Below, piece after piece: positions 1 through 64,000 of a DNA stretch of 64,000 nt (position 1 is the stretch's first letter; each line of letters starts with the position of its first letter). A program made the translations under genes and the position numbers. Under the pieces are notes generated by a model. It was given only the letters and a program-made list of their open reading frames with translations. It was not told the origin of the DNA and did no database searches. Where the stretch lies: positions 62,001 through 126,000 of the forward strand of contig NZ_JAAGPD010000015.1 of the NCBI RefSeq assembly GCF_017104565.1. The letters run 5' to 3'. This stretch comes from Paraburkholderia sp. Tr-20389. Its GTDB lineage: Bacteria > Pseudomonadota > Gammaproteobacteria > Burkholderiales > Burkholderiaceae.

Positions 1-2139
<2,139 letters not shown>

Positions 2140-2143
<4 letters not shown>

Positions 2144-3192
2144 TGTGCTTCTCCCGTAGTCTGTTTCTGATCCTGCTGATGCAGCGGCACGCAGCGCACC
2201 GTGTCCCCGTCGCGCACGTCGAGTGCATGGCGCGCGGCGGCCGGCAGCGGCGCGCCCTCTTCCGTCTGAGCGGGCAGATCGGCCAGCACGCAGCGGAACT
2301 CGCCCGGCTTGTTGCTCGCGATCAGATACGTCGCGCCGCGTTGCGCCGACGCTTCATGCACCGCGCGCGATTCGTTGCGCTTCACGCACGCGCTGCGATC
2401 GACTTGCGCGGTGAGCACGGGGCCCGCATCGAAAATATCGACGTAGCGGTCCGTCTCGAAGCCCTCTTCCATATGGATGTCGTACGCGAGCAGCGCCTTT
2501 TCGTCCGGCTCGCCGAGCACGCGCTGCGCGGCTTCCGGCAGAAGCGGCACGTAGATCGGATAGCTCGGCATCACTTCGGCGATGAAGGTGCTGCTACGGC
2601 CGCCCGACTGCACTTCGATATCGGCGAAATTGCGGCCGAAGAACTTGCGGCCCACGGCTTCCCAGAACGGCGACACGCCCGCGTCGTCCGTCACGCCGAG
2701 CAGCAGGGAGAACACTTCGGCGGTGAAGCGCTGGCGGTTCGCGGCGACGTACATCATGCGCGCGCGCGACATCAGATGCGCGGCGGCATCGCCACGCATC
2801 TCGGGGTCGATGTAGAAGCCCGCGAGACGGCTTTTGCCCGTCAGTTCATGCGACATCGTCAGCGCGTGAATCTTGCGGTTCACGTGCAGTTCGCGCGATG
2901 CGTGAATCAGCGCATCGTTGCGGAACACGTAGAACGGTTCGGAGTAGCCGGCTGCCGCGACGATGCTCGCCGTGCCGTGCAGCTTGCCCGTCTCGCTGTC
3001 TTCCAGCACGAAGAGATAGAACTCCTCGCCCGGAAAATCGACTTCCGCGCGAAACGAGTCTTCCGACAACGCGACGCGCGCCTCCAGCGCGCGCCGGTCG
3101 TGCGGCAGCGAGTGCAGCACGGGCTGCGCGTTGCGCGCCATCTGTTGCAACGCGTCGAGATCGGCCAGACGGCCTGGGCGGACGAAGAGCAT
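2140..3192 (-). CDS. aruF: Arginine/ornithine succinyltransferase, alpha subunit
   Basis: A 350-residue AstA-family protein starting MLFVRPGRLADLDALQQMA, about the length of its paralogue astA and with the same block order, including HELTGKSRLAGFYIDPEMRG in the middle. In Pseudomonas the alpha and beta subunits act together and accept arginine and ornithine. The present pair is read the same way from family knowledge. The gene starts 28 bp after the astC stop and overlaps astA by 4 nt at its end. The tandem paralogues look like an old duplication kept as a heteromer. Confidence 0.94.
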
Positions 3193-3220
3193 CGTGGTCT
3201 CGTGTGTGGAGAGGGACGTG

Positions 3221-4450
3221 TTACTTGGCGAGTGCCACCGCGCCGACGACTTCCTCGACCGCCTTCTCGAAGCGCGCGAGGCCGTCGTTCATGTCGTCGG
3301 CGGGAATGATCAGCGACGGCGCGAAGCGCAGCACGTCCGGGCCCGCCATCAGCATGATCACGCCATGCTTGCCGGCCGCCGTCACGAAGTCCTTCGCGCG
3401 GCCCTTGTAGGCATCCGTGAGTTCGGCGCCGATCAGGAGGCCTTTGCCGCGCACGTCCTTGAAGATGCCGAAGCGTTCGTTGATCTTCGCGAGCTTTGCT
3501 TTCAGCTGTTCGCTGCGCGTGCGCACGCCTTCGAGCACCTTCGGGTCGCTGACGAGATCGACTACCTTCAGCGCGATGGCCGTCGCCAGCGGATTGCCGC
3601 CATAGGTGGTGCCGTGCACGCCGACCTTGAAGTGCGCGGCGAGTTCGTTGGTCGTCAGCATCGCGCCGATCGGGAAGCCGTTGCCGAGCGCCTTGGCCGT
3701 TGTGAGGATGTCGGGCGTCACGCCCGTGTCCTGATACGCGTAGAAGAAGCCCGTGCGGCCGACGCCCGTTTGCACTTCGTCGAAAATCAGCAGTGCGCCG
3801 TGCTGGTCGCAGGCTTCGCGCAGCGCCTTCAGGAACGCGGGATCGGCGGGGATCACGCCGCCTTCGCCCTGCACCGGCTCGACGATCACGGCGCAGGTCT
3901 TCGGGCCGATGGCGGCGCGCGCGGCCGCGATGTCGTTGTACGGCAGGTGCTTGATGCCTGCGGGCACGGGGCCGAAGCCTTCGGAGTACTTCGGCTGGCC
4001 GCCGACGCTCACCGTGAAGAACGTGCGGCCGTGAAACGACTGCGTGAACGATATGATTTCATCCTTGTCGGCGCCGTGGCGGTCGAACGCGACGCGGCGC
4101 GCGAGCTTCAGCGCGGCTTCGTTGGCTTCGGCGCCCGAGTTCGCGAAGAACGCGCGGTCGGCGAAGGTGAGTTCTTCGAGACGCTTTGCGAGACGCAGCA
4201 CCGGTTCATTCGTGTAACCGTTACCGATATGCCAGAGTTTTGCGCCCTGATCGTGCAGAACCTGCATCAGTTCGGGATGCGCGTGACCGAGGGCCGTGAC
4301 GGCGATACCGCCCGCGAAGTCGACGTAGTCCTTGCCTTGCGTGTCCCATACGCGGGAGCCTTGCCCGCGGTCCGGCACGAAGGACGCCGGCGAGAAGACA
4401 GGGACCATGACTTCGTCGAAAGTCTGGCGGGTCACATTCTGGTCGTTCAT
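3221..4450 (-). CDS. astC: Succinylornithine / acetylornithine transaminase, class III PLP enzyme
   Basis: A 409-residue class III aminotransferase. In the AST pathway this enzyme moves the amino group of N-succinylornithine to 2-oxoglutarate, giving succinylglutamate semialdehyde. The same fold also serves arginine synthesis (ArgD), so dual use is possible. Visible marks are the phosphate-binding [15 protein letters not shown] segment, the EPVQGEGG loop, [12 protein letters not shown], and the PLP lysine in [13 protein letters not shown] near residue 252. It is the first gene of the ast operon. The ATG follows GAGGA at 6-7 nt. The upstream space is short, because repeat element A begins about 95 bp away. 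Confidence 0.94.
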
Positions 4451-4545
4451 GGTGGATCCTCGAGGCTCGTTCAGAGTAATGATCCGTAGTTTAGGCGACG
4501 GTGGGGGGATGTTCTTGCGTGGAAGCGACGGGTTCTTTTTTTATG
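4451..4545 (-). promoter_or_regulatory. Presumed ast operon promoter region with possible ArgR half-sites
   Basis: This short space between astC and repeat element A should hold the ast promoter unless transcription starts inside the element. Read on the minus strand it contains two copies of GTCGC, at 4525-4529 and 4494-4498. The first fits the Pseudomonas AraC-type ArgR half-site rule (TGTCGC, eight bases, AA) with one mismatch. The second lacks the AA. The spacing of about 31 bp is longer than in Pseudomonas. No convincing -35/-10 pair was found. This is a weak call. Confidence 0.3.
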
Positions 4546-4615
4546 TCTGCGACGCAGTCGCCATTCTGGCCTTCTCGGCGCGGGCTTCGCCGTTTGGTTT
4601 CGGTTCTGCCCTTTC

Positions 4616-4645
4616 GCTTTTGCTTTTGCTTTTGCTTTTGCTTTT
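4616..4645 (+). repeat. Hexamer microsatellite GCTTTT x5 inside element A
   Basis: Five perfect GCTTTT units in the outer left flank of element A, where copy C has only one or two related units. It is a likely slippage site. Confidence 0.85.
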
Positions 4646-4907
4646 GCCTTCGCTGGCATCCGCGTTGTGTCTCTGGTTTGCTGGCGTTGCCCCTGTGCGG
4701 GGCGGCACTTACTTTCTTTGCCGCCGCAAAGAAAGTAAGCAAAGAAAGCGGGCTCACACCGCCAGCCCTTGTTCCTGCCTGCGGGCCCCCAACAGTTCTT
4801 ACGCTCCAAGCGGCAACGCGCTTGTTTGCGCCGTTGCCAGCGTGCTAACCGCACGCATCACCCGCTTCATACTCCCGCGTCACGAATTGCGCTACCAGAA
4901 GTCCATG

Positions 4908-5042
4908 GCCGCCCAGGTGGCAAACGGTGTGTAGGCCGTCTCGACGTAGATGCACCACTCCGGACTGAACAGCGGATCGGTGTCGTAGGATCGCCAACGC
5001 ATACGGCGCGACAAGCTACACACAGTTTGCCACCTGGGCGGC
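4908..5042. repeat. Central inverted-repeat cassette of element A
   Basis: Left arm 4908-4935 (GCCGCCCAGGTGGCAAAC followed by GGTGTGTAGG) and right arm 5016-5042 form a nearly perfect inverted repeat around an 80-bp centre. The centre reads CACTCCGGACTGAA then GGATCGGTGTCGTAGG on the plus strand, the same orientation as copies B and C and opposite to copy D. Confidence 0.88.
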
Positions 5043-5352
5043 GCAAACGAGTCGCTGGCGCTGGCTGCTCTGCGGGTGAGTGGAGTGGGTGATGCGCCTG
5101 GTCAAGGCGCTGGCAACGGGCGCAAAACAAAGTGTTGCCGTGTGGAGTGCGGGACCGGTTGGGGGCCCGCAGGCAAGTACAAAAGCTGGCGGTGTGAGCG
5201 GCTTTCTTTTGCCTACTTTTCTTTGCCGCTGCAAAGAAAAGTAGGTGCCGCCCCGCACAGGGGCAACGCATGACCACCGACGTGAAATCGCGGATGCCAG
5301 CGAAGAAAAAACCGAAAAACCAGAATGGCGACTACGTCGCAGACAAACAGCC

Positions 5353-6405
5353 TCAAACCTCAGGCCGCTCGATCAGAGCCGCGGGCCGAGGCTCATCAAC
5401 CCCACCCCGTGCAACGCCACTTCCGTGCTGCTTCTCGATCCAGTTCCTACGCTCCTCACGCGGCGTCACGCCGAACCTCTCCCGATAAGCATTGGAAAAA
5501 TGCGCAGCAGATGAGAACCCACATGCAAGACTGATCTGCACAACCGACTTGCTGGTCCGCTGCAACTGCGTGCGAGCCTTCGCAAGCCGCAACCCGAGAT
5601 AGTACTTGGAAGGCATCGAGCCAAGATACTGCCGAAACAGCCGCTCAAGCTGCCGGCGCGAAACGCCGACCAATCCGGCGATCTCATCCGACGTCAGCGG
5701 ATCCTCGATATTCGCCTCCATCAACAGCAACGCATCATTCAACCGTGGATGCCGCTCGCCAGGCGCGGTCACAAACGGTATGCGCTGCCGTTCTTCGCCG
5801 GATCGCAGCGTGCCGACACCCATCGTATCCGCGATACGCTCCGCAAGTTCAGGGCCGTGCTCGCGGCCTATCATCGCCAGCATGAAATCGACGGTCGCCT
5901 GACCGCCCGCACAGGTCGCCCGGTCGCGATCGATCTCGAAGATCTGCTGCGTCACGATGCAGCGCTCGAATTGCTCGGTGAACTGCTGATAGGTCTCCCA
6001 GTTCACACTCACGCGATAGCCGGATAGCTGCCCCGCCATCGCGAGCCACCACACGCCATGATGAATGCCCGTCACGAGCGGCGTGCGCTGCCCGACACGC
6101 GACAGGCTCGCCAGAAACAACCGGTAGTCCGCGAACTGCTGAAAGCGCTCGCTGACGATGATCAGCCAGTCACATGCAATCGCATCGCCGAACGCGGCAT
6201 CGGCGGGCCACAGCGCACCGCCCGCGAGCGGCACCGGGCGACCGTCCCACGAACAGACCTGCCAGCGGTACAACGCCCGCCCGTCGATTTCATTGGCGAG
6301 ATTCAGCGCGTCGACGATCGGCCCCACGCCCGACATCGACACGGGCGGCAACGCGACGATCGCGACCTGGGTTGTGCGGGCCGGACTGGACGACGGGCGA
6401 GGCAT
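5353..6405 (-). CDS. argR: GlxA/AraC-family regulator of arginine catabolism
   Basis: A 350-residue two-domain protein: an N-terminal DJ-1/PfpI-like (GATase1) domain at about residues 14-190 and a C-terminal AraC double helix-turn-helix, with GLVGVSRRQLERLFRQY and CGFSSAAHFSNAYRERFG as the two recognition halves. In Pseudomonas aeruginosa the AraC-type ArgR lies at the end of the aot transport operon and activates aot and aru genes in response to arginine. Here it starts 33 nt after hisP in the same order and lies next to the ast operon, so the same role is inferred. It is unrelated to the hexameric ArgR of E. coli. No strong ribosome site precedes the ATG. The stop is 10 bp from repeat element A. 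Confidence 0.87.
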   Translation of the reverse strand: MPRPSSSPARTTQVAIVALPPVSMSGVGPIVDALNLANEIDGRALYRWQVCSWDGRPVPLAGGALWPADAAFGDAIACDWLIIVSERFQQFADYRLFLASLSRVGQRTPLVTGIHHGVWWLAMAGQLSGYRVSVNWETYQQFTEQFERCIVTQQIFEIDRDRATCAGGQATVDFMLAMIGREHGPELAERIADTMGVGTLRSGEERQRIPFVTAPGERHPRLNDALLLMEANIEDPLTSDEIAGLVGVSRRQLERLFRQYLGSMPSKYYLGLRLAKARTQLQRTSKSVVQISLACGFSSAAHFSNAYRERFGVTPREERRNWIEKQHGSGVARGGVDEPRPAALIERPEV

Positions 6406-6438
6406 TGCGATAGATGAAGGAACGGTCGGGATACCCGA

Positions 6439-7230
6439 TTACTTGAGGCTGCCGGACAGGAACTGCTTCAGGCGCTCGCTCTTCGGCGTCACCAGCACTT
6501 CCGACGGCACGCCCTCTTCTTCCGTGCGCCCCTGATGCAGGAACATCACATGGTTCGACACGTTACGCGCAAAGCCCATCTCATGCGTCACGACGATCAT
6601 CGTGCGGCCTTCTTCAGCGAGCTTCTGCATCACCTTCAGCACTTCGCCGACCAGCTCGGGGTCGAGCGCGGAAGTGGGTTCGTCGAACAGCATCACGTCC
6701 GGGTTCATCGCCAGCGCGCGCGCAATCGCCACACGCTGCTGCTGCCCGCCCGACAGATGCGACGGATACTGCTTCTCCAGGCGCGGCGCAAGGCCCACTT
6801 TCTCCAGATACTCGCGCGCTCGGTCTTCCGCTTCCTTGCGCGGCACGCCAAGCACATGGATCGGCGCCTCGACCACGTTCTCCAGCACGTTCATGTGCGC
6901 CCACAGGTTGAAGTGCTGGAACACCATCGCGAGCTTCGTGCGGATGCGCTGCAACTGCTTGTGATCCGCGACCTCGAAATTGCCGTGACGATCGGTTTTC
7001 GTGCGCACCGCTTCGCCGTCGACCACGATCTGCCCGGCGTTCGGCCGCTCGAGAAAGTTGATGCAGCGCAGGAAGGTACTCTTACCCGACCCGCTCGCAC
7101 CGATGATGCTGATCACGTCGCCCTTGTTGGCATTCAGCGAGACGCCCTTCAGCACTTCGTTGTCGCCATAGCGCTTGTGGATGTCCTGCACGGCGAGCTT
7201 GCAGGCTTCCGTTTGAGTCGTGTGGAGCAA
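6439..7230 (-). CDS. hisP: Basic amino acid ABC transporter, ATP-binding protein
   Basis: A 263-residue ABC ATPase of the HisP/AotP polar amino acid group. It has Walker [10 protein letters not shown] at 44-52, the signature LSGGQQQRV, Walker [13 protein letters not shown] and a switch His in VVTHEMGF. It would power uptake of arginine, ornithine, histidine or lysine at the cytoplasmic face. The start chosen is TTG at 7230, because GGGAG lies 6 nt upstream and translation then begins [12 protein letters not shown] as expected. An upstream in-frame ATG at 7323 would overlap hisM and add a sequence unlike the family. It is followed by argR after 33 nt. Confidence 0.93.
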
Positions 7231-7323
7231 GATGCTCTCCCAGAGTGAAGACGGGTGAAACGGATGCTGAAGTGAAGTCGTGCCGCCGCCCCATGTTGCA
7301 TTGCGCCGCGGCACGCAGCGCAA

Positions 7324-8037
7324 TCAATGACGGCGCACGGCCAGATACGCGAGCCAGTGGCGCTCGGCGCGCCGGAACAACGCAACCAGCCCGAACGATA
7401 CAGCAAGGTAGATCAGCGCCGCGAGACCGAATGCCTCGAACGAGCGATAGGTTGCCGAGTTCGCGTCACGCGCGACCTTCAGCACGTCGGGCACGGTGGC
7501 CGTGAAGGCGACAGTGGTCGCGTGCAGCATCAGGATCACTTCGTTACTGTACAACGGCAGCGCGCGACGCAGCGCGGACGGTATCACAATCCGCCGATAC
7601 ATCGTGAACCAGCTCATCCCGTAAGCGCGCGCGGCTTCGACTTCGCCATGCGACGTCGCGCGAATCGCGCCCGCGAAGATCTCCGTCGTGTACGCGCAGG
7701 TGTTCAATGCGAACGCGAGAATCGCGCAGTGAAAGCCGCTGCGGAAGAACGCATCGAGCAGCGCATGCGAGCGCACGAATTCAAGGCTGTACATGCCCGT
7801 GTAGATCAGCAGCAGCTGCACGTAGAGCGGCGTGCCGCGAAACACGTAGGTGTAGAGGCGCACCGGCGTCGACAGCCAGCGCTTCTTCGACACGCGCGCC
7901 ACGGCGAGCGGTATCGAGGCCACGAAGCCGATGCCGATCGAAGCGACCAGCAGCCACAGCGTCACCGCGAGCCCCGAGATGCGCTGGCCGTCCCAGTAGA
8001 GAAAGGCGCGCCAGAACTGGTTGAGAATGTCGATCAT
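7324..8037 (-). CDS. hisM: Basic amino acid ABC transporter permease HisM-type
   Basis: A 237-residue inner-membrane permease of the HisM/AotM type with about five membrane segments and the EAA loop around HGEVEAARAYGMSW. It pairs with HisQ to form the channel over HisP. ATG 8037 was chosen (MIDILNQFWRAF) because AGGAGA lies 8 nt upstream; an in-frame GTG 18 nt earlier overlaps that ribosome site. It is 28 bp after hisQ and 93 bp before hisP. Confidence 0.92.
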   Translation of the reverse strand: MIDILNQFWRAFLYWDGQRISGLAVTLWLLVASIGIGFVASIPLAVARVSKKRWLSTPVRLYTYVFRGTPLYVQLLLIYTGMYSLEFVRSHALLDAFFRSGFHCAILAFALNTCAYTTEIFAGAIRATSHGEVEAARAYGMSWFTMYRRIVIPSALRRALPLYSNEVILMLHATTVAFTATVPDVLKVARDANSATYRSFEAFGLAALIYLAVSFGLVALFRRAERHWLAYLAVRRH

Positions 8038-8065
8038 GAACGTCGTCTCCTGCACGTTGCGCGAG

Positions 8066-8755
8066 TTAGAGTTCGGCGTGCCGCACGCCGATCGAATAGC
8101 GCTTCTCCAGCCAGATCAGCACGAGATTCGACACGGTCGTGATGGCCAGATAAATCAGCGCGGCGACGAGAATGAAGAAGAACATGTTGAACGTGCTCTT
8201 GCCCGCGTCCTGCGCGGCCTTGACGACATCGGCGAGACCGATGATCGACACCAGCGCCGTCGCCTTCACCAGCACCTGCCAGTTGTTGCCGATGCCGGGC
8301 AGCGCGAAGCGCATCATCTGCGGAAACAGGATGCGCGTGAACACCCGCGCGCCGCTCATGCCGTATGCCGCGCCCGCTTCCAGCTGGCCGCGCGGCACGG
8401 CGAGAAACGCGCCGCGAAAGGTCTCGGTGAAGTACGCGCCGTAGATGAAGCCGAGCGTCAGCACGCCCGCGATGAACGGGTCGATGTCGAACTGCGGCAA
8501 ATCGAGCGCGTCGGTCAGGTTGTTGACCGCGATCTGGATGCTGTAGAACAGCAGCAGCATCAGCACGAGATCGGGCACGGAACGGATCAGCGTCGTATAG
8601 CCCGTTGCGATTGCGCGCAGCGGCCGGTTGAACGACAGCTTCGCCGCCGCACCGATCAGACCGAGCACGACGGAAGTCGCCAGCGAAAGAACCGACAGCT
8701 CGACCGTCTTGATCGTACCGTCGAGGAGCACCGGGCCAAAGCCATAGAGGAACAC
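8066..8755 (-). CDS. hisQ: Basic amino acid ABC transporter permease HisQ-type
   Basis: A 229-residue permease with the EAA-type loop PRGQLEAGAAYGMSG and family-typical opening FLYGFGPVLLDGTIKTVELS. The GTG start at 8755 is preceded by AGGAG at 6 nt; longer in-frame extensions have no family character. It is the first gene of hisQMP-argR. Normally a periplasmic binding protein gene (hisJ/aotJ/argT) precedes hisQ in such operons, but none is present here, so the transporter must borrow one encoded elsewhere. Confidence 0.92.
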   Translation of the reverse strand: MFLYGFGPVLLDGTIKTVELSVLSLATSVVLGLIGAAAKLSFNRPLRAIATGYTTLIRSVPDLVLMLLLFYSIQIAVNNLTDALDLPQFDIDPFIAGVLTLGFIYGAYFTETFRGAFLAVPRGQLEAGAAYGMSGARVFTRILFPQMMRFALPGIGNNWQVLVKATALVSIIGLADVVKAAQDAGKSTFNMFFFILVAALIYLAITTVSNLVLIWLEKRYSIGVRHAEL

Positions 8756-9182
8756 GTGTGTCTCCTGTGTCGAAGCGAAACGCGAAGGTTGATCGGAATG
8801 CCGCACCCGCAGCGGCATGGCGCGGATACTCGCAAGCGAAAATGATTTGCTCAAACAGGGGCAGCCGCGCATTGTGCGCCGCAACATCCACACCGGCGCG
8901 GCGCGGCGTGCGTTGAATGCCCGCAGTGCCGGGCGCTATCCGTTTGTAAGCGCATGGCACACGCGCCGCGCCTGCCGCGAATTCGCAAGTTTCGGGTCGC
9001 TTTTTCGATAGACGCGCGAAGCCGCCTGCACGCGCGCAAACCCGCGCCGATTGGGGCTTTCCCTGAAAGACACACGGGCTCGATGCTGCCAGGCCACGCC
9101 CCGCAACAGCCGTCGCATCGCGCACGCGTTAGACTTGCTGTTCCCCTCCGCCACACGACGCTTCTGCGCACAGGATCGCCGC
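8756..9182. other. Divergent intergenic region, no gene seen
   Basis: These 427 bp separate hisQ (minus) from the methyltransferase (plus). Neither strand has a plausible coding frame and nothing resembles a binding-protein remnant. It must carry the hisQMP-argR promoter, but no clear sites were recognised. Confidence 0.5.
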
Positions 9183-9791
9183 ATGCCACTTCACCCCGAC
9201 TCCGCAACGCTCGACGCCTACACGCGCGACGCCGCCCGTTATTCGCACGAATGGCTCGATCAGCCGCCGCCCGACGACATGTATGCGCTGTGGAAAGCCC
9301 ATCTCTTGCCGACGGGCAAGACGGCCGATATCGGCTGCGGCAATGGGCGCGACGCCGCGTGGCTGGCGGAGCATGGGTATCGCGTGACGGGATTCGATGC
9401 GTCGGCGGGATTGCTCGATGAAGCGCGCCGGCTTTATCCGCAGATTGCGTTCCGCACGGCGACGCTGCCGTCGCTGGCCGAGATCGACGAGCAGTTCGAC
9501 AACGTGGTCTGCGAAACCGTGCTGATGCATCTTCCCGTCGACGCGATCACGGACGCAATCGACAACCTGCTGCGTATCCTGCGGCCGAACGGCATGCTGT
9601 ATCTGTCGTGGCGCGTGACGGAGAGCGCCGACGCGCGCCAGCCGGACGGCCGGCTCTATTCGGCGTTCGAGCCGGCGCTGGTCACGGATGCCCTCACCGA
9701 TTGCCTGATCCTGTTCGCCGACGACACCACGAGCGCGAGTTCCGGCAAGCGCGTGTGCCGCATCATCGCGGCGAAGCGCGGCGACATCTGA
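9183..9791 (+). CDS. Class I SAM-dependent methyltransferase
   Basis: A 202-residue Rossmann-fold methyltransferase. Motif I is ADIGCGNGRDAAWLAEHG near residues 50-67, with FDAS as the acidic end of beta 2 and ILRPNGMLYLSW as motif III. The substrate cannot be told from sequence. The start MPLHPDSATLDAY at 9183 is preceded by AGGA; an upstream in-frame ATG adds a low-complexity stretch without homology. It stands alone, divergent from hisQ and convergent with the patatin gene. Confidence 0.85.
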   Translation: MPLHPDSATLDAYTRDAARYSHEWLDQPPPDDMYALWKAHLLPTGKTADIGCGNGRDAAWLAEHGYRVTGFDASAGLLDEARRLYPQIAFRTATLPSLAEIDEQFDNVVCETVLMHLPVDAITDAIDNLLRILRPNGMLYLSWRVTESADARQPDGRLYSAFEPALVTDALTDCLILFADDTTSASSGKRVCRIIAAKRGDI

Positions 9792-9797
9792 GCGCGG

Positions 9798-9814
9798 ATC
9801 GGGCTGTACCCGAT
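9798..9814. terminator. Hairpin between convergent genes
   Basis: ATCGGG-CTGTA-CCCGAT, a perfect 6-bp stem between two convergent stop codons. It lacks a T run on either side, so it is only a weak terminator candidate. Confidence 0.35.
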
Positions 9815-9822
9815 TGCGTGAG

Positions 9823-10848
9823 TCAGTCGGTGCCGAGGCACGCGCGGATGGCGGGCAGCATCGCCTCGACGGCCGCGCGCCCTTCCGCGATGGCAGGCTC
9901 CGCGCGGTGAAAATCGAAGATGCCCATGCCGCCCAGGCGCGGCTGGATCAGGATGTCGGCGGGCTCGCCCGCGAGGCGGCTGCGCGTAATCCGCACCTGC
10001 ATGATGTCGATGCTTTGCGCGATCGACGTGAGCATCGACGGCACGCGCGCGCTCGGCGCGGGCGGCACGCGCACATCGCGCGAATACTCTTCCGACGAAG
10101 GCTGCAGCCACCCCGGAAAGGGCTTGCCGTTGCGCCGCAGCAGCATGGGCGGCTCCGGCGTCGCGAGCACGGGCGGCGGCGCATCGGGATCGAGCGTGAG
10201 CGGCCCGGATGTTTCGGCTTCGACGAGTTCTTCCGTCGGCAACGGCGGCAGGTCGACCACCGCGCCGCCGAAATCGCGGCCATTGAGAATGTCGTTGTTC
10301 AGATCGACGGCGATCACGCAGTCGGCCCGCATGCCGCGCGCGGCCGACACCGGCACGGGGTTGGACAGCCCGCCGTCGACAAGCCACACGCCTTCGCGCA
10401 GCACCGGCGTGAAAAGACCCGGAATCGCAATCGACGCGCGCACGGCATCCACCACGCCGCCGTCCTGCAGCCAGGTTTCTCGGCCGGAATCGAGCTCCGT
10501 CGCGACGGCCGCGAACGGCATCTGCAATTCGCCGATCGCACAGCCGTTGAAGCGGTTCGCAAACACCTGAATGACTTTCTTGCCGCCGAGCAGGCCGCCC
10601 GATAAACGCAGGTCGAGCAGACGCACGACCGATTGCCACGTGAGCCGCGTCACCCACTCTTCGAGCCAGTCGAGATCGCCGTTCGCATACACGGCACCGA
10701 CCAGCGCGCCGATCGACGTCCCCGCGACGATATCCGGCTTGATGCCCGCCTCGTGCAGTGCGCGAATCGCGCCGATGTGCGCCCACCCGCGCGCGGCGCC
10801 TCCGCCGAGCACGAGGCCAATGCGCTTGTAGCGCCGACGAATGGCCAT
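9823..10848 (-). CDS. Patatin-like phospholipase, RssA family
   Basis: A 341-residue patatin-fold serine hydrolase. The oxyanion loop is GGGAARG at residues 15-21, the nucleophile Ser45 lies in GTSIG, and the partner Asp lies in VDGGLSNPVP. Such RssA-type proteins are cytosolic or membrane-associated lipid acyl hydrolases of poorly known substrate. The C-terminal 100 residues after the DGG motif are proline-rich (PLPTEELVEAETSG onward) and then return to a conserved tail ending in the IQPRLGGMGIFDF region, typical of the beta-proteobacterial form. It lies 111 bp downstream of the BamE-like lipoprotein gene on the same strand. Confidence 0.88.
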   Translation of the reverse strand: MAIRRRYKRIGLVLGGGAARGWAHIGAIRALHEAGIKPDIVAGTSIGALVGAVYANGDLDWLEEWVTRLTWQSVVRLLDLRLSGGLLGGKKVIQVFANRFNGCAIGELQMPFAAVATELDSGRETWLQDGGVVDAVRASIAIPGLFTPVLREGVWLVDGGLSNPVPVSAARGMRADCVIAVDLNNDILNGRDFGGAVVDLPPLPTEELVEAETSGPLTLDPDAPPPVLATPEPPMLLRRNGKPFPGWLQPSSEEYSRDVRVPPAPSARVPSMLTSIAQSIDIMQVRITRSRLAGEPADILIQPRLGGMGIFDFHRAEPAIAEGRAAVEAMLPAIRACLGTD

Positions 10849-10959
10849 TGTTGTTTTCTCCCTTGTTTGCAGGCGTTTTCTGATTGGACCCGCGCGGCGG
10901 ACTTTTGTTTTGCGGGCGTTTTGCGGGCTTTGCGCCCTCGCCTGTCCGGCCGCGCGCGC

Positions 10960-11541
10960 TCAATGCCCGCGAATCACATCCGAGCGAGAGGTCGTGTAGA
11001 CGACGTGATTGACGTCGAAATGCACATTGAAGAAACCCTCTTGCGTGACGCCGCCCTCGCGCCACTTCCAGCTCCACACCGTCTCGGGCTTGAGCGGATA
11101 GACGGCCACCTCACCGGGTTTACCAAGCAGACGCCGTACCTCGTCTTCCGTCATGCCGGGGCGGATCTTCGCGAAGTTCGCGGCCGTCAGCACCTGCGTG
11201 ATCGACTGCAAGATGCCGTCGGGACCGATGTCGACCATGTACGTGTTGAGGCCCTGCGGGCCGCGCGGGTATTCGAACCGCTTCGAGCCGTCGGTGAACG
11301 TGCGCTCCGTTTCGGGCTTGCCCATCTGGTCGCGGATTTGCGCTTCCGTCGTGACGCCCGGCGTCAGGCCCTTCAGCAGCAGCGCATCCGGTTTGACGGC
11401 GTTGAAAAATTCCTTGAGCTTTTGCACGGCTTGCTCGCTCTGCTGGTCGTCGCAGCCGGCGAGCGCGGACATCGCGCCCACCACGGCCACGGAAAGCATC
11501 ATGTTGCGCAACGAGGTGCGGGTAATCATCTTCGATGACAT
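10960..11541 (-). CDS. BamE/SmpA-like outer membrane lipoprotein
   Basis: A 193-residue lipoprotein: a basic start, a hydrophobic stretch, and lipobox SALAGC for lipidation. Two BamE/SmpA-like motifs follow, GLTPGVTTEAQIRDQMGKP and IRPGMTEDEVRRLLGKPGE, so the mature part seems to be a tandem of the small BamE-type alpha/beta unit. It differs from the omlA copy that sits beside fur in Burkholderia. The function is unknown; membrane assembly or envelope maintenance is a guess from the fold. ATG 11541 (MSSKMITRTS) is used; ATG 11529 (MITRTS) would work as well and neither has a strong ribosome site. Confidence 0.78.
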   Translation of the reverse strand: MSSKMITRTSLRNMMLSVAVVGAMSALAGCDDQQSEQAVQKLKEFFNAVKPDALLLKGLTPGVTTEAQIRDQMGKPETERTFTDGSKRFEYPRGPQGLNTYMVDIGPDGILQSITQVLTAANFAKIRPGMTEDEVRRLLGKPGEVAVYPLKPETVWSWKWREGGVTQEGFFNVHFDVNHVVYTTSRSDVIRGH

Positions 11542-12484
11542 GCGGGACACAAACGTATGAACATCACAGAGCATAACCCGTGAGGCGGCCCGTTCGCGTT
11601 CGAACGCCGTGCAGATGTGTGTGGAAAGTTAAAGAATTGCTACGCGAGGTTTCGCGGGCAATGTCGCGGACACGAAAGATGGGATCGCTTGCGAAGCATG
11701 ATGGTCGCAGCGGAAGGACAAGCCATGCATGGGAACGCTACTGCACCGGACAGGCATGCGGGCGCATGCCGACACAACGGTTAGCGTTTCGGCCAGAAGC
11801 CACGCGTGCCTCTGGCCGACGCAATTTTCACCACTATGGACGACCGCCACGACGATGGCAGCCGCTGGCCCCTCGACTATCCTGCAAGTGCTGACAATCT
11901 AGCGTCAGCCCGCCAATTGCGCGAGAGCGCGTTTACACCGAATGCGCTGACGAATCGGGCCGCACGCCGGACACGCGTGCACCCGCATGCGAAGGTCGAC
12001 GCCGATGCCGCCGGATCAGTCGCGCGCACGCAACGGGCTGCGCGTGTGTGCCCGGCTGACCCGGTCGGCCCGGTTCGTCCGGGTGTGCACTGCGTAGCCG
12101 ACCTACGCGTGACGTGACGGACCGACCGGCGTCGAGGTCCGTGGAGGCCGCCGCCTCGTCAGGCGGATTGCGTCGCGCAGATCCGCAGCGTGGGCGGCGA
12201 CGCTTGCACAGTAACGCCCGCGCGCGCGAACGTCCGTGCGACGGCACACGCTCGGGACGCGGTCGATGTACGACACGACGGATTTCGCCCCTGTTTTCAG
12301 GGCTTTTCTGCATCGACGTCCAGGCGGTAACGGCATCTCGCCGCCACCGACCCTGCTGGCGTCAGGGACATGATCAGGCCGCCAGCAGGAACGGGAGGCC
12401 TTTGGCACAATCCGGTTTTTCGCACGCCAGACGGTCCGCGCGTCGCCCTTGCAAACGGCGATGGTTGGCCGCACATCTTTTGCC
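11542..12484. other. Long intergenic region without recognisable gene
   Basis: These 943 bp lie between two divergent genes. Every open frame here is arginine-, proline- and alanine-rich with no family resemblance, as expected of random high-GC sequence. No tRNA, terminator or repeat was recognised. It is longer than needed for two promoters, so a decayed gene or an RNA gene cannot be excluded. Confidence 0.4.
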
Positions 12485-13471
12485 ATGATTCCTTTTTCGG
12501 TCCTCGATCTTTCTCCCATCACGGCCGGCGCGACTGCGGCCGACGCGTTCCGCAACTCGCTCGATCTCGCGCAGCACGCGGAGCAATGGGGCTACAAGCG
12601 CTTCTGGCTCGCCGAGCATCACAACATGACGGGCATCGCGAGCGCCGCGACGTCGGTGGTGATCGGGCACGTCGCGGGCGGCACGAAAACGATCCGCGTC
12701 GGCTCGGGCGGCGTGATGCTGCCGAATCACGCGCCGCTCGTGATCGCCGAGCAGTTCGGCACGCTCGCGTCGCTGTATCCGGGCCGTATCGATCTCGGCC
12801 TCGGCCGTGCGCCGGGCACCGACCAGACCACGGCCCGCGCGCTGCGCCGCGATCTGCACGGCAGCGCCGATTCGTTCCCCGACGACGTCGTCGAGTTGCA
12901 GCGCTATTTCGGCGAGCCGGTGCCTGGCCAGCGCGTGCGCGCCGTGCCGGGCGCAGGTCTGAAGGTGCCGCTGTGGCTGCTCGGTTCGAGCCTGTTCAGC
13001 GCGCAGCTGGCGGCGGCGCTCGGTCTGCCGTTCGCGTTCGCGTCGCACTTCGCGCCCGACTACATGATGCAGGCGCTGCACGTGTACCGTACGCAGTTCC
13101 GTCCATCGGAAACACTCGACAAACCGTACGCGATGGTCGGCGTGAACCTGTTCGCCGCCGACACCGACGCCGAAGCGCAGCGCCTCTTCACGTCGCTGCA
13201 GCAGCAGTTCATCAACCTGCGGCGCGGCACGCCGGGCCAGTTGCAGCCGCCCGTCGATCAGGTCGCGGCATCGGACATGGAAATGAGCAGCGTGCGGCAT
13301 TCGCTCGCATGCTCGGTGATCGGCGATCGCGACACGGTTCGCGACGGCCTGCGCTCGATCATCGAGCAGACGGGCGCCAGCGAACTGATGCTGACCGCGC
13401 AGATCTACGACCACGCGGCGCGGCTGCGTTCGTTCGAAATCGGCGCGCAGGTGCGGGACGAACTGGTTTAA
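12485..13471 (+). CDS. Luciferase-like (LLM class) flavin-dependent oxidoreductase
   Basis: A 328-residue member of the bacterial luciferase fold, group MsnO8/YhbW. It opens [11 protein letters not shown] and has WLAEHHNM near residue 38, [11 protein letters not shown], and [16 protein letters not shown] near 100, marks of the FMN-binding TIM barrel. Such proteins are FMNH2-dependent monooxygenases or alkanal-type oxidoreductases; the substrate is unknown here. The start MIPFSVLD at 12485 fits the family. It stands alone, convergent with the lipoprotein hydrolase. Confidence 0.88.
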
Positions 13472-13482
13472 CGGGCACGCTG

Positions 13483-13511
13483 CAAGCGAAGGCAACGTTA
13501 GCCTTCGCTTG
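13483..13511. terminator. Strong hairpin between convergent genes
   Basis: An 11-bp perfect stem CAAGCGAAGGC/GCCTTCGCTTG with a 7-nt loop lies between the convergent stops at 13471 and 13524. There is no long T run, but position and stem strength suggest a shared two-way terminator. Confidence 0.55.
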
Positions 13512-13523
13512 TCTCACCTGCCA

Positions 13524-14597
13524 TCAACGATTCGCGGGAATGGCGGCCAGTCCGTCGAGCAGCGCCTTGTGGAACGCGGCAGGATCCTGCATCTGCGGCG
13601 CGTGGCCAAGTTCGGGAAACTCGACGAGCGTCGCGTGCGGAATCGCCTTCGCGGCCGCGCGGCCAAGCTCCGGGTAATGGCCGAGCTTCGCGCGCACCTC
13701 GGGTGGTGCCGCGTCCTTGCCGATTGCGGTCGTGTCCTTCTGTCCGATCAACAGCAGCGTCGGCACGCTCACCTGCCCCAGTTCATAAACAACCGGCTGC
13801 GTATAGATCATGTCGTACAGCAGCGCCGAGTCCCACGCGACTTCCTTCTTGCCCGGCCCGCGATACATCCCCGCGAGCATCTGCACCCACGGCTCGAAGT
13901 CGCTGCGCCACTGCCCCGAATAGTAGGTCGCCTGCTCGTAGCGGCGGATGCCGTCCGCCGTCGTCTTCAGTTCGCGCCCGTACCACTGGTCGACGGACAG
14001 CGACGGCACGCCCTTCGCCTTCCAGTCCTCGAGTCCGATGGGATTGACGAGCACCAGTTGCTGCGTCTCGCTGGGGTACATCAGCGCGTAGCGGATGGCG
14101 AGCATGCCGCCCGTCGAATGGCCGACGATGGTCGCGTTCTTCACGCCGATCGATTCGAGCAGCGCATGCGTATTGCGCGCCAGTTGCTGGAAGCTGAACT
14201 GGTAGCGCTGCGGCTTGCTCGACTTGCAAAATCCGATCTGATCCGGCGCGATCACGCGATACCCCGCCGCCGACAGCCGCTCGATCGAGCCTTCCCACGT
14301 CGCGCCGCAAAAATTCTTGCCGTGCAGCAACACGACCGTGCGGCCGTTCGGATGCGCTGGCGCAATATCCATGTAAGCCATATGGAGCGCCTCGCCTTGC
14401 GAGGTGAATTCGAACTGATGCACGGGCGCCGGATAGTCGAAACCCTGCAGTTCGGGACCGTAGGCCGGACCGTTATCGGCTGGAGCGGCCGACGTGGCGG
14501 ACGAGCCCGTGGCAGGCTGGGTCGCACAGGCACCGAGGCTCAGCGCGGCGACGCATGCGATCAGGGAAGCGGCAACGAAAGGTGAACGGAAAGTCAT
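13524..14597 (-). CDS. Alpha/beta hydrolase lipoprotein
   Basis: A 357-residue secreted hydrolase. The N-terminus is a lipoprotein signal with lipobox LSLGAC (Cys24), then a Ser/Ala/Pro-rich linker. The alpha/beta-hydrolase fold follows: HGKNFCG oxyanion region, nucleophile elbow GHSTGG, Asp in LLLIGQKDTT and His in ELGHAPQ near the end. It would act in the periplasm or at the outer membrane. Substrate unknown; esterase, lipase or epoxide hydrolase are all possible from the fold. Confidence 0.85.
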   Translation of the reverse strand: MTFRSPFVAASLIACVAALSLGACATQPATGSSATSAAPADNGPAYGPELQGFDYPAPVHQFEFTSQGEALHMAYMDIAPAHPNGRTVVLLHGKNFCGATWEGSIERLSAAGYRVIAPDQIGFCKSSKPQRYQFSFQQLARNTHALLESIGVKNATIVGHSTGGMLAIRYALMYPSETQQLVLVNPIGLEDWKAKGVPSLSVDQWYGRELKTTADGIRRYEQATYYSGQWRSDFEPWVQMLAGMYRGPGKKEVAWDSALLYDMIYTQPVVYELGQVSVPTLLLIGQKDTTAIGKDAAPPEVRAKLGHYPELGRAAAKAIPHATLVEFPELGHAPQMQDPAAFHKALLDGLAAIPANR

Positions 14598-15064
14598 AGA
14601 CGATGGGATGGCTGTCGATGAATGCAGACGGGCCCGTCATGATGCCCGCGTTACCGCCGCTTTGCAGCGCCGTCTGCAATGGCTTCGACGCAAACCCCTT
14701 GATTCGCCCGCCAAACATCCGTTTCAATTCGCCACATGCGACGGACGCGCAGCCGGTCAGGAACAATTTGCCCGCAAGCATCGCCTGACGCGCGGCGGGA
14801 CAGCCGTTCTTACCTGCCGCGCATAGGTGTCCAAGCCAGCGGCACGCCGAATGTGGCGTGCCGAACGCGGCATGTTGCGCGCCGCATGCGCATGGTCCAG
14901 ACTAATCGCTGGCTGGCATCCGACGTGCATCGACATTTCCAGCCCGAAAGAAAGCAGGCCGTCGCACACACAAACAAGAACAACGAACAGCGTCACACAA
15001 CAATCAGAACGCCGGGGCAAAGAAAAAGCTTCCACCAGGGCTCACCCATAACACGGAGACGCAC
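14598..15064. other. Intergenic region upstream of glgC
   Basis: A 467-bp divergent spacer that should carry the glgCA promoter and that of the lipoprotein hydrolase. No gene-like frame or clear operator was seen. The last 150 bp before glgC are less GC-rich (AACAAGAACAACGAACAG region). Confidence 0.4.
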
Positions 15065-16333
15065 ATGGATACGCCGGCAAGCCTCAACGATCTGCAACAC
15101 ACCACGCTCGCCATCGTCCTCGCGGGCGGACGCGGCACGCGCCTCGGCCCCCTCACGAACAAGCGCGTGAAGCCCGCCGTGCACTTCGGCGGCAAGTACC
15201 GGATCATCGATTTCGCACTGTCGAACTGCCTGAATTCGGGCATCCGGCGCATCGCCGTGGTCACGCAGTACAAGGCTCACTCGTTGCTGCGGCACGTGCA
15301 GCGCGGCTGGGGCTTCCTGCGCGGCGAGTTCAACGAGTTCATCGATCTGTGGCCGGCGCAGCAGCGCGTCGAAGGCGCGCACTGGTATCGCGGCACGGCC
15401 GACGCGGTGTTCCAGAACCTCGACATCATCCGCTCGATCCGCCCGAAATACGTCGTCGTGCTGGCGGGCGACCACATCTACAAGATGGATTACACGCGGA
15501 TGGTGATGGACCACGTCGAGTCGAAGGCCGACTGCACGGTCGGCTGCATCGAGGTGCCGCGCATGGAGGCCGTCGCGTTCGGCGTGATGCACGTCGACGA
15601 GGACCGGCGCGTGACGGGCTTCGTCGAAAAACCCGCCGATCCGCCCGCGATGCCCGGCCGCCCTGACATCGCACTCGCGAGCATGGGCATCTACGTGTTC
15701 AATGCCGACTACCTGTACTCGATGCTCGAAGACAACATCACCAGCGTCGCGACGGACCACGACTTCGGCAAGGACATCATTCCGCGTGTGGTCACGTCGG
15801 GTCATGCGATCGCGCATCCGTTCAGCATGTCGTGCGTGTCGTCGGACCCGAGCGTCGAGCCTTACTGGCGTGACGTCGGCACGATCGACGCGTACTGGGC
15901 CGCGAATCTCGATCTTGCGTCGACGATCCCCGCACTCGACCTTTACGACCGCAACTGGCCCATCTGGACGCATCAGGAGCAGTTGCCGCCCGCCAAGTTC
16001 GTGCGCGACCTGAACGGGCTGCAAGGCTCGGGCACGAACATGATCGTGTGCGGCGGCTGTGTGATTTCCGGCTCGCAGATTTCGCGCTCGGTGCTGTCGT
16101 CGAATGTGGTCGTGAATTCGTTCTGTAACATCGCTGAGGCAGTCTTGTTGCCGCAGGTGTCGATCGGCGCGAGTTGCCGGTTGCGCAAGGTCGTGATCGA
16201 CCGCGGCTGCCACATTCCGGACGGCACCGTGATCGGCGAAGACCCGGTGCGCGACGGCGAGCGCTTCTACCGGACGGACAGCGGCGTCGTGCTGGTGACG
16301 GCGGAAGCGCTCAAGCGGCAGACGGCGCGCTAG
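15065..16333 (+). CDS. glgC: Glucose-1-phosphate adenylyltransferase
   Basis: A 422-residue ADP-glucose pyrophosphorylase, the committed step of glycogen synthesis (glucose-1-P + ATP to ADP-glucose + PPi). The nucleotidyltransferase domain starts with [19 protein letters not shown] near residue 20 and carries [14 protein letters not shown] and [10 protein letters not shown]. The C-terminal part is the left-handed beta helix (residues about 300-420). Length matches GlgC. It is followed after 174 bp by glgA on the same strand. Confidence 0.96.
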
Positions 16334-16507
16334 CGCCGGCCGTCGTCCGGAAAGCGCAGACAACTCGCAGCCGGCACAGCAGACGCCGGGCGCGCGAGAC
16401 GGGTTGCGCGCCTCCTGCATGGTCCGTGCGCTTTTATGCATGGATCTCACCGGCGACACGCCGCACGGCAACCCCCAACCGAACGTTCACCGACAGGATT
16501 CAGGCCC

Positions 16508-17968
16508 ATGACGATCCGCGCGCTGCATGTCGCAAGCGAGCTGTATCCCCTTCTGAAAACGGGCGGTCTCGCCGATGTCGTGGGCGCGCTGCCGCCCGCG
16601 CTGATCGAACTGGGCGCCGATGTCCGCGTGCTGCTGCCCGGCTTCCCCGCCGTGGTCGCCGGGCTGTCGGACCTGCAACCCGTGGCGCGAATCGGCGAGC
16701 GATTCGGCGCATCGAACGTGACGCTGGAGCGCGGCACGCTGCCCGCCAACGGCCTGATCGTCTACGTGATCCGCGCGGAAACGCTCTATGACCGCAACGG
16801 CAATCCGTATCTCGACGCCGAGCACGTGCCATACGGCGACAACGCGCAACGCTTCGCGATGCTCGGCTGGGTCGCGGCGCAACTCGCGCTCCATCTCGAC
16901 CCGGCCTGGGCGCCCCAGATCGTCCATGCACACGACTGGCATGCGGGCCTCGCGCCCGCCTATCTGAAAGCGGCCGCGCGCGAGCACGGCAAGCCGCCTG
17001 CGCGCGCCATTTTCACGGTCCATAACCTGGCCTACCAAGGCATCTTTCCCGCGCATCAGTTCGGCCAGCTGGGCCTGCCTGCGGATTTCTTCCACATGAG
17101 CGGCGTCGAGTTCTACGGACAGATGTCGTTCCTGAAGGCAGGACTCTTCTACAGCGACCGCATCACGACGGTGAGCCCAACGTATGCGCGCGAAATCCAG
17201 ACGCTTGCGCAGGGCGGCGGGCTCGATGGGCTGCTGAGCCAGCGTTCGCACGATCTGTCGGGCATCCTGAACGGCGTCGACTACACGGTATGGCAGCCGT
17301 CGGTCGACCCGCTGATCGCGGCGCGCTACACCGACACGCGCCTCGCCGGCAAGCGTGCGTGCAAGACGGCGCTGCAGGAGCGCTTCCATCTCGCGCCGAA
17401 GGGCGACGCGCTGCTGTTCGGCGTCGTGAGCCGGCTGACGGAACAGAAAGGCCTCGATCTGCTGCTGGCCGCGTTGCCCGACATCATCAAGCGCGGCGGA
17501 CAACTGGTCGTGTTCGGCACGGGCGACCCTGCGCTCGAAAACGGCTTGCAGCGCGTCGCGCAGGCGCATCCCGAGAGCGTCGCCGTCGAACTCGGCTTCG
17601 ACGAAACGCTCGCGCATCAGATCATCGCGGGCAGCGACGTGATCGCGGTGCCGTCGCGTTTCGAGCCGTGCGGCCTGACGCAGCTCTATGCGCTTGCGTA
17701 CGGCGCGCTGCCGCTCGTGCATCGCGTCGGCGGCCTGGCCGACACGGTCGTCGATGCGTCGCTCGAAAACATCGCCGACGATCTCGCGACGGGCTTCATA
17801 TTCGAGCGCTTCGAGCCCGAAGCGCTGACGGCCGCGATCCGCCGCGCCTTCGCGCTGTACGCGCGGCGCACCGACTGGAAAGCGGCGCAGCGCCGCGCAA
17901 TGCGCCAGGACTTCGGCTGGGGCGCGTCGGCCGAGCGCTATCTCGCGCTCTATCGCGAGCTGGTGTGA
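16508..17968 (+). CDS. glgA: Glycogen synthase (ADP-glucose)
   Basis: A 486-residue GT5 glycogen synthase that adds glucose from ADP-glucose to the growing alpha-1,4 chain. It has the ADP-glucose loop KTGGLADVVGALP at residues 18-30, the HDWHAGLAP region and the C-terminal EPCGLTQLYALAYG donor site. ATG 16508 (MTIRALHVASELYP) matches the family start; an earlier in-frame ATG adds an unrelated tail. It forms a glgCA pair, with no glgB, glgP or glgX in this window. Confidence 0.96.
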   Translation: MTIRALHVASELYPLLKTGGLADVVGALPPALIELGADVRVLLPGFPAVVAGLSDLQPVARIGERFGASNVTLERGTLPANGLIVYVIRAETLYDRNGNPYLDAEHVPYGDNAQRFAMLGWVAAQLALHLDPAWAPQIVHAHDWHAGLAPAYLKAAAREHGKPPARAIFTVHNLAYQGIFPAHQFGQLGLPADFFHMSGVEFYGQMSFLKAGLFYSDRITTVSPTYAREIQTLAQGGGLDGLLSQRSHDLSGILNGVDYTVWQPSVDPLIAARYTDTRLAGKRACKTALQERFHLAPKGDALLFGVVSRLTEQKGLDLLLAALPDIIKRGGQLVVFGTGDPALENGLQRVAQAHPESVAVELGFDETLAHQIIAGSDVIAVPSRFEPCGLTQLYALAYGALPLVHRVGGLADTVVDASLENIADDLATGFIFERFEPEALTAAIRRAFALYARRTDWKAAQRRAMRQDFGWGASAERYLALYRELV

Positions 17969-18244
17969 GCATGCAAGCGCCCTTGATCCTGCGCATCATC
18001 GGCGCGCGCTTTGATGGTTCGGCGCAACACGACGGGGCCCGATCGATTCCGCAGCGCGAAATCTCATGTATCTTGTGATGAACCGGCTGTGACGTGTATG
18101 CCGGGCGCGCGCTGCGCCTCGCGCCAAAGCGGTGCATGAAGGGCCACGCCGACGGCAGAAGCATCGATCGGCAACGAGCACCTGATCGCCCATCCGTTCA
18201 GCCTTCTTTCTACCGGCGCGCTCCTCGCGCCGTATCGGTTCAAC

Positions 18245-19108
18245 ATGAAAAACGTTCTGAGCATCCAGTCGCACGTCGTATTCGGGCACGCAGGCAACGG
18301 CGCCTCGGAGTTCCCGATGCGGCGCCTTGGCGTCAACGTGTGGCCGCTCAACACGGTGCAGTTTTCGAACCATACGCAATACGGCCATTGGGAAGGCAGC
18401 GCGATCGACGCGTCGCAGATGCTGGCGCTCGTCGAGGGCATCGGCGCGATCGGCATGCTGCCGCGTTGCGATGCCGTGCTCTCGGGCTATCTCGGCACGC
18501 CCGAGCAGGCGCAGGCCGTGATCGAAATCGTGCGCGCCGTGAAGGCGGCGAATCCGCACGCGCTTTATATCTGCGACCCGGTGATGGGCACGGCGACGGG
18601 CTGCCGCGTCGAGCCGGGCATTCAGGAGTTTCTCGTCAGGACGATGCCTGAAGTGTCCGACGTGATGTGCCCGAATCACAGCGAGTTGCAGCGGATGGTC
18701 GGACGCGAGATCGAGACGGTCGAGGAAGCCGTCGCCGCGTGCCGCGAACTGATGAAACGCGGTCCGAAGATGGTGCTCGTCAAGCATCTGCTCGATCGCA
18801 ACAGTCTCGCGGACCGCTTCAACATGCTGGTCGTGACGTCGCGCGAAGCGTGGATGGGGCAGCGTCCGCTGTATCCGTTCGCGCGTCAGCCGGTGGGTGT
18901 CGGCGACATGACGAGTGCTGTGTTCGTCGCCCGCACGCTGCTCGGCGACTCCGTGCGCAGCGCGTTCGAGCATACGCTTGCTGCTGTCAATGCCGTGGTG
19001 CGCGCGACGTGGGACGCGGGGCGGTATGAACTCGAGATCGTCGCGGCACAGGACGACATTGCGCGGCCGCGCGACTGGTTCGATGCGTGGGTGGTGGAGT
19101 CGGCGTAG
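18245..19108 (+). CDS. pdxY: Pyridoxal kinase
   Basis: A 287-residue ribokinase-like kinase of the PdxY type that phosphorylates pyridoxal to PLP for vitamin B6 salvage. It has the opening [36 protein letters not shown] in the substrate lid, and the catalytic [10 protein letters not shown] motif near residue 220. Length is normal. It stands alone downstream of glgA (276 bp away) and ends before a strong terminator. Confidence 0.95.
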
Positions 19109-19149
19109 AGCGCACGGCGTCGCCTGTCAGCCCGACGTCCTATAATGCC

Positions 19150-19177
19150 TGCCGCGCGAACCTTGCGCGGCATTTTT
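19150..19177 (+). terminator. Rho-independent terminator after pdxY
   Basis: The 8-bp stem TGCCGCGC/GCGCGGCA, with 7-nt loop, is followed directly by TTTTTATT. A perfect TATAAT lies at 19141-19146 just before the stem but no matching -35 box was found, so it may be chance. Confidence 0.8.
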
Positions 19178-19211
19178 ATTGGCACTGGCAACACTGGCAA
19201 AAGAGGCACTG

Positions 19212-19673
19212 ATGGACGGCACAATCCGCAGCGAACGTGAAGAGCAGTTTGAAGAGTTATGCATCAGCGTCGACGCAGACGAGGCGCATGAGCAGGAAGC
19301 GATCGAATTCTTCGAAGCGCAGTTCGGCGAAGCGGACTTCGACGCTGCGCAATGGCTCGATATCGCGCTGTATTATTCGCCCGCTGTGGCGCGGGGCATC
19401 ATCGAGATGGTGACGCCTGATGACAAGGCGCGTAGCAATATCGCCGTCGTGATTGGCGATAACCTCGATATTTCGTATGGCGAGGAAGAGTGTCAGCAGT
19501 TTGCTGAGACGATTCAGTTTGCGATCGCCAATGGGGTGCCTGTTGATGTTGATGTCGTGCTCGATGGGTGTCAGCGGGCTATCGATGACCTCGATACGTG
19601 GGCCGAAGATGATGTCAAGGAGCCGCTGCTGCGATTGCGGGAGGAATTGCTGCGGATGCAGGGGGAGATTTAA
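19212..19673 (+). CDS. Small acidic protein of unknown function
   Basis: A 153-residue protein, very rich in Asp and Glu across its whole length, with predicted helices and no membrane segment or signal peptide. It begins MDGTIRSEREEQFEEL and has two Cys. I do not recognise a family. Coding character is good (ribosome site AGAGG, regular codon use in the first two thirds, in-frame to a clear stop), so it is taken as real and cytosolic. Its last third has an unusual number of T- and G-ending codons as it nears the repeat region to the right. It lies between the pdxY terminator and the 22-bp tandem repeat. Confidence 0.7.
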   Translation: MDGTIRSEREEQFEELCISVDADEAHEQEAIEFFEAQFGEADFDAAQWLDIALYYSPAVARGIIEMVTPDDKARSNIAVVIGDNLDISYGEEECQQFAETIQFAIANGVPVDVDVVLDGCQRAIDDLDTWAEDDVKEPLLRLREELLRMQGEI

Positions 19674-19704
19674 GGTCTTTTTTGTGCTGCGCACGGCTTT
19701 TGGT

Positions 19705-19897
19705 GTTGCCGATGGCGTTCGGTTTTGTTGCCGATGGCATCCGGTTTTGTTGCCGATGGCATCCGGTTCTGTTGCCGATGGCATCCGGTTCTGTTGCCGA
19801 TGGCATCCGGTTCTGTTGCCGATGGCATCCGGTTCTGTTGCCGATGGCATCCGGTTCTGTTGCCGATGGCATCCGGTTCTGTTGCCGATGGCATCCG
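19705..19897 (+). repeat. 22-bp tandem repeat, nine copies
   Basis: Nine head-to-tail units of GTTGCCGATGGCATCCGGTT plus CT start at 19705, 19727, 19749, 19771, 19793, 19815, 19837, 19859 and 19881. The first unit is variant (GCGTTC) and the first two end TTTT in place of TTCT. Because 22 is not a multiple of 3 it reads as a 22-residue peptide period in every frame, but this is not a protein repeat. It appears to be an expansion of the GGCATCCGCG motif found in the flank of the neighbouring element. Confidence 0.97.
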
Positions 19898-19898
19898 C

Positions 19899-20587
19899 GA
19901 TTTCATGTCGGTGTTCAGGCGTTGCCCCTGTGCGGGGCGGCACTTACTTTCTTTGCCGCCGCAAAGAAAGTAAGCAAAGAAAGCGGGCTAACACCGCCAA
20001 TCCTAGTTGTTGCCTGCGGGCCCCCAACAGTTCTTACGCCTCATGCGGCATCGAGCTAATCCTCGCTCGTTGCCAGCGCACCTGGATTCGCCTCACCCAC
20101 TTCACGCCCCCGCGTCACAACCTGCGTTACCAGAAATCGACTGCCGCCCAGGTGGCAAACTGTGTGTAGGCCGTCGCGATGGACGTGCACCACTCCGGAC
20201 TGAAAAGCGGGATCGGTGTCGTAGGAGCGCGAACGCGTACGGTGCAACAACCTACACATAGTTTGCCACCTGGGCGGCGCGGACGGGTCGCTGCCGTGGG
20301 CTGCGCTACGGGTGGCTGGAGTGGGTGATGCGCCTGTTCGAGGCGCTGGCAACGGGCGCAAAGCTATGTGCTGCCGCCTGGAGTGCGGGAGCCGTCGGGG
20401 GCCCGCAGGCAACAACTAGCACTGGCGGGGTTAGCCCGCTTTCTTTGCTTACTTTCTTTGCGGCGGCAAAGAAAGTAAGTGCCGCCCCGCACAGGGGCAA
20501 CGCCTGAACACCGACATGAAATCGCGAATGCCAGCGAACAAAGGCGCTCGCCAGCAAAAAAAACCAGAACAGCGACTGCGTCGCAGA
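19899..20587. repeat. Composite inverted-repeat element, copy B
   Basis: The core runs 19919-20503 (585 bp), with the same layout as copy A. In copy B both arms carry the CTTACTTTCTTTGC-type hairpin. The right outer flank ends in ACTGCGTCGCAGA at 20587. The left outer flank is replaced by the 22-bp tandem array. It lies between convergent genes; the stop of the transglutaminase-fold gene is 12 bp to the right. Confidence 0.9.
20143..20278. repeat. Central inverted-repeat cassette of element B
   Basis: 28-bp arms at 20143-20170 and 20251-20278 flank an 80-bp centre containing GGACTGAAAAGCGGGATCGG on the plus strand. Orientation is the same as A and C. Confidence 0.88.
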
Positions 20588-20598
20588 CAACAAAAAAC

Positions 20599-22497
20599 CT
20601 ACCGCACAACACCGCGAACCACAATTTGCGCCAACGCATCGCGTTCAATCCTCACTAGAGAACTTCGCGCCTGAGCGAACTCATCGGGGCTGCACACCTG
20701 CCGCCCAAACACCGCGCGAAGCCGCCGGGTAATCTGCACGACCCGCGTAGCAGGATCAAAAACATAGTGAGACTGATAGTCGAAAAACCGATCCCGTACC
20801 TCACTGTCGACAGGCAAGTCGGTGACCCGCACCGTATCGGGAAGCGTAATCAAAGCGGTCTCATCAAAATCCCCACCAATGCAGACCCACGGCTGCGTCC
20901 TCTCCGGCTCGGCGAGCCAGGCCTGCACCTGCGTCGCAATGCCCCCCGAAAGGCTGGTCAACGCAGGCAATGCCGTCGTGCCGTCAGGCCACGTAAAGTG
21001 CTCCAGCGTCCCCTGCATCGCAACGGCAAACGGCCCTGAAGTCGCCGTCAACTCTCCCGGCTGCATCCGCGCAATGCCGTGCAACCCCGTCTGCCGCAAA
21101 CGGTCGGCAGCAATCTGCTGCCAACGCTGCCGCGTCGCGCGACGAAACACGTTGCGCTCGAGTTCCGCCGGCACGCCCACATCCTCGACCCGATACGTGA
21201 AAGCAGCCGTCCCCGTCCGGTCGATGTCGATCGCCAGCCGCGCATTGCGGCCGCGTTCCTGCGTCGCGGGCGTGCGCGCGAGCTCGCCGTCGTCGACCAG
21301 CAGCACGGGCCGGTCCATCGCGCCCGGCGGCAAATAACCGAAGCCGACACCGCCCGCCGTCGTATCCGCGTATAACTTCAGCGAAGGAATCCACGTGATC
21401 GCGTGATTGATCGCGCTCGCGCCGTACCCCGGCACATCGGGCAGCGCATAGACAGGCCCGAGATTGAGCAGCACCGCCTGACTGTCGATACCGACTGCCG
21501 CGAGCATCGCACCATACAGCGCGACATGATCCTTGCAATCGCCATAACGGTTGCGCAGGATATCGCTGACCTTGTGCGGCACGGCCGCCGTCTCGCCGAG
21601 AAAAAGCGCAACATAGCGGATGTTCAAACGCACCCAGTCGTACAGGAGCTGAGCCTTCTCACGCGGATCGCCGGTGTGCGCCGTGAGCGCCTGCGCGAGT
21701 TGCGCAACCGCCGGATCGTGCCACGTCGGGTCCTGCGCCGCCGTCCGGTAGCGCTCCGCAAACGACGCGAAATAGCGCGTCGTCGACACCATCAGCCGGT
21801 CACCCCAGGTCGCGTAGCCGACGGCGCCCGCTTCGATGGGCGCATACGGTCCATGCCGGTACTCGAACGTGTAGCGCGTGCGGCCGTTCTCCGTGACGGG
21901 CGGCAACGCGACATAGCCGCGCGCATCGGCGTAGAGCGGCACGTCGGCGGGCAGATCGAAGATCAATTGCTGCATGTCGACAGGGCCGCGCGTCGGTTCG
22001 ACGAAATACGCGAACGTGCCGCCTTGCAGCGGCACCGAGCGTGTCTTGCGAAACGCGAGATGCACGCGTGAACCCGGCTCGACACCCGGAAAGATCACCG
22101 TGCGCAGCACCCCGTCCTGGAAGGTCGGCGCGCCCGCCGAACGCGGCTCCTGAACGTCGCGGATGCCATCGGGCCCGACAGGATGCGCGACGCCGTCGCG
22201 ATCGATCGTCTCGGCCGCGAGCAGCTGCACCTGCTCGATGTCCTTGTTGAACCACACGTAGCGCTGCGCGATATCGTCGACGCCGCTCGTCGTGTTCGCG
22301 CGCAGGATCGTGTCGTCGTGCTCCTCGATCGAGCCGTCCTTCTGCACGACGAACAGATGCACATCGCGCTCGATCGTCGACGGCGGCACGTCGTCGGATG
22401 CGACGCGTTCCTGCGCGTGCACCGCCGCCGCGCCGCAGGCGCAAACCAGCAGCGGCAGCACAGCCGCTGCGCGCAGGCGGCGAACGTGGCGGCTCAT
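20599..22497 (-). CDS. Secreted DUF3857 / transglutaminase-like protein
   Basis: A 632-residue protein with a cleavable signal peptide (MSRHVRRLRAAAVLPLLVCA onward, AHAQ-like site VHAQ). The first half matches the DUF3857 beta-sandwich. The middle, about residues 240-400, is a transglutaminase-like (papain fold) domain with a probable Cys in NRYGDCKDHVALYG and His in INHAITWIPS. The last part is a beta-rich DUF3858-like domain. Such proteins are periplasmic, of unknown function. The start at 22497 overlaps the stop of the AraC gene by ATGA, so the pair is translated together. The 3' end lies 12 bp from repeat element B. Confidence 0.83.
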   Translation of the reverse strand: MSRHVRRLRAAAVLPLLVCACGAAAVHAQERVASDDVPPSTIERDVHLFVVQKDGSIEEHDDTILRANTTSGVDDIAQRYVWFNKDIEQVQLLAAETIDRDGVAHPVGPDGIRDVQEPRSAGAPTFQDGVLRTVIFPGVEPGSRVHLAFRKTRSVPLQGGTFAYFVEPTRGPVDMQQLIFDLPADVPLYADARGYVALPPVTENGRTRYTFEYRHGPYAPIEAGAVGYATWGDRLMVSTTRYFASFAERYRTAAQDPTWHDPAVAQLAQALTAHTGDPREKAQLLYDWVRLNIRYVALFLGETAAVPHKVSDILRNRYGDCKDHVALYGAMLAAVGIDSQAVLLNLGPVYALPDVPGYGASAINHAITWIPSLKLYADTTAGGVGFGYLPPGAMDRPVLLVDDGELARTPATQERGRNARLAIDIDRTGTAAFTYRVEDVGVPAELERNVFRRATRQRWQQIAADRLRQTGLHGIARMQPGELTATSGPFAVAMQGTLEHFTWPDGTTALPALTSLSGGIATQVQAWLAEPERTQPWVCIGGDFDETALITLPDTVRVTDLPVDSEVRDRFFDYQSHYVFDPATRVVQITRRLRAVFGRQVCSPDEFAQARSSLVRIERDALAQIVVRGVVR

Positions 22498-23420
22498 GCC
22501 TTGCGCGCCTCGCAGCGCCGCGCGCCGCGCTGCGTACGCCATGCGCGCGGGCTCATGCCGAATTCGGCGCGAAACGCGTGATTGAAATTGGATACGTCGT
22601 TGAAGCCGCTATCGAACGCGATATCGACGATCTTCGCGTCCTCGTCGACGAGCCGCAACGCCGCATGACGCAGGCGCGCGCGCAGCACATATTGATGCGG
22701 CGTCACGCCCGTGACCCGTTCGAAGCTGCGCAGAAAGTAGAAATCGGACAGGCCGCACAGTCGCGCGAGACTCGCAAGGGGATGCGGCGCATCGGGCGTT
22801 TCGTCAATCAGGCGCACGGCCTGCGTGACGCGCGACCAGGCGCTCGCGCTCGTCGCACTCGTCGCACTTGCACAGCGTTTCGCATCGGCTTGCGTCGAAC
22901 GCAGAGTGAGATCGGCAAGGTCGACGGCGAGTTCGTCCCATGCAACAGGCGCGCTATGCGTCGCCCCGCTGCAAGCCCGCGCGATCAATGAGGAAAACAC
23001 CCGCAGCGGCGGCATGCGGGCGTGCCGAAACGATGCGTCGGTACGAGACAGGCCCATGTCCGCTGCTAACCGCTCGAAATACTCAGGCTGATAGTGAAAC
23101 GACACGCAGCGGTCGCCGGGTGCATGCCGATGGCCACATTCGAAGCATTCGCCCGCGTTGCCGAGCAGCAGCGAGCCGGGTGTGAGCAGTTCGCGCCCGG
23201 CTGCGGACCGGTAGCCGAACGCCCCCGCCACCACCATTGCGATGCACACGCCTGCATGCCGTTCCTCGAACGGCCGGTCGCGCGGGCCGAAGGTGCACAG
23301 CACATCCGTCACCGACCAGCCGTCGCCCGCCGCCAGCGTGCGCATCCGCGTGTCGCCGGGCACGCCGAGCGTGTCGCGGCGTGCCAGCGCGGCTTCGAGA
23401 TCGACGGCAATTTTTCCCAA
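22494..23420 (-). CDS. AraC-family transcriptional regulator
   Basis: A protein of 308 residues with an N-terminal cupin-like sensing half and a C-terminal AraC HTH pair (LARLCGLSDFYFLRSFERV and AFDSGFNDVSNFNHAFRAEF). A TTG start at 23420 is preferred because GAGGTG lies 5-6 nt upstream; a longer frame back to 23522 adds an Arg-rich stretch without family character. A Ser/Ala/Thr run near residue 200 is a likely hinge. It is divergent from the lipocalin-like gene and overlaps the following transglutaminase-fold gene, which may therefore be its target. Ligand unknown. Confidence 0.8.
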   Translation of the reverse strand: MGKIAVDLEAALARRDTLGVPGDTRMRTLAAGDGWSVTDVLCTFGPRDRPFEERHAGVCIAMVVAGAFGYRSAAGRELLTPGSLLLGNAGECFECGHRHAPGDRCVSFHYQPEYFERLAADMGLSRTDASFRHARMPPLRVFSSLIARACSGATHSAPVAWDELAVDLADLTLRSTQADAKRCASATSATSASAWSRVTQAVRLIDETPDAPHPLASLARLCGLSDFYFLRSFERVTGVTPHQYVLRARLRHAALRLVDEDAKIVDIAFDSGFNDVSNFNHAFRAEFGMSPRAWRTQRGARRCEARKA

Positions 23421-23528
23421 GATGTCACCTCGTGGGGTCCGTATGCTGGTTTTATCACAACGGCGGCAGGCGCGGCGCGATGCGTCGCCGCCCCTTTCAA
23501 TCGACTTCGGCAGAGGGAGCAACGTTCA

Positions 23529-24077
23529 ATGAATGCATTGGATCAAGGTCTCGCCCGCGGGTTTCATGCAGCACTCGGCGCGCCTGGGCGCGCGGCAGAC
23601 ATCGACGCAGCGCATGACCTGTACGGCTGGCTCGTCGGCAGTTGGGACATGGACGTGCTGCACTATCGCGTCGACGTCCGCGAGCGGCATCTGACGGGCG
23701 AAATTCACTTCGGCTGGGCGCTCGAAGGCCGCGCCGTGCAGGACGTGTGGATCATGCCGCGTCTCGCGGAGCGCGGCGCGCCGCGCGAGCCCGGCTTCGA
23801 CATGTACGGCACGACGCTGCGCGTCTGGGATGCCGCCATCGAAGCGTGGCGCGTCACCTATATCAACCCCGCGAACGGACAGCGCGACGAACTGGTCGGA
23901 CGGAGAATCGGGCGCGATATCGTGCAGATCGGCACGCACGCAAACGGTACGCCGATCCGCTGGAACTTCACCGAGATCGCCGACGACGCGTTCCGCTGGA
24001 CAGGCGTCGCGCTCGCGCCGGACGGCGTCACATGGAATCTGGAAGGCGAGTTCGTCGCGCGGCGCAGGCGCGGCTAG
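23529..24077 (+). CDS. Lipocalin-like (DUF1579-type) protein
   Basis: A 182-residue protein without signal peptide. The centre (LVGSWDMDVLHYRVD, GEIHFGWALEGRAVQDVW, TLRVWD, WNFTEI) resembles the DUF1579/lipocalin-like beta-barrel group, whose biochemical function is unknown. A good ribosome site (GAGGGAG) lies 9 nt before ATG 23529. It is divergent from the AraC regulator with 108 bp between them, a classic regulator-target arrangement. Cytosolic. Confidence 0.75.
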   Translation: MNALDQGLARGFHAALGAPGRAADIDAAHDLYGWLVGSWDMDVLHYRVDVRERHLTGEIHFGWALEGRAVQDVWIMPRLAERGAPREPGFDMYGTTLRVWDAAIEAWRVTYINPANGQRDELVGRRIGRDIVQIGTHANGTPIRWNFTEIADDAFRWTGVALAPDGVTWNLEGEFVARRRRG

Positions 24078-24105
24078 CGCCCTTGCGAGCCGCCGTGCAG
24101 ATGGA

Positions 24106-25494
24106 TCAGTGCTGCCGCAACTCCGCGCCTTCGTCCTTCGACAGCTTCACGAAGAAGAACAGCGAGCACAGCACGGCCGCGCCGACCACGAAGAACGCCG
24201 GCGAGAAATCGCGCGCGGTGAGATGCGCGGCGCTGCCGCCGTGCAGATGCGCCGTCAGCGCGAGCAGCGACGCGCCGAACGCCACGCCGAGACTCACCGA
24301 CAACTGCTGCGCCATGCCGGACAGCGCCGTTGCGCGGCTCATCTTCGGCTTGGGCATGTCGGAATAGCCGAGCGTGTTGAGCGTGACCATCGCGAGCGAA
24401 TTGAACAGGCCGCCCACCAGCAGCACGCAAAAGATCAGCAGATGAGGCGTGCTGGGCCTGAACAACCCATAGCACGCGTAGAAGCAGCCCGTCGCGCAGG
24501 TCGCGACGATCAGCAGCGTGCGAAAGCCGATGCGCCGGATCGCCGTGCTCATCACGCCGCGCACGGCGAGCGAGCCCACCGCCGTCGCGACACTCAGCGA
24601 TCCCGACGTGAGCGGAGACAGACCGAAGCCGAGCTGCAGCATCAACGGCATCAGGAACGGCGACGCGCCGATGCCGATGCGCAGCGGCATCCCGCCGAGC
24701 ACGGCCGTCCGGTATGCCTTGTAGCGCAGCAGCAAGGGATCGATGATGGCATCGGCGTGACGGCGGCTATACAGCCAGTACAGCAGCATCGACAGCGCGC
24801 CCGTGCCCGTGAACGCGAAGGTCACCCATTGCGGCACGAGCCCGCGCCCTGCCGTGTCCAGCCCACCGACGAGACCGACGAGCCCTGTCGACAGCAGGAT
24901 GAAGCCGGGCAGATCGAAGCGCTCGTCGAGCGCTTCATGCGTGTCTTCGATGAACGAAAGCGCGCACAGCACGCCGATCACGCCGAACGGCACGTTCAAC
25001 AGGAAGATCCAGCGCCACGACGTGAACGTCACCACGACTCCGCCGAGCAGCGGCCCCGCAAGCCGCCCCACCGCGCCCGGCACCGTGAACCACACCATCG
25101 CCGCCACCATGCGCGCGGGCGGCACGCTGCGCAGCAGGATCAACCGGCCGACGGGCACCATCATCGCGCCGCCCATCCCCTGCAGCACGCGAAACACGAC
25201 GAGCTGCGGCAGCGAAGTCGCGATTCCGCATAACGCCGAAGCCAAAGAAAACAGACCGATCGCCGAGCAGAACACGCGGCGCGCACCGAAGCGATCGGCA
25301 AGCCAGCCGCTCGCCGGCAGGAACACGGCGAGACTGAGCAGATAGGAGGTGATCGCGAGATTCAGATGCAGTGCCTCGACGCCGAGCGAGCGCGCGATGG
25401 AAGGCAGCGCGGTCGCCATGATCGACGTATCGAGGTTTTGCAGGAACAGCGGACAGGCAACGATCAGCGGAATGATGCGGGCGCGGTCGGTCAT
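24106..25494 (-). CDS. MFS drug/metabolite exporter, DHA2 (EmrB/QacA) family
   Basis: A 462-residue inner-membrane protein with about 14 membrane segments. DHA2 marks are LDTSIMATALPSIARSLG near the start, GWLADRFGARRVF (motif A) and RVLQGMGGAMMVPVG (motif C region). Likely a proton-driven efflux pump; no membrane-fusion partner is adjacent, so it probably works alone. Substrate unknown. Confidence 0.88.
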   Translation of the reverse strand: MTDRARIIPLIVACPLFLQNLDTSIMATALPSIARSLGVEALHLNLAITSYLLSLAVFLPASGWLADRFGARRVFCSAIGLFSLASALCGIATSLPQLVVFRVLQGMGGAMMVPVGRLILLRSVPPARMVAAMVWFTVPGAVGRLAGPLLGGVVVTFTSWRWIFLLNVPFGVIGVLCALSFIEDTHEALDERFDLPGFILLSTGLVGLVGGLDTAGRGLVPQWVTFAFTGTGALSMLLYWLYSRRHADAIIDPLLLRYKAYRTAVLGGMPLRIGIGASPFLMPLMLQLGFGLSPLTSGSLSVATAVGSLAVRGVMSTAIRRIGFRTLLIVATCATGCFYACYGLFRPSTPHLLIFCVLLVGGLFNSLAMVTLNTLGYSDMPKPKMSRATALSGMAQQLSVSLGVAFGASLLALTAHLHGGSAAHLTARDFSPAFFVVGAAVLCSLFFFVKLSKDEGAELRQH

Positions 25495-25637
25495 CCTTTT
25501 CTTTTACCGCAAATCCGCCGCAGGTGGCGAGCGCCGCTGTGGGCTACGGTATTACCGTTTGTTGCGCACGCCATTTTCTCGACGATGGCACGCGAACGAC
25601 ACGGCGCTTGCGCGCCGATGCCGACGCTACTGCATCC

Positions 25638-26861
25638 TCAACGCGCCGTTTCTTCGAGCGCGCGGCGCACCGCAAGCGCGATGCCGCGCGCCGCGAGCGT
25701 CACTTCATCGAGCGAAGGGAACGTCGGCGCGATGCGCAGATGCCGGTCTTCTTCATCGCGTCCGTACGGATACGCGGCGCCCGCCGGCGTCAGCACGAGC
25801 CCCGCCTCGGCCGCGAGCGCGACCGTGCGTTTCGCATGGCCCTTCGGCACATACAGGCTGATGAAATAGCCGCCTTCAGGACGGTTCCACGAGACATCGG
25901 GCAGATCGCCGAGCAAGCTTTCGAAGGTGGAGATCACCGCGTCGAACTTCGGCCGCAGCAGCGCGCGATGCTTCGCCATCAAACGCTCGAGCCCGTCGCG
26001 GTCGCGCAGATAACGCACATGACGCAGCTGGTTCAGCTTGTCGGGGCCGATGGTCCGCACGCTCATCTGCTTCTGCCACCAGCCGATATTGCGCGGCGAC
26101 GACGCCAGAAACGCGATGCCGCCGCCCGCCACCGTGACCTTCGACAGCGACGCGAACACGAGCGCGCGATCCGCATGCCCTGCCCGTTCGCACAGTTCGA
26201 CAACGTTGGGTGTCGTGTGCGCCGTGTCCGTCAGATGGTGGAAGCGATACGCATCGTCCCAGAAGAGCCGGAAATCGCTCGCGGCGGCGGGCAGCGAGGC
26301 CAGCCGTTCGATCGTTTCCGTCGACCAGATCGCGCCGCTCGGGTTGCTGTAGAGCGGCATGCACCAGATGCCCTTGATGGACGCATCGGTCTTCACATGC
26401 GCTTCGACCACGTCCATGTCGGGGCCGTCCTGATTCGTCGGCACGGGAATCATGCGGATGCCGAGCGCCTCGCAGATCGCGAAGTGCCGGTCGTAACCCG
26501 GCACGGGACACAGGAACGCGACCTCGCCCTGTTTGCTCCAGGGAGCGTGGTCGGGCACGCCGTGAAGCATCGCGAATGCGAGCGCATCGTGCATCAGTTC
26601 GAGGCTCGAATTGCCTGCCGCGACCACCTGCGCCGCATCGACGTCGAGCAGTTGCGCGCCGAGCTCGCGTGCCTCGGGCAAGCCCAGCAGATGACCGTAG
26701 TTCCGGCAGTCGATACCGTCGCGCGACAGGAAGCCGGCCGTGCCCGCTTCGTCGAGCAACGCGCGCGACAGATCCAGTTGTTCGGGCGACGGCTTGCCGC
26801 GCGACATGTCGAGCCGCATCGCAAGCTGTTTGAATTCGTCGTAAGTGGTCGGCGTGGTCAT
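25638..26861 (-). CDS. PLP-dependent aminotransferase (aspartate aminotransferase-like, MocR-type fold)
   Basis: A 407-residue fold-type I aminotransferase of the group often annotated as aminotransferase class I/II or Asp_aminotransf. It has PVPGYDRHF, the LYSNPSGAIWS loop, WDDAYRFHHL, and the PLP lysine in FASLSKVTVAGGGIAF near residue 240. Substrate specificity cannot be read from sequence. ATG 26861 follows GGGGA. Divergent from a LysR regulator 124 bp away that probably controls it. Confidence 0.87.
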   Translation of the reverse strand: MTTPTTYDEFKQLAMRLDMSRGKPSPEQLDLSRALLDEAGTAGFLSRDGIDCRNYGHLLGLPEARELGAQLLDVDAAQVVAAGNSSLELMHDALAFAMLHGVPDHAPWSKQGEVAFLCPVPGYDRHFAICEALGIRMIPVPTNQDGPDMDVVEAHVKTDASIKGIWCMPLYSNPSGAIWSTETIERLASLPAAASDFRLFWDDAYRFHHLTDTAHTTPNVVELCERAGHADRALVFASLSKVTVAGGGIAFLASSPRNIGWWQKQMSVRTIGPDKLNQLRHVRYLRDRDGLERLMAKHRALLRPKFDAVISTFESLLGDLPDVSWNRPEGGYFISLYVPKGHAKRTVALAAEAGLVLTPAGAAYPYGRDEEDRHLRIAPTFPSLDEVTLAARGIALAVRRALEETAR

Positions 26862-26933
26862 GATGTCCCCGTTTGACATGCAGTGTGTGAAACCAGTATG
26901 CCGCCGCCCCTGAGTTCAGACAAACGCGTTATA

Positions 26934-26970
26934 TTGAACATTTCGATCAATAATTCTGATAGTTGTTCAA
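26934..26970. promoter_or_regulatory. Dyad between aminotransferase and LysR genes
   Basis: TTGAACA and TGTTCAA form a perfect 7-bp inverted repeat with a 23-bp AT-rich spacer in the divergent promoter region, just ahead of the LysR start. Probable regulator binding region. Confidence 0.45.
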
Positions 26971-26984
26971 GGGGATGCAAGCGG

Positions 26985-27839
26985 ATGAAAGCTCTCGATC
27001 TCGATGTGCTCGCCATGTTCGTCGCTATCGCCGATACGGGCAGTTTCGTGCGCGGCGCGACGCTCGTGCATCGTTCGCAATCGGCGCTGAGCATGCAGAT
27101 CCGCTCGCTCGAAACCGCCATCGGCAAGCCGCTGTTCGTGCGTGGGCCGCGCAGCGTGACGCTCACGCAGGACGGCCAGGTGCTGCTCAGCTACGCGCGC
27201 CGCATGCTCGCGCTGCGCGACGAAGCGTGGGCGTCGGTCGTGCATCCGGAAGTGACGGGCCGCGTGGCGATCGGCGTGCCGGACGACTATGCGTCCTCAC
27301 TGCTGCCAACGGTGCTGCGCAACTTCTCGGCGACCTATCCGAAGGTCGAGATCCAGGTGGTCAGCCTGCCGAGCAACGCGCTCGCACCGCTCCTGAAGGA
27401 CAACAAGATCGACCTCGCGTGCGTGACGCGCGTGAAGGGTCTCGCGGGCGAATTCATCCGGCTCGAACCGATGGTGTGGGCGGGCACCGCCGCCGCGGGG
27501 CGCGAAGTATGGAAGGAGCGCCCGCTGCCCATCGCACTGTTCGGCGACGGCAGCGTCGCGCGTGCCAACGCGATTCAAACGCTGGAGCGCGCGAAGATCG
27601 CGTATCGCACGTCGTATGAAAGTCCGAGTCTGATGGGGCTGTTGAGCATGGTCGAGGCAGGCCTCGCAGTCGCGCCCCTTGCGCGCTGCGCGGTGCCCGA
27701 GCGCTTCGTCACGCTGGGACGTCAGCATGGCCTGCCAAAGCTGCCGGAACTGGAGATCATCCTCGCGCGCAGCGCACGCTCGAACCGGCCGCCTTGCGAC
27801 TATCTGGCCGAGCAGATTCTCAGCGAACTGCGCGACTGA
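26985..27839 (+). CDS. LysR-family regulator
   Basis: A 284-residue LTTR: winged HTH at residues 4-62 (LAMFVAIADTGSFVRGATLV, QSALSMQIRSLE) and a two-lobed effector domain. ATG 26985 (MKALDLDVLAMF) is used; upstream in-frame ATGs fall in the promoter dyad. Divergent from the aminotransferase gene and most likely its regulator. Convergent with the following HTH gene, 15 bp apart. Confidence 0.88.
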   Translation: MKALDLDVLAMFVAIADTGSFVRGATLVHRSQSALSMQIRSLETAIGKPLFVRGPRSVTLTQDGQVLLSYARRMLALRDEAWASVVHPEVTGRVAIGVPDDYASSLLPTVLRNFSATYPKVEIQVVSLPSNALAPLLKDNKIDLACVTRVKGLAGEFIRLEPMVWAGTAAAGREVWKERPLPIALFGDGSVARANAIQTLERAKIAYRTSYESPSLMGLLSMVEAGLAVAPLARCAVPERFVTLGRQHGLPKLPELEIILARSARSNRPPCDYLAEQILSELRD

Positions 27840-27854
27840 TCATCGCAACAGCGT

Positions 27855-28517
27855 TCACCCCTCTTCGCCCAGTTGCACGAGCAACGCATGCAGCCGTTCG
27901 GTATGACGCAACAGCATGCTGCGATGTTTGTCGATCTGTTCGAGACGGCCGGCGAGATCGGCGAGGACGGGGTCGTCAGTTTCTGCGGCCGACAGCACGT
28001 CCTCGACTTTCGCGCGCACCGCTGAAAACTCGACGGGCGGATGTGTCAGCGAACGCTCGAAGCGCCGCACTTCCTGCACGGCGAGATCGCGCACCTTGCG
28101 AAAATAGGCCTGACGCCGGTGCAATTCGGCTTCGACGACCTCGTCTTCAGGACGCCGCTGCGGCTGCTGGCCGAAGATCGGCTCCGGCGGCCGCAGCACC
28201 GATTTCTTGCGGACGGGATGCGCAGTGCCGCGAAAACGCGCGAGAGGCGTTTCGTTGTCGATGGCGTCGCGCGCGTTGTCCGGGACCTCGGACGCTTCGT
28301 GCGGCGCATTCATCCAGCCGCCCGGCAGGCCCGTCACCGCTTCGACGCCGCGCACGAATTCTTCGCTGAAGTCGCGCTGGCCTGCGAGCATCAGCTTGAG
28401 GTACGACGCGGAGAAGGTCATCATCCGCGCGAGACGCGTCGCCGCGCCGACTTCGCGTGTCAACAGGGCGAGATTGGCTCGCCAGATAGGAAGCAGGGAT
28501 TCGTCGGAATATTCCAT
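27855..28517 (-). CDS. Putative HTH (XRE-like) regulatory protein with coiled-coil tail
   Basis: A 220-residue protein. Residues 8-60 resemble a phage-type helix-turn-helix (TRLARMMTFSASYLKLMLAG, EEFVRGVEAVTGLPGGWM). The second half is long charged helix (LHRRQAYFRKVRDLAVQEV, LEQIDKHRSMLLRHTERLH), probably a coiled coil for dimerisation. No membrane segment. ATG 28517 (MEYSDESLLP) follows GGAAG; ATG 28535 (MKEDPAMEYS) is an equal alternative. Target unknown. Confidence 0.7.
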   Translation of the reverse strand: MEYSDESLLPIWRANLALLTREVGAATRLARMMTFSASYLKLMLAGQRDFSEEFVRGVEAVTGLPGGWMNAPHEASEVPDNARDAIDNETPLARFRGTAHPVRKKSVLRPPEPIFGQQPQRRPEDEVVEAELHRRQAYFRKVRDLAVQEVRRFERSLTHPPVEFSAVRAKVEDVLSAAETDDPVLADLAGRLEQIDKHRSMLLRHTERLHALLVQLGEEG

Positions 28518-28750
28518 TGCTGGGTCTTCCTTCATCAGTCTCTTGCTGCTGGCGCCTGTTTGCCTGTGTCGATCCGGCCGCACGCGCCGCAAGGCGCATG
28601 CCCGTGCGCCGCGTCCGACAAAGATAGACGCATCGCCACGCGGCGCGCAACCAGATTCGCACGGCGTATGCGGCACAAAGACAACACACGCGCACGTCGC
28701 AGCGCGTGTGCACTTCACTGATGAATTGACCCCGGTTGGCGCGCAGCGTT

Positions 28751-28868
28751 CCACATGCGTCGCAAGCGCATGTGGATTTTCGGTTATGGCCGATAAAGAG
28801 GAATGAGCGGCGCGTCCGGACGGACGCCCGGGAGATCGATGCGCGCGGGGACGCGCGCTTTTGCTTCG
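28751..28868 (+). other. Three consecutive hairpins, possible small RNA or terminators
   Basis: This part of a 372-bp gene-free space between the HTH gene and hutG holds three perfect stems on the plus strand. CCACATGCG/CGCATGTGG (28751-28775) is followed by ATTTTC. GCGTCC-GGAC-GGACGC starts near 28811. GCGCGCG-GGGA-CGCGCGC starts near 28841 and is followed by TTTTGC. No coding frame runs through them. The T tails point along the plus strand, yet no plus-strand gene lies between 27839 and here, so a small RNA is possible. Confidence 0.35.
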
Positions 28869-28889
28869 TGCAGCAGTGCCCGGACGTAC

Positions 28890-29702
28890 TCAGGCAGCCG
28901 CGACGCGATCGAGCGCCGTCTTCACGAGCTTTGCGAGCAGCGGCTCGATTTTCGCGGCGAGCGCGTCGTCGTACGCATAGGGCATCTGTTCCTGCATGTA
29001 GGTGATCTGCGACAGCTCCAGCTGCACCGCATGCACGTTCTTCTCAGGCTGGCCATAGTGGCGCGTGATGTAGCCGCCCTTGAAGCGCCCATTCGCGACG
29101 GCCGTATAACCGCCGTGTTCTTCGACGACTTTCGCCAATGCTTCCGCGAGCCCTGCTACCGCACTCGCGCCGTTCGACGTGCCGAAGTTGAAATCGGGCA
29201 AGCGTCCATCGAAAAAGCGCGGCACATGCGAGCGGATCGAATGCGCTTCCCACAGCAGCACCTTGCCGTGCTGTGCTGTCAGCCTGGCGAGTTCGCCCTG
29301 CAACGCTTCGTGATACGGCTTCCAGTACGCGTCGCGACGCCGTGCGACTTCGGCGTCGTCGGGCAAGCGGCCGTCGCGATACAGCGGCTCCTTGTCGAAG
29401 GTGTCGACGGGCAACAGGCCCGTCGTGTCCTGCCCCGGATAGAGGTTCGCGCCATCGGGCGGACGGTTCAGGTCGATCACGTAACGCGCGTAAGTGGGCG
29501 CGAGAATCGACGCGCCCATGCGCTTCGCGAACGCGTACAGGCGATCGAGATGCCAGTCGCAATCGTCGGTGCGCGCAGCGGCGTCCGTCATCTGTGCGGC
29601 GATATCGGCTGGAATGCGCGTGCCCAGATGCGGGATCGAGATCAGGAACGGCAAGCTTCCCCGATGCAGCGAGAAGACGGGCAAGGTGTCGGTGGCAGTC
29701 AT
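28890..29702 (-). CDS. hutG: N-formylglutamate deformylase
   Basis: A 270-residue zinc amidohydrolase of the HutG type that cleaves N-formylglutamate to glutamate and formate, the last step of five-step histidine breakdown. It has SIPHLGTRIP, YVIDLNRPPDGANLYPG and the metal-site segment WEAHSIRSHVPRFFDGRLPD. It is the final gene of the hut operon and starts 54 bp after hutF. Full length. Confidence 0.94.
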   Translation of the reverse strand: MTATDTLPVFSLHRGSLPFLISIPHLGTRIPADIAAQMTDAAARTDDCDWHLDRLYAFAKRMGASILAPTYARYVIDLNRPPDGANLYPGQDTTGLLPVDTFDKEPLYRDGRLPDDAEVARRRDAYWKPYHEALQGELARLTAQHGKVLLWEAHSIRSHVPRFFDGRLPDFNFGTSNGASAVAGLAEALAKVVEEHGGYTAVANGRFKGGYITRHYGQPEKNVHAVQLELSQITYMQEQMPYAYDDALAAKIEPLLAKLVKTALDRVAAA

Positions 29703-29756
29703 GTCGTCAGTGCTTCTCAGAGTTGAGTCGTAGTGCGGCAGCGCAAGGCTTGCGCT

Positions 29757-31148
29757 TCACTTCAGCAGCCCGGCGAGCGCCGCGCGATAGTTCGCGTACG
29801 CCTGTTCTTCGTCGCGATGCCGGCGATTGTCGACGACTTTCGCACCGCCTGCATACACGTCGCGCACGGGCGTTTCGCCATGTTCGCAGAACACCGCGCC
29901 CGACAGCCACGCGTCGCTCGCCTGTTCCGCGATGTTCGGATGGTTCGCATCGAGCACCATGAAATCGGCGCGCGCGCCCGTCTTCAATGCGCCGACGGCG
30001 CGGCCCGTCGCGAGCGCGCCGCCTTCCAGCGACGCCGCATAGAGACGGTCCGCCACGCGCGGCATGTCCGCCGACGCGAGCACGTTGCGCTGTCGCCTCG
30101 ACAGACGTTGACCGTATTCGAGCAGCCGCAGTTCCGCACGCCAGTCGACGCCGATATGGCTGTCGCTGCCGACGCCGATGCGTCCCTTCTGCTCCAGATA
30201 GTCGTGCGCGGGAAAAATGCCGTCGCCGAGATTCGCTTCCGTCGTCAGACACAGGCCGGCGATGGCGCCGCTCTTCGCGAGCCTGGCGGTTTCATCGGCG
30301 TCGACATGCGTCGCGTGCACGAGGCACCAGCGCGCATCGACATCGAAGCGATCGAGCAGCCACTGCACGGGCCGGGCGCCTTCCGTTTCGATGCACGCAT
30401 CCACTTCCGCCGTCTGTTCGGCGATATGGATGTGCACGGGCGCGCCGGGCGACATCGCATCGAGTCCATTCAGCAACGCGCGCAGCGAATCGTTCGATAC
30501 CGCGCGCAACGAATGCGGCGCGACGCCATAACGCAACGCGCCATGTTCGGGGCGCGCGCGACGCAGCGTGTCGAGCAGCGCGAGCAGACTGTCGGGCGTG
30601 TTGATGAAGCGGCGCTGATCGTCGCGCGGCGGCTGCGAGCCGAAGCCCGCGTATTGGTACAGCACGGGCAGCATCGTGATGCCGATGCCGCTCGCGCCCG
30701 CTGCATCGACCACGCGCTGCGCGAGTTCGGCGTCGTTCGCATAGCGCTGGCCGTCCTGCATGTGATGCACGTAATGGAATTCGCAGACGGACGTATAGCC
30801 CGCTTTCAGCATTTCGATGTACAGCCATTGCGCGATCGATGCGAGCGCTTCCGGCGTGATGCGCGCCGCGAAGCGGTACATCAGCTCGCGCCAGGACCAG
30901 AAGCTGTCGACGGCGTTCGCGCGATATTCGGTGAGGCCCGCCATCGCGCGCTGGAATGCGTGCGAATGCAGATTCGGCATGCCGGGCAAAACGGGACCAC
31001 GCGCTTTTTCAACGCCCGCGGGCGCCTGCGTGTCGGGCGTGACGGCGATGAGCGCGCCCTGCGCGTCCCATTGCAGCAGCACATTGCGCCGCCAGCCTTC
31101 GGGCAGGTACGCGTGATCGGCAAAAAGCGATTGAGTGGCTTCAGTCAT
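29757..31148 (-). CDS. hutF: Formimidoylglutamate deiminase
   Basis: A 463-residue amidohydrolase-superfamily enzyme that converts N-formimidoyl-L-glutamate to N-formyl-L-glutamate and ammonia. The metal ligands appear in NLHSHAFQRAM near residue 60, the His of HIHIAEQTAEVD, LVHATHVD and SDSHIGVDW. Presence of hutF with hutG shows the five-step route and not direct formiminoglutamase. ATG 31148 (MTEATQSLFADH) is the family start; a longer frame upstream is Arg-rich and overlaps hutI. Confidence 0.95.
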   Translation of the reverse strand: MTEATQSLFADHAYLPEGWRRNVLLQWDAQGALIAVTPDTQAPAGVEKARGPVLPGMPNLHSHAFQRAMAGLTEYRANAVDSFWSWRELMYRFAARITPEALASIAQWLYIEMLKAGYTSVCEFHYVHHMQDGQRYANDAELAQRVVDAAGASGIGITMLPVLYQYAGFGSQPPRDDQRRFINTPDSLLALLDTLRRARPEHGALRYGVAPHSLRAVSNDSLRALLNGLDAMSPGAPVHIHIAEQTAEVDACIETEGARPVQWLLDRFDVDARWCLVHATHVDADETARLAKSGAIAGLCLTTEANLGDGIFPAHDYLEQKGRIGVGSDSHIGVDWRAELRLLEYGQRLSRRQRNVLASADMPRVADRLYAASLEGGALATGRAVGALKTGARADFMVLDANHPNIAEQASDAWLSGAVFCEHGETPVRDVYAGGAKVVDNRRHRDEEQAYANYRAALAGLLK

Positions 31149-31171
31149 GTTCGATTCCGTTCGAGTCCTGC

Positions 31172-32392
31172 TCATCGCGCGCGACGCAGATGGACGGTTT
31201 CGCCGCCGCGCACGACGCGTTCGCACAGCGGCCGTCCGATCCAGTACGCGAGTTCCGCAAGCGACTGCACCGACCACACCGCGAAGTCGGCGGCGCGGCC
31301 CACGGCGAGCGTGCCATGCGCATCCGCCTTGCCGAGCGCCTGCGCCGCGTGGCGCGTCACGCCTTGCAGCACTTCGGGCACCGTCATGCGGAACAGCGTC
31401 GTCGCCATGTTCATCATCAGCGGCAGCGAAGTCGCGGGCGATGTGCCCGGATTGCTGTCCGTCGAAATCGCAATGGGCACGCCGTAGCGGCGCAGCAGTT
31501 CGATGGGCGGCAACTGCGTTTCGCGGATGAAGTAGTACGCGCCCGGCAGCAGCACGGCGACCGTGCCCGCTTCCTTCATCGCGGCGACGCCCGCTTCGTC
31601 GAGAAACTCCAGATGGTCCGCCGACAACGCGCCATAGCGCGCGGCAAGCGCCGTACCGCCTGCGTTCGACAGCTGCTCCGCATGCATCTTGACGGGCAGC
31701 CCGCGACGCGCGGCCGCGTTGAACACGCGCTCGCTCTGTTCGAGCGAAAAGCCGATGCGCTCGCAGAACACATCGACGGCATCGACGAGTCCTTCATCGG
31801 CGAGCGCGGGCAGCATGCGCTCGCAGACTTCATCGATGTAATCGTCGGCGCGGCCCGCGAATTCCGGCGGTAGCGCATGCGCGCCGAGAAACGTCGTGTA
31901 CACCGTCACAGGGTAGCGCTCGCCGAGTTGCCGTGCGACGCGCAGCATCTTGCGCTCGCCTGGCAGATCGAGCCCGTAGCCGGATTTGATTTCGATTGCA
32001 GTGACGCCTTCGGCGAGCATCGCTTCGAGGCGCGCAGCCGATTGCGCGAACAGCGACGCTTCGTCGGCGGCACGCGTCGCGCGTACCGTCGATACAATGC
32101 CGCCGCCCTGCTTCGCGATCTCTTCGTAGCTGACACCCGCGAGACGCTGCGCGAATTCGTCGGCGCGCTGGCCGCCGTACACCAGATGCGTGTGGCAATC
32201 GACGAGACCCGGCGTCACCCACGCGCCGCCCAAGTCTTCGCGCGGCCACGCGGCATACTGCGCGGGCAGTTCGCGCGCCGCACCGAGCCACGCGATGCGG
32301 CCGTTCTCGACGGCGATCGCAGCGTCGTCGATCGTTTGGTTGGGGTCGCCCTGCGGACAGAGCTTGAGTTGGTGCCAGACGGTTTGCTTCAT
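31172..32392 (-). CDS. hutI: Imidazolonepropionase
   Basis: A 406-residue amidohydrolase that opens 4-imidazolone-5-propanoate to N-formimidoyl-glutamate, third step of the pathway. The metal HxH motif is in [10 protein letters not shown] near residue 70; [18 protein letters not shown] and [10 protein letters not shown] supply further ligands. The start [13 protein letters not shown] at 32392 fits family length. It lies 23 bp before hutF and 43 bp after hutD. Confidence 0.95.
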
Positions 32393-32435
32393 GGCAGGGC
32401 TGTCTGAGTTGTGTACAAGCGTTGAATGCAAGCGT

Positions 32436-33053
32436 TCAGGCTCGCGGTGGTTCCATGTAGCGGAGGCTGACGGCAAGCAACGCGCCCGAGCCTTCGACTT
32501 CGCATGACAGCGCGTGGGCGTGGTCGATGCGCAAGGTGTCGTTCGTCGCGAGCACCGTTGTCGTCGCAGAGACGCCCTCGCCTGTCGTGACGCGCAGTTC
32601 GCCTTGCGCGCAGAACAGCAGCACGACGTCGGCATCGAGTCGCGTGCTATGCGTATCGCGCCACACGTCGACGTCGCCCGTTGCCGCGCCACGCCGCACC
32701 ATCAGATTGAAGTCGCGCGCCGCGCCGTCGACGAGACGTGCATCGATGGCCGTCTCGCCTTCGAACCGCGCGATTGCCAGAGGCTCGCGCAGCGCATGCG
32801 TCACACCGCCCGCTTCGTCGAGCAGCATGCCCGCGCCCGACAACAGCACGAGCGTCCGGTCGATGCCCGCGAAACGCGAGAACGGCCCGGCTTGCGCGAC
32901 GTCGGCGACGCTCACGCGCCACACGAATGCATCGAGCGCCGCACCCTCGGGAAACGCGGCGACTTCGCGCGTGACGCCGCCGCCGTTCTTCCACGGCGAC
33001 GCCACGAGTTCCGCGCCGCGCGTGACCGTCGTAGTTGTCACGCTCGTCGTCAT
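32436..33053 (-). CDS. hutD: HutD-family cupin protein
   Basis: A 205-residue member of the HutD bicupin family ([18 protein letters not shown] near the start, [21 protein letters not shown]). In Pseudomonas HutD is thought to limit hut expression or bind formylglutamate-like ligands; the biochemical role is not settled. The gene starts 2 bp after the hutU stop, in the usual hut position. Confidence 0.9.
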
Positions 33054-33055
33054 GC

Positions 33056-34744
33056 TCAGCGGCCCAGCATCGGCAGCTTGAGACCGGCTTCGCGCGCCGT
33101 CTGTTGCGCGAGTTCGTAGCCGGCATCCGCGTGACGCATTACGCCCGTTGCGGGATCGTTGAAGAGCACGCGGCCGAGGCGCTCATGCGCGGCATCCGTA
33201 CCGTCGGCGACGATCACGACGCCCGAGTGCTGCGAGAAGCCCATGCCGACGCCGCCGCCATGATGCAGCGACACCCACGATGCGCCGCCTGCCGTATTCA
33301 GCAGTGCGTTGAGCAGCGGCCAGTCGCTGACGGCATCCGAGCCGTCCTTCATCGATTCCGTCTCGCGGTTCGGGCTTGCCACCGAACCCGTGTCCAGGTG
33401 GTCGCGGCCGATCACGATCGGCGCCTTCAGTTCGCCCTTCTTGACCATCTCGTTGAATGCCTGGCCGAGGCGATAGCGATCCTTCACGCCGACCCAGCAG
33501 ATACGCGCCGGCAGGCCCTGGAACGCAATGCGTTCACGCGCCATGTCGAGCCAGTTGTGCAGGTGCGGATCGTCGGGGATCAGTTCCTTGACCTTCGCGT
33601 CCGTCTTGTAGATGTCTTCCGGATCGCCCGACAGCGCGACCCAGCGGAACGGGCCCTTGCCTTCGCAGAACAGCGGGCGGATGTACGCGGGCACGAAGCC
33701 GGGGAAATCGAACGCGTTCTGCACGCCCATTTCCAGCGCCATCTGACGGATGTTGTTGCCGTAGTCGAGCGTCGCCGCGCCGCGTTCCTGCAGCGTGAGC
33801 ATCGCCTGAACCTGCTTGGCCATCGACTGCTTCGCGGGCGTCACGATGCTTTGCGGGTCCGTCTTCTGACGCTCGCGCCAGTCTTCGATCTTCCAGCCTT
33901 GTGGCAGATAACCGTGAATCGGGTCATGCGCGCTCGTCTGGTCCGTCACGCAGTCCGGCGTGATGTTGCGCGTCACCAGTTCCGCGAACACGTCGGCTGC
34001 ATTGCCGAGCAGGCCGATGGAAACAGGATTGCCCGTCTTCTTCGCTTCGTCGATCATCGCGAGCGCTTCGTCGAGCGTCTTCGCCTTCTTGTCGACGTAG
34101 CGCGTCTTCAGACGGAAGTCGATGCGCGTCTCGTCGCATTCGACGGCGATCATCGAGAAGCCCGCCATCGTCGCCGCGAGCGGCTGCGCGCCGCCCATGC
34201 CGCCGAGACCGCCCGTCAGGATCCAGCGGCCCTTCGGGTCTCCATTGAAGTGCTGGTTCGCCACCGAGAAGAACGTTTCATACGTGCCCTGCACGATGCC
34301 CTGGCTGCCGATATAGATCCAGCTGCCCGCCGTCATCTGGCCGTACATCATCAGGCCCTTGCGGTCGAGTTCGTGGAAGTGATCCCAGTTCGCCCAGTGC
34401 GGCACGAGGTTCGAGTTCGCGAGCAGCACGCGCGGCGCATCGGCATGCGTGCGGAACACGCCGACGGGCTTGCCCGATTGAATCAGCAGCGTCTCGTTCT
34501 CTTCGAGGTTCTTCAGCGACGCGAGGATCTGGTCGTAGCAATCCCAGTTGCGCGCGGCACGGCCGATGCCGCCATACACGACGAGCGCATGCGGATGCTC
34601 GGCCACTTCCGGATCCAGGTTGTTCTGGATCATCCGGTACGCGGCTTCCGCGATCCAGGTCTTGCAGGTTTTCTCGCTGCCGCGCGGTGCGCGGATCGTG
34701 CGGGACGGGTCGAGACGCGGGTCGATGTGCTTCGGGTTGTTCAT
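33056..34744 (-). CDS. hutU: Urocanate hydratase
   Basis: A 562-residue urocanase, which adds water to urocanate using tightly bound NAD+ as electrophile. Visible family segments are [19 protein letters not shown] near residue 55, the nucleotide-binding [20 protein letters not shown] near 172, and the conserved tail [15 protein letters not shown]. Length matches the family (about 555-565). Second catalytic gene of the operon, 64 bp after hutC. Confidence 0.97.
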
Positions 34745-34808
34745 GATGCCCTCGGAATCGCAGATAACTCGGTGATGAGTCGAAGATTGAACGGAAACGA
34801 AAACGGAA

Positions 34809-35513
34809 TCAGAAGTGGCCGGTGAACCGGTAACGGTTGCCGGGGTGCCAGAGATTGGCCACCGAAGCGACCACTCCTTGCGACCACGTGCGCCGATGCA
34901 GCACGAGGCAAGGTTCGGCGTCGTCCATCGTCAGAAGCCGGCGGTTGTCGGCGTCCGGCGCGGATGCTTCGATGCGGTACTCGACGCGCTGCAGCGGCGC
35001 GACGCGTACGAGATACTGGTTAGGCGTCGTGTTCGTGAAGTCCTGCAACGCATATTCGGGCGCAACGGCAGGATTCACCCAGCGCTCTTCGAGCTGAACG
35101 GGCTCGTCGTTCTCGAAGTGCAGCACGCGCGAATGAAAGATCGGACTGCCCGCGCTCAGCTGCATTTCGGCAGCGAGTTCTTCGTCGACGATCGCGGCGC
35201 CCACGTGCAGCACGTTCGCGTGATAGCGATGACCGCGCGCGACGATTTCATCCGAAATGCTGCGGATCGCGACCAGCGTCGATTCATACTTCGGCCGCGC
35301 GACGAAGGTGCCCGAGCCCTGAACGCGCGTCAGCACCTGCTCGGCCGTCAGCTCGCGCAATGCGCGGTTGACCGTCATGCGCGCGACGTTGAATTCGCGT
35401 GCAAGCTCGTTTTCCGATGGAACCTGATGGCCTTCGCTCCATTCGCCCGCGTGAATGCGGGCGAGGATGAAGTCCTTGATTCCCTGATAGGCCGGTGCGT
35501 TCATGCTGGGCAT
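34809..35513 (-). CDS. hutC: Histidine utilisation repressor, GntR/HutC family
   Basis: A 234-residue repressor: N-terminal GntR winged helix (residues 8-75, [20 protein letters not shown]) and C-terminal UTRA ligand domain. HutC proteins bind hut operators and are released by urocanate. It lies inside the operon as second gene, 30 bp after hutH, so it is expected to repress itself. Three matching operators are present upstream of hutH. Confidence 0.95.
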
Positions 35514-35543
35514 CTCTGTCGCGCTGCCGTTGAGCAGGTGAAG

Positions 35544-37067
35544 TTAGCGTTGCTCGGAAATGAACGAGAACGGGCTGTGCTTCGCGATCGTGCCGTCCTG
35601 CACGAGCTTCGTGATGGCGGCGATATCGGGCGCGAAGTAATGGTCGAGCTCGTAGTGCGCCACGTGTGCGCGCACCGTGTCCATCACCTTCTGCAGCGCC
35701 GGGCTGGTCTTGTGCGGCGCGCGCAGATCGACGCCTTGCGCGGCAGCCAGCAGTTCGATCGACAGGATGTTCGCGGTGTTGTCAGCGATGTCGGCGAGCT
35801 TGCGTGCGGCGAACGTCGCCATCGACACGTGGTCTTCCTGGTTCGCCGACGTGGGCAGCGAATCGACGGAGGCCGGGTGAGCCAGCGTCTTGTTCTCCGA
35901 TGCGAGCGCGGCCGCCGTGACGTGGGCGATCATGAAGCCCGAGTTCACGCCGCCATCCTTGACGAGGAACGGCGGCAGGCCCGACAGCGTCGCGTCGATC
36001 AGGAGCGCGATGCGGCGCTCGGCAAGCGCGCCGATTTCCGCAGCGGCGAGCGCGAGGTTGTCGGCGGCGAACGCAACCGGCTCGGCGTGGAAGTTGCCGC
36101 CCGACAGCACTTCGCCCGTGTCCGGGAAGATCAGCGGGTTGTCCGACACGGCGTTCGCTTCGACGAGCAGCACTTGCGCGGCGGCACGCATCTGGTCGAG
36201 ACACGCGCCCATCACCTGCGGCTGGCAGCGCAGGCTGTACGGGTCTTGCACCTTGCCGCAATCGCGATGCGACAGGTTGATCGCCGAACCGTCGAGCAGC
36301 GTGCGATACGACTGCGCTGCATCCATCTGGCCTTGATGACCGCGCAGCGCATGGATGCGTGCATCGAACGGCTTCACGGAACCGGCGGCTGCGTCGACGG
36401 ACAGCGCGCCCGCGACGACGCCGACGCGGTACAGGTCTTCGATCGCGAACATGTTGTACAGCGCGAGCGCCGCCGATGCCTGCGTGCCGTTGAGCAGCGC
36501 GAGGCCTTCCTTCGCTTGCAGCGTCAGCGGCTTGAGGCCGACGAGGCGCAGACCTTCCGTCGCCGCGACGCGCTCGCCCTTCGCGAACACTTCGCCGACG
36601 CCGAGCAGCACGGCCGACATATGCGCGAGCGGCGCGAGGTCGCCCGATGCGCCGACCGAGCCCTTCACCGGGATCACGGGCAGCACGTCGGCGTTGAACA
36701 GCTTGATGAGCGCATCCATCACTTCGCGACGGATGCCCGAGTGGCCGCGGCCGAGGCTCGACAGCTTGAGCGCCATCAGCAGGCGCACGACGGGCGGCGA
36801 CATCGGCTCGCCCACGCCGACGGCATGCGAGAGCACCAGATTGCGCTGCAGCAGTTCGAGCTGGTCATGCGGAATATGTGTGCTCGCGAGACGGCCGAAG
36901 CCCGTGTTGATGCCGTACGCCGGCTCGCCCTTCGCGGCGATGTCCGCGACGGCTTGAGCGCAGGCATCGATGGCGGCGAAGCTCGCGGGATCGAGTTCAA
37001 GAGTGACCTGTTCGCGAGCGATCTGGCGCAGTTGGGACAGAGTCAGGGAGCCGGGTGTAAGCATCAT
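35544..37067 (-). CDS. hutH: Histidine ammonia-lyase
   Basis: A 507-residue aromatic amino acid lyase that removes ammonia from histidine to give urocanate. The Ala-Ser-Gly triad that cyclises to the MIO electrophile is at residues 140-142 in [25 protein letters not shown] near 51 and the catalytic region NQEDHVSM are also intact. First gene of hutHCUDIFG. Two ATG codons in tandem start the frame; AGGA lies about 9 nt before the first. Confidence 0.97.
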
Positions 37068-37078
37068 GATGTGAGTTC

Positions 37079-37091
37079 CTGTCTATACAAT
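37079..37091 (-). promoter_or_regulatory. HutC-type operator, proximal
   Basis: CTGTCTATACAAT, one half perfect against the HutC consensus TTGTATATACAA, 11 bp upstream of the hutH start. A repressor bound here would block the start of the hut transcript. Confidence 0.65.
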
Positions 37092-37116
37092 TTCGAGAAA
37101 GTGTAGCGGCGCCAGC

Positions 37117-37128
37117 TTGTATATACAA
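37117..37128. promoter_or_regulatory. HutC-type operator, central
   Basis: TTGTATATACAA, a perfect 12-bp palindrome equal to the HutC consensus of the GntR/HutC group, about 50 bp upstream of hutH. Confidence 0.85.
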
Positions 37129-37270
37129 CTCAAATTTTGCAGATTGGCGTAAGGGGTTTCCATTAGACGGAATCCGCTGGCTGGCATGGTTCTCGCAGTT
37201 TTCTGCGTATGCGCCGAGCTGCCTTCACAAGCTCGACGCTGACGAGTCCGCGTCAGTGCCCGCCGATAAC

Positions 37271-37282
37271 TTGTATATACAC
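37271..37282. promoter_or_regulatory. HutC-type operator, distal
   Basis: TTGTATATACAC, 11 of 12 matches to the palindrome, about 200 bp upstream of hutH. It lies nearer the divergent epimerase-like gene, so HutC might also influence that gene or form a loop. Confidence 0.7.
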
Positions 37283-37471
37283 GTCCAATTTCCGGATTGG
37301 CAAGCGGACAAAATCCGGCACCGCCGCCGGCCGCGTCTATCCGTCGTGCCCGGAACGTGCGTCGATTCTTGATTTCAGATCAAGATTGATTTGAGACTGA
37401 CGCGCTTTTTGCAAGACTCCCTCGCCGCCATACTGACGTCATCGAATTTTTCTCTAGCGAAGGAGAACGTC

Positions 37472-38377
37472 TTGAACATTTTCATCACCGGCGCGAGCGG
37501 CTTTATCGGCGGATCGATTGCAGCGGGCCTCGTGCGCGCGGGTCATCGCGTGACGGGCCTGATCCGCAACGCTGAACACGTGGACGAACTGACGCGCCTC
37601 GGCATCGAGCCCGTCGTCGGCACGCTCGACGACCGCGATCTGCTCGTCGCGCAGGCACGGGCCGCCGACGCAGTCATCAACGCGGCGAGCAGCGATCACC
37701 GCGGTGCCGTCGAAGCGCTGATCGACGCGCTTGCCGGCTCGAACAAGCCGTTCCTGCATACCAGCGGTTCGAGCATCGTCGGCGATGCGTCGGGCGGCGA
37801 GCGCGGCGAAGCGAAGATCTACACGGAAGACGCACTGCCCGAACCGACGGCCGATAAAGCGCCCCGCGTCGCGATCGACAATCTCGTGCTCGACGCCGCG
37901 AAGCGCGGCATCCGTTCGTCGGTGCTGTGCAATACGCTGATCTACGGGCACGGCGCCGTCAAAGGCAGCGCGAGCGTGCAACTGCCGCGCCTCGTGCGCC
38001 AGGCGCAAAAGAGCGGCATCGTGCGGCACGTGGGCAGCGGCGGCAACATCTGGTCGAACGTGTTCATCGACGACGTAGTCGAGCTGTACCGTCTCGCGCT
38101 CGAAAAGAGCCCTGCAGGCACGTTCTATTTCGTCGAAAGCGGCGAGGCGTCGTTTCGCGAGATGACGGATGCGATCGCGCAGGCGATGCATCTCGGCCCG
38201 GCGCAGGACTGGCCGCTCGATCAGGCCATCGGCGAATGGGGCTATGAAATGGCGTCGTATGGACTCGGCTCGAACAGCCGCGTGCGCGGCACGCGTGCAC
38301 GCACGCTGCTCGGCTGGCAGCCGGTGCGCACGTCGGTGATCGAGTGGATCGAGCACGACATGATGAAGGACGCGTAA
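37472..38377 (+). CDS. NAD-dependent epimerase/dehydratase-like protein (extended SDR)
   Basis: A 301-residue extended short-chain dehydrogenase fold. The NAD(P)-binding motif is ITGASGFIGG at residues 4-13 and there is a TSGSSIVGDA segment at the place of the catalytic Ser; the usual YxxxK is not evident, as in many atypical SDRs. Substrate unknown. TTG at 37472 is chosen as start because AGGAG lies 6 nt before it and the Rossmann motif then follows immediately. Divergent from the hut operon. Confidence 0.83.
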   Translation: MNIFITGASGFIGGSIAAGLVRAGHRVTGLIRNAEHVDELTRLGIEPVVGTLDDRDLLVAQARAADAVINAASSDHRGAVEALIDALAGSNKPFLHTSGSSIVGDASGGERGEAKIYTEDALPEPTADKAPRVAIDNLVLDAAKRGIRSSVLCNTLIYGHGAVKGSASVQLPRLVRQAQKSGIVRHVGSGGNIWSNVFIDDVVELYRLALEKSPAGTFYFVESGEASFREMTDAIAQAMHLGPAQDWPLDQAIGEWGYEMASYGLGSNSRVRGTRARTLLGWQPVRTSVIEWIEHDMMKDA

Positions 38378-38531
38378 AACACACGACATCGCGCGCGTAG
38401 GTTGGCCGGCGCACGTTGTAAGCTCGACTGTTGCTTATCCGTAAGCTCGCATCGCTAGAATCGGCGATGTTCGATCAGGTTCATGACGTTCATGACGAAC
38501 TCGATCTCTCGGCTCGAGCCCGGATCATTCA

Positions 38532-38714
38532 ATGTTGCTTGCACTCAATTTCGACTGGCTGACCAACCTGCTCGCGATCCTCTTCGTGGTCGCGTGCCTG
38601 TATGACTCGCGCTATGACGAGTACGGCACGCTGACGCTCGCGTCGGGCGCGATGGGTCTCGTCGTGATGGGCATCGAAGTGTTTCTCCGGCCCGCGTTCG
38701 AAATGTCGCTGTAA
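38532..38714 (+). CDS. Small two-helix membrane protein
   Basis: A 60-residue peptide with two hydrophobic segments (about residues 10-25 and 35-53) joined by an acidic loop DSRYDEYG. A possible ribosome site GGAT lies 7 nt before the ATG. Codon use is plausible. Function unknown; inner membrane location inferred. Confidence 0.5.
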   Translation: MLLALNFDWLTNLLAILFVVACLYDSRYDEYGTLTLASGAMGLVVMGIEVFLRPAFEMSL

Positions 38715-38747
38715 ACGCGGGTCCGAACGACGCGCTTCATTGCAGCG

Positions 38748-39524
38748 TCACTTCTGCGCCGCTTCGTGACAGCAGGCACCCGCGCCCTGCTTGCCCGCCG
38801 CCGGGGTCGTGCCCGTCGCGCCATCCTCATAGCTGTCGTGACGGCGCAGCCAGCCCATCATCTTTTTCTCGTCTTCATCGCGGCCCTTGGGCACGCAATC
38901 GAGCAGCGTATACGTGCCGATCAGCGGTTCGCCGCCGCGCGCGTACGCCGAGAACGTGCGGAAGATCTCGCCCTGGCCGTTCCGGTAGAACACGCTCATG
39001 CCGGGCAGCTCGTCCATCGCGAAGTCCTGCTTGTCGTAGTTGTAGTCGACCGTGCCCGTGGCTTGCTGCTCCGGCGTGAACGACACGTTGAAGTCGTAGT
39101 TGAAGTCGCTGCCGAACGACGAAACCCATGGGAATTGCCAGCCCATGCGTTTGCGATAGGCGTCGATCTTCTCGAGCGGCGCGCGCGACACGGCCACATA
39201 CGTCACGTCGCGGTGCGCAAGATGCACGAGCGCGCCGTCGATGTGATCGGACAGGAACGAACAGCCTGGGCAGCCCTCCTCCCAGTCGGGACCGAGCATG
39301 AAGTGATAGACGATCAGCTGGCTGCGTCCGGCGAACAGATCGTCGAGCGTCTTTTTGCCTTCGCCTGTGTCGAACGTGTAGTTCTTGTCGATCTTCATCC
39401 ACGGCAGCGCGAGGCGTTTCTTCACGAGCGCATCGCGTGCGCGCGTAAAGGCCTTTTCTTCCGCGAGATGCGCGCGTTGCGCGGCCAGCCATGCTTCGCG
39501 TGAAACGATCGTGTGCTCTTCCAT
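38748..39524 (-). CDS. DUF899 thioredoxin-fold protein
   Basis: A 258-residue DUF899 protein with the family order: N-terminal helix ending REAWLAAQRAHLAEEKAFTR, LFAGRSQLIVYHFM, the CPGCSFLSDHID segment carrying the thioredoxin-like CxxC (CPGC), and SSFGSDFNYDFNVSF. The tail adds a Gly/Ala-rich stretch and a Cys pair ACCHEAA. The reaction is unknown. A strong ribosome site (AGGAGG) precedes ATG 39524. Followed leftward by the small membrane protein gene on the opposite strand. Confidence 0.87.
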   Translation of the reverse strand: MEEHTIVSREAWLAAQRAHLAEEKAFTRARDALVKKRLALPWMKIDKNYTFDTGEGKKTLDDLFAGRSQLIVYHFMLGPDWEEGCPGCSFLSDHIDGALVHLAHRDVTYVAVSRAPLEKIDAYRKRMGWQFPWVSSFGSDFNYDFNVSFTPEQQATGTVDYNYDKQDFAMDELPGMSVFYRNGQGEIFRTFSAYARGGEPLIGTYTLLDCVPKGRDEDEKKMMGWLRRHDSYEDGATGTTPAAGKQGAGACCHEAAQK

Positions 39525-39575
39525 CAGCTCCTCCTGTTGCGTGGCCCGTCCGCCCGTTGCGGGCAAACGCGGCCT

Positions 39576-40004
39576 TCACGAGAAATAGCGTTCGAGTCCG
39601 TCCAGCGTGTCCGTCCATCCGGCGCGATGCGAGTCGCACGCCGCTTCGTCGAAGAACTGTTCGTGCGTGAGCGTCAGCCATGTGCCATCGCCATCGGCTT
39701 TCAGCGAAAACGTGACGAGAGACTCACGTTCCGGCGTCGAGCGGAACGCCCACGTGTAGACGAGTTTTTCGTCGAGCGCGACTTCGCGGAACACCCCGCT
39801 CACTTCGTGCTCTTCGCCGTCGGGCGCGCGCATGATCATGTGAAAGCGCCCGCCCACCTTCAACTCCATCTCCCAGAGCAGCACGTCGCAGCCGCCGGGA
39901 TGCAGCCACTTCACGATTTGCTGCGGGTCCGTCCACGCGCTGAAGACTTTTTCCGGGGACGCTTCGATGTGTCGCTGGAGCGTGAGACTGGGGCGGGCGG
40001 ACAC
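39576..40004 (-). CDS. SRPBCC (AHSA1-like) domain protein
   Basis: A 142-residue START-like fold protein. RHIEASPEKVFSAWTDPQ near the N-terminus and GWTDTLDGLERYF at the end are typical of AHSA1/CalC-type proteins, which bind hydrophobic ligands. The GTG start at 40004 has GGAGGA just ahead. It overlaps the 3' end of the ArsR gene by 94 nt in another frame, a layout common for ArsR-SRPBCC pairs. Function unknown. Confidence 0.85.
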   Translation of the reverse strand: MSARPSLTLQRHIEASPEKVFSAWTDPQQIVKWLHPGGCDVLLWEMELKVGGRFHMIMRAPDGEEHEVSGVFREVALDEKLVYTWAFRSTPERESLVTFSLKADGDGTWLTLTHEQFFDEAACDSHRAGWTDTLDGLERYFS

Positions 40005-40333
40005 GAGCTTTCCTCCACATAGGCGGCCAGTTGATCGAGCGCTTCGGCCCAGAACTGCTGATAGTGCTGCAGCCACGCCATCGCATCCGCCATTGGCGCG
40101 GCCGACAGACGGCATGTGACCGTGCGGCCCGTCTTGGCCCGCACGATGAGGCCGGCATCCGCTAGCACGTCGAGATGCTTCATGACAGCCGGCAAGGACA
40201 TCGGGAACGGCTCGGCCAGTTCGGACACGGACAGATCCTGGCGAGCCGACAGACGCGCCAAAAGCGCACGCCGCGTCGGGTCGGCGAGCGCGGCGAAGGT
40301 GCGGTCGAGCGCGGCATCCTGAAACTTAACCAT
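39911..40333 (-). CDS. ArsR-family winged-helix regulator
   Basis: A 140-residue ArsR/SdpR-type repressor: FAALADPTRRALLARLSARQ, then the HTH ELAEPFPMSLPAVMKHLDVL and wing GLIVRAKTGRTVTC. No metal-binding ELCVCDL-type motif is seen, so it is more like the SdpR group than metal sensors. The C-terminal 30 residues overlap the SRPBCC gene and are Ser/Arg-rich. The ATG lies inside a perfect operator dyad, so autorepression is likely. Confidence 0.87.
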   Translation of the reverse strand: MVKFQDAALDRTFAALADPTRRALLARLSARQDLSVSELAEPFPMSLPAVMKHLDVLADAGLIVRAKTGRTVTCRLSAAPMADAMAWLQHYQQFWAEALDQLAAYVEESSCPPAPVSRSSDTSKRPRKKSSARGRTRSKS

Positions 40334-40343
40334 GAGGTTAAGT
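40324..40343. promoter_or_regulatory. Dyad operator over the ArsR start codon
   Basis: ACTTAACC-ATGA-GGTTAAGT, a perfect 8-bp inverted repeat that includes the ATG of the ArsR gene. The position suits autorepression. Confidence 0.7.
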
Positions 40344-40446
40344 GTATGACGCGACGCCGCGTTGTCAAGAAATGGAGCGTACGGCGGGTTGTCTGCGACT
40401 GCTTTCTACTTTTGATTCTCGTTGCATGTCGCAGACATCGGCAAGA

Positions 40447-41844
40447 TCAGATCGCCCAGCCGCCAAGATAGAACACAGCCAGCACGACGGCGATGGCGAC
40501 TGTCCCGACATTCAGCTTGCGCCATTCGCCGCTCACGACACGGCCGATCACGAGCGTGCAGAAGCCGAGCATGATGCCTGTCACGATGTTCGCGGTCAGC
40601 ACGATGAACACCGCGCACACGAGGCCGGACATCGAGTCGACCATGTCGTCCATGTGCAGCTTGCTCACGCTCGACAGCATCAGCAGGCCGACGTACATCA
40701 GCGCGGGCGCCGTCGCATACGAAGGCACGAGCGCGGCGAGCGGCGAGAAGAACATCACGACGAGGAACAGCAGACCGACGACAGCGGCTGCCAGGCCCGT
40801 CTTCGCGCCCGCTGCGACGCCGACGGTCGATTCGATATACGCCGCTGCCGGCGCACCGCCCATGAAGCCCGAGAAGATCGAGCTGAGCGAATCGGCCGTC
40901 AGCGCGCGGCCGCCGTTGATGATGCGGCCGTTTTCGTCGAGTTGCCCCGCTTGTCCCGCGACGGCGCGGATCGTGCCCGTCGCGTCGAACACGGCCGTCA
41001 TCACGAGGGCCAGCACGCTCGGCAGCACGGCGAGCGACAGCGCGCCCTTGATGTCCATCGCGCCGATCAGCGACGCATGGCCCGGCGCGCTCAGCGACGG
41101 CAGCGCAAACACGCCATGAAACGCAACAGCGGGATCGAGCAGCAACGCGAGCGCGGAAATCGCGACGATCACGATCAGGATCGAACCCGGCACACGGCGA
41201 CGGACGAGACCGAAGATCGCCGCCAGTCCGCCCACCGACATCAGTACAGGCAGCGACGTGATATGGCCGAGCGAGACGGGCAGCCCCGGTCCTGGATTCT
41301 TCACGACGAGGCCCACATCGTTCGCCGCGATCAGCAGCAGAAAGAGCCCGATGCCGATGCCCGTGCCATGCGCGACGCCCGCAGGCAGATTGCGCAGGAT
41401 CCACGAACGCACGCCCGTCACCGAGATCGCGGTGAACACGAGTCCCATCAGGAACACCGCGCCGAGCGCGACGTTCGGCTGCAAGCCCTTGCCGAGCACA
41501 AGGCCGAACGCGGTGAAGGCCGTCAGCGAAATCGCGCAGCCGATCGCAATGGGCAGACGCGCCCAGATGCCCATCAGCAGCGAGCCGAATGCCGTCGTCA
41601 GGCACACGGCGACGAACACCGCGCTGGTGTCGAAGCCCGCCTTGCCGAACATGCCCGGCACGACGAACACGGAATAGACCATCGCGAGGAAGGTCGTGAT
41701 GCCCGCGATGATTTCCTGGCGTCCCGTGCTGCCGCGCGCGGTGATGCCGAAAAAGCGGTCGATGAAGGCCGATTGCCCGTCGCGTGCGTCGTCGAACGCC
41801 TCGCTCCCGGCTTCCGCGATGCTCTGGGCCTGGGGTTCCATCAT
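40447..41844 (-). CDS. NCS2-family purine permease (AzgA/GhxP-like)
   Basis: A 465-residue inner-membrane transporter of the AzgA-like branch of NCS2, with about 13 membrane segments. Marks are [20 protein letters not shown] near residue 40, [13 protein letters not shown], and the conserved [25 protein letters not shown] region at TM10. The family carries hypoxanthine, guanine, adenine or xanthine with protons. ATG 41844 has GGAGG at 8 nt. A structured RNA candidate lies 25 nt ahead of the ribosome site and may sense purines. Confidence 0.88.
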
Positions 41845-41869
41845 GATGAGTGCCTCCTTTATCAGCGTG

Positions 41870-41906
41870 CTGAAACGGCTGCCCATGCAGGGCTCGCCGT
41901 CATCAG
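41870..41906 (-). ncRNA. Structured leader hairpin upstream of purine permease (riboswitch candidate)
   Basis: On the minus strand a 37-nt segment folds into three stacked stems, CTGA/TCAG, ACGGC/GCCGT and GCCC/GGGC, separated by short asymmetric internal loops and capped by TGCAT. It ends about 12 nt before the ribosome site of the purine permease gene. Size, position and target gene recall the small xanthine-sensing NMT1-type riboswitches reported from beta-proteobacteria, but I could not compare with the consensus. The fold is seen in sequence; the ligand is inference. Confidence 0.4.
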
Positions 41907-42447
41907 GTTCGTCTCGTTGAGTAGTCGATATGTTGTTGCGCTTTCCGTGTGGCGCGCGGGTGCGCATCGTCCTCGTTACGGCGGGTAATCCGTCGTCGGA
42001 CGATCGAATGACATCGCGTTCCGTTTTCACCAGTCCACGACACACTTTCGCGCCGTTCTTTTTATGCTGAAGCGAAGGTTAGGCGAATCGAAATATATCT
42101 CCCATCGCAATAAAAACATGCCGCGCATGTCGCAATGCTTATATCGTTTGATGCACGGGAACGATGGGCGCCGACCCGGGTGTTAACACCTACGGTTTTG
42201 CGGCATGCATCAAGACCTTCGAAAGCACTTTGTCGCGCCCGCTTTTGCCGCGCGGACGCACGCCGCTCACGGCCCGTCAATGCAGACAAAACAAGGCCCT
42301 GACAGCGTCACGGGTTAAACTCTCGGGCAAACCTAGCCTTTAACGCATTCCCGGCGAGGCTTTCGATGCCTGCAGGAATCACTGGATCGTTCCTTGCGAC
42401 AGCAGCATCTGCATCGGCCCGCCGCCCTGGCCACGGAGTCCCACTTG
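41907..42447. other. Divergent regulatory region with palindromes
   Basis: This spacer between the purine permease and the PRC-barrel lipoprotein is AT-richer than its neighbours around 42080-42150. It holds a perfect 12-bp palindrome GGTGTTAACACC (42179-42190) and ACATGC-CGC-GCATGT (42116-42130). No coding frame of quality was seen. The palindromes are operator candidates for an unknown regulator. Confidence 0.45.
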
Positions 42448-43479
42448 ATGAATGGCGGTTTCCTACGTCCAGCCTTCCGTCTTTTGCTATTGGCCGTTTT
42501 TGCGGCCCTTGCCGCCATGATGTCGGGCTGCAGCCTGTTCGGACCGACCGAGCAGCCGCCTGCGCCCATTACCGAAGCGACCGTGACGCCGCTGGTCGTT
42601 CCCGCCCTCGAGCCCGCCTCCGAACCGGAGCCCGCCGAGGCGCCTGAACCGAAGGAACCGAAGAAGCCGCGTCCGCCCGTCGTGCGCCCGCACAAGCCGG
42701 AGCCGCCGCCGCCCGTCGCCGCGCCCGCACCGCCGCCTCCTCCGCCTGCTCCTGCGCCCATCATCGTGATGCGCACGCTCGATCGCAGCACGATGCACGG
42801 CCTGCTCGACAGCGAAGTGCAGAAGTCCGACGGCAAGGTGCTCGGCCGCGCCGTCGACATGACGGCGGATGCGAGCGGCACGCCGCGTCAGATGATCGTC
42901 AATCTGCAGGGCTTTCTCGGCATCGGCGATCGCAAGGTCGGTTTCCCGTGGACCGCGTTCCGCTTCACGCCGGGCGCGAAAGGCGCGCCCATCACGATCA
43001 CGACGCCGCCGAACCAGCTCGCGGCGACGAACCGGCCCAAGCCGTCGGCGTCGCTTGCGTCGCCGCTCGCCGGCGGCGTCACGGCCGCGCCCGCGGTGCC
43101 TCCTGGACAGCTGGAACTGATGGACGCGGATGTCGAGCGTCCTAACGGCGGCAAGGTGGGGCGCGTGATCGACGTGCTGATCGATGCGAACGCGCAGCCG
43201 CAGGCCGTCGTGCTCGACGTGAGCGGCATCATCAGCGCCGATCGCCGGACGATCGCCGCGAACTGGTCGGCGCTGCGCTTCGTCACGAAGGACAAGACGC
43301 TGCGCCCGCTGATGGATCTGAACGACGCGCAGATCAAGGCGTCGCCGTCCTACGAACCGGACAAGCCGGTTCGCGCGGTTTCGCCCGCACCGCCTCCCGC
43401 ACCCGTTGCCGCGTCCGCCGCTGCAACAGGCTCTTCGTCGTCCACTGCGGCGGCTTCAACCGCACGCACTTCACGATGA
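42448..43479 (+). CDS. Lipoprotein with two PRC-barrel domains
   Basis: A 343-residue envelope protein. A signal with lipobox MMSGC (Cys28) is followed by a long Pro/Glu/Lys-rich spacer (about residues 33-110, including runs of 4-6 Pro) and two PRC-barrel units, about 118-175 (LLDSEVQKSDGKVLGRAVDM) and 215-275 (LMDADVERPNGGKVGRVIDV). The tail is Ala/Ser-rich. PRC barrels bind RNA or proteins in other settings; the role here is unknown. The rigid spacer suits a lipoprotein reaching across the periplasm. The stop overlaps the next ATG (ATGA). Confidence 0.83.
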   Translation: MNGGFLRPAFRLLLLAVFAALAAMMSGCSLFGPTEQPPAPITEATVTPLVVPALEPASEPEPAEAPEPKEPKKPRPPVVRPHKPEPPPPVAAPAPPPPPPAPAPIIVMRTLDRSTMHGLLDSEVQKSDGKVLGRAVDMTADASGTPRQMIVNLQGFLGIGDRKVGFPWTAFRFTPGAKGAPITITTPPNQLAATNRPKPSASLASPLAGGVTAAPAVPPGQLELMDADVERPNGGKVGRVIDVLIDANAQPQAVVLDVSGIISADRRTIAANWSALRFVTKDKTLRPLMDLNDAQIKASPSYEPDKPVRAVSPAPPPAPVAASAAATGSSSSTAAASTARTSR

Positions 43480-44738
43480 CGAGCCGTCCAATGGTCAACG
43501 CACGCAGTCTCCGCGCCCTCGACTGGCTCAACTTTTTCGTCGCCAACGTGCAGACGGGATTCGGGCCGTTCATTGCTTCCTACCTCGCGACGCACAAGTG
43601 GACGCAGGGCGAGATCGGACTCGCCCTCTCCGTCGGCACGATCAGCGCGATGGTGAGCCAGGTGCCCGGCGGCGCCGCCGTCGATGCTTTGCGCAACAAG
43701 AAGGGAGCCGCCGCCTGGGCGATCATCGCGATCATTCTCAGTGCCGTGCTGCTCGCGGCGAGCCCGACGGTGCTGCCCGTGATGGCCGCCGAGGTTTTCC
43801 ACGGCTTCGCGAGCTGCATGCTCGTGCCGGCGATGGCGGCCATTTCGTTCGCGCTGGTGGGACGCCAGGATCTCGGCGACCGGTTGGGACGCAACGCGCG
43901 CTGGGCGTCGATCGGCAGCGCCGTCGCGGCGGGTTTGATGGGCCTGTTCGGCGAATACTTCTCGGCGCGCGCGGTGTTCTGGCTGACGGCGGCGCTGGCG
44001 GCGCCTGCGCTGATCGCGCTGTCGATGATCACGATGCCCGAGCATTCCCCCGCGCCTGCCCGTGAGCCTTCGAAGAAGGAGCATGACGAAGCCGAAGAGA
44101 AGGAATCGATCTTCGAACTGCTGCGCGACAAGCGCATGCTGATTTTCGCGGCGTGCGTGGTGCTGTTCCACCTGTCGAACGCGGCGATGCTGAATCTCGC
44201 GGCGGGCGAAGTGACGGCGGGCATGGGGGACAACGTGCAGCTCGTGATTGCTGCTTGCATCATCGTGCCTCAGGCGATTGTCGCGATGCTGTCGCCGTGG
44301 GTCGGGCGCACGGCTGAGCGCTGGGGACGTCGGCCGATCCTGCTGCTCGGATTTTCTGCGCTGCCGGTGCGCGCGTTGTTGTTTGCGGGTGTGAGCAGCC
44401 CTTATCTGCTGGTGCCCGTGCAGATGCTCGATGGGCTCAGCGCTGCCGTGTTCGGTGTGATGTTGCCGTTAATCGCCGCTGACGTTGCCGGCGGTAAGGG
44501 GCGCTATAACCTGACCATCGGGCTTTTTGGTTTGGCTGCAGGGATTGGTGCCACTTTGTCCACCGCCGTGGCGGGGTTTATCGCCGATCGCTTCGGCAGT
44601 GCGGTTAGCTTTTTTGGACTCGCCGGTGCGGGGGCGCTCGCTGTGTTGCTCGTATGGGCTGCTATGCCCGAAACCCGAGATGCCGGGAGCAGGTTGCAGG
44701 AGGAGCCTGCACCCGAGGCTTTGAAGCGGGCTAAGTGA
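43476..44738 (+). CDS. MFS transporter
   Basis: A 420-residue inner-membrane transporter with about 12 segments. It opens LDWLNFFVANVQTGFGPFIA and has an acidic cytoplasmic loop near residue 200 (KKEHDEAEEKESIFELL) between the two halves. Substrate unknown. Translation is coupled to the PRC-barrel lipoprotein by an ATGA overlap. Codon use shifts in the last 350 bp toward T- and G-ending codons, just before repeat element C. Confidence 0.86.
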   Translation: MTSRPMVNARSLRALDWLNFFVANVQTGFGPFIASYLATHKWTQGEIGLALSVGTISAMVSQVPGGAAVDALRNKKGAAAWAIIAIILSAVLLAASPTVLPVMAAEVFHGFASCMLVPAMAAISFALVGRQDLGDRLGRNARWASIGSAVAAGLMGLFGEYFSARAVFWLTAALAAPALIALSMITMPEHSPAPAREPSKKEHDEAEEKESIFELLRDKRMLIFAACVVLFHLSNAAMLNLAAGEVTAGMGDNVQLVIAACIIVPQAIVAMLSPWVGRTAERWGRRPILLLGFSALPVRALLFAGVSSPYLLVPVQMLDGLSAAVFGVMLPLIAADVAGGKGRYNLTIGLFGLAAGIGATLSTAVAGFIADRFGSAVSFFGLAGAGALAVLLVWAAMPETRDAGSRLQEEPAPEALKRAK

Positions 44739-44754
44739 GTTTGGGTTGTGTTTG

Positions 44755-45550
44755 TCTGCGACGCAGTCGCCATTCTGGCCTTCTCGGCGCGGGCTTCGCC
44801 GTTTGGATTGGGTTCTGCATTTTCGCTTTCGCTGGCATCCGCGGTTTGTCTCTGGTTTGCTGGCGTTGCCCCTGTGCGGGGCGGCACTTACTTTCTTTGC
44901 CGCCGCAAAGAAAGTAAGCAAAGAAAGCGGGCTCACACCGCCAGCCCGTGTGATTGCCTGCGGGCCCCCAACCGGTCTCGTCCTCCACACGGCGTCGCGC
45001 TACTTCATGCCCGTTGCCAGCGTGCTAAGTCGCGCATCACCCGCTTCACGCTCCCGCGTCACGAACTGCGTTACCAGACGCCCACCGCCGCCCAGGTGGC
45101 AAACGGTGTGTAGGCCATCGCGCCGGAAGTGCACCACTCCGGACGGAAAAGCGGGATCGGTGTCGTAGGAGCGCGAACGTGTACGGTGCAACAACCTACA
45201 CACCGTTTGCCACCTGGGCGGCGCAGACGAGTCGCTGCCGCTGGCTGCCTGCGGGTAATTGAAGTGGGTGATGCGCCTGTTCAAGGCGCTGGCAACAGGC
45301 GGAAAAAGGTGCGTTGCCGTTTGAAGTGCGGGACCCGTTGGGGGCCCGCAGGCAAGCACAAGAGCTAGCGGTGTGAGCGGCTTTCTTTTGCCTACTTTTC
45401 TTTGCCGCTGCAAAGAAAAGTAGGTGCCGCCCCGCACAGGGGCAACGCCAGCAAACCAGAAGCAAAACGCGGACGCCAGCGAACGTGCAGAGCGAAACTC
45501 AAAAGGCGAAGCCCGCGCCGAGAAGGCAAGAATGGCGACTGCGTCGCAGA
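44755..45550. repeat. Composite inverted-repeat element, copy C
   Basis: 796 bp with both outer ends intact (TCTGCGACGCAGTCGCC left and complement right) and a 586-bp core at 44863-45448. The left hairpin is of the CTTACTTTCTTTGC type, the right of the CCTACTTTTCTTTGC type, as in copy A. It fills nearly all the space between two convergent genes, 16 bp and 12 bp from their stops. Confidence 0.92.
45087..45222. repeat. Central inverted-repeat cassette of element C
   Basis: 28-bp arms at 45087-45114 and 45195-45222 around an 80-bp centre containing GAAAAGCGGGATCGGTGTCG on the plus strand, the same orientation as A and B. Confidence 0.88.
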
Positions 45551-45562
45551 CAAACAAAAACC

Positions 45563-46912
45563 CTAATCAATAGCCCGCCCAGCAGTCTCGCGTACAAAAG
45601 GCAGCGCCAGCAACGAAACACCACCACATCCAATCAGATACCAGGCCGGCGCAAGCGAATTCCCAGAAAGCTGAATGAGCCAGGTAGCAAAAAACTGCGC
45701 GAACCCACCAAAGATCGACACCCCGAGGCAATAAACAATCGACATCCCGGTAGCACGAATCTCGCGAGGAAACATCTCCGGCAGCATGACGATATTAGGC
45801 ACAGCGGTGAACGCCACGAGCACGCCAAGCACGGCGACAACGCCAAGCAATACAGGCACAGTCGGCATGGCATTGATAATCATAAACGCGGGATACACCG
45901 CAAAAATCAGAAGCACCCGCGAGATCCACAACACGCGCTTGCGCCCATACCTGTCCGACAACGAGCCCGCAAACGGAGAACAGATCACCGTGACGAACGC
46001 CGCCGTCCACGACGCCCACAACGCCAGCGACATCGGCATATGCAAAATCCTGATCGCATACGTCGACAGATAAAACAGCACGATGTAATTCGCCGCCGTC
46101 CCGCCGATCGTCGTTACCACTCCCTTCGCAATCGAACCCATGTGCGTGCCGAAAATCTCGCGCACCGGCTTCGCAACCGCGGCCGCTTCGAGCACGGGCT
46201 CGTCACCCGACGACGCCGGCAGCGGCAGCGTTTCGTCCAGATGTCGCCGTATATACACACCGATCGGACCCATCGCCATGCCGATCACGAACGGCACGCG
46301 CCAACCCCAGCTTTCGAGCGCATGCGTCGACAGCATCGCGGCCAGCGCAACGCCCAGCAGCGAGCCAACCACCGTGTTCAATCCCTGGCTCACGAACTGC
46401 CAGCTGCCGTAGAAGCCACGCGTCCGGTCACTGCCGTACTCCATCAGCAGCGATGTCGATGCACCAATCTCGCCGCCCAGCGCAAAGCCCTGAATCAGCC
46501 GCGCGAGTATCACCAGCGCGGGCGCAGCGAGCCCGATCGACGCATACGTCGGCGCGAACGCGATGATCGCCGAGCCGAGCGTCATCAGCCACAGTGTGAG
46601 GCTCATCGCCGCCTTGCGCCCCGCGCGGTCCGCATACGCGCCGAGCACCACGCCGCCCACAGGCCGCATGATGAAGCCGACGCCAAACGTGCCGACCGCA
46701 AGCATCAGTTGCGCAAGCTGCCCTTCCACAGGGAAGTACAGCTTGCCGATGATCGTCGCGAAGAAACTGTAGATCGTGAAGTCGAAGAACTCGAGGCCGT
46801 TGCCGAGTGTGATCGCGGCAATCGCTTTCGCGTGGCTCGCGCGCTGCGGCTGCGCGGCGCCCGTCGATACGCCGTCGTCCGGTGTGGATGTCGATGCGGC
46901 TGTGGTCGTCAT
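45563..46912 (-). CDS. MFS transporter, metabolite:H+ symporter (MHS) family
   Basis: A 449-residue permease of the MHS group (citrate, shikimate, proline/betaine type) with about 12 membrane segments. The family marks GNGLEFFDFTIYSFFATIIG near residue 36 and the motif ADRAGRKAAMSLTL are clear. Substrate unknown. It begins 18 bp after the M20 amidohydrolase stop, so the two form an operon that likely imports an N-acyl compound and cleaves it. The stop is 12 bp from repeat element C and the last 300 bp have shifted codon use. Confidence 0.88.
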   Translation of the reverse strand: MTTTAASTSTPDDGVSTGAAQPQRASHAKAIAAITLGNGLEFFDFTIYSFFATIIGKLYFPVEGQLAQLMLAVGTFGVGFIMRPVGGVVLGAYADRAGRKAAMSLTLWLMTLGSAIIAFAPTYASIGLAAPALVILARLIQGFALGGEIGASTSLLMEYGSDRTRGFYGSWQFVSQGLNTVVGSLLGVALAAMLSTHALESWGWRVPFVIGMAMGPIGVYIRRHLDETLPLPASSGDEPVLEAAAVAKPVREIFGTHMGSIAKGVVTTIGGTAANYIVLFYLSTYAIRILHMPMSLALWASWTAAFVTVICSPFAGSLSDRYGRKRVLWISRVLLIFAVYPAFMIINAMPTVPVLLGVVAVLGVLVAFTAVPNIVMLPEMFPREIRATGMSIVYCLGVSIFGGFAQFFATWLIQLSGNSLAPAWYLIGCGGVSLLALPFVRETAGRAID

Positions 46913-46930
46913 GTCCGTCTCCCGAACGCG

Positions 46931-48103
46931 TCAGACGAGAAACGCCTGCGTGAGACGCACCCAGTAGGCGGCGCCGGTCGCAAGGCAATCGTCGTTGAAA
47001 TCGTAGCCGGGGTTGTGCACCATGCAGCCGCCCTCGCCGTCTCCGTTGCCGATGATCAGATACGCACCCGCGCATCGTTCGAGCATGAACGCGAAGTCTT
47101 CGCTGCCCGTCAACGGCTGCATGTTTTCGATCAGTCCATCGTCACCGACCCAGTCGCGCGCGACCTGTGTCGCCAACGCCGTCATCTGCGTATCGTTGAC
47201 GAGTACGGGGTAACGACGCTGATAGTCGATCTCGGCGCGCGCGCCATACACGGCCGCTTGTGCATGTACCACTTCCTGAATACGCGTCTCCAGATAGTTG
47301 CGCACCTCGGACTTCAGCGCGCGCACCGAAAGACGCATTTCCGCCGTCTCGGGAATCACATTGGGCGCTTCGCCCGCATGAATCGCACCGACCGTGATGA
47401 TCGCCATGTCGAGCGGCCCGACGTTGCGCGACACGATGGTCTGCAATGCGAGCACGATCTGCGCGCAGACGACGACGGAATCAACGGCCTTGTGCGGCAC
47501 CGCGCCGTGGCCGCCGCGCCCGATCACCTTGATGACCACGGTATCCGACGACGCCATGAACGATCCCGGCAGAAAGCCGAACTTGCCCGTCGGGAAGCCG
47601 GGCATGTTGTGCATTGCGAAGACGGCGTCGCACGGGAAGCGCTCGAACAGGCCGTCTTCGATCATTTTCTTCGCGCCCGCGAGGCCCTCTTCCGCCGGCT
47701 GGAAAATGAGGTTCAATGTGCCGTCGAACGAACGTTCCTGCGCGAGATGCTTCGCCGCCGCGAGCAGCATCGCCGTGTGGCCGTCGTGTCCGCATGCGTG
47801 CATCTTGCCGGGCAACTGGCTCGCGTACGGCAGGCCCGTCTGCTCGTGAATCGGCAGCGCGTCCATATCGGCGCGCAGACCCAGCTTGCGCGTGCCGTTG
47901 CCCACTTTCAGTTGCCCGACGACACCCGTCTTGCCCAGCCCGCGCGTCACCGTGTAGCCCCACTCGGCGAGCTTTTCCGCGACCAGATCTCCTGTCACGT
48001 GCTCTTCGTACGCAAGTTCAGGATGCGCATGTATGCGGCGGCGCAACACAATCATTTCGTCTTCGAGATCGGCGATGCCGGCAGGGATGACCATCGTGTT
48101 CAC
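46931..48103 (-). CDS. M20-family amidohydrolase (hippurate hydrolase-like)
   Basis: A 390-residue M20D metallopeptidase-fold amidohydrolase. Metal-site segments: GLRADMDALPIHEQTGLPYAS, HACGHDGHTAML, QPAEEGLAGAKKM and the C-terminal GSEDFAFM. Members cleave N-acyl amino acids such as hippurate or indole-acetyl amino acids. GTG 48103 has GGAG at 8 nt and is preferred to ATG 48094. It leads an operon with the MHS transporter and is divergent from a LysR gene. Confidence 0.9.
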   Translation of the reverse strand: MNTMVIPAGIADLEDEMIVLRRRIHAHPELAYEEHVTGDLVAEKLAEWGYTVTRGLGKTGVVGQLKVGNGTRKLGLRADMDALPIHEQTGLPYASQLPGKMHACGHDGHTAMLLAAAKHLAQERSFDGTLNLIFQPAEEGLAGAKKMIEDGLFERFPCDAVFAMHNMPGFPTGKFGFLPGSFMASSDTVVIKVIGRGGHGAVPHKAVDSVVVCAQIVLALQTIVSRNVGPLDMAIITVGAIHAGEAPNVIPETAEMRLSVRALKSEVRNYLETRIQEVVHAQAAVYGARAEIDYQRRYPVLVNDTQMTALATQVARDWVGDDGLIENMQPLTGSEDFAFMLERCAGAYLIIGNGDGEGGCMVHNPGYDFNDDCLATGAAYWVRLTQAFLV

Positions 48104-48142
48104 GCTGCTGTCTCCTTGGATGTCTGTGAGCCCAGCATAGCC

Positions 48143-48176
48143 AACCGTTTTTTTGACGGGCAGACGGGAAACGGTT
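48143..48176. promoter_or_regulatory. Dyad between amidohydrolase and LysR genes
   Basis: AACCGTTT and AAACGGTT, a perfect 8-bp inverted repeat with an 18-bp spacer in the 125-bp divergent region. Probable LysR binding region controlling the amidohydrolase-transporter operon. Confidence 0.5.
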
Positions 48177-48228
48177 ACGGTGACAACCAGCAGTTGCCAC
48201 CCGCGATGCCACCCTTCATTTGCCCGAC

Positions 48229-49179
48229 ATGAAACTGCACCAACTCAGCACGCTCGCCGCGATCGCGGAGACGGGCAGCATCCGTGCCGCCGCGCGCCAG
48301 CTGGGGCTCTCGCCCGCCGCCGTGACCAAGTCCGTGCGCGAACTCGAAGCGGACCTGCGCACGCCGCTCGTGATACGCGGCACGACGGGCGTCGCGTTCA
48401 CCGAATATGGCCGCGCGCTCGTCGTGCATGCGCGGCTCGTGCTGGGGCAACTGGCGCGCGCCGAAGCCGAACTCGAAGCGATGCGCGGCGCCGCGGCGGG
48501 CAAGCTCTCAGTGGGCGTGACGCCGTGGCTCGCACTGACGTTTCTGCCCGAGACGGTCAATCGCTTCAAGCAGAAAATGCCCGACGTGCAGTTGGAATTC
48601 TTCGAAGGATTACTGGCCGTCGTGCAACCGCGACTGCGCGACGGCAGCCTCGATTTTTCGATTGGCCGGCCGCCGCCCGCATCGCCGCAATCCGAGTTTC
48701 ATAACGTGCCGCTCTTCTCGACGCACTCGGCCGTCGTCGCGCGGCGCGGGCATCCGCTTGCCGAATGCCGCACGCTGCACGAACTGCAGGATGCGCAATG
48801 GGTGTTGAACTGGGACCCGGCAAGCCGCGAGTCGATGGCCGACAACCTGTTCCGCAAGCGCGGCATGAGAGTGCCGCACACGATCCATCTCGCGCATTCG
48901 TTCGCGATCGTGCTGGGCCTGCTTCAGCAGACGGACTTCCTCAGCATCTTTCCGTGGCCGCTCGTCGAGGTGAACATCGCGAAGGAGAATTTGCGCGCGT
49001 TGCCGCTGCGCGAAGTGGTGGACGAGACGACGGTCAGCATCACGTCGCGGCGCGGCGTGCCCGTCAGTCCTGCGGGCGCGTGCTTTATCGAATGTCTGCG
49101 TGAAGTGATCGATGAAGGCGCGCGGTCGCAGGACGCGGACCGCCGCCGTTTGTTTCATTCGATCGAACTGCTGTTTTAG
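48229..49179 (+). CDS. LysR-family regulator
   Basis: A 316-residue LTTR: HTH at residues 3-60 (LSTLAAIAETGSIRAAARQL, SPAAVTKSVRELE) and effector domain. ATG 48229 is preferred to TTG 48220. Divergent from the M20 amidohydrolase gene, the likely target. Convergent with the aldehyde dehydrogenase, 15 bp apart. Confidence 0.88.
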   Translation: MKLHQLSTLAAIAETGSIRAAARQLGLSPAAVTKSVRELEADLRTPLVIRGTTGVAFTEYGRALVVHARLVLGQLARAEAELEAMRGAAAGKLSVGVTPWLALTFLPETVNRFKQKMPDVQLEFFEGLLAVVQPRLRDGSLDFSIGRPPPASPQSEFHNVPLFSTHSAVVARRGHPLAECRTLHELQDAQWVLNWDPASRESMADNLFRKRGMRVPHTIHLAHSFAIVLGLLQQTDFLSIFPWPLVEVNIAKENLRALPLREVVDETTVSITSRRGVPVSPAGACFIECLREVIDEGARSQDADRRRLFHSIELLF

Positions 49180-49194
49180 GCCTTGTTTTAGGGC

Positions 49195-50622
49195 TTATTT
49201 CGCGTAGCCGACCACACCCTTGATCTCGAGAAAATCTTCGAGACCGAACTCGCCGTACTCGCGGCCGTTGCCCGATTGACGATAGCCGCCGAACGGCGCT
49301 TCAGGCGTGTACTCCGCGTAGTTCAGATAGATCGTGCCCGTACGCAAGCGCCTCGCAACGGCACGTGCGCGTTCGAGCGAGGCCGACTGCACGTAGCCCG
49401 CGAGACCATAGATGCTGTCGTTGGCCATCGCGACGGCTTCGTCTTCCGTGTCGTAGCCGAGGATCGACAGCACGGGTCCGAAGATTTCTTCGCGCGCGAC
49501 GGTCATGTCGCGCGTCACGTGGCCGAATACGGTCGGCCGCACATAGTAGCCTTCGCCGAGACCTTCGGGACGCCCCGGACCGCCTGCTGCGAGTACGGCC
49601 CCTTCGCGCACACCGGCTTCGATCATCGACTGGATCTTGTCGAACTGCTGCTGGCTGATGACGGGACCGAGATCGCTCGACGGCGCAGCGGCGGGACCGA
49701 CGACGAGTGCGGCGGCCACTTCTTTCGCGTAGCCGAGCGCTTCGTCCATCCGTGCGCGCGGCACGAACATGCGCGTGGGTGCATCGCACGATTGACCGCT
49801 GTTGTCGAAGCATGCGCGTGCGCCGCGCGTGACGGCATCGCGCAGATCGGCGTCTTCGAGGATCAGGTTCGCCGACTTGCCGCCCAGTTCCTGATGCACG
49901 CGTTTCACGGTATCGGCGGCGGCCTTGGCGACCTGCACGCCCGCGCGCGTCGAACCCGTGAACGACATCATGTCGATGTCCTTGTGACGCGACATCGCAT
50001 CGCCCACCACTTGCCCTTCGCCGTTGACGAGATTGAACACGCCTGCTGGCACGCCTGCTTCGTGAAGGATCTCGGCGTACAGCATCGCGCTCATCGGCGC
50101 GAGTTCCGACGGCTTGAGCACCATCGTGCAACCCGCTGCGAGCGCGGGCGCGACCTTGGTCGTGATCTGCAAAGCGGGCCAATTCCACGGCGTGATCAGA
50201 CCGCACACGCCCACGGCCTCCTTGCGGATCAGAATGCTGCCCTTCATCTGCTCGAACTCGAACGTCTGCAACGTGCGAATCATCGTCTCCAGATGGGCCG
50301 TACCCGTCCACGCCTGAGCGTCGTGTGCGAACTGCTTCGGCGCACCCATTTCGCGGCTGATGGCATCGACCATGTCGTCGTAGCGCTTGCGATAGACCTC
50401 GAGGATCGATTGCAGCAGATCGATGCGCTGCTGCACCGTGGTTTCCGAATACGAGGCGAATGCGGTCTTTGCAGCGGCGACGGCGCGATCGACATCGACT
50501 GCGCTGCCGAGCGAAATTTGCGCGAACGGCTGGGCTGTCGACGGATCGATTACGTCGAGCGTTTTTGGCTCGATCGGGTCGATCCATTTGCCGTCGATAT
50601 AGAACTGCGTGGCGTGCTGCAT
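49195..50622 (-). CDS. NAD(P)-dependent aldehyde dehydrogenase
   Basis: A 475-residue ALDH with general base Glu245 in HQELGGKS and catalytic Cys279 in DNSGQSCDA. LITPWNWPALQI near 142 and the SFTGSTRAG motif near 220 are typical. The substrate is not readable; neighbours suggest an aldehyde made in amine breakdown. Divergent from the cupin gene with a 9-bp dyad between them. Confidence 0.9.
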   Translation of the reverse strand: MQHATQFYIDGKWIDPIEPKTLDVIDPSTAQPFAQISLGSAVDVDRAVAAAKTAFASYSETTVQQRIDLLQSILEVYRKRYDDMVDAISREMGAPKQFAHDAQAWTGTAHLETMIRTLQTFEFEQMKGSILIRKEAVGVCGLITPWNWPALQITTKVAPALAAGCTMVLKPSELAPMSAMLYAEILHEAGVPAGVFNLVNGEGQVVGDAMSRHKDIDMMSFTGSTRAGVQVAKAAADTVKRVHQELGGKSANLILEDADLRDAVTRGARACFDNSGQSCDAPTRMFVPRARMDEALGYAKEVAAALVVGPAAAPSSDLGPVISQQQFDKIQSMIEAGVREGAVLAAGGPGRPEGLGEGYYVRPTVFGHVTRDMTVAREEIFGPVLSILGYDTEDEAVAMANDSIYGLAGYVQSASLERARAVARRLRTGTIYLNYAEYTPEAPFGGYRQSGNGREYGEFGLEDFLEIKGVVGYAK

Positions 50623-50652
50623 GATGTTTCCTCAAATGGTGTCGGCTGGCAA

Positions 50653-50681
50653 CAGTCGATGCGTTGGCGTTACATCGACTG
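50653..50681. promoter_or_regulatory. Dyad between aldehyde dehydrogenase and cupin genes
   Basis: CAGTCGATG and CATCGACTG, a perfect 9-bp inverted repeat with an 11-bp spacer, in the middle of the divergent promoter region. Operator candidate for an unidentified regulator. Confidence 0.55.
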
Positions 50682-50784
50682 CACTCAAACTACATGTCTT
50701 CAAATCGAAATTCATTGCCGGGCGGCTTTGGCTCAGACTCGCGGTTCATCATTGATGTTCCTATTTTTTTGGAGAGTATGTTTT

Positions 50785-51156
50785 ATGAGCAATGCTACTT
50801 TTACCCGCATCGATGCTAAAGGTCCTGGCGCTACCGGTTTGCAACCTGCGTTGCATGATCCTGCTGATGTGATTCTCGATGGCGCTAAAGCGCCGCATGC
50901 TTTGACTGCGTTTTCCGATGCAGACAATGTACTGACTGCGGGTGTGTGGCAGTGCGATGCCGGCACGTTGAAGCTTTCCGATCTGCCGATTCATGAAGTC
51001 TGCGTTCTGATCGAAGGTGAAGTCGTCATCACTGGCGACGATGGTCGCAGCGAGCGCTACCGCGCTGGGGATGCTTTCATCTTGCACAAGGGCTTTTCCG
51101 GTACTTGGCATATGCCTGTTGCTACCAAGAAGTACAGCATTGTGTATTGTGGTTGA
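50785..51156 (+). CDS. Cupin-domain protein
   Basis: A 123-residue single cupin of the Cupin_3 type found with amine and ureide catabolism (PIHEVCVLIEGEVVITGDDG, RYRAGDAFILHKGFSGTWHM). Enzymic role uncertain; the fold occurs in EutQ-like and ureidoglycine-type proteins. Codon choice (GCT, GGT, CCT, TTT) is markedly less GC-biased than in most neighbours. Ribosome site GGAGAG, 8 nt before ATG 50785. Followed by a strong terminator and repeat element D. Confidence 0.82.
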   Translation: MSNATFTRIDAKGPGATGLQPALHDPADVILDGAKAPHALTAFSDADNVLTAGVWQCDAGTLKLSDLPIHEVCVLIEGEVVITGDDGRSERYRAGDAFILHKGFSGTWHMPVATKKYSIVYCG

Positions 51157-51178
51157 GCTTCGTTCATTGCTCTTCCTT

Positions 51179-51207
51179 AAAAACCGCGCGGTTTTTTGCG
51201 CGGTTTT
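51179..51207 (+). terminator. Rho-independent terminator after cupin gene
   Basis: AAAACCGCGC/GCGCGGTTTT, a 10-bp perfect stem with T-rich loop and TTTT in the closing arm. Begins 23 bp after the stop. Confidence 0.85.
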
Positions 51208-51541
51208 CTGTTTCTGTTTCTGTTTCTGTTTCGGTTTTTGCTGTTTGCTGTTTGCTGTTTGCTTTTCGCTGGCGTCCGCGATTGCTGGCATCCGCGAATT
51301 CATGTCGGTGTTCAGGCGTTGCCCCTGTGCGGGGCGGCACCTACTTTTCTTTGCAGCGGCAAAGAAAAGTAGGCAAAAGAAAGCCGCTAACCCCGCCAAT
51401 CCTTGTTTTTGCCTGCGGGCCCCCTACGGGTCCCGCACTCCACACGGCATCGCACTATCTTCCGCCCATTGCCATCGTGCTAACTGACGCCTCACCCACT
51501 TCACACTCCCGCATCACGTACCGCACTACCAGACGTCCACC

Positions 51542-51677
51542 GCCGCCCAGGTGGCAAACTGTGTGTAGGTTGTCGCACCGTACGCGTTGTCGCTCTTACG
51601 ACACCGATCCCGCTTTTCAGTCCGGAGTGATGCACTTCCATCGCGACGGCCTACACACCGTTTGCCACCTGGGCGGC
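51542..51677. repeat. Central cassette of element D, inverted relative to other copies
   Basis: 28-bp arms at 51542-51569 and 51650-51677. The 80-bp centre contains CCGATCCCGCTTTTCAGTCC on the plus strand, the reverse complement of the centre in copies A, B and C, while the flanking arm next to it (GCTAACTGACGCCTCACCCA) keeps the usual orientation. Confidence 0.9.
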
Positions 51678-51890
51678 GCAAACCATTCGCTGCCGCTGGC
51701 TGCTCTACGCGCGAACGAAGCGGGTGATGCGACTGCTCAACGCGTTGGCAACGAGCACAAACCAATGTGTTGCCGTGCGGAGTGCGAGACCCGCTGGGGG
51801 CCCGCAGGCAAGCACAAGAGCTAGCGGTGTGAGCGGCTTTCTTTTGCCTACTTTTCTTTGCCGCTGCAAAGAAAAGTAGGTGCCGCCCCG

Positions 51891-52080
51891 CACAGGGGCA
51901 ACGCATGAACACCAACGTGAAATCGCGGATGCCAGCGAAAGCGCAGAGCCAAACGCAAAAAGCGCAGCCCCCGCCGAGAAGGCAACACAGGGGCAACGCC
52001 TGAACACCGACGTGAAATCGCGAATGCAAGCGAAAGCGCAGAGCCAAACCCAAAAGGCGCAGCCCCCGCCGAGAAGGCAA
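51891..52080 (+). repeat. 95-bp tandem duplication in the right flank of element D
   Basis: Two head-to-tail units starting CACAGGGGCAACGC at 51891 and 51986, differing at only a few positions. Together they make the right flank of D longer than in other copies. Confidence 0.93.
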
Positions 52081-52108
52081 GAACGGCGACTGCGTCGCAG
52101 GCAAGAAC

Positions 52109-53500
52109 CTACATAGGAAACCCAAGCGCCTTGATGGAATTAATCCACCACCTCCTCCACCCACCCCGATCATCCGCCCCATCAAACGCATTAAAAGTGA
52201 TCTTGGCGGCGATCCACCGCACAGGCTCAGGCGGAATATAAGAAGGCCCCTTCCGCGAGATATCGAGCGAAGTGATCAACGTATCGCGATTCCATAGCAT
52301 CTCGAGCCCCATCCGCGCGCCGAACCGACTCCCGGCAACGCCAAACCCGGTATACCCCGCAACAAAAACGGTCTTCCCGCCGTGATACTTACGCGCAAAC
52401 ACAGCGCCCCGCGAGCAATAGTCGATCGGCCCACCCCACGCATGCGTGAACTTCACATCGTCCAGTTGCGGGAACGTCCGATAAAACGCCTCGGCAAGCT
52501 TGTAGTAAGTACGCTCATCACGATCCTGCGCAGGATTGTTATCCCCGCCAAAGTGATAGCTGACACGTCCGCCAAAGATGATCCGATTGTCCTTCGTCAA
52601 GCGAAAATAATTGAGCTGCGTCCGCGTGTCATACACGCCCTGGCGATTCTTCCAGCCAATACGTGCCATCTGCTCATCCGTCAGCGGACTCGTCGCGATG
52701 ATGTGATCGCGCACCTGCATCACACGCCGGTTGATGTCCGACACGCCGACATTCGCCGTGCCCGTGCCAAGCAGCACGCGCGGGGTTTCGATCCGCCCCG
52801 CCTGCGTGTACACGATCATCTTGTTGCCGTGATCTTCGAGACGCGTCAGCGGCGAATGCTCATGCAACCGCACGCCAAGCTTCAAAGCGGCCGCCTTGAG
52901 GCCCCACGCAAGCTTCGCAGGATGAATCGTGCCGCTGCGATTGCGCGACCACATCGCGCCCGCGAACAACGGCGAATTCAACTGCTCACGCGCTTTCTGG
53001 CTATCGAGCAACACCACGTCGTGACCGTGCGATACATGCAGTTCGAAATCGGTCTGCAAATGCGGCACATGCTTCTCTTCGACGGCCACCGTCATCTCGC
53101 CGTTCCACTCGACATCCGCTTCGATGCCATAACGCACGAGCGATTCCTTGAAGCCGTCGAGGTTCTCCTGGCCAAGCCGCTCGAGCACATCGAGATCTTT
53201 CGGGAACACCCGCGTCGCGTTCGGCAAACCGTGCATCACCGACGTCGAAATGATCCCGCCCGGACGGCCCGATGCGCCATACGCGATCTTGCCCGCTTCG
53301 ATCAGCACGACGTCAAGATCGGGATCGTTCTCCTTCGCCTGGATCGCAGCCCACAAACCCGTAAAGCCGCCGCCGACGATCACCAGACCGGCCGTGGTCG
53401 GTCCGATCAGTTCGCGTTCGACGGCGGGCGCCGCCGGATTGTCCAGCCAGAACGGGAACAGCTTGACACCTTCGAATGCGCGTTTGACCGACTCGCTCAT
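52109..53500 (-). CDS. FAD-dependent amine/amino acid oxidoreductase (DAO family, PuuB-like)
   Basis: A 463-residue flavoprotein. The dinucleotide motif is VIVGGGFTGLWAA near residue 40, followed by VVLIEAGKIAYGASGRPGG, and the FAD-closing C-terminal part has FVAGYTGFGVAGSRFGARM. It resembles gamma-glutamylputrescine oxidoreductase and related enzymes that oxidise a C-N bond to an aldehyde plus ammonia. The exact substrate is unknown. It is 60 bp after the NCS1 permease on the same strand. Its last 300 bp are richer in T- and G-ending codons, next to element D. Confidence 0.85.
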   Translation of the reverse strand: MSESVKRAFEGVKLFPFWLDNPAAPAVERELIGPTTAGLVIVGGGFTGLWAAIQAKENDPDLDVVLIEAGKIAYGASGRPGGIISTSVMHGLPNATRVFPKDLDVLERLGQENLDGFKESLVRYGIEADVEWNGEMTVAVEEKHVPHLQTDFELHVSHGHDVVLLDSQKAREQLNSPLFAGAMWSRNRSGTIHPAKLAWGLKAAALKLGVRLHEHSPLTRLEDHGNKMIVYTQAGRIETPRVLLGTGTANVGVSDINRRVMQVRDHIIATSPLTDEQMARIGWKNRQGVYDTRTQLNYFRLTKDNRIIFGGRVSYHFGGDNNPAQDRDERTYYKLAEAFYRTFPQLDDVKFTHAWGGPIDYCSRGAVFARKYHGGKTVFVAGYTGFGVAGSRFGARMGLEMLWNRDTLITSLDISRKGPSYIPPEPVRWIAAKITFNAFDGADDRGGWRRWWINSIKALGFPM

Positions 53501-53560
53501 CTTCTCACCTGCTCAATTCAATGCTTTGATCACGATGCCTCAAGGGCATGCTCTGTTGTA

Positions 53561-55150
53561 TTACGCTGCGTCCTGCGTGTCGAATATTTCTTCGCGCGGC
53601 GCCGACATTCTGTTGCCTTGTGCATGACGCGGCTCCACCTGCCGGATCTGCACATGCGTAGCCTTGTGGCTGCCGCGCAGCCATCGTCGGCCTTGCGGAC
53701 CATACACGCCATCCGGCTCCGGAAAGCATTGCAGCAGCATCACGTACAGCGTGCAAGCCAGCGTCAGCGAGACGGGCATGCTGATGTCGAGGCCGCCCGC
53801 GAGCTGGCCGAGCGGTCCGACGAACTGGTCCGGCAGATTGACGAAGCACAGGCCCGTCAGCGCGCTCGGAATCCATGCGCCCATCGCGCGCCAGTTCCAG
53901 CCGTGCGTGAACCAGTAATGGCCGCCGCGTCCGCAGCGATTGAACACCTGCAGGTCGTCGGACAGATAGAAGCCACGGCGCGTCACGTAACCGATGATCA
54001 TGATCACCATCCACGGGCAGCTGCACGTGTTGATCAGCACCGAGAACGTCGACACGCTTTCGACCAGATTGAACACGAAGCGCCCGAGAAAGATGAAGCC
54101 AATCGCCGCACTGCCGATCAGCAGCGTCGCACGCACGCGGTTGAGCAGCTTCGGGAACATGCTCGACATGTCGAGACCCGTGCCATACAGCGCCGTCGTT
54201 CCCGTCGACATACCGCCGATGATCGCAATCAGGCACACAGGCAGGAAGAACCAGTTCGGCGAGATCGCCAGCAGCCCGCCGACGTAGTTGTTCGACGCGA
54301 TGTAATCGGGCGCCTTCTGCGCGATGATCGTCGCCGTCGCAAGGCCGAAGAAGAACGGCACGAAGGTCGCGATCTGCGCGATCATCACGGCGAGCATGGT
54401 CCGGTGCTTCGGTGTGTTCTGCGGAATGTAGCGCGCCCAGTCGCCCATCGTCGACGCGAACGAAACGGGATTGCTCAATGCGACCAGCACCGCACTGACG
54501 AAGGCCGGCCAGAAACCCATCGTGCCCAGCGCCACCTTGCCCGCGTAATGACTGTCGAACGGCCCCGCGAATGCGAAGATGCCCGCGATGAACAGCAGGC
54601 TCGCTGTCCACACCGCAATCTTGTTGACCCACAGCATGAAGCGAAAGCCGTAGATGCACACGGTCAGCACGAGCACCGCAAAGATGCCGTAAGCGACGCT
54701 CAGCGTGAAGCCGTTCACGGGAAGACCGAGCAGATGGTTCGCACCGCCCACGAGCGCATCGCCCGAACTCCACACGGCAAGCGAGAAGAACGCAACGGAA
54801 GTCAGCAGCGCGAGAAACGAGCCGACGATCCGACCATGAATGCCGAAGTGCGCACCCGACGACACGGGGTCGTTCGTACCGTTGCGCATGCCGAACAGAC
54901 TCATCGGCGCAAGAATGCACGAGCCGACCAGCACGCCGATCAAGATCGACGCAACGCCTGCCCAGAAGGACAGACCGAGCAGCACGGGAAAGCTGCCGAG
55001 CACGGAAGTCGAAAATGTATTGCAGCCGCCGAACAGCAGGCGGAAAAGATCGATGGGCCGCGCATAGCGGGACGCGTCGGGGATACGCTCGAAACCGAAG
55101 GTCTCGACGGTCGTGATACTGCTGTTGTTGCTCTCGTTACGGCTGCTCAT
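53561..55150 (-). CDS. NCS1-family permease (purine/cytosine permease type)
   Basis: A 529-residue inner-membrane symporter with about 12 segments, of the NCS1/CodB fold. FRLLFGGCNTFSTSVLGSFP near residue 35, GARMHEP-equivalent loop GSCILAPMSLFGMRNGTNDP and GFWPAFVSAVLVALSNPVSF are typical. Substrates of the family are nucleobases, allantoin, hydantoins or related bases. ATG 55150 (MSSRNESNNSS) has a GGAG box upstream. It leads an operon with the FAD oxidoreductase, so uptake of an amine-like base followed by oxidation is plausible. Confidence 0.87.
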   Translation of the reverse strand: MSSRNESNNSSITTVETFGFERIPDASRYARPIDLFRLLFGGCNTFSTSVLGSFPVLLGLSFWAGVASILIGVLVGSCILAPMSLFGMRNGTNDPVSSGAHFGIHGRIVGSFLALLTSVAFFSLAVWSSGDALVGGANHLLGLPVNGFTLSVAYGIFAVLVLTVCIYGFRFMLWVNKIAVWTASLLFIAGIFAFAGPFDSHYAGKVALGTMGFWPAFVSAVLVALSNPVSFASTMGDWARYIPQNTPKHRTMLAVMIAQIATFVPFFFGLATATIIAQKAPDYIASNNYVGGLLAISPNWFFLPVCLIAIIGGMSTGTTALYGTGLDMSSMFPKLLNRVRATLLIGSAAIGFIFLGRFVFNLVESVSTFSVLINTCSCPWMVIMIIGYVTRRGFYLSDDLQVFNRCGRGGHYWFTHGWNWRAMGAWIPSALTGLCFVNLPDQFVGPLGQLAGGLDISMPVSLTLACTLYVMLLQCFPEPDGVYGPQGRRWLRGSHKATHVQIRQVEPRHAQGNRMSAPREEIFDTQDAA

Positions 55151-55410
55151 GTCTCCGACTCCTCTGACGGCCAGGGAAATCACGCGGCTCGCCACAGGCT
55201 TCGGGCGTCCGCTTTTTTAACCAATGTCTGGACGCCACTGTAAAGAGAAACAATTCAGCCACAAATATCGTCGGCGCAACCTTTACTTCGATATCAGTCG
55301 ATGTAAGCCGCAATCCTCGCCCGGTAAGGATTTGCGAGCGGATTGACAGACCTCGGAAAGTCATCGGCGAGGGGCTGAAAGAGACAAACGTCGAAAAAAA
55401 TCGGCAGATT

Positions 55411-56364
55411 TCATACATGGCGACGCTTCTTCGCGGCCGCGACGGACGGCATCGGAATCGGCACGCTGCCTTTCATGCCTTGTTCGATCAGAAAGTCGCG
55501 GAACAAACTCGCAACCTGCGGCAGACGCTTGTCCGACACATGCATCACGTACCAGTCGCGCTCGATCGGGTTGTCCGGTAGCGGCAGCAACGCGAGCAGT
55601 CCCGCCTGAAACTCCAGCGTGCACGCATGCAGCGACAGGAACGATATGCCCAGCCCCGCTTCGACCAGCTGCTTGATCGCCTCGTTGCTCGACAACTCGG
55701 AGCCGATGTGGATCTTGTGGCCCGCCTGCTTGAACAGGTTCTCGACGGTCGACCGGGTGCCCGAGCCTCGCTCGCGCACGAACAGGTTCGCCGACTGCAG
55801 ATCGCCGAACGAGAGCCGCTTCTTTTTCATCAGCGCATGCGAAGGCGACGCGACGAATGCCATCGGATGCTTCGCGAACACCGTCGCGACCGTGCGCAGC
55901 TCACGCGGCGGACTGCCCATCACGGCGAGATCGATTTCATGCGTCGCCAGCATACGGATGATGTCCGCGCGATTGCCCACCTTGAACTGCACCTTCACCT
56001 GCGGACGCGCCTCCGTAAAGCGCACGAGAAACGGCGGGATCAGATACTCGGCCGTCGTGATCGCACCGATGCGCAGCGTGCCGCCCTGCTCGCCGTGCAA
56101 GGCAGCGAGATCGTCGGCGGCGCCATTCCACAGATCGAGAATTTCGAGCGCATAACGTGCGAGGATTTCGCCCGCCGCCGTCAGTTGCACGCCGCGGCCC
56201 ACACGTTGCAGAAGCGGCGCACCAGCCGCTTCTTCGAGCAAACGGATCTGCAGTGACACAGCAGGCTGCGTCAGACGCAATTCCTCCGCCGCGCCCGATA
56301 CGCTGCCCAGCTTCGCCACCGTATGGAGCGCCTTCAATTGCCGAAATGTCGCTGCTTTCAACAT
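55411..56364 (-). CDS. LysR-family regulator, CbbR-like
   Basis: A 317-residue LTTR of the CbbR/CysB-like group: HTH at residues 3-60 (QLKALHTVAKLGSVSGAAEE, LTQPAVSLQIRLLE), effector domain from 90. No cbb genes are visible, so the name indicates similarity only. ATG 56364 (MLKAATFRQL) is the family start. Divergent from NDH-2 (127 bp), and 260 bp upstream of the NCS1 permease on the same strand; either could be its target. Confidence 0.87.
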   Translation of the reverse strand: MLKAATFRQLKALHTVAKLGSVSGAAEELRLTQPAVSLQIRLLEEAAGAPLLQRVGRGVQLTAAGEILARYALEILDLWNGAADDLAALHGEQGGTLRIGAITTAEYLIPPFLVRFTEARPQVKVQFKVGNRADIIRMLATHEIDLAVMGSPPRELRTVATVFAKHPMAFVASPSHALMKKKRLSFGDLQSANLFVRERGSGTRSTVENLFKQAGHKIHIGSELSSNEAIKQLVEAGLGISFLSLHACTLEFQAGLLALLPLPDNPIERDWYVMHVSDKRLPQVASLFRDFLIEQGMKGSVPIPMPSVAAAKKRRHV

Positions 56365-56491
56365 AAGTGAAAACCTATATGTTCGGTACAAACATTAAAT
56401 TGTGCTGCGGTTTCCCCCGATTCTATACTCGACCTCACTGATGATGTTCACGCATGAATCGCATTGAAAAACGTTCAGGAGAGTACGCATC

Positions 56492-57844
56492 ATGACCACG
56501 ATCGATCGACAAACAGCAAGCAGCACACGCACTGCGCCGCACCGAATCGTCGTCGTTGGCGGCGGCGTGGGTGGACTGGGACTCGCCACGCGTCTCGGCG
56601 AATCGCTCGGCAAGAGCGGGCACGCGCAAATCGTGCTGGTGGACCGCTCGCCTACACACTTCTGGAAGCCGCTGTTGCACGAAGCCGCCTCTGGCCAGAT
56701 CGATCCCGCCACGCATCAGCTGCAATACGCGGTGCAGGCGCGCCGTCATGGCTTCGCGTTCGAACAGGGGGCACTGCAATCGCTCGATCGCGCGCAGCAT
56801 CGCATCACGATCAGCGCCACACGCGACGAAGACGGCCGTGAAGTGCTGCCCGCGCGCCACGTCGAGTTCGACACGCTCGTACTCGCGCTCGGCAGCGTGA
56901 CGAACTACTTCGGCGTGAAGGGCGCGGCAGATCATGCGCTGCCGCTCGAAACCGTCACGCATGCGGAATCGTTCCGGCGCAAGCTGCTCGATGCCTGCAC
57001 GCGAGCGAACCACCTGCGGCGCGTGAGCGGCGCGCAGCAGGTGCAGCCGGTGTCGATCAATATCATCGGTGCGGGCGCGACGGGCGTCGAACTCGCGGCG
57101 GCATTGCGCGACAGCATCCGTTTGATGCATCGCTACAGCCTCTTTGCACTCGACCCGGAGCGTGATTTCTGCATTCGCCTGATCGAAGGCACGGATCGCG
57201 TGTTGCCTGCGCTGTCGCAGCGCGTTTCCGCGCGTGCGCAGCGGATCCTGGGCGGTCTCGGCGTCGACGTGCTCACGAATACGCGTGTGACGGAAGTGCG
57301 CGCCGACGCCGTGTGTACGCACGACGGCCAGCCATTGCCGAGCGATATCGCGATCTGGACGGCGGGCATCGCGGGGCCGCCCGTGTTGCGCGTGCTCGAC
57401 GGCATCGACGTGAACCGCAACGCACAGGTGCTGGTGAGCCGCACGCTGCAAACCACCACAGATGAAAACGTGTTCGCCTTAGGCGATTGCGCTGCCTGCC
57501 CTTCGCACGCGGATGGTTTTCTCGCGCCGCGCGCACAGGTTGCGCATCAGCAGGCGATGTTCCTGGCGCGTGCGCTGAAGTGCCGTGTCGGCGGGGAAGC
57601 GCTGCCCGAGTTCACGTATCGCGACGCGGGCACGCTGGTCGGCTTTGGCGACGTCGGCACGATCGGCAGCCTGAGCGGCCTGCGCGAGCGCCCCGTGTTC
57701 GTCGATGGCTGGCTCGCCACCGTCGTGTACCGGCTGATCTATCGCCGGCACGTGATGACGGTCAGCGGTTTCGCACGCATGGCGCTCGATACCGCGAGCC
57801 ATTGGCTGCGTCGCCGCGTGCACCCTGTGATCCGGCTGCATTGA
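56492..57844 (+). CDS. ndh: Type II NADH dehydrogenase
   Basis: A 450-residue NDH-2 flavoprotein: FAD motif VVGGGVGGLGLATRLGE at residues 20-36, HFWKPLLHEAASG near 60, NADH motif IIGAGATGVELAAAL near 190, and VFALGDCAACP near 325. It oxidises NADH and reduces quinone at the inner face of the membrane without pumping protons. A C-terminal amphipathic region probably anchors it. Divergent from a LysR gene. Confidence 0.93.
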   Translation: MTTIDRQTASSTRTAPHRIVVVGGGVGGLGLATRLGESLGKSGHAQIVLVDRSPTHFWKPLLHEAASGQIDPATHQLQYAVQARRHGFAFEQGALQSLDRAQHRITISATRDEDGREVLPARHVEFDTLVLALGSVTNYFGVKGAADHALPLETVTHAESFRRKLLDACTRANHLRRVSGAQQVQPVSINIIGAGATGVELAAALRDSIRLMHRYSLFALDPERDFCIRLIEGTDRVLPALSQRVSARAQRILGGLGVDVLTNTRVTEVRADAVCTHDGQPLPSDIAIWTAGIAGPPVLRVLDGIDVNRNAQVLVSRTLQTTTDENVFALGDCAACPSHADGFLAPRAQVAHQQAMFLARALKCRVGGEALPEFTYRDAGTLVGFGDVGTIGSLSGLRERPVFVDGWLATVVYRLIYRRHVMTVSGFARMALDTASHWLRRRVHPVIRLH

Positions 57845-57879
57845 CACACGCATGACGTAAAGAAGACCAACGCACGCGG

Positions 57880-58773
57880 TCAGTCGAGAAACTCGGCCGA
57901 CCGCGTGCGCAGCGCGGCGCCGAAGTCATCGAGCCAGCCAATCGACAGCCGCCAGCTCTGCCAGTACAGATCGACATCGAGATGCTTGCCCGGCGCCATG
58001 TCGATCAGTTCGCCGCTTTCGAGCTGCGCGGCGATCATCCGCTCGGGGCACATGCCCCATCCCAGCCCCGTCGAACACGCGCGCAAAAAACCCGACACAT
58101 GCGGAATCCAGTGCGTCGGCGCATCGACCTCGGCGCGCGTAATCTTGCGCACGAAGCGCGTTTGCAGCTGATCTTTCGGATTGAAATCGACACACGGCGC
58201 GCGGCGCAGCGTGTCGCGGCTGATGCCTTCGCTGAAATAGCGCTCGTAGAATGTGGGCGTGCAGACGGCGAGATAGCGCATCCGTCCAAGACGCGTCGAG
58301 CGGCATCCCTGCACCGGCTCCGATTGCGTCGTCACTGCGCCCTGCACGCTGCCATCGCGAATCCGCTGCGCGGTATGGTCCTGATCGTCGATGACGAGAT
58401 CGAGCAGCATGCCTCGCTCCGCGCAGAAGTCCGCGACGGCATCGATGAACCACGTGCCGACGCTGTCGTCGTTCACGGCCACGCGCAAGGTCGGCCACGG
58501 TTCGAGCAGCGCGCCGGGCAGTTCGGGCATGCGCCCGTTGAGTTCGGCCTCCAGCAATTGCACCCGTTCCGTATGCCGGCACAGCAACGCGCCCGAACGG
58601 GTCGCAGTACAAGGCTGCCCGCGCTTGACAAGCACGCTGCCGACGCGTTCTTCAAGCAGCTTCACCCGTTGCGACACGGCGGAAGGCGTCACGTTCAGCG
58701 CCGCGGCTGCGCGGTCGAACGAGCCGTGACGCACGACAGCCGCGAGCGCATCCAGCAAAGCATAGTCGAGCAT
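57880..58773 (-). CDS. argP: LysR-family regulator ArgP/LysG (IciA)
   Basis: A 297-residue LTTR of the ArgP type (MLDYALLDALAAVVRHGSFD, VTPSAVSQRVKLLEERVG). ArgP proteins sense lysine and arginine and activate the exporter gene argO/lysE. The divergent lysE-type gene is present 97 bp away with a TTAG-N11-CTAA box between them, which supports the assignment strongly. Full length. Confidence 0.93.
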   Translation of the reverse strand: MLDYALLDALAAVVRHGSFDRAAAALNVTPSAVSQRVKLLEERVGSVLVKRGQPCTATRSGALLCRHTERVQLLEAELNGRMPELPGALLEPWPTLRVAVNDDSVGTWFIDAVADFCAERGMLLDLVIDDQDHTAQRIRDGSVQGAVTTQSEPVQGCRSTRLGRMRYLAVCTPTFYERYFSEGISRDTLRRAPCVDFNPKDQLQTRFVRKITRAEVDAPTHWIPHVSGFLRACSTGLGWGMCPERMIAAQLESGELIDMAPGKHLDVDLYWQSWRLSIGWLDDFGAALRTRSAEFLD

Positions 58774-58801
58774 TAGCGTTCCTTAATCGGCGTTACGGAA
58801 A

Positions 58802-58820
58802 TTAGCTTCTCTTATTCTAA
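58802..58820. promoter_or_regulatory. ArgP-type operator TTAG-N11-CTAA
   Basis: TTAG at 58802-58805 and CTAA at 58817-58820 make a T-N11-A LysR dyad in the argP-argO divergent region, AT-rich and 51 bp ahead of the argO start. Confidence 0.65.
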
Positions 58821-58870
58821 CCATCACGGCACACTCTCGCCATCCGATTCATTCTTCTCTCCAAACCATC

Positions 58871-59494
58871 ATGAACTGGCTGGCTTTTTCGCACGGCGCC
58901 GCGTTGTGCGCCTCATTGATCGTCACGATCGGCGCGCAAAACGCGTTCGTACTCCGTCAAGGCATCATGCGCTCGCATATCGGCAAGATCGTGCTGCTGT
59001 GCACGCTGTCGGACTTCCTGCTGATCGGCGCGGGCGTCGGTGGCGCGTCGGTGCTCGTCGAGCGCTATCCGACCTTCATTCACGCGCTGCTGTACGTGGG
59101 GCTCGCCTATCTCGCGTGGTTCGGCATCAGTGCGCTGCGTCGCGCGTTGCGCCCCGGCCATGCCGTACTCGACACCGATGCGAACGGCGACACCGCGCCG
59201 CCCGCGCAGCGCGCAATGCCCATCGTGCTGATGACGCTCGCGTTCACGTGGCTCAATCCGCACGTCTATCTGGATACGTTTCTGCTGATCGGAACGGCGG
59301 GAGCGCGCGAAGCGCAAGGGTCGCGCGCCGCATTCGCAGTCGGCGCGATGGCCGTGAGCGCGGTCTGGTTCGTGGCGTTGGGATATGGCGCGCGGGCGCT
59401 TGCACCGCTCTTCAAGCGCGCCACCGCATGGCGCGTGCTGGATGGCGCGATCGGCAGCATGGTGTTGCTGCTGGCCGTCACGCAGCTGCGCTGA
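58871..59494 (+). CDS. argO: LysE/ArgO-family basic amino acid exporter
   Basis: A 207-residue inner-membrane exporter with six segments. GAQNAFVLRQGIMRSHIG near residue 20 and FTWLNPHVYLDTFLLIG near 125 are signatures of LysE/ArgO. It exports arginine or lysine when they accumulate, for instance from peptides. Divergent argP is the regulator. Convergent with the hydrolase gene of the pel cluster, 3 bp between stops. Confidence 0.94.
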   Translation: MNWLAFSHGAALCASLIVTIGAQNAFVLRQGIMRSHIGKIVLLCTLSDFLLIGAGVGGASVLVERYPTFIHALLYVGLAYLAWFGISALRRALRPGHAVLDTDANGDTAPPAQRAMPIVLMTLAFTWLNPHVYLDTFLLIGTAGAREAQGSRAAFAVGAMAVSAVWFVALGYGARALAPLFKRATAWRVLDGAIGSMVLLLAVTQLR

Positions 59495-59497
59495 TGT

Positions 59498-60433
59498 TCA
59501 GCGCCTGAACTTCACCTTCTTCAGCGGCGCGGTGTCGGCGAGCACCGTGCCGCCCACGCCGATCGTCTGCAATCCGCCATCCGTCACATACGGCACGAGG
59601 CCGAGCGCCTCGATCTTCTGAACGATCTCGCGACGGCACGCATCGTCGTCGGGCGGACAATAATCGATCGAAATAACGGGCAGACGGTAGCGTTCATGAA
59701 TCTGCCGCGCCTGAGCGAGCAGCCATTCGCGATCGTTCTCGGGTACGTCGTCGTAGCGCTGATTCGTCTGGTCCCAGCGGCCGAACAGCGATTCGAACGC
59801 GACGGCCGCGACCTGATCGTGGACCTGCGGCAGGATGTCGAAGCCGCGATTCAGTATCAGTTGCGCCTGCGGATAACGCGCCTTCAGCGCATGCAGCACG
59901 GCGACGATGCCCGCCTGCTGCTGCGCCCGCTCGACGTCCGTCTTCGCGACGAGCTGGTATGAATCCAGCGTATCGAGGAAAAAGCCGCGATAGCCGCGCT
60001 CCCACAGCGGCTTGACGATCTCGTCGACGAGGAACGCGGGCCAGCCCGGCGCCGTTTGATCGACGACCGTCGACGACCACGCCGCATTGCTGCCCGCGAA
60101 CCATGTCTTCGGCATCTTTGCGTAATACGCGCGCTGTTTCGTCACTTCGCCGACGCTCACATACGCATACCAGTTCGGACAATGCGCCGTATGCGTGCGC
60201 GGATCGAAACCGCTGTCGGGCTCGATCACCACGGTATCGAACGGTTCGAAGCGCTCCGCCTGCACGTTCGCGCCGTAGAAGAACGCGACGGCCCCGATGC
60301 CCGTCGACGACACCCGCTTGCACGCAGCCAGCGCGGGCCGCACCCACGCCACCGACAGCAACAGGATCGCCACGGCCGCGCATGCGACGACGATCCACGA
60401 AACACCCAGGCGGGCGAGAGAACTGGCTGTCAT
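59498..60433 (-). CDS. PelA-like glycoside hydrolase domain protein (GH114/TM1410 type)
   Basis: A 311-residue protein: one N-terminal membrane or signal segment (about residues 8-30, SWIVVACAAVAILLLSVAWV), then a TIM-barrel of the TM1410/DUF297 group. Visible marks are FDTVVIEPDSGFD, WYAYVSVGEV and the acidic GFFLDTLDSYQLV. The same fold forms the N-terminal hydrolase part of PelA, which cleaves alpha-1,4-galactosamine polymers. Here it stands alone without the deacetylase half, 17 bp after pelG, so it probably acts in the periplasm on the cluster's polysaccharide. Start 60433 (MTASSLARLGVSW). Confidence 0.85.
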   Translation of the reverse strand: MTASSLARLGVSWIVVACAAVAILLLSVAWVRPALAACKRVSSTGIGAVAFFYGANVQAERFEPFDTVVIEPDSGFDPRTHTAHCPNWYAYVSVGEVTKQRAYYAKMPKTWFAGSNAAWSSTVVDQTAPGWPAFLVDEIVKPLWERGYRGFFLDTLDSYQLVAKTDVERAQQQAGIVAVLHALKARYPQAQLILNRGFDILPQVHDQVAAVAFESLFGRWDQTNQRYDDVPENDREWLLAQARQIHERYRLPVISIDYCPPDDDACRREIVQKIEALGLVPYVTDGGLQTIGVGGTVLADTAPLKKVKFRR

Positions 60434-60450
60434 GATCGGACACGTAGCGC

Positions 60451-61824
60451 CTAGTTGCGCAGCATGTAGGTTTCGTATTCGAGCTTGCCGAACTTGCGAT
60501 CGAGCAGCTGCACCGCGGCGACGACGAGAATCAGCAGCGTCAGCGCGAAGCCATAGCCGTAGAAGTCCGGCTGCATCAGCAGCGTAATACCCGTCAGAAT
60601 ACCGTTCAACAGCACGAATGCAATACACAGCCGCAGCACCGTGCGCCGTGCATCGAGATAGAAGAACACATTCAGCAGCCCTAGAAGCAGCACTTGCAGA
60701 CTCGCGGAGATCACATCGACGATCATCAGCGGCATATACAGCGACGAAATGCCGAGCGCATCGAGCACCAGACGGCCGAACGCGAGAATCAGCAGCAGCA
60801 CGGCCGCCTGAATCTTCACGATCTCATAGAGGCCCGCACGCACGCTGCCGACCATCATGTCGCGCATGTCGTTGATATGGCGCAGCGTCGCGCCGCTGCG
60901 CACGGCGTCGTAAAAGCGGTCGTAGTATTCGACGAAATCCGCTTCGATGCGCACGAGGAATGTCGCCATGCCGGGCATCACGCACACATACGCGATGAAC
61001 ACGGGAATGTCGTAGATCACCGACGCATTGAGCGGCCCGATCACCTTCGAGCCCGTGCCCGGCGCATACCAGAACATGAACTTGTCGATCCACACGCCGA
61101 GGTTGAACAGGAGGCCCACCATCGCGAGACTCGGATACGCGAAGCGCTTCTGGATCACCTCGAACGAGATGAAGCGCGGGCTGCGATAGTTGCGATAGAT
61201 GAGCCCCGACAAACCCGCGAGCAGCACCACGTGCCCCGCGACGAAGCCGCCGAGCAGGCCCGGCAGCCCATGCGTGTTGAGCATCAGCGCAAAGGCGACG
61301 GTGCAGCCGTAGCCGAGCGCGAACACGTAGAGAATCTGCCGGTACTGCTTCACGCTCGACAGAAAGATCACCGCGATCCAGATATTGCTGACGACGACGA
61401 AGCCCGCCACCATCAGCAGCCGGTAGACGAGCGGCTCGCCGCGAAAACCGAAGCCGACCGCAAGCATGCCGAGCACGCCGGAGGCCGCCGTCGAAATCAG
61501 CACGACGCCGTTGTAGTTCGACAGCACCAGGTCGTCCCGCTTCTCGAACAGTCGGTCCGAGATGAAGCGCGTAAACGACAATTGCAGCGGCCCCGTCAGT
61601 ATCAGACTGCACGCGATCAGATACGTGACCGACACCTGGAACTGCACGATCGCGTACTTGGGTATCACGAACGCGAGGCTCATCACGCCGATGACCAGAA
61701 TGCCGAAGATCGACAGGATCAGCGGACCCGAACTGATCAGGCCTGCATAGGCATAGGCACGCGCGACGCCGAGCAGCGTCTGGTGCTTGAGTATCTTGCG
61801 AAGTTCGAAACCAATGCCGGCCAT
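60451..61824 (-). CDS. pelG: Pel exopolysaccharide transport protein PelG
   Basis: A 457-residue polytopic inner-membrane protein with about 12 segments, opening MAGIGFELRKILKHQTLLG, the hallmark of PelG. PelG works with PelF, PelE and PelD as the synthase and export complex of the cationic Pel polysaccharide. Its start overlaps the pelF stop by one base (TGATG). Family length (about 456) is matched. Confidence 0.94.
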   Translation of the reverse strand: MAGIGFELRKILKHQTLLGVARAYAYAGLISSGPLILSIFGILVIGVMSLAFVIPKYAIVQFQVSVTYLIACSLILTGPLQLSFTRFISDRLFEKRDDLVLSNYNGVVLISTAASGVLGMLAVGFGFRGEPLVYRLLMVAGFVVVSNIWIAVIFLSSVKQYRQILYVFALGYGCTVAFALMLNTHGLPGLLGGFVAGHVVLLAGLSGLIYRNYRSPRFISFEVIQKRFAYPSLAMVGLLFNLGVWIDKFMFWYAPGTGSKVIGPLNASVIYDIPVFIAYVCVMPGMATFLVRIEADFVEYYDRFYDAVRSGATLRHINDMRDMMVGSVRAGLYEIVKIQAAVLLLILAFGRLVLDALGISSLYMPLMIVDVISASLQVLLLGLLNVFFYLDARRTVLRLCIAFVLLNGILTGITLLMQPDFYGYGFALTLLILVVAAVQLLDRKFGKLEYETYMLRN

Positions 61825-63440
61825 CAGCGCACCTCTTCCGTCTGTGGCGCTGCCGACCTGCCCGCATGCATCGGACAGCCGCCTTGCGTGCTTCCGGCCG
61901 CCTTGACGCGGGGCGCCGCCGCCATCAGACGCTGATACAGCACGCGATATTGATCCGTCATCTGCGCCTTCGTATAGAAACGCCGCACACGCTCGATACC
62001 CGCCTTCTGTGCGGCCAGCCAGCGCGGCTCGTCGCCGAGCAGATCGAGCACCGCCTGCGCGAACGCAGCCGGGTTCGCGATCGGCACGACGCTGCCCGCC
62101 GCACCCAGCGCGCGGTCCTCGTCGCCGTAGCCTTCGATCAGTTGCCGGCACGAACCCACGTCCGTCGTGATCGACGGAATGCCTGCCGCGAAGCCTTCCA
62201 GCACGACGAGCGGCAAGGCCTCGCTGATCGACGTCAGCGCGATCACATCGACCTTCGGAAGGATGTCGTGGATGCGCTGGAAACCGAGGAACTTGACGTT
62301 CTTCGCTAGACCCAGGCTTTCGGCGAGCGCGCGGCATTCCTGCGCATACGCGGGATCTTCTTCCTCGGGACCGACGATCCATCCTTCGATATCGGGCATC
62401 GCGCGCGACGCAATGAAGAGTGCGCGAATGAAAGTCTTGATGTCCTTGATGGGCACGACGCGGCCGATCAGCGCGACCACATTGCGCGGCCGTGACACAC
62501 GCTGTTCGATGAGCGGCGCGAGTCCGTCGACATCGACGCCGTTCGGAATGTTGCGCGTGCGCTCCGCTTGCGCGCCGTCCGCGATCTGCCGCTGACGGTT
62601 CGCTTCATACAGCGCCACGATATCGTCGGCGGCGTCATACGCGAGCTTGCCGAGCGCTTCGAAAAAGCGCACCCACAGTTCGCGGAAGTAGCTGATCTTC
62701 GAAATGTCGCGTTCGAACGCACCGCGGTTATCGCGAATCCACTGGCTTTGCAGCAGGTCGATCTTGCGCTCTTTCGTATAGATGCCATGCTCCGACACGA
62801 GCAAAGGCCGGCCTGTCCGGTAGTGCAGCAACGCGCCGAGAAAGCCGGCATAGCCCGTCGACACCGTGTGGTACACCTTCGCCGGCGGCAACTGCTCCGC
62901 GACGCGCGCGAGCTGCCACAGCGGCTGGTGCATGATGCGCACGGTCCAGAAGTAATCGGTGAACGACGGGTCCGTGCAGTAGCGGTGATATTGATCGACG
63001 ATGAAATCCCACGCCGCGCGGCTCGTCAGGAACTGCTCCTCGCTCAGCGGCGCCTTGTCGCCGATCAGTTGCACCATCCCGGCCATCATCGCGCCCGGCT
63101 CCACCCCGCCCTTGTTGCGCCAGGCCTCGTGCAGTGCAGCCGACTTCGCGAACGCGTCGGCATCGCCGGGGATTTCACGCGCGGCCTGGTCGTCGGCGGC
63201 GCCCGCTTCATACAGATAGTGCGCTTCGAAATGCACGACGTTGTCGGGCAGCGCATAAGCCGCGCCCTTGTAGTCCTCTTCGCGGCTGCCGATGAACGCA
63301 ATCGCAAAGCGCAGGTCCGGATACGAGCGGAGCATTTCGTTGACCCAGCTCGACACGCCGCCGCGCACGAACGGGAACGTGCCTTCGAGCAGCAGGCAGA
63401 CATCGGCGTCCGCAGCGCGGCGCATCAGTGACGGTTTCAT
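61824..63440 (-). CDS. pelF: Pel polysaccharide glycosyltransferase PelF
   Basis: A 538-residue GT4-type glycosyltransferase, cytosolic, using UDP-sugars (UDP-GlcNAc/GalNAc in Pseudomonas). PelF marks are LLLEGTFPFVRGGVSSWVNE near residue 16, LVSEHGIYTKERKIDL near 235 and the EX7E motif in SEALPLVVLEGFAAG. It is about 30 residues longer than the Pseudomonas form, mostly a Pro/Ala/Gly-rich tail with a CPMH. ATG 63440 overlaps the pelE stop (ATGA). Confidence 0.94.
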   Translation of the reverse strand: MKPSLMRRAADADVCLLLEGTFPFVRGGVSSWVNEMLRSYPDLRFAIAFIGSREEDYKGAAYALPDNVVHFEAHYLYEAGAADDQAAREIPGDADAFAKSAALHEAWRNKGGVEPGAMMAGMVQLIGDKAPLSEEQFLTSRAAWDFIVDQYHRYCTDPSFTDYFWTVRIMHQPLWQLARVAEQLPPAKVYHTVSTGYAGFLGALLHYRTGRPLLVSEHGIYTKERKIDLLQSQWIRDNRGAFERDISKISYFRELWVRFFEALGKLAYDAADDIVALYEANRQRQIADGAQAERTRNIPNGVDVDGLAPLIEQRVSRPRNVVALIGRVVPIKDIKTFIRALFIASRAMPDIEGWIVGPEEEDPAYAQECRALAESLGLAKNVKFLGFQRIHDILPKVDVIALTSISEALPLVVLEGFAAGIPSITTDVGSCRQLIEGYGDEDRALGAAGSVVPIANPAAFAQAVLDLLGDEPRWLAAQKAGIERVRRFYTKAQMTDQYRVLYQRLMAAAPRVKAAGSTQGGCPMHAGRSAAPQTEEVR

Positions 63441-64000
63441 GTTGACCAGTAACGCGCAACGGGTTTGAGCATCGGCAGCGTCGCGGCATTGCCGAGCGAC
63501 GCGAGCAGTTCGGAGACGCGTGCGTAATCGCCGCGCAGATATTCGACTTCGGCGAGCCACGGCACGAGACGTTCGCGCGGGAAGCCGAGCGATTGCGCGC
63601 GGTCCATGTAGCGCGCGGCCTCGTCGGCGTGGCCGTTGATGAGCGCGAGGCGGCCGCGGATCATCCACAGCGCGGCATCGCTGTCATCGATCTCCAGCGC
63701 GGCGCCCGCATAACGGTCCGCCTGCTCGAGCGTGTGCCGGTACACGGCGCCCTGCACGAGGTTCTGATAGATCAGTTCGAAATAGAGCTCGGCGAGTTTC
63801 CGGTTGAGCGCGTGGCGATCCTCGTCCGACTGCGCCGACTCCAGCGTCTTCGCCGTATGGAAGATGCGCTGCATCACGTCGTTTTCCGCCTGGTCCAGCG
63901 TGCCGTACGCGATCAGGCGCACGTCTTCCACCGGATCCGCAAGCAGATCGCGCAGCAGCGTGCCCGTGGTGCGCGTCGGCATGCTCTGGATCGCGACGAG
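63437..64000 (-). CDS. pelE: Pel cluster protein PelE, N-terminus beyond window
   Basis: The frame is open to the right window edge, leaving 187 codons. The visible part is helical and TPR-like (AELYFELIYQNLVQGAVYRH, YAGAALEIDDSDAALWMIRG, ARYMDRAQSLGF), as in the C-terminal half of PelE, which in Pseudomonas (about 330 residues) has two membrane segments followed by TPRs. It overlaps pelF by 4 nt. Identity rests on similarity in type and on its place before pelF and pelG. pelD and others would be expected to the right. Confidence 0.82.
   Translation of the reverse strand, partial: LVAIQSMPTRTTGTLLRDLLADPVEDVRLIAYGTLDQAENDVMQRIFHTAKTLESAQSDEDRHALNRKLAELYFELIYQNLVQGAVYRHTLEQADRYAGAALEIDDSDAALWMIRGRLALINGHADEAARYMDRAQSLGFPRERLVPWLAEVEYLRGDYARVSELLASLGNAATLPMLKPVARYWST

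Follow-up and report, generated by a model that had tools for sequence, protein, structure and literature searches.

A many-copy intergenic palindrome of Paraburkholderia whose orientation and interior probably turn over by recombination

Copy D of a repeat in Paraburkholderia sp. Tr-20389 carries its centre the other way round from copies A, B and C, which lie on the same 64,000-nt stretch of DNA (here called the window). Is such a centre an invertible segment, as the original prediction proposed, or the product of another kind of recombination? We approach this through the copies in the window, in their own genome (G000), in the genome of a sister species (G020) and in further relatives.

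The features of the window are as follows, with the evidence for each in parentheses.

4909..5042, plus strand: core of copy A, in the order L-core-R (BLAST, arm scoring)
20144..20278, plus strand: core of copy B, in the order L-core-R (BLAST, arm scoring)
45088..45222, plus strand: core of copy C, in the order L-core-R (BLAST, arm scoring)
49276..51156, plus strand: open frame with an EutQ-like cupin domain (residues 549-619), 3' end toward D from the left (Pfam scan)
51316..51904, no strand: copy D, the whole nested palindrome between outer hairpins (sequence, inverted repeat, hairpin fold)
51316..51541, plus strand: left arm of D, L type beside the core, with the outer GCCCC/GGGGC hairpin and a type 2 hairpin (CTACTTTTCTTTGC) (sequence, arm scoring)
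51542..51677, minus strand: core of D, reversed relative to A, B and C (sequence, BLAST, arm scoring)
51542..51569, plus strand: left inner inverted repeat of D, 28 bp (sequence)
51650..51677, minus strand: right inner inverted repeat of D, 28 bp, 27/28 matching the left (sequence)
51678..51904, minus strand: right arm of D, R type beside the core (sequence, arm scoring)
52109..53500, minus strand: FAD-dependent oxidoreductase gene, 3' end toward D from the right (Pfam scan)

A, B and C are the same element as D. The 136-nt centre of D (51542-51677) is indeed inverted relative to theirs by sequence, BLAST and arm scoring: once reversed, the D core is 94% identical to that of copy B over 135 nt, and its inner 79 nt are 92.4% identical with 6 mismatches, where about six over 80 nt had been predicted. 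The arms just outside keep the direction seen in A, B and C, with L type on the left of all four (plus strand), and the expected bounding inverted repeats are 28-bp ends that match at 27 positions. The predicted cassette is real as a 136-nt core but understates the size of the element, which reaches to about 51316 and 51904.

This element of ~590 bp comprises the core and two arms of ~225 nt each that are roughly mirror images. From the outside, an arm consists of the hairpin GCCCC-TGTGC-GGGGC, a second hairpin in one of two forms (CTTACTTTC... or CTACTTTTC...), and a core-adjacent stretch that differs between L and R. As a single strand, 51310-51910 forms one long hairpin of -240.7 kcal/mol (DNA parameters), against a mean of -110.3 kcal/mol (sd 4.7) for 20 shuffles; given this energy, and 187 related copies in two genomes, the palindrome of copy D is far beyond chance. 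It occupies the gap between the convergent 3' ends of the cupin-domain gene (left) and the FAD oxidoreductase gene (right); only the 3' part of the frame on the left is likely to be the real gene. Rfam at gathering scores gave no match in the window.

Copy D belongs to a dispersed intergenic palindromic repeat present at roughly 100 places or more. We read at least 89 copies in its own genome and at least 98 in that of the sister species. In the own genome, BLAST with the copy B core gave 136 first-look candidates, of which 40 matched over the full length. Allowing up to 3 mismatches, a 17-nt core pattern matched 214 times there (20 for the reversed control), a 15-nt pattern matched 117 times in G020 (control 0), and an arm pattern matched 184 times in G161 and 158 times in G095 (control 0). 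By such pattern counts, related species hold ~100-180 palindromes per genome, many of them at shared sites. The cores read, found by pattern or BLAST, are a sample among the matches listed (the first ~100 places per genome); 199 were collected and 187 kept, 11 of G001 and one too close to a locus end being omitted.

The core is present in 12 of 145 genomes of the genus, the own genome counted. The outer arm hairpin is commoner, occurring in 109 of the 143 genomes of the genus; the other species read have different, unrelated interiors inside the outer arm. A stricter core pattern run across named genomes matched one record, Burkholderia sp. Ac-20365. No paper on this palindromic repeat was found in a search that covered mostly literature available without subscription.

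Further sequences adjoin the repeat, vary its arms or are inserted in them. A 22-bp tandem array (TGTTGCCGATGGCATCCGGTTC) adjoins copy B at 19704-19901 of the window. A third kind of core-adjacent left arm (TTCTATA.CGGCAAAC) occurs at loci L333, L353 and L274 (G095, G139). An insertion sequence of ~1.18 kb (DDE_Tnp_1, DUF772) lies in L005, L133, L257 and 16 other G000/G020 loci. Among the loci read, all 19 complete insertions are at TAAG/CTTA of the type-1 arm hairpin, 14 pointing one way and 5 the other, and the 4-bp target is duplicated exactly in 18 of them and with one mismatch in L177. In G063, three near-identical insertions of ~1.3 kb occupy the outer hairpin loop (L245, L246, L260) and carry a frame that from its appearance is a putative transposase.

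For orientation, the 75 nt on each side of the core were called L or R in the 89 copies of G000 and 98 of G020, the two classes being started from copies that have or lack TACCAGA and then assigned by score. The order is L-core-R in 175 of the 187 copies, R-core-L in 11 (D among them) and L-core-L in 1. Shared sites were set for these sampled copies by the flanks beyond the element, which gave 61 reciprocal-best pairs between G000 and G020, 46 of them matched on two flanks. Among the 46, 22 are unchanged, 20 are reversed as whole elements, and 4 are changed in one part only (the core in 2, the arms in 2); the corresponding counts for all 61 are 28, 25, 4 and 3, with 1 undecided. The arms at the two-flank sites agree in 24 cases and are opposite in 22, which fits one half (p 0.88). 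Arm hairpin types agree on both sides in 10 of the 28 unchanged pairs and in 8 of the 25 reversed ones.

A reciprocal-best counterpart in the other species exists for 7 of the 11 flipped copies and is unflipped in 7 of 7; the core flips are therefore independent. One flipped core, at L180, is 98.7% identical over 79 nt to the core of an unflipped copy elsewhere. For the window copies, arm direction differs from the G020 counterpart in all four cases: A and B are wholly reversed with both flanks matched, D is compared on one flank, and C on one flank in a pairing that is not reciprocal-best.

The species of G161 and G095 form a closer pair than those of G000 and G020, with 95.1% identity at the D-site gene. 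After 113 loci had been read and 4 without a left inner repeat dropped, 37 site pairs were obtained, 24 on two flanks and 13 on one, with best flank pieces 94.9-98.6% alike. The element is unchanged in 22 of them, wholly reversed in 12, different in the arms only in 2 and in the core only in 1, so that the arms are opposite in 14 and the core is discordant with the arms in 3. Cores are flipped in 8 of 109; two flips are common to both species (L309/L339, L374/L343), while three compared flips are not.

Could these reversals be artefacts, assemblers having placed the repeats in arbitrary direction? The own genome is a draft of 129 contigs, but G161 (4 contigs) and G095 (6 contigs) behave alike, with arms opposite at 14 of 37 sites, and copies within one genome differ by ~16%, so that their reads are not interchangeable. 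We consider assembly error barely conceivable.

Orientation at the same locus in relatives, a comparison that the original prediction had called for, is not fixed between species, and the D site itself shows three arrangements. The R arm is on the right with the core forward in G161, G001, G095, G139 and G077; the core alone is reversed in the own genome; the whole element is reversed in the sister G020. These arrangements are most simply derived from one ancestral order by two separate events. The survey covered 30 loci out of the 69 genomes with a D-site gene match (L278 left out; L270 ends in an arm). It found the full element in 8 genomes, the own included, and an empty site in all 18 of the more distant genomes read; three distant genomes approached from the other flank (G014, G017 and G019, the last belonging to both sets) are empty as well. 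In G021 (L277) one arm is followed by other sequence, and in G130 the site ends in an arm at the contig end. At the D site of G115 (L269) the outer arms are the same, but the palindromic interior between them is unrelated. The D site of G138 (L275) is reduced to a single outer hairpin, which suggests loss of the palindrome by deletion across its base.

A phase switch, the core being flipped by a dedicated site-specific recombinase, would account for the 28-bp inverted ends and for inverted cores at several independent loci. No site-specific recombinase was found among the 38 window frames scanned in Pfam, which include both neighbours of D and 9 frames without any family. Gene direction around the copies was called by a frame-composition rule rather than from annotation. 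The gaps that hold copies (n=186) are convergent in 92 cases, tandem in 86, divergent in 7 and unclear in 1; random window points, a rough control as they were not restricted to gaps, gave 437 convergent, 1824 tandem and 521 divergent. With 7 of 185 copies between divergent genes, placement avoids divergent (promoter) gaps, and the core points with same-direction flanking genes in 39 cases and against them in 47 (p 0.45). The arms, moreover, take part in most inversions. Having seen no recombinase in the frames scanned, no gene-orientation preference and no promoter-side placement, we judge a phase switch highly unlikely; placement and core direction speak less for a directional switch than for a role at transcript ends or in structure, or for no role at all. 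What survives of the predicted invertible segment is the occurrence of both orientations at one locus between species. In the usual sense the term is not supported, since core direction is unrelated to flanking genes, no site-specific recombinase was seen among the 38 window frames, 20 of 24 changes involve the whole element, and interiors are replaced as well.

This replacement appears when copies at shared sites are compared. Core identity is 0.857 at unchanged sites and 0.887 at reversed sites, against 0.873 for random pairs; the corresponding values are 0.742, 0.733 and 0.744 for the L arm, and 0.776, 0.809 and 0.792 for the R arm. Flank pieces of the two-sided G000/G020 pairs are ~87-96% identical at best. 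Median copy identity, taken like linkage over the 175 L-core-R copies, is 0.842 and 0.844 within the genomes and 0.813 between them: paralogues within a genome are more alike than copies of different species, and orthologues are about as alike as random pairs. Several interior positions have strongly different frequencies in the G000 and G020 species. Linkage inside the copies, expressed as r2, is 0.17-0.21 for positions 1-3 nt apart and drops to 0.013-0.015 at 80-160 nt, where chance (~1/n) is 0.011-0.012; variants more than ~80 bp apart are close to unlinked.

Exact tracts of 176-265 nt, beside parts that differ, are common to certain pairs of copies within one genome, most clearly L155/L150, L015/L080 and L037/L094; between genomes, no exact tract exceeds 113 nt. 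Within genomes, 233 tracts reach 100 nt or more, of which 42 extend past the element; the longer ones, up to 493 nt, often enter an insertion sequence or belong to two copies 600 bp apart. Exact tracts can also stem from recent duplication. Near-random identity at shared sites, likeness within genomes, species differences in frequency, decay of linkage and shared tracts are together the trace expected of exchange between copies.

Plain inversion of each copy would need no such exchange. Crossing-over between the arms or strand switching in replication would turn the element, and the 28-bp repeats would turn the core. The sizes agree, long arms going with frequent whole reversal (20 of 46) and short repeats with rarer discordance of core and arms (4 of 46; 11 of 187 copies). 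The inner stem was tested for pairing in 178 of the 187 copies, selected by exact 12-mers on both sides; the most variable of its first 21 positions pairs at 0.69 against 0.51 expected under independence, in a test that is mostly uninformative because the stem hardly varies. Inversion alone would keep the sequence at its locus, yet the interiors at a shared site differ about as much as those of random copies, which points to replacement besides reversal. Nor is there a visible trace within copies, the left and right arms of one element being no more alike than arms of different elements; on the same comparison we reject homogenisation of the two arms within an element. Plain inversion as a complete account seems rather unlikely, though within-copy inversion may act on top of exchange.

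Repeated insertion, with a mobile element entering the same hot spots in each species in random direction, would explain both the random orientation and the missing orthologous likeness, and the own genome does hold one Y1 transposase. The 3.3 kb read around that gene contain neither an arm motif nor a core motif. The D site, filled in 8 genomes and empty in 18 of 18 distant ones, looks like one old insertion, and the decay of linkage inside copies requires recombination. This explanation is distinctly improbable.

Our preferred reading, to which we give a probability of about 0.72, is that the sites are old and inherited while their interiors are overwritten by recombination between copies (gene conversion), landing in either direction; turnover is probably by recombination and not by a switch enzyme. 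The interior of a copy would repeatedly undergo gene conversion by other copies of its genome. The arms being near-symmetric, a copy could pair through either arm with either arm of its partner, and the imported interior would then arrive in either direction; whole elements would in this way come to be reversed, and the orientation counts would be even. A second, shorter pairing that involves just the core and its inner 28-bp repeats, or recombination of those repeats within one copy, would flip the core only, and would produce the rarer cases such as D. The agent would be homologous (RecA-type) recombination or strand switching at the hairpin during replication. Homologous recombination between the arms, as originally predicted, comes close to this reading, which adds recombination between copies. 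The reading draws on what the copies themselves display: their number, shared sites, orientation differences, lost locus identity, linkage decay, species variants and shared tracts.

The outer hairpins, compared like side with like side at shared sites, are 0.862 and 0.854 identical against 0.812 for random pairs; from these small differences, modest evidence from sequence comparison, the ends may stay fixed while the inside is exchanged. Same-orientation pairs of G161 and G095 have slight extra likeness in the core (0.852 against 0.813). Together with the reversed G000/G020 cores (0.887 against 0.873 for random pairs), this may reflect an admixture of locus memory or plain inversion.

Long palindromes are usually unstable in bacteria. 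In all 8 genomes searched, SbcD matches were partial and weaker than the curated cut-off, the best being to positions 1-98 of 252; among 14 control genomes, 13 had a match and 8 passed the cut-off. With no SbcD over the cut-off in 8 of 8, SbcCD breakage was rejected as the driver of turnover. The E. coli hairpin nuclease SbcCD is described as protecting, with RecA, against inverted duplications at a 246-bp interrupted palindrome (PMC3315005). Tolerance of the palindromes fits this role and the 8 of 8 result, and absence of SbcCD may permit long palindromes, though a divergent nuclease may be present. A further picture, tentative and on balance doubtful, is of a freely recombining population in which arms dock at inherited sites, interiors are swapped, even for unrelated ones as at the D site of G115, and a process specialised for hairpins turns them at random, SbcCD being apparently absent.

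The orientation and content of these palindromes turn over faster than the neighbouring genes diverge, and it is the scale and speed of exchange that give them interest. They offer a natural assay for dispersed-repeat recombination, inversion and palindrome tolerance. They also counsel caution, in that a flipped repeat should not be taken for a phase switch.

Among known systems, REP, BIME and REPIN sequences are likewise many-copy intergenic palindromes that favour gene ends, and gene conversion was reportedly proposed for REPs by Higgins in 1988. The present element measures ~590 bp and has nested hairpins with a conserved, asymmetric core between them; REPs, by contrast, are described as 20-40 bp long (PMC3733652). 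As for the GTAG tag of REPs, a GTAG stands before the outer GCCCC/GGGGC hairpin in type-2 arms, but inside an element far larger than a REP. A RAYT gene flanked by the repeat was not found: the single Y1_Tnp match in the own genome (E 0.001 or better) lacks any arm or core motif in the 3.3 kb surrounding it.

Miniature inverted-repeat elements are of the MITE, ERIC and RUP types. The repeat resembles them in its inverted ends, lack of a gene and many intergenic copies; unlike theirs, its ends form hairpins of their own, which occur in 109 of 143 genus genomes and surround unrelated interiors in those read. No parent transposase was identified for it. With invertible segments moved by recombinases, as outlined in PMC5903667, it shares a short segment, bounded by inverted repeats, that occurs in both orientations; it differs in showing no recombinase among 38 window frames and no relation of orientation to genes, in having its interior replaced, and in occupying roughly 100 sites or more. 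The concerted evolution of rRNA operons, in the accounts of PMC8022953 and PMC6053082, offers a parallel in that copies within a genome are more alike than same-site copies of two species, but the unit here is a many-site non-coding palindrome whose orientation is scrambled and whose variants are unlinked. These are intergenic palindromic repeats under concerted evolution.
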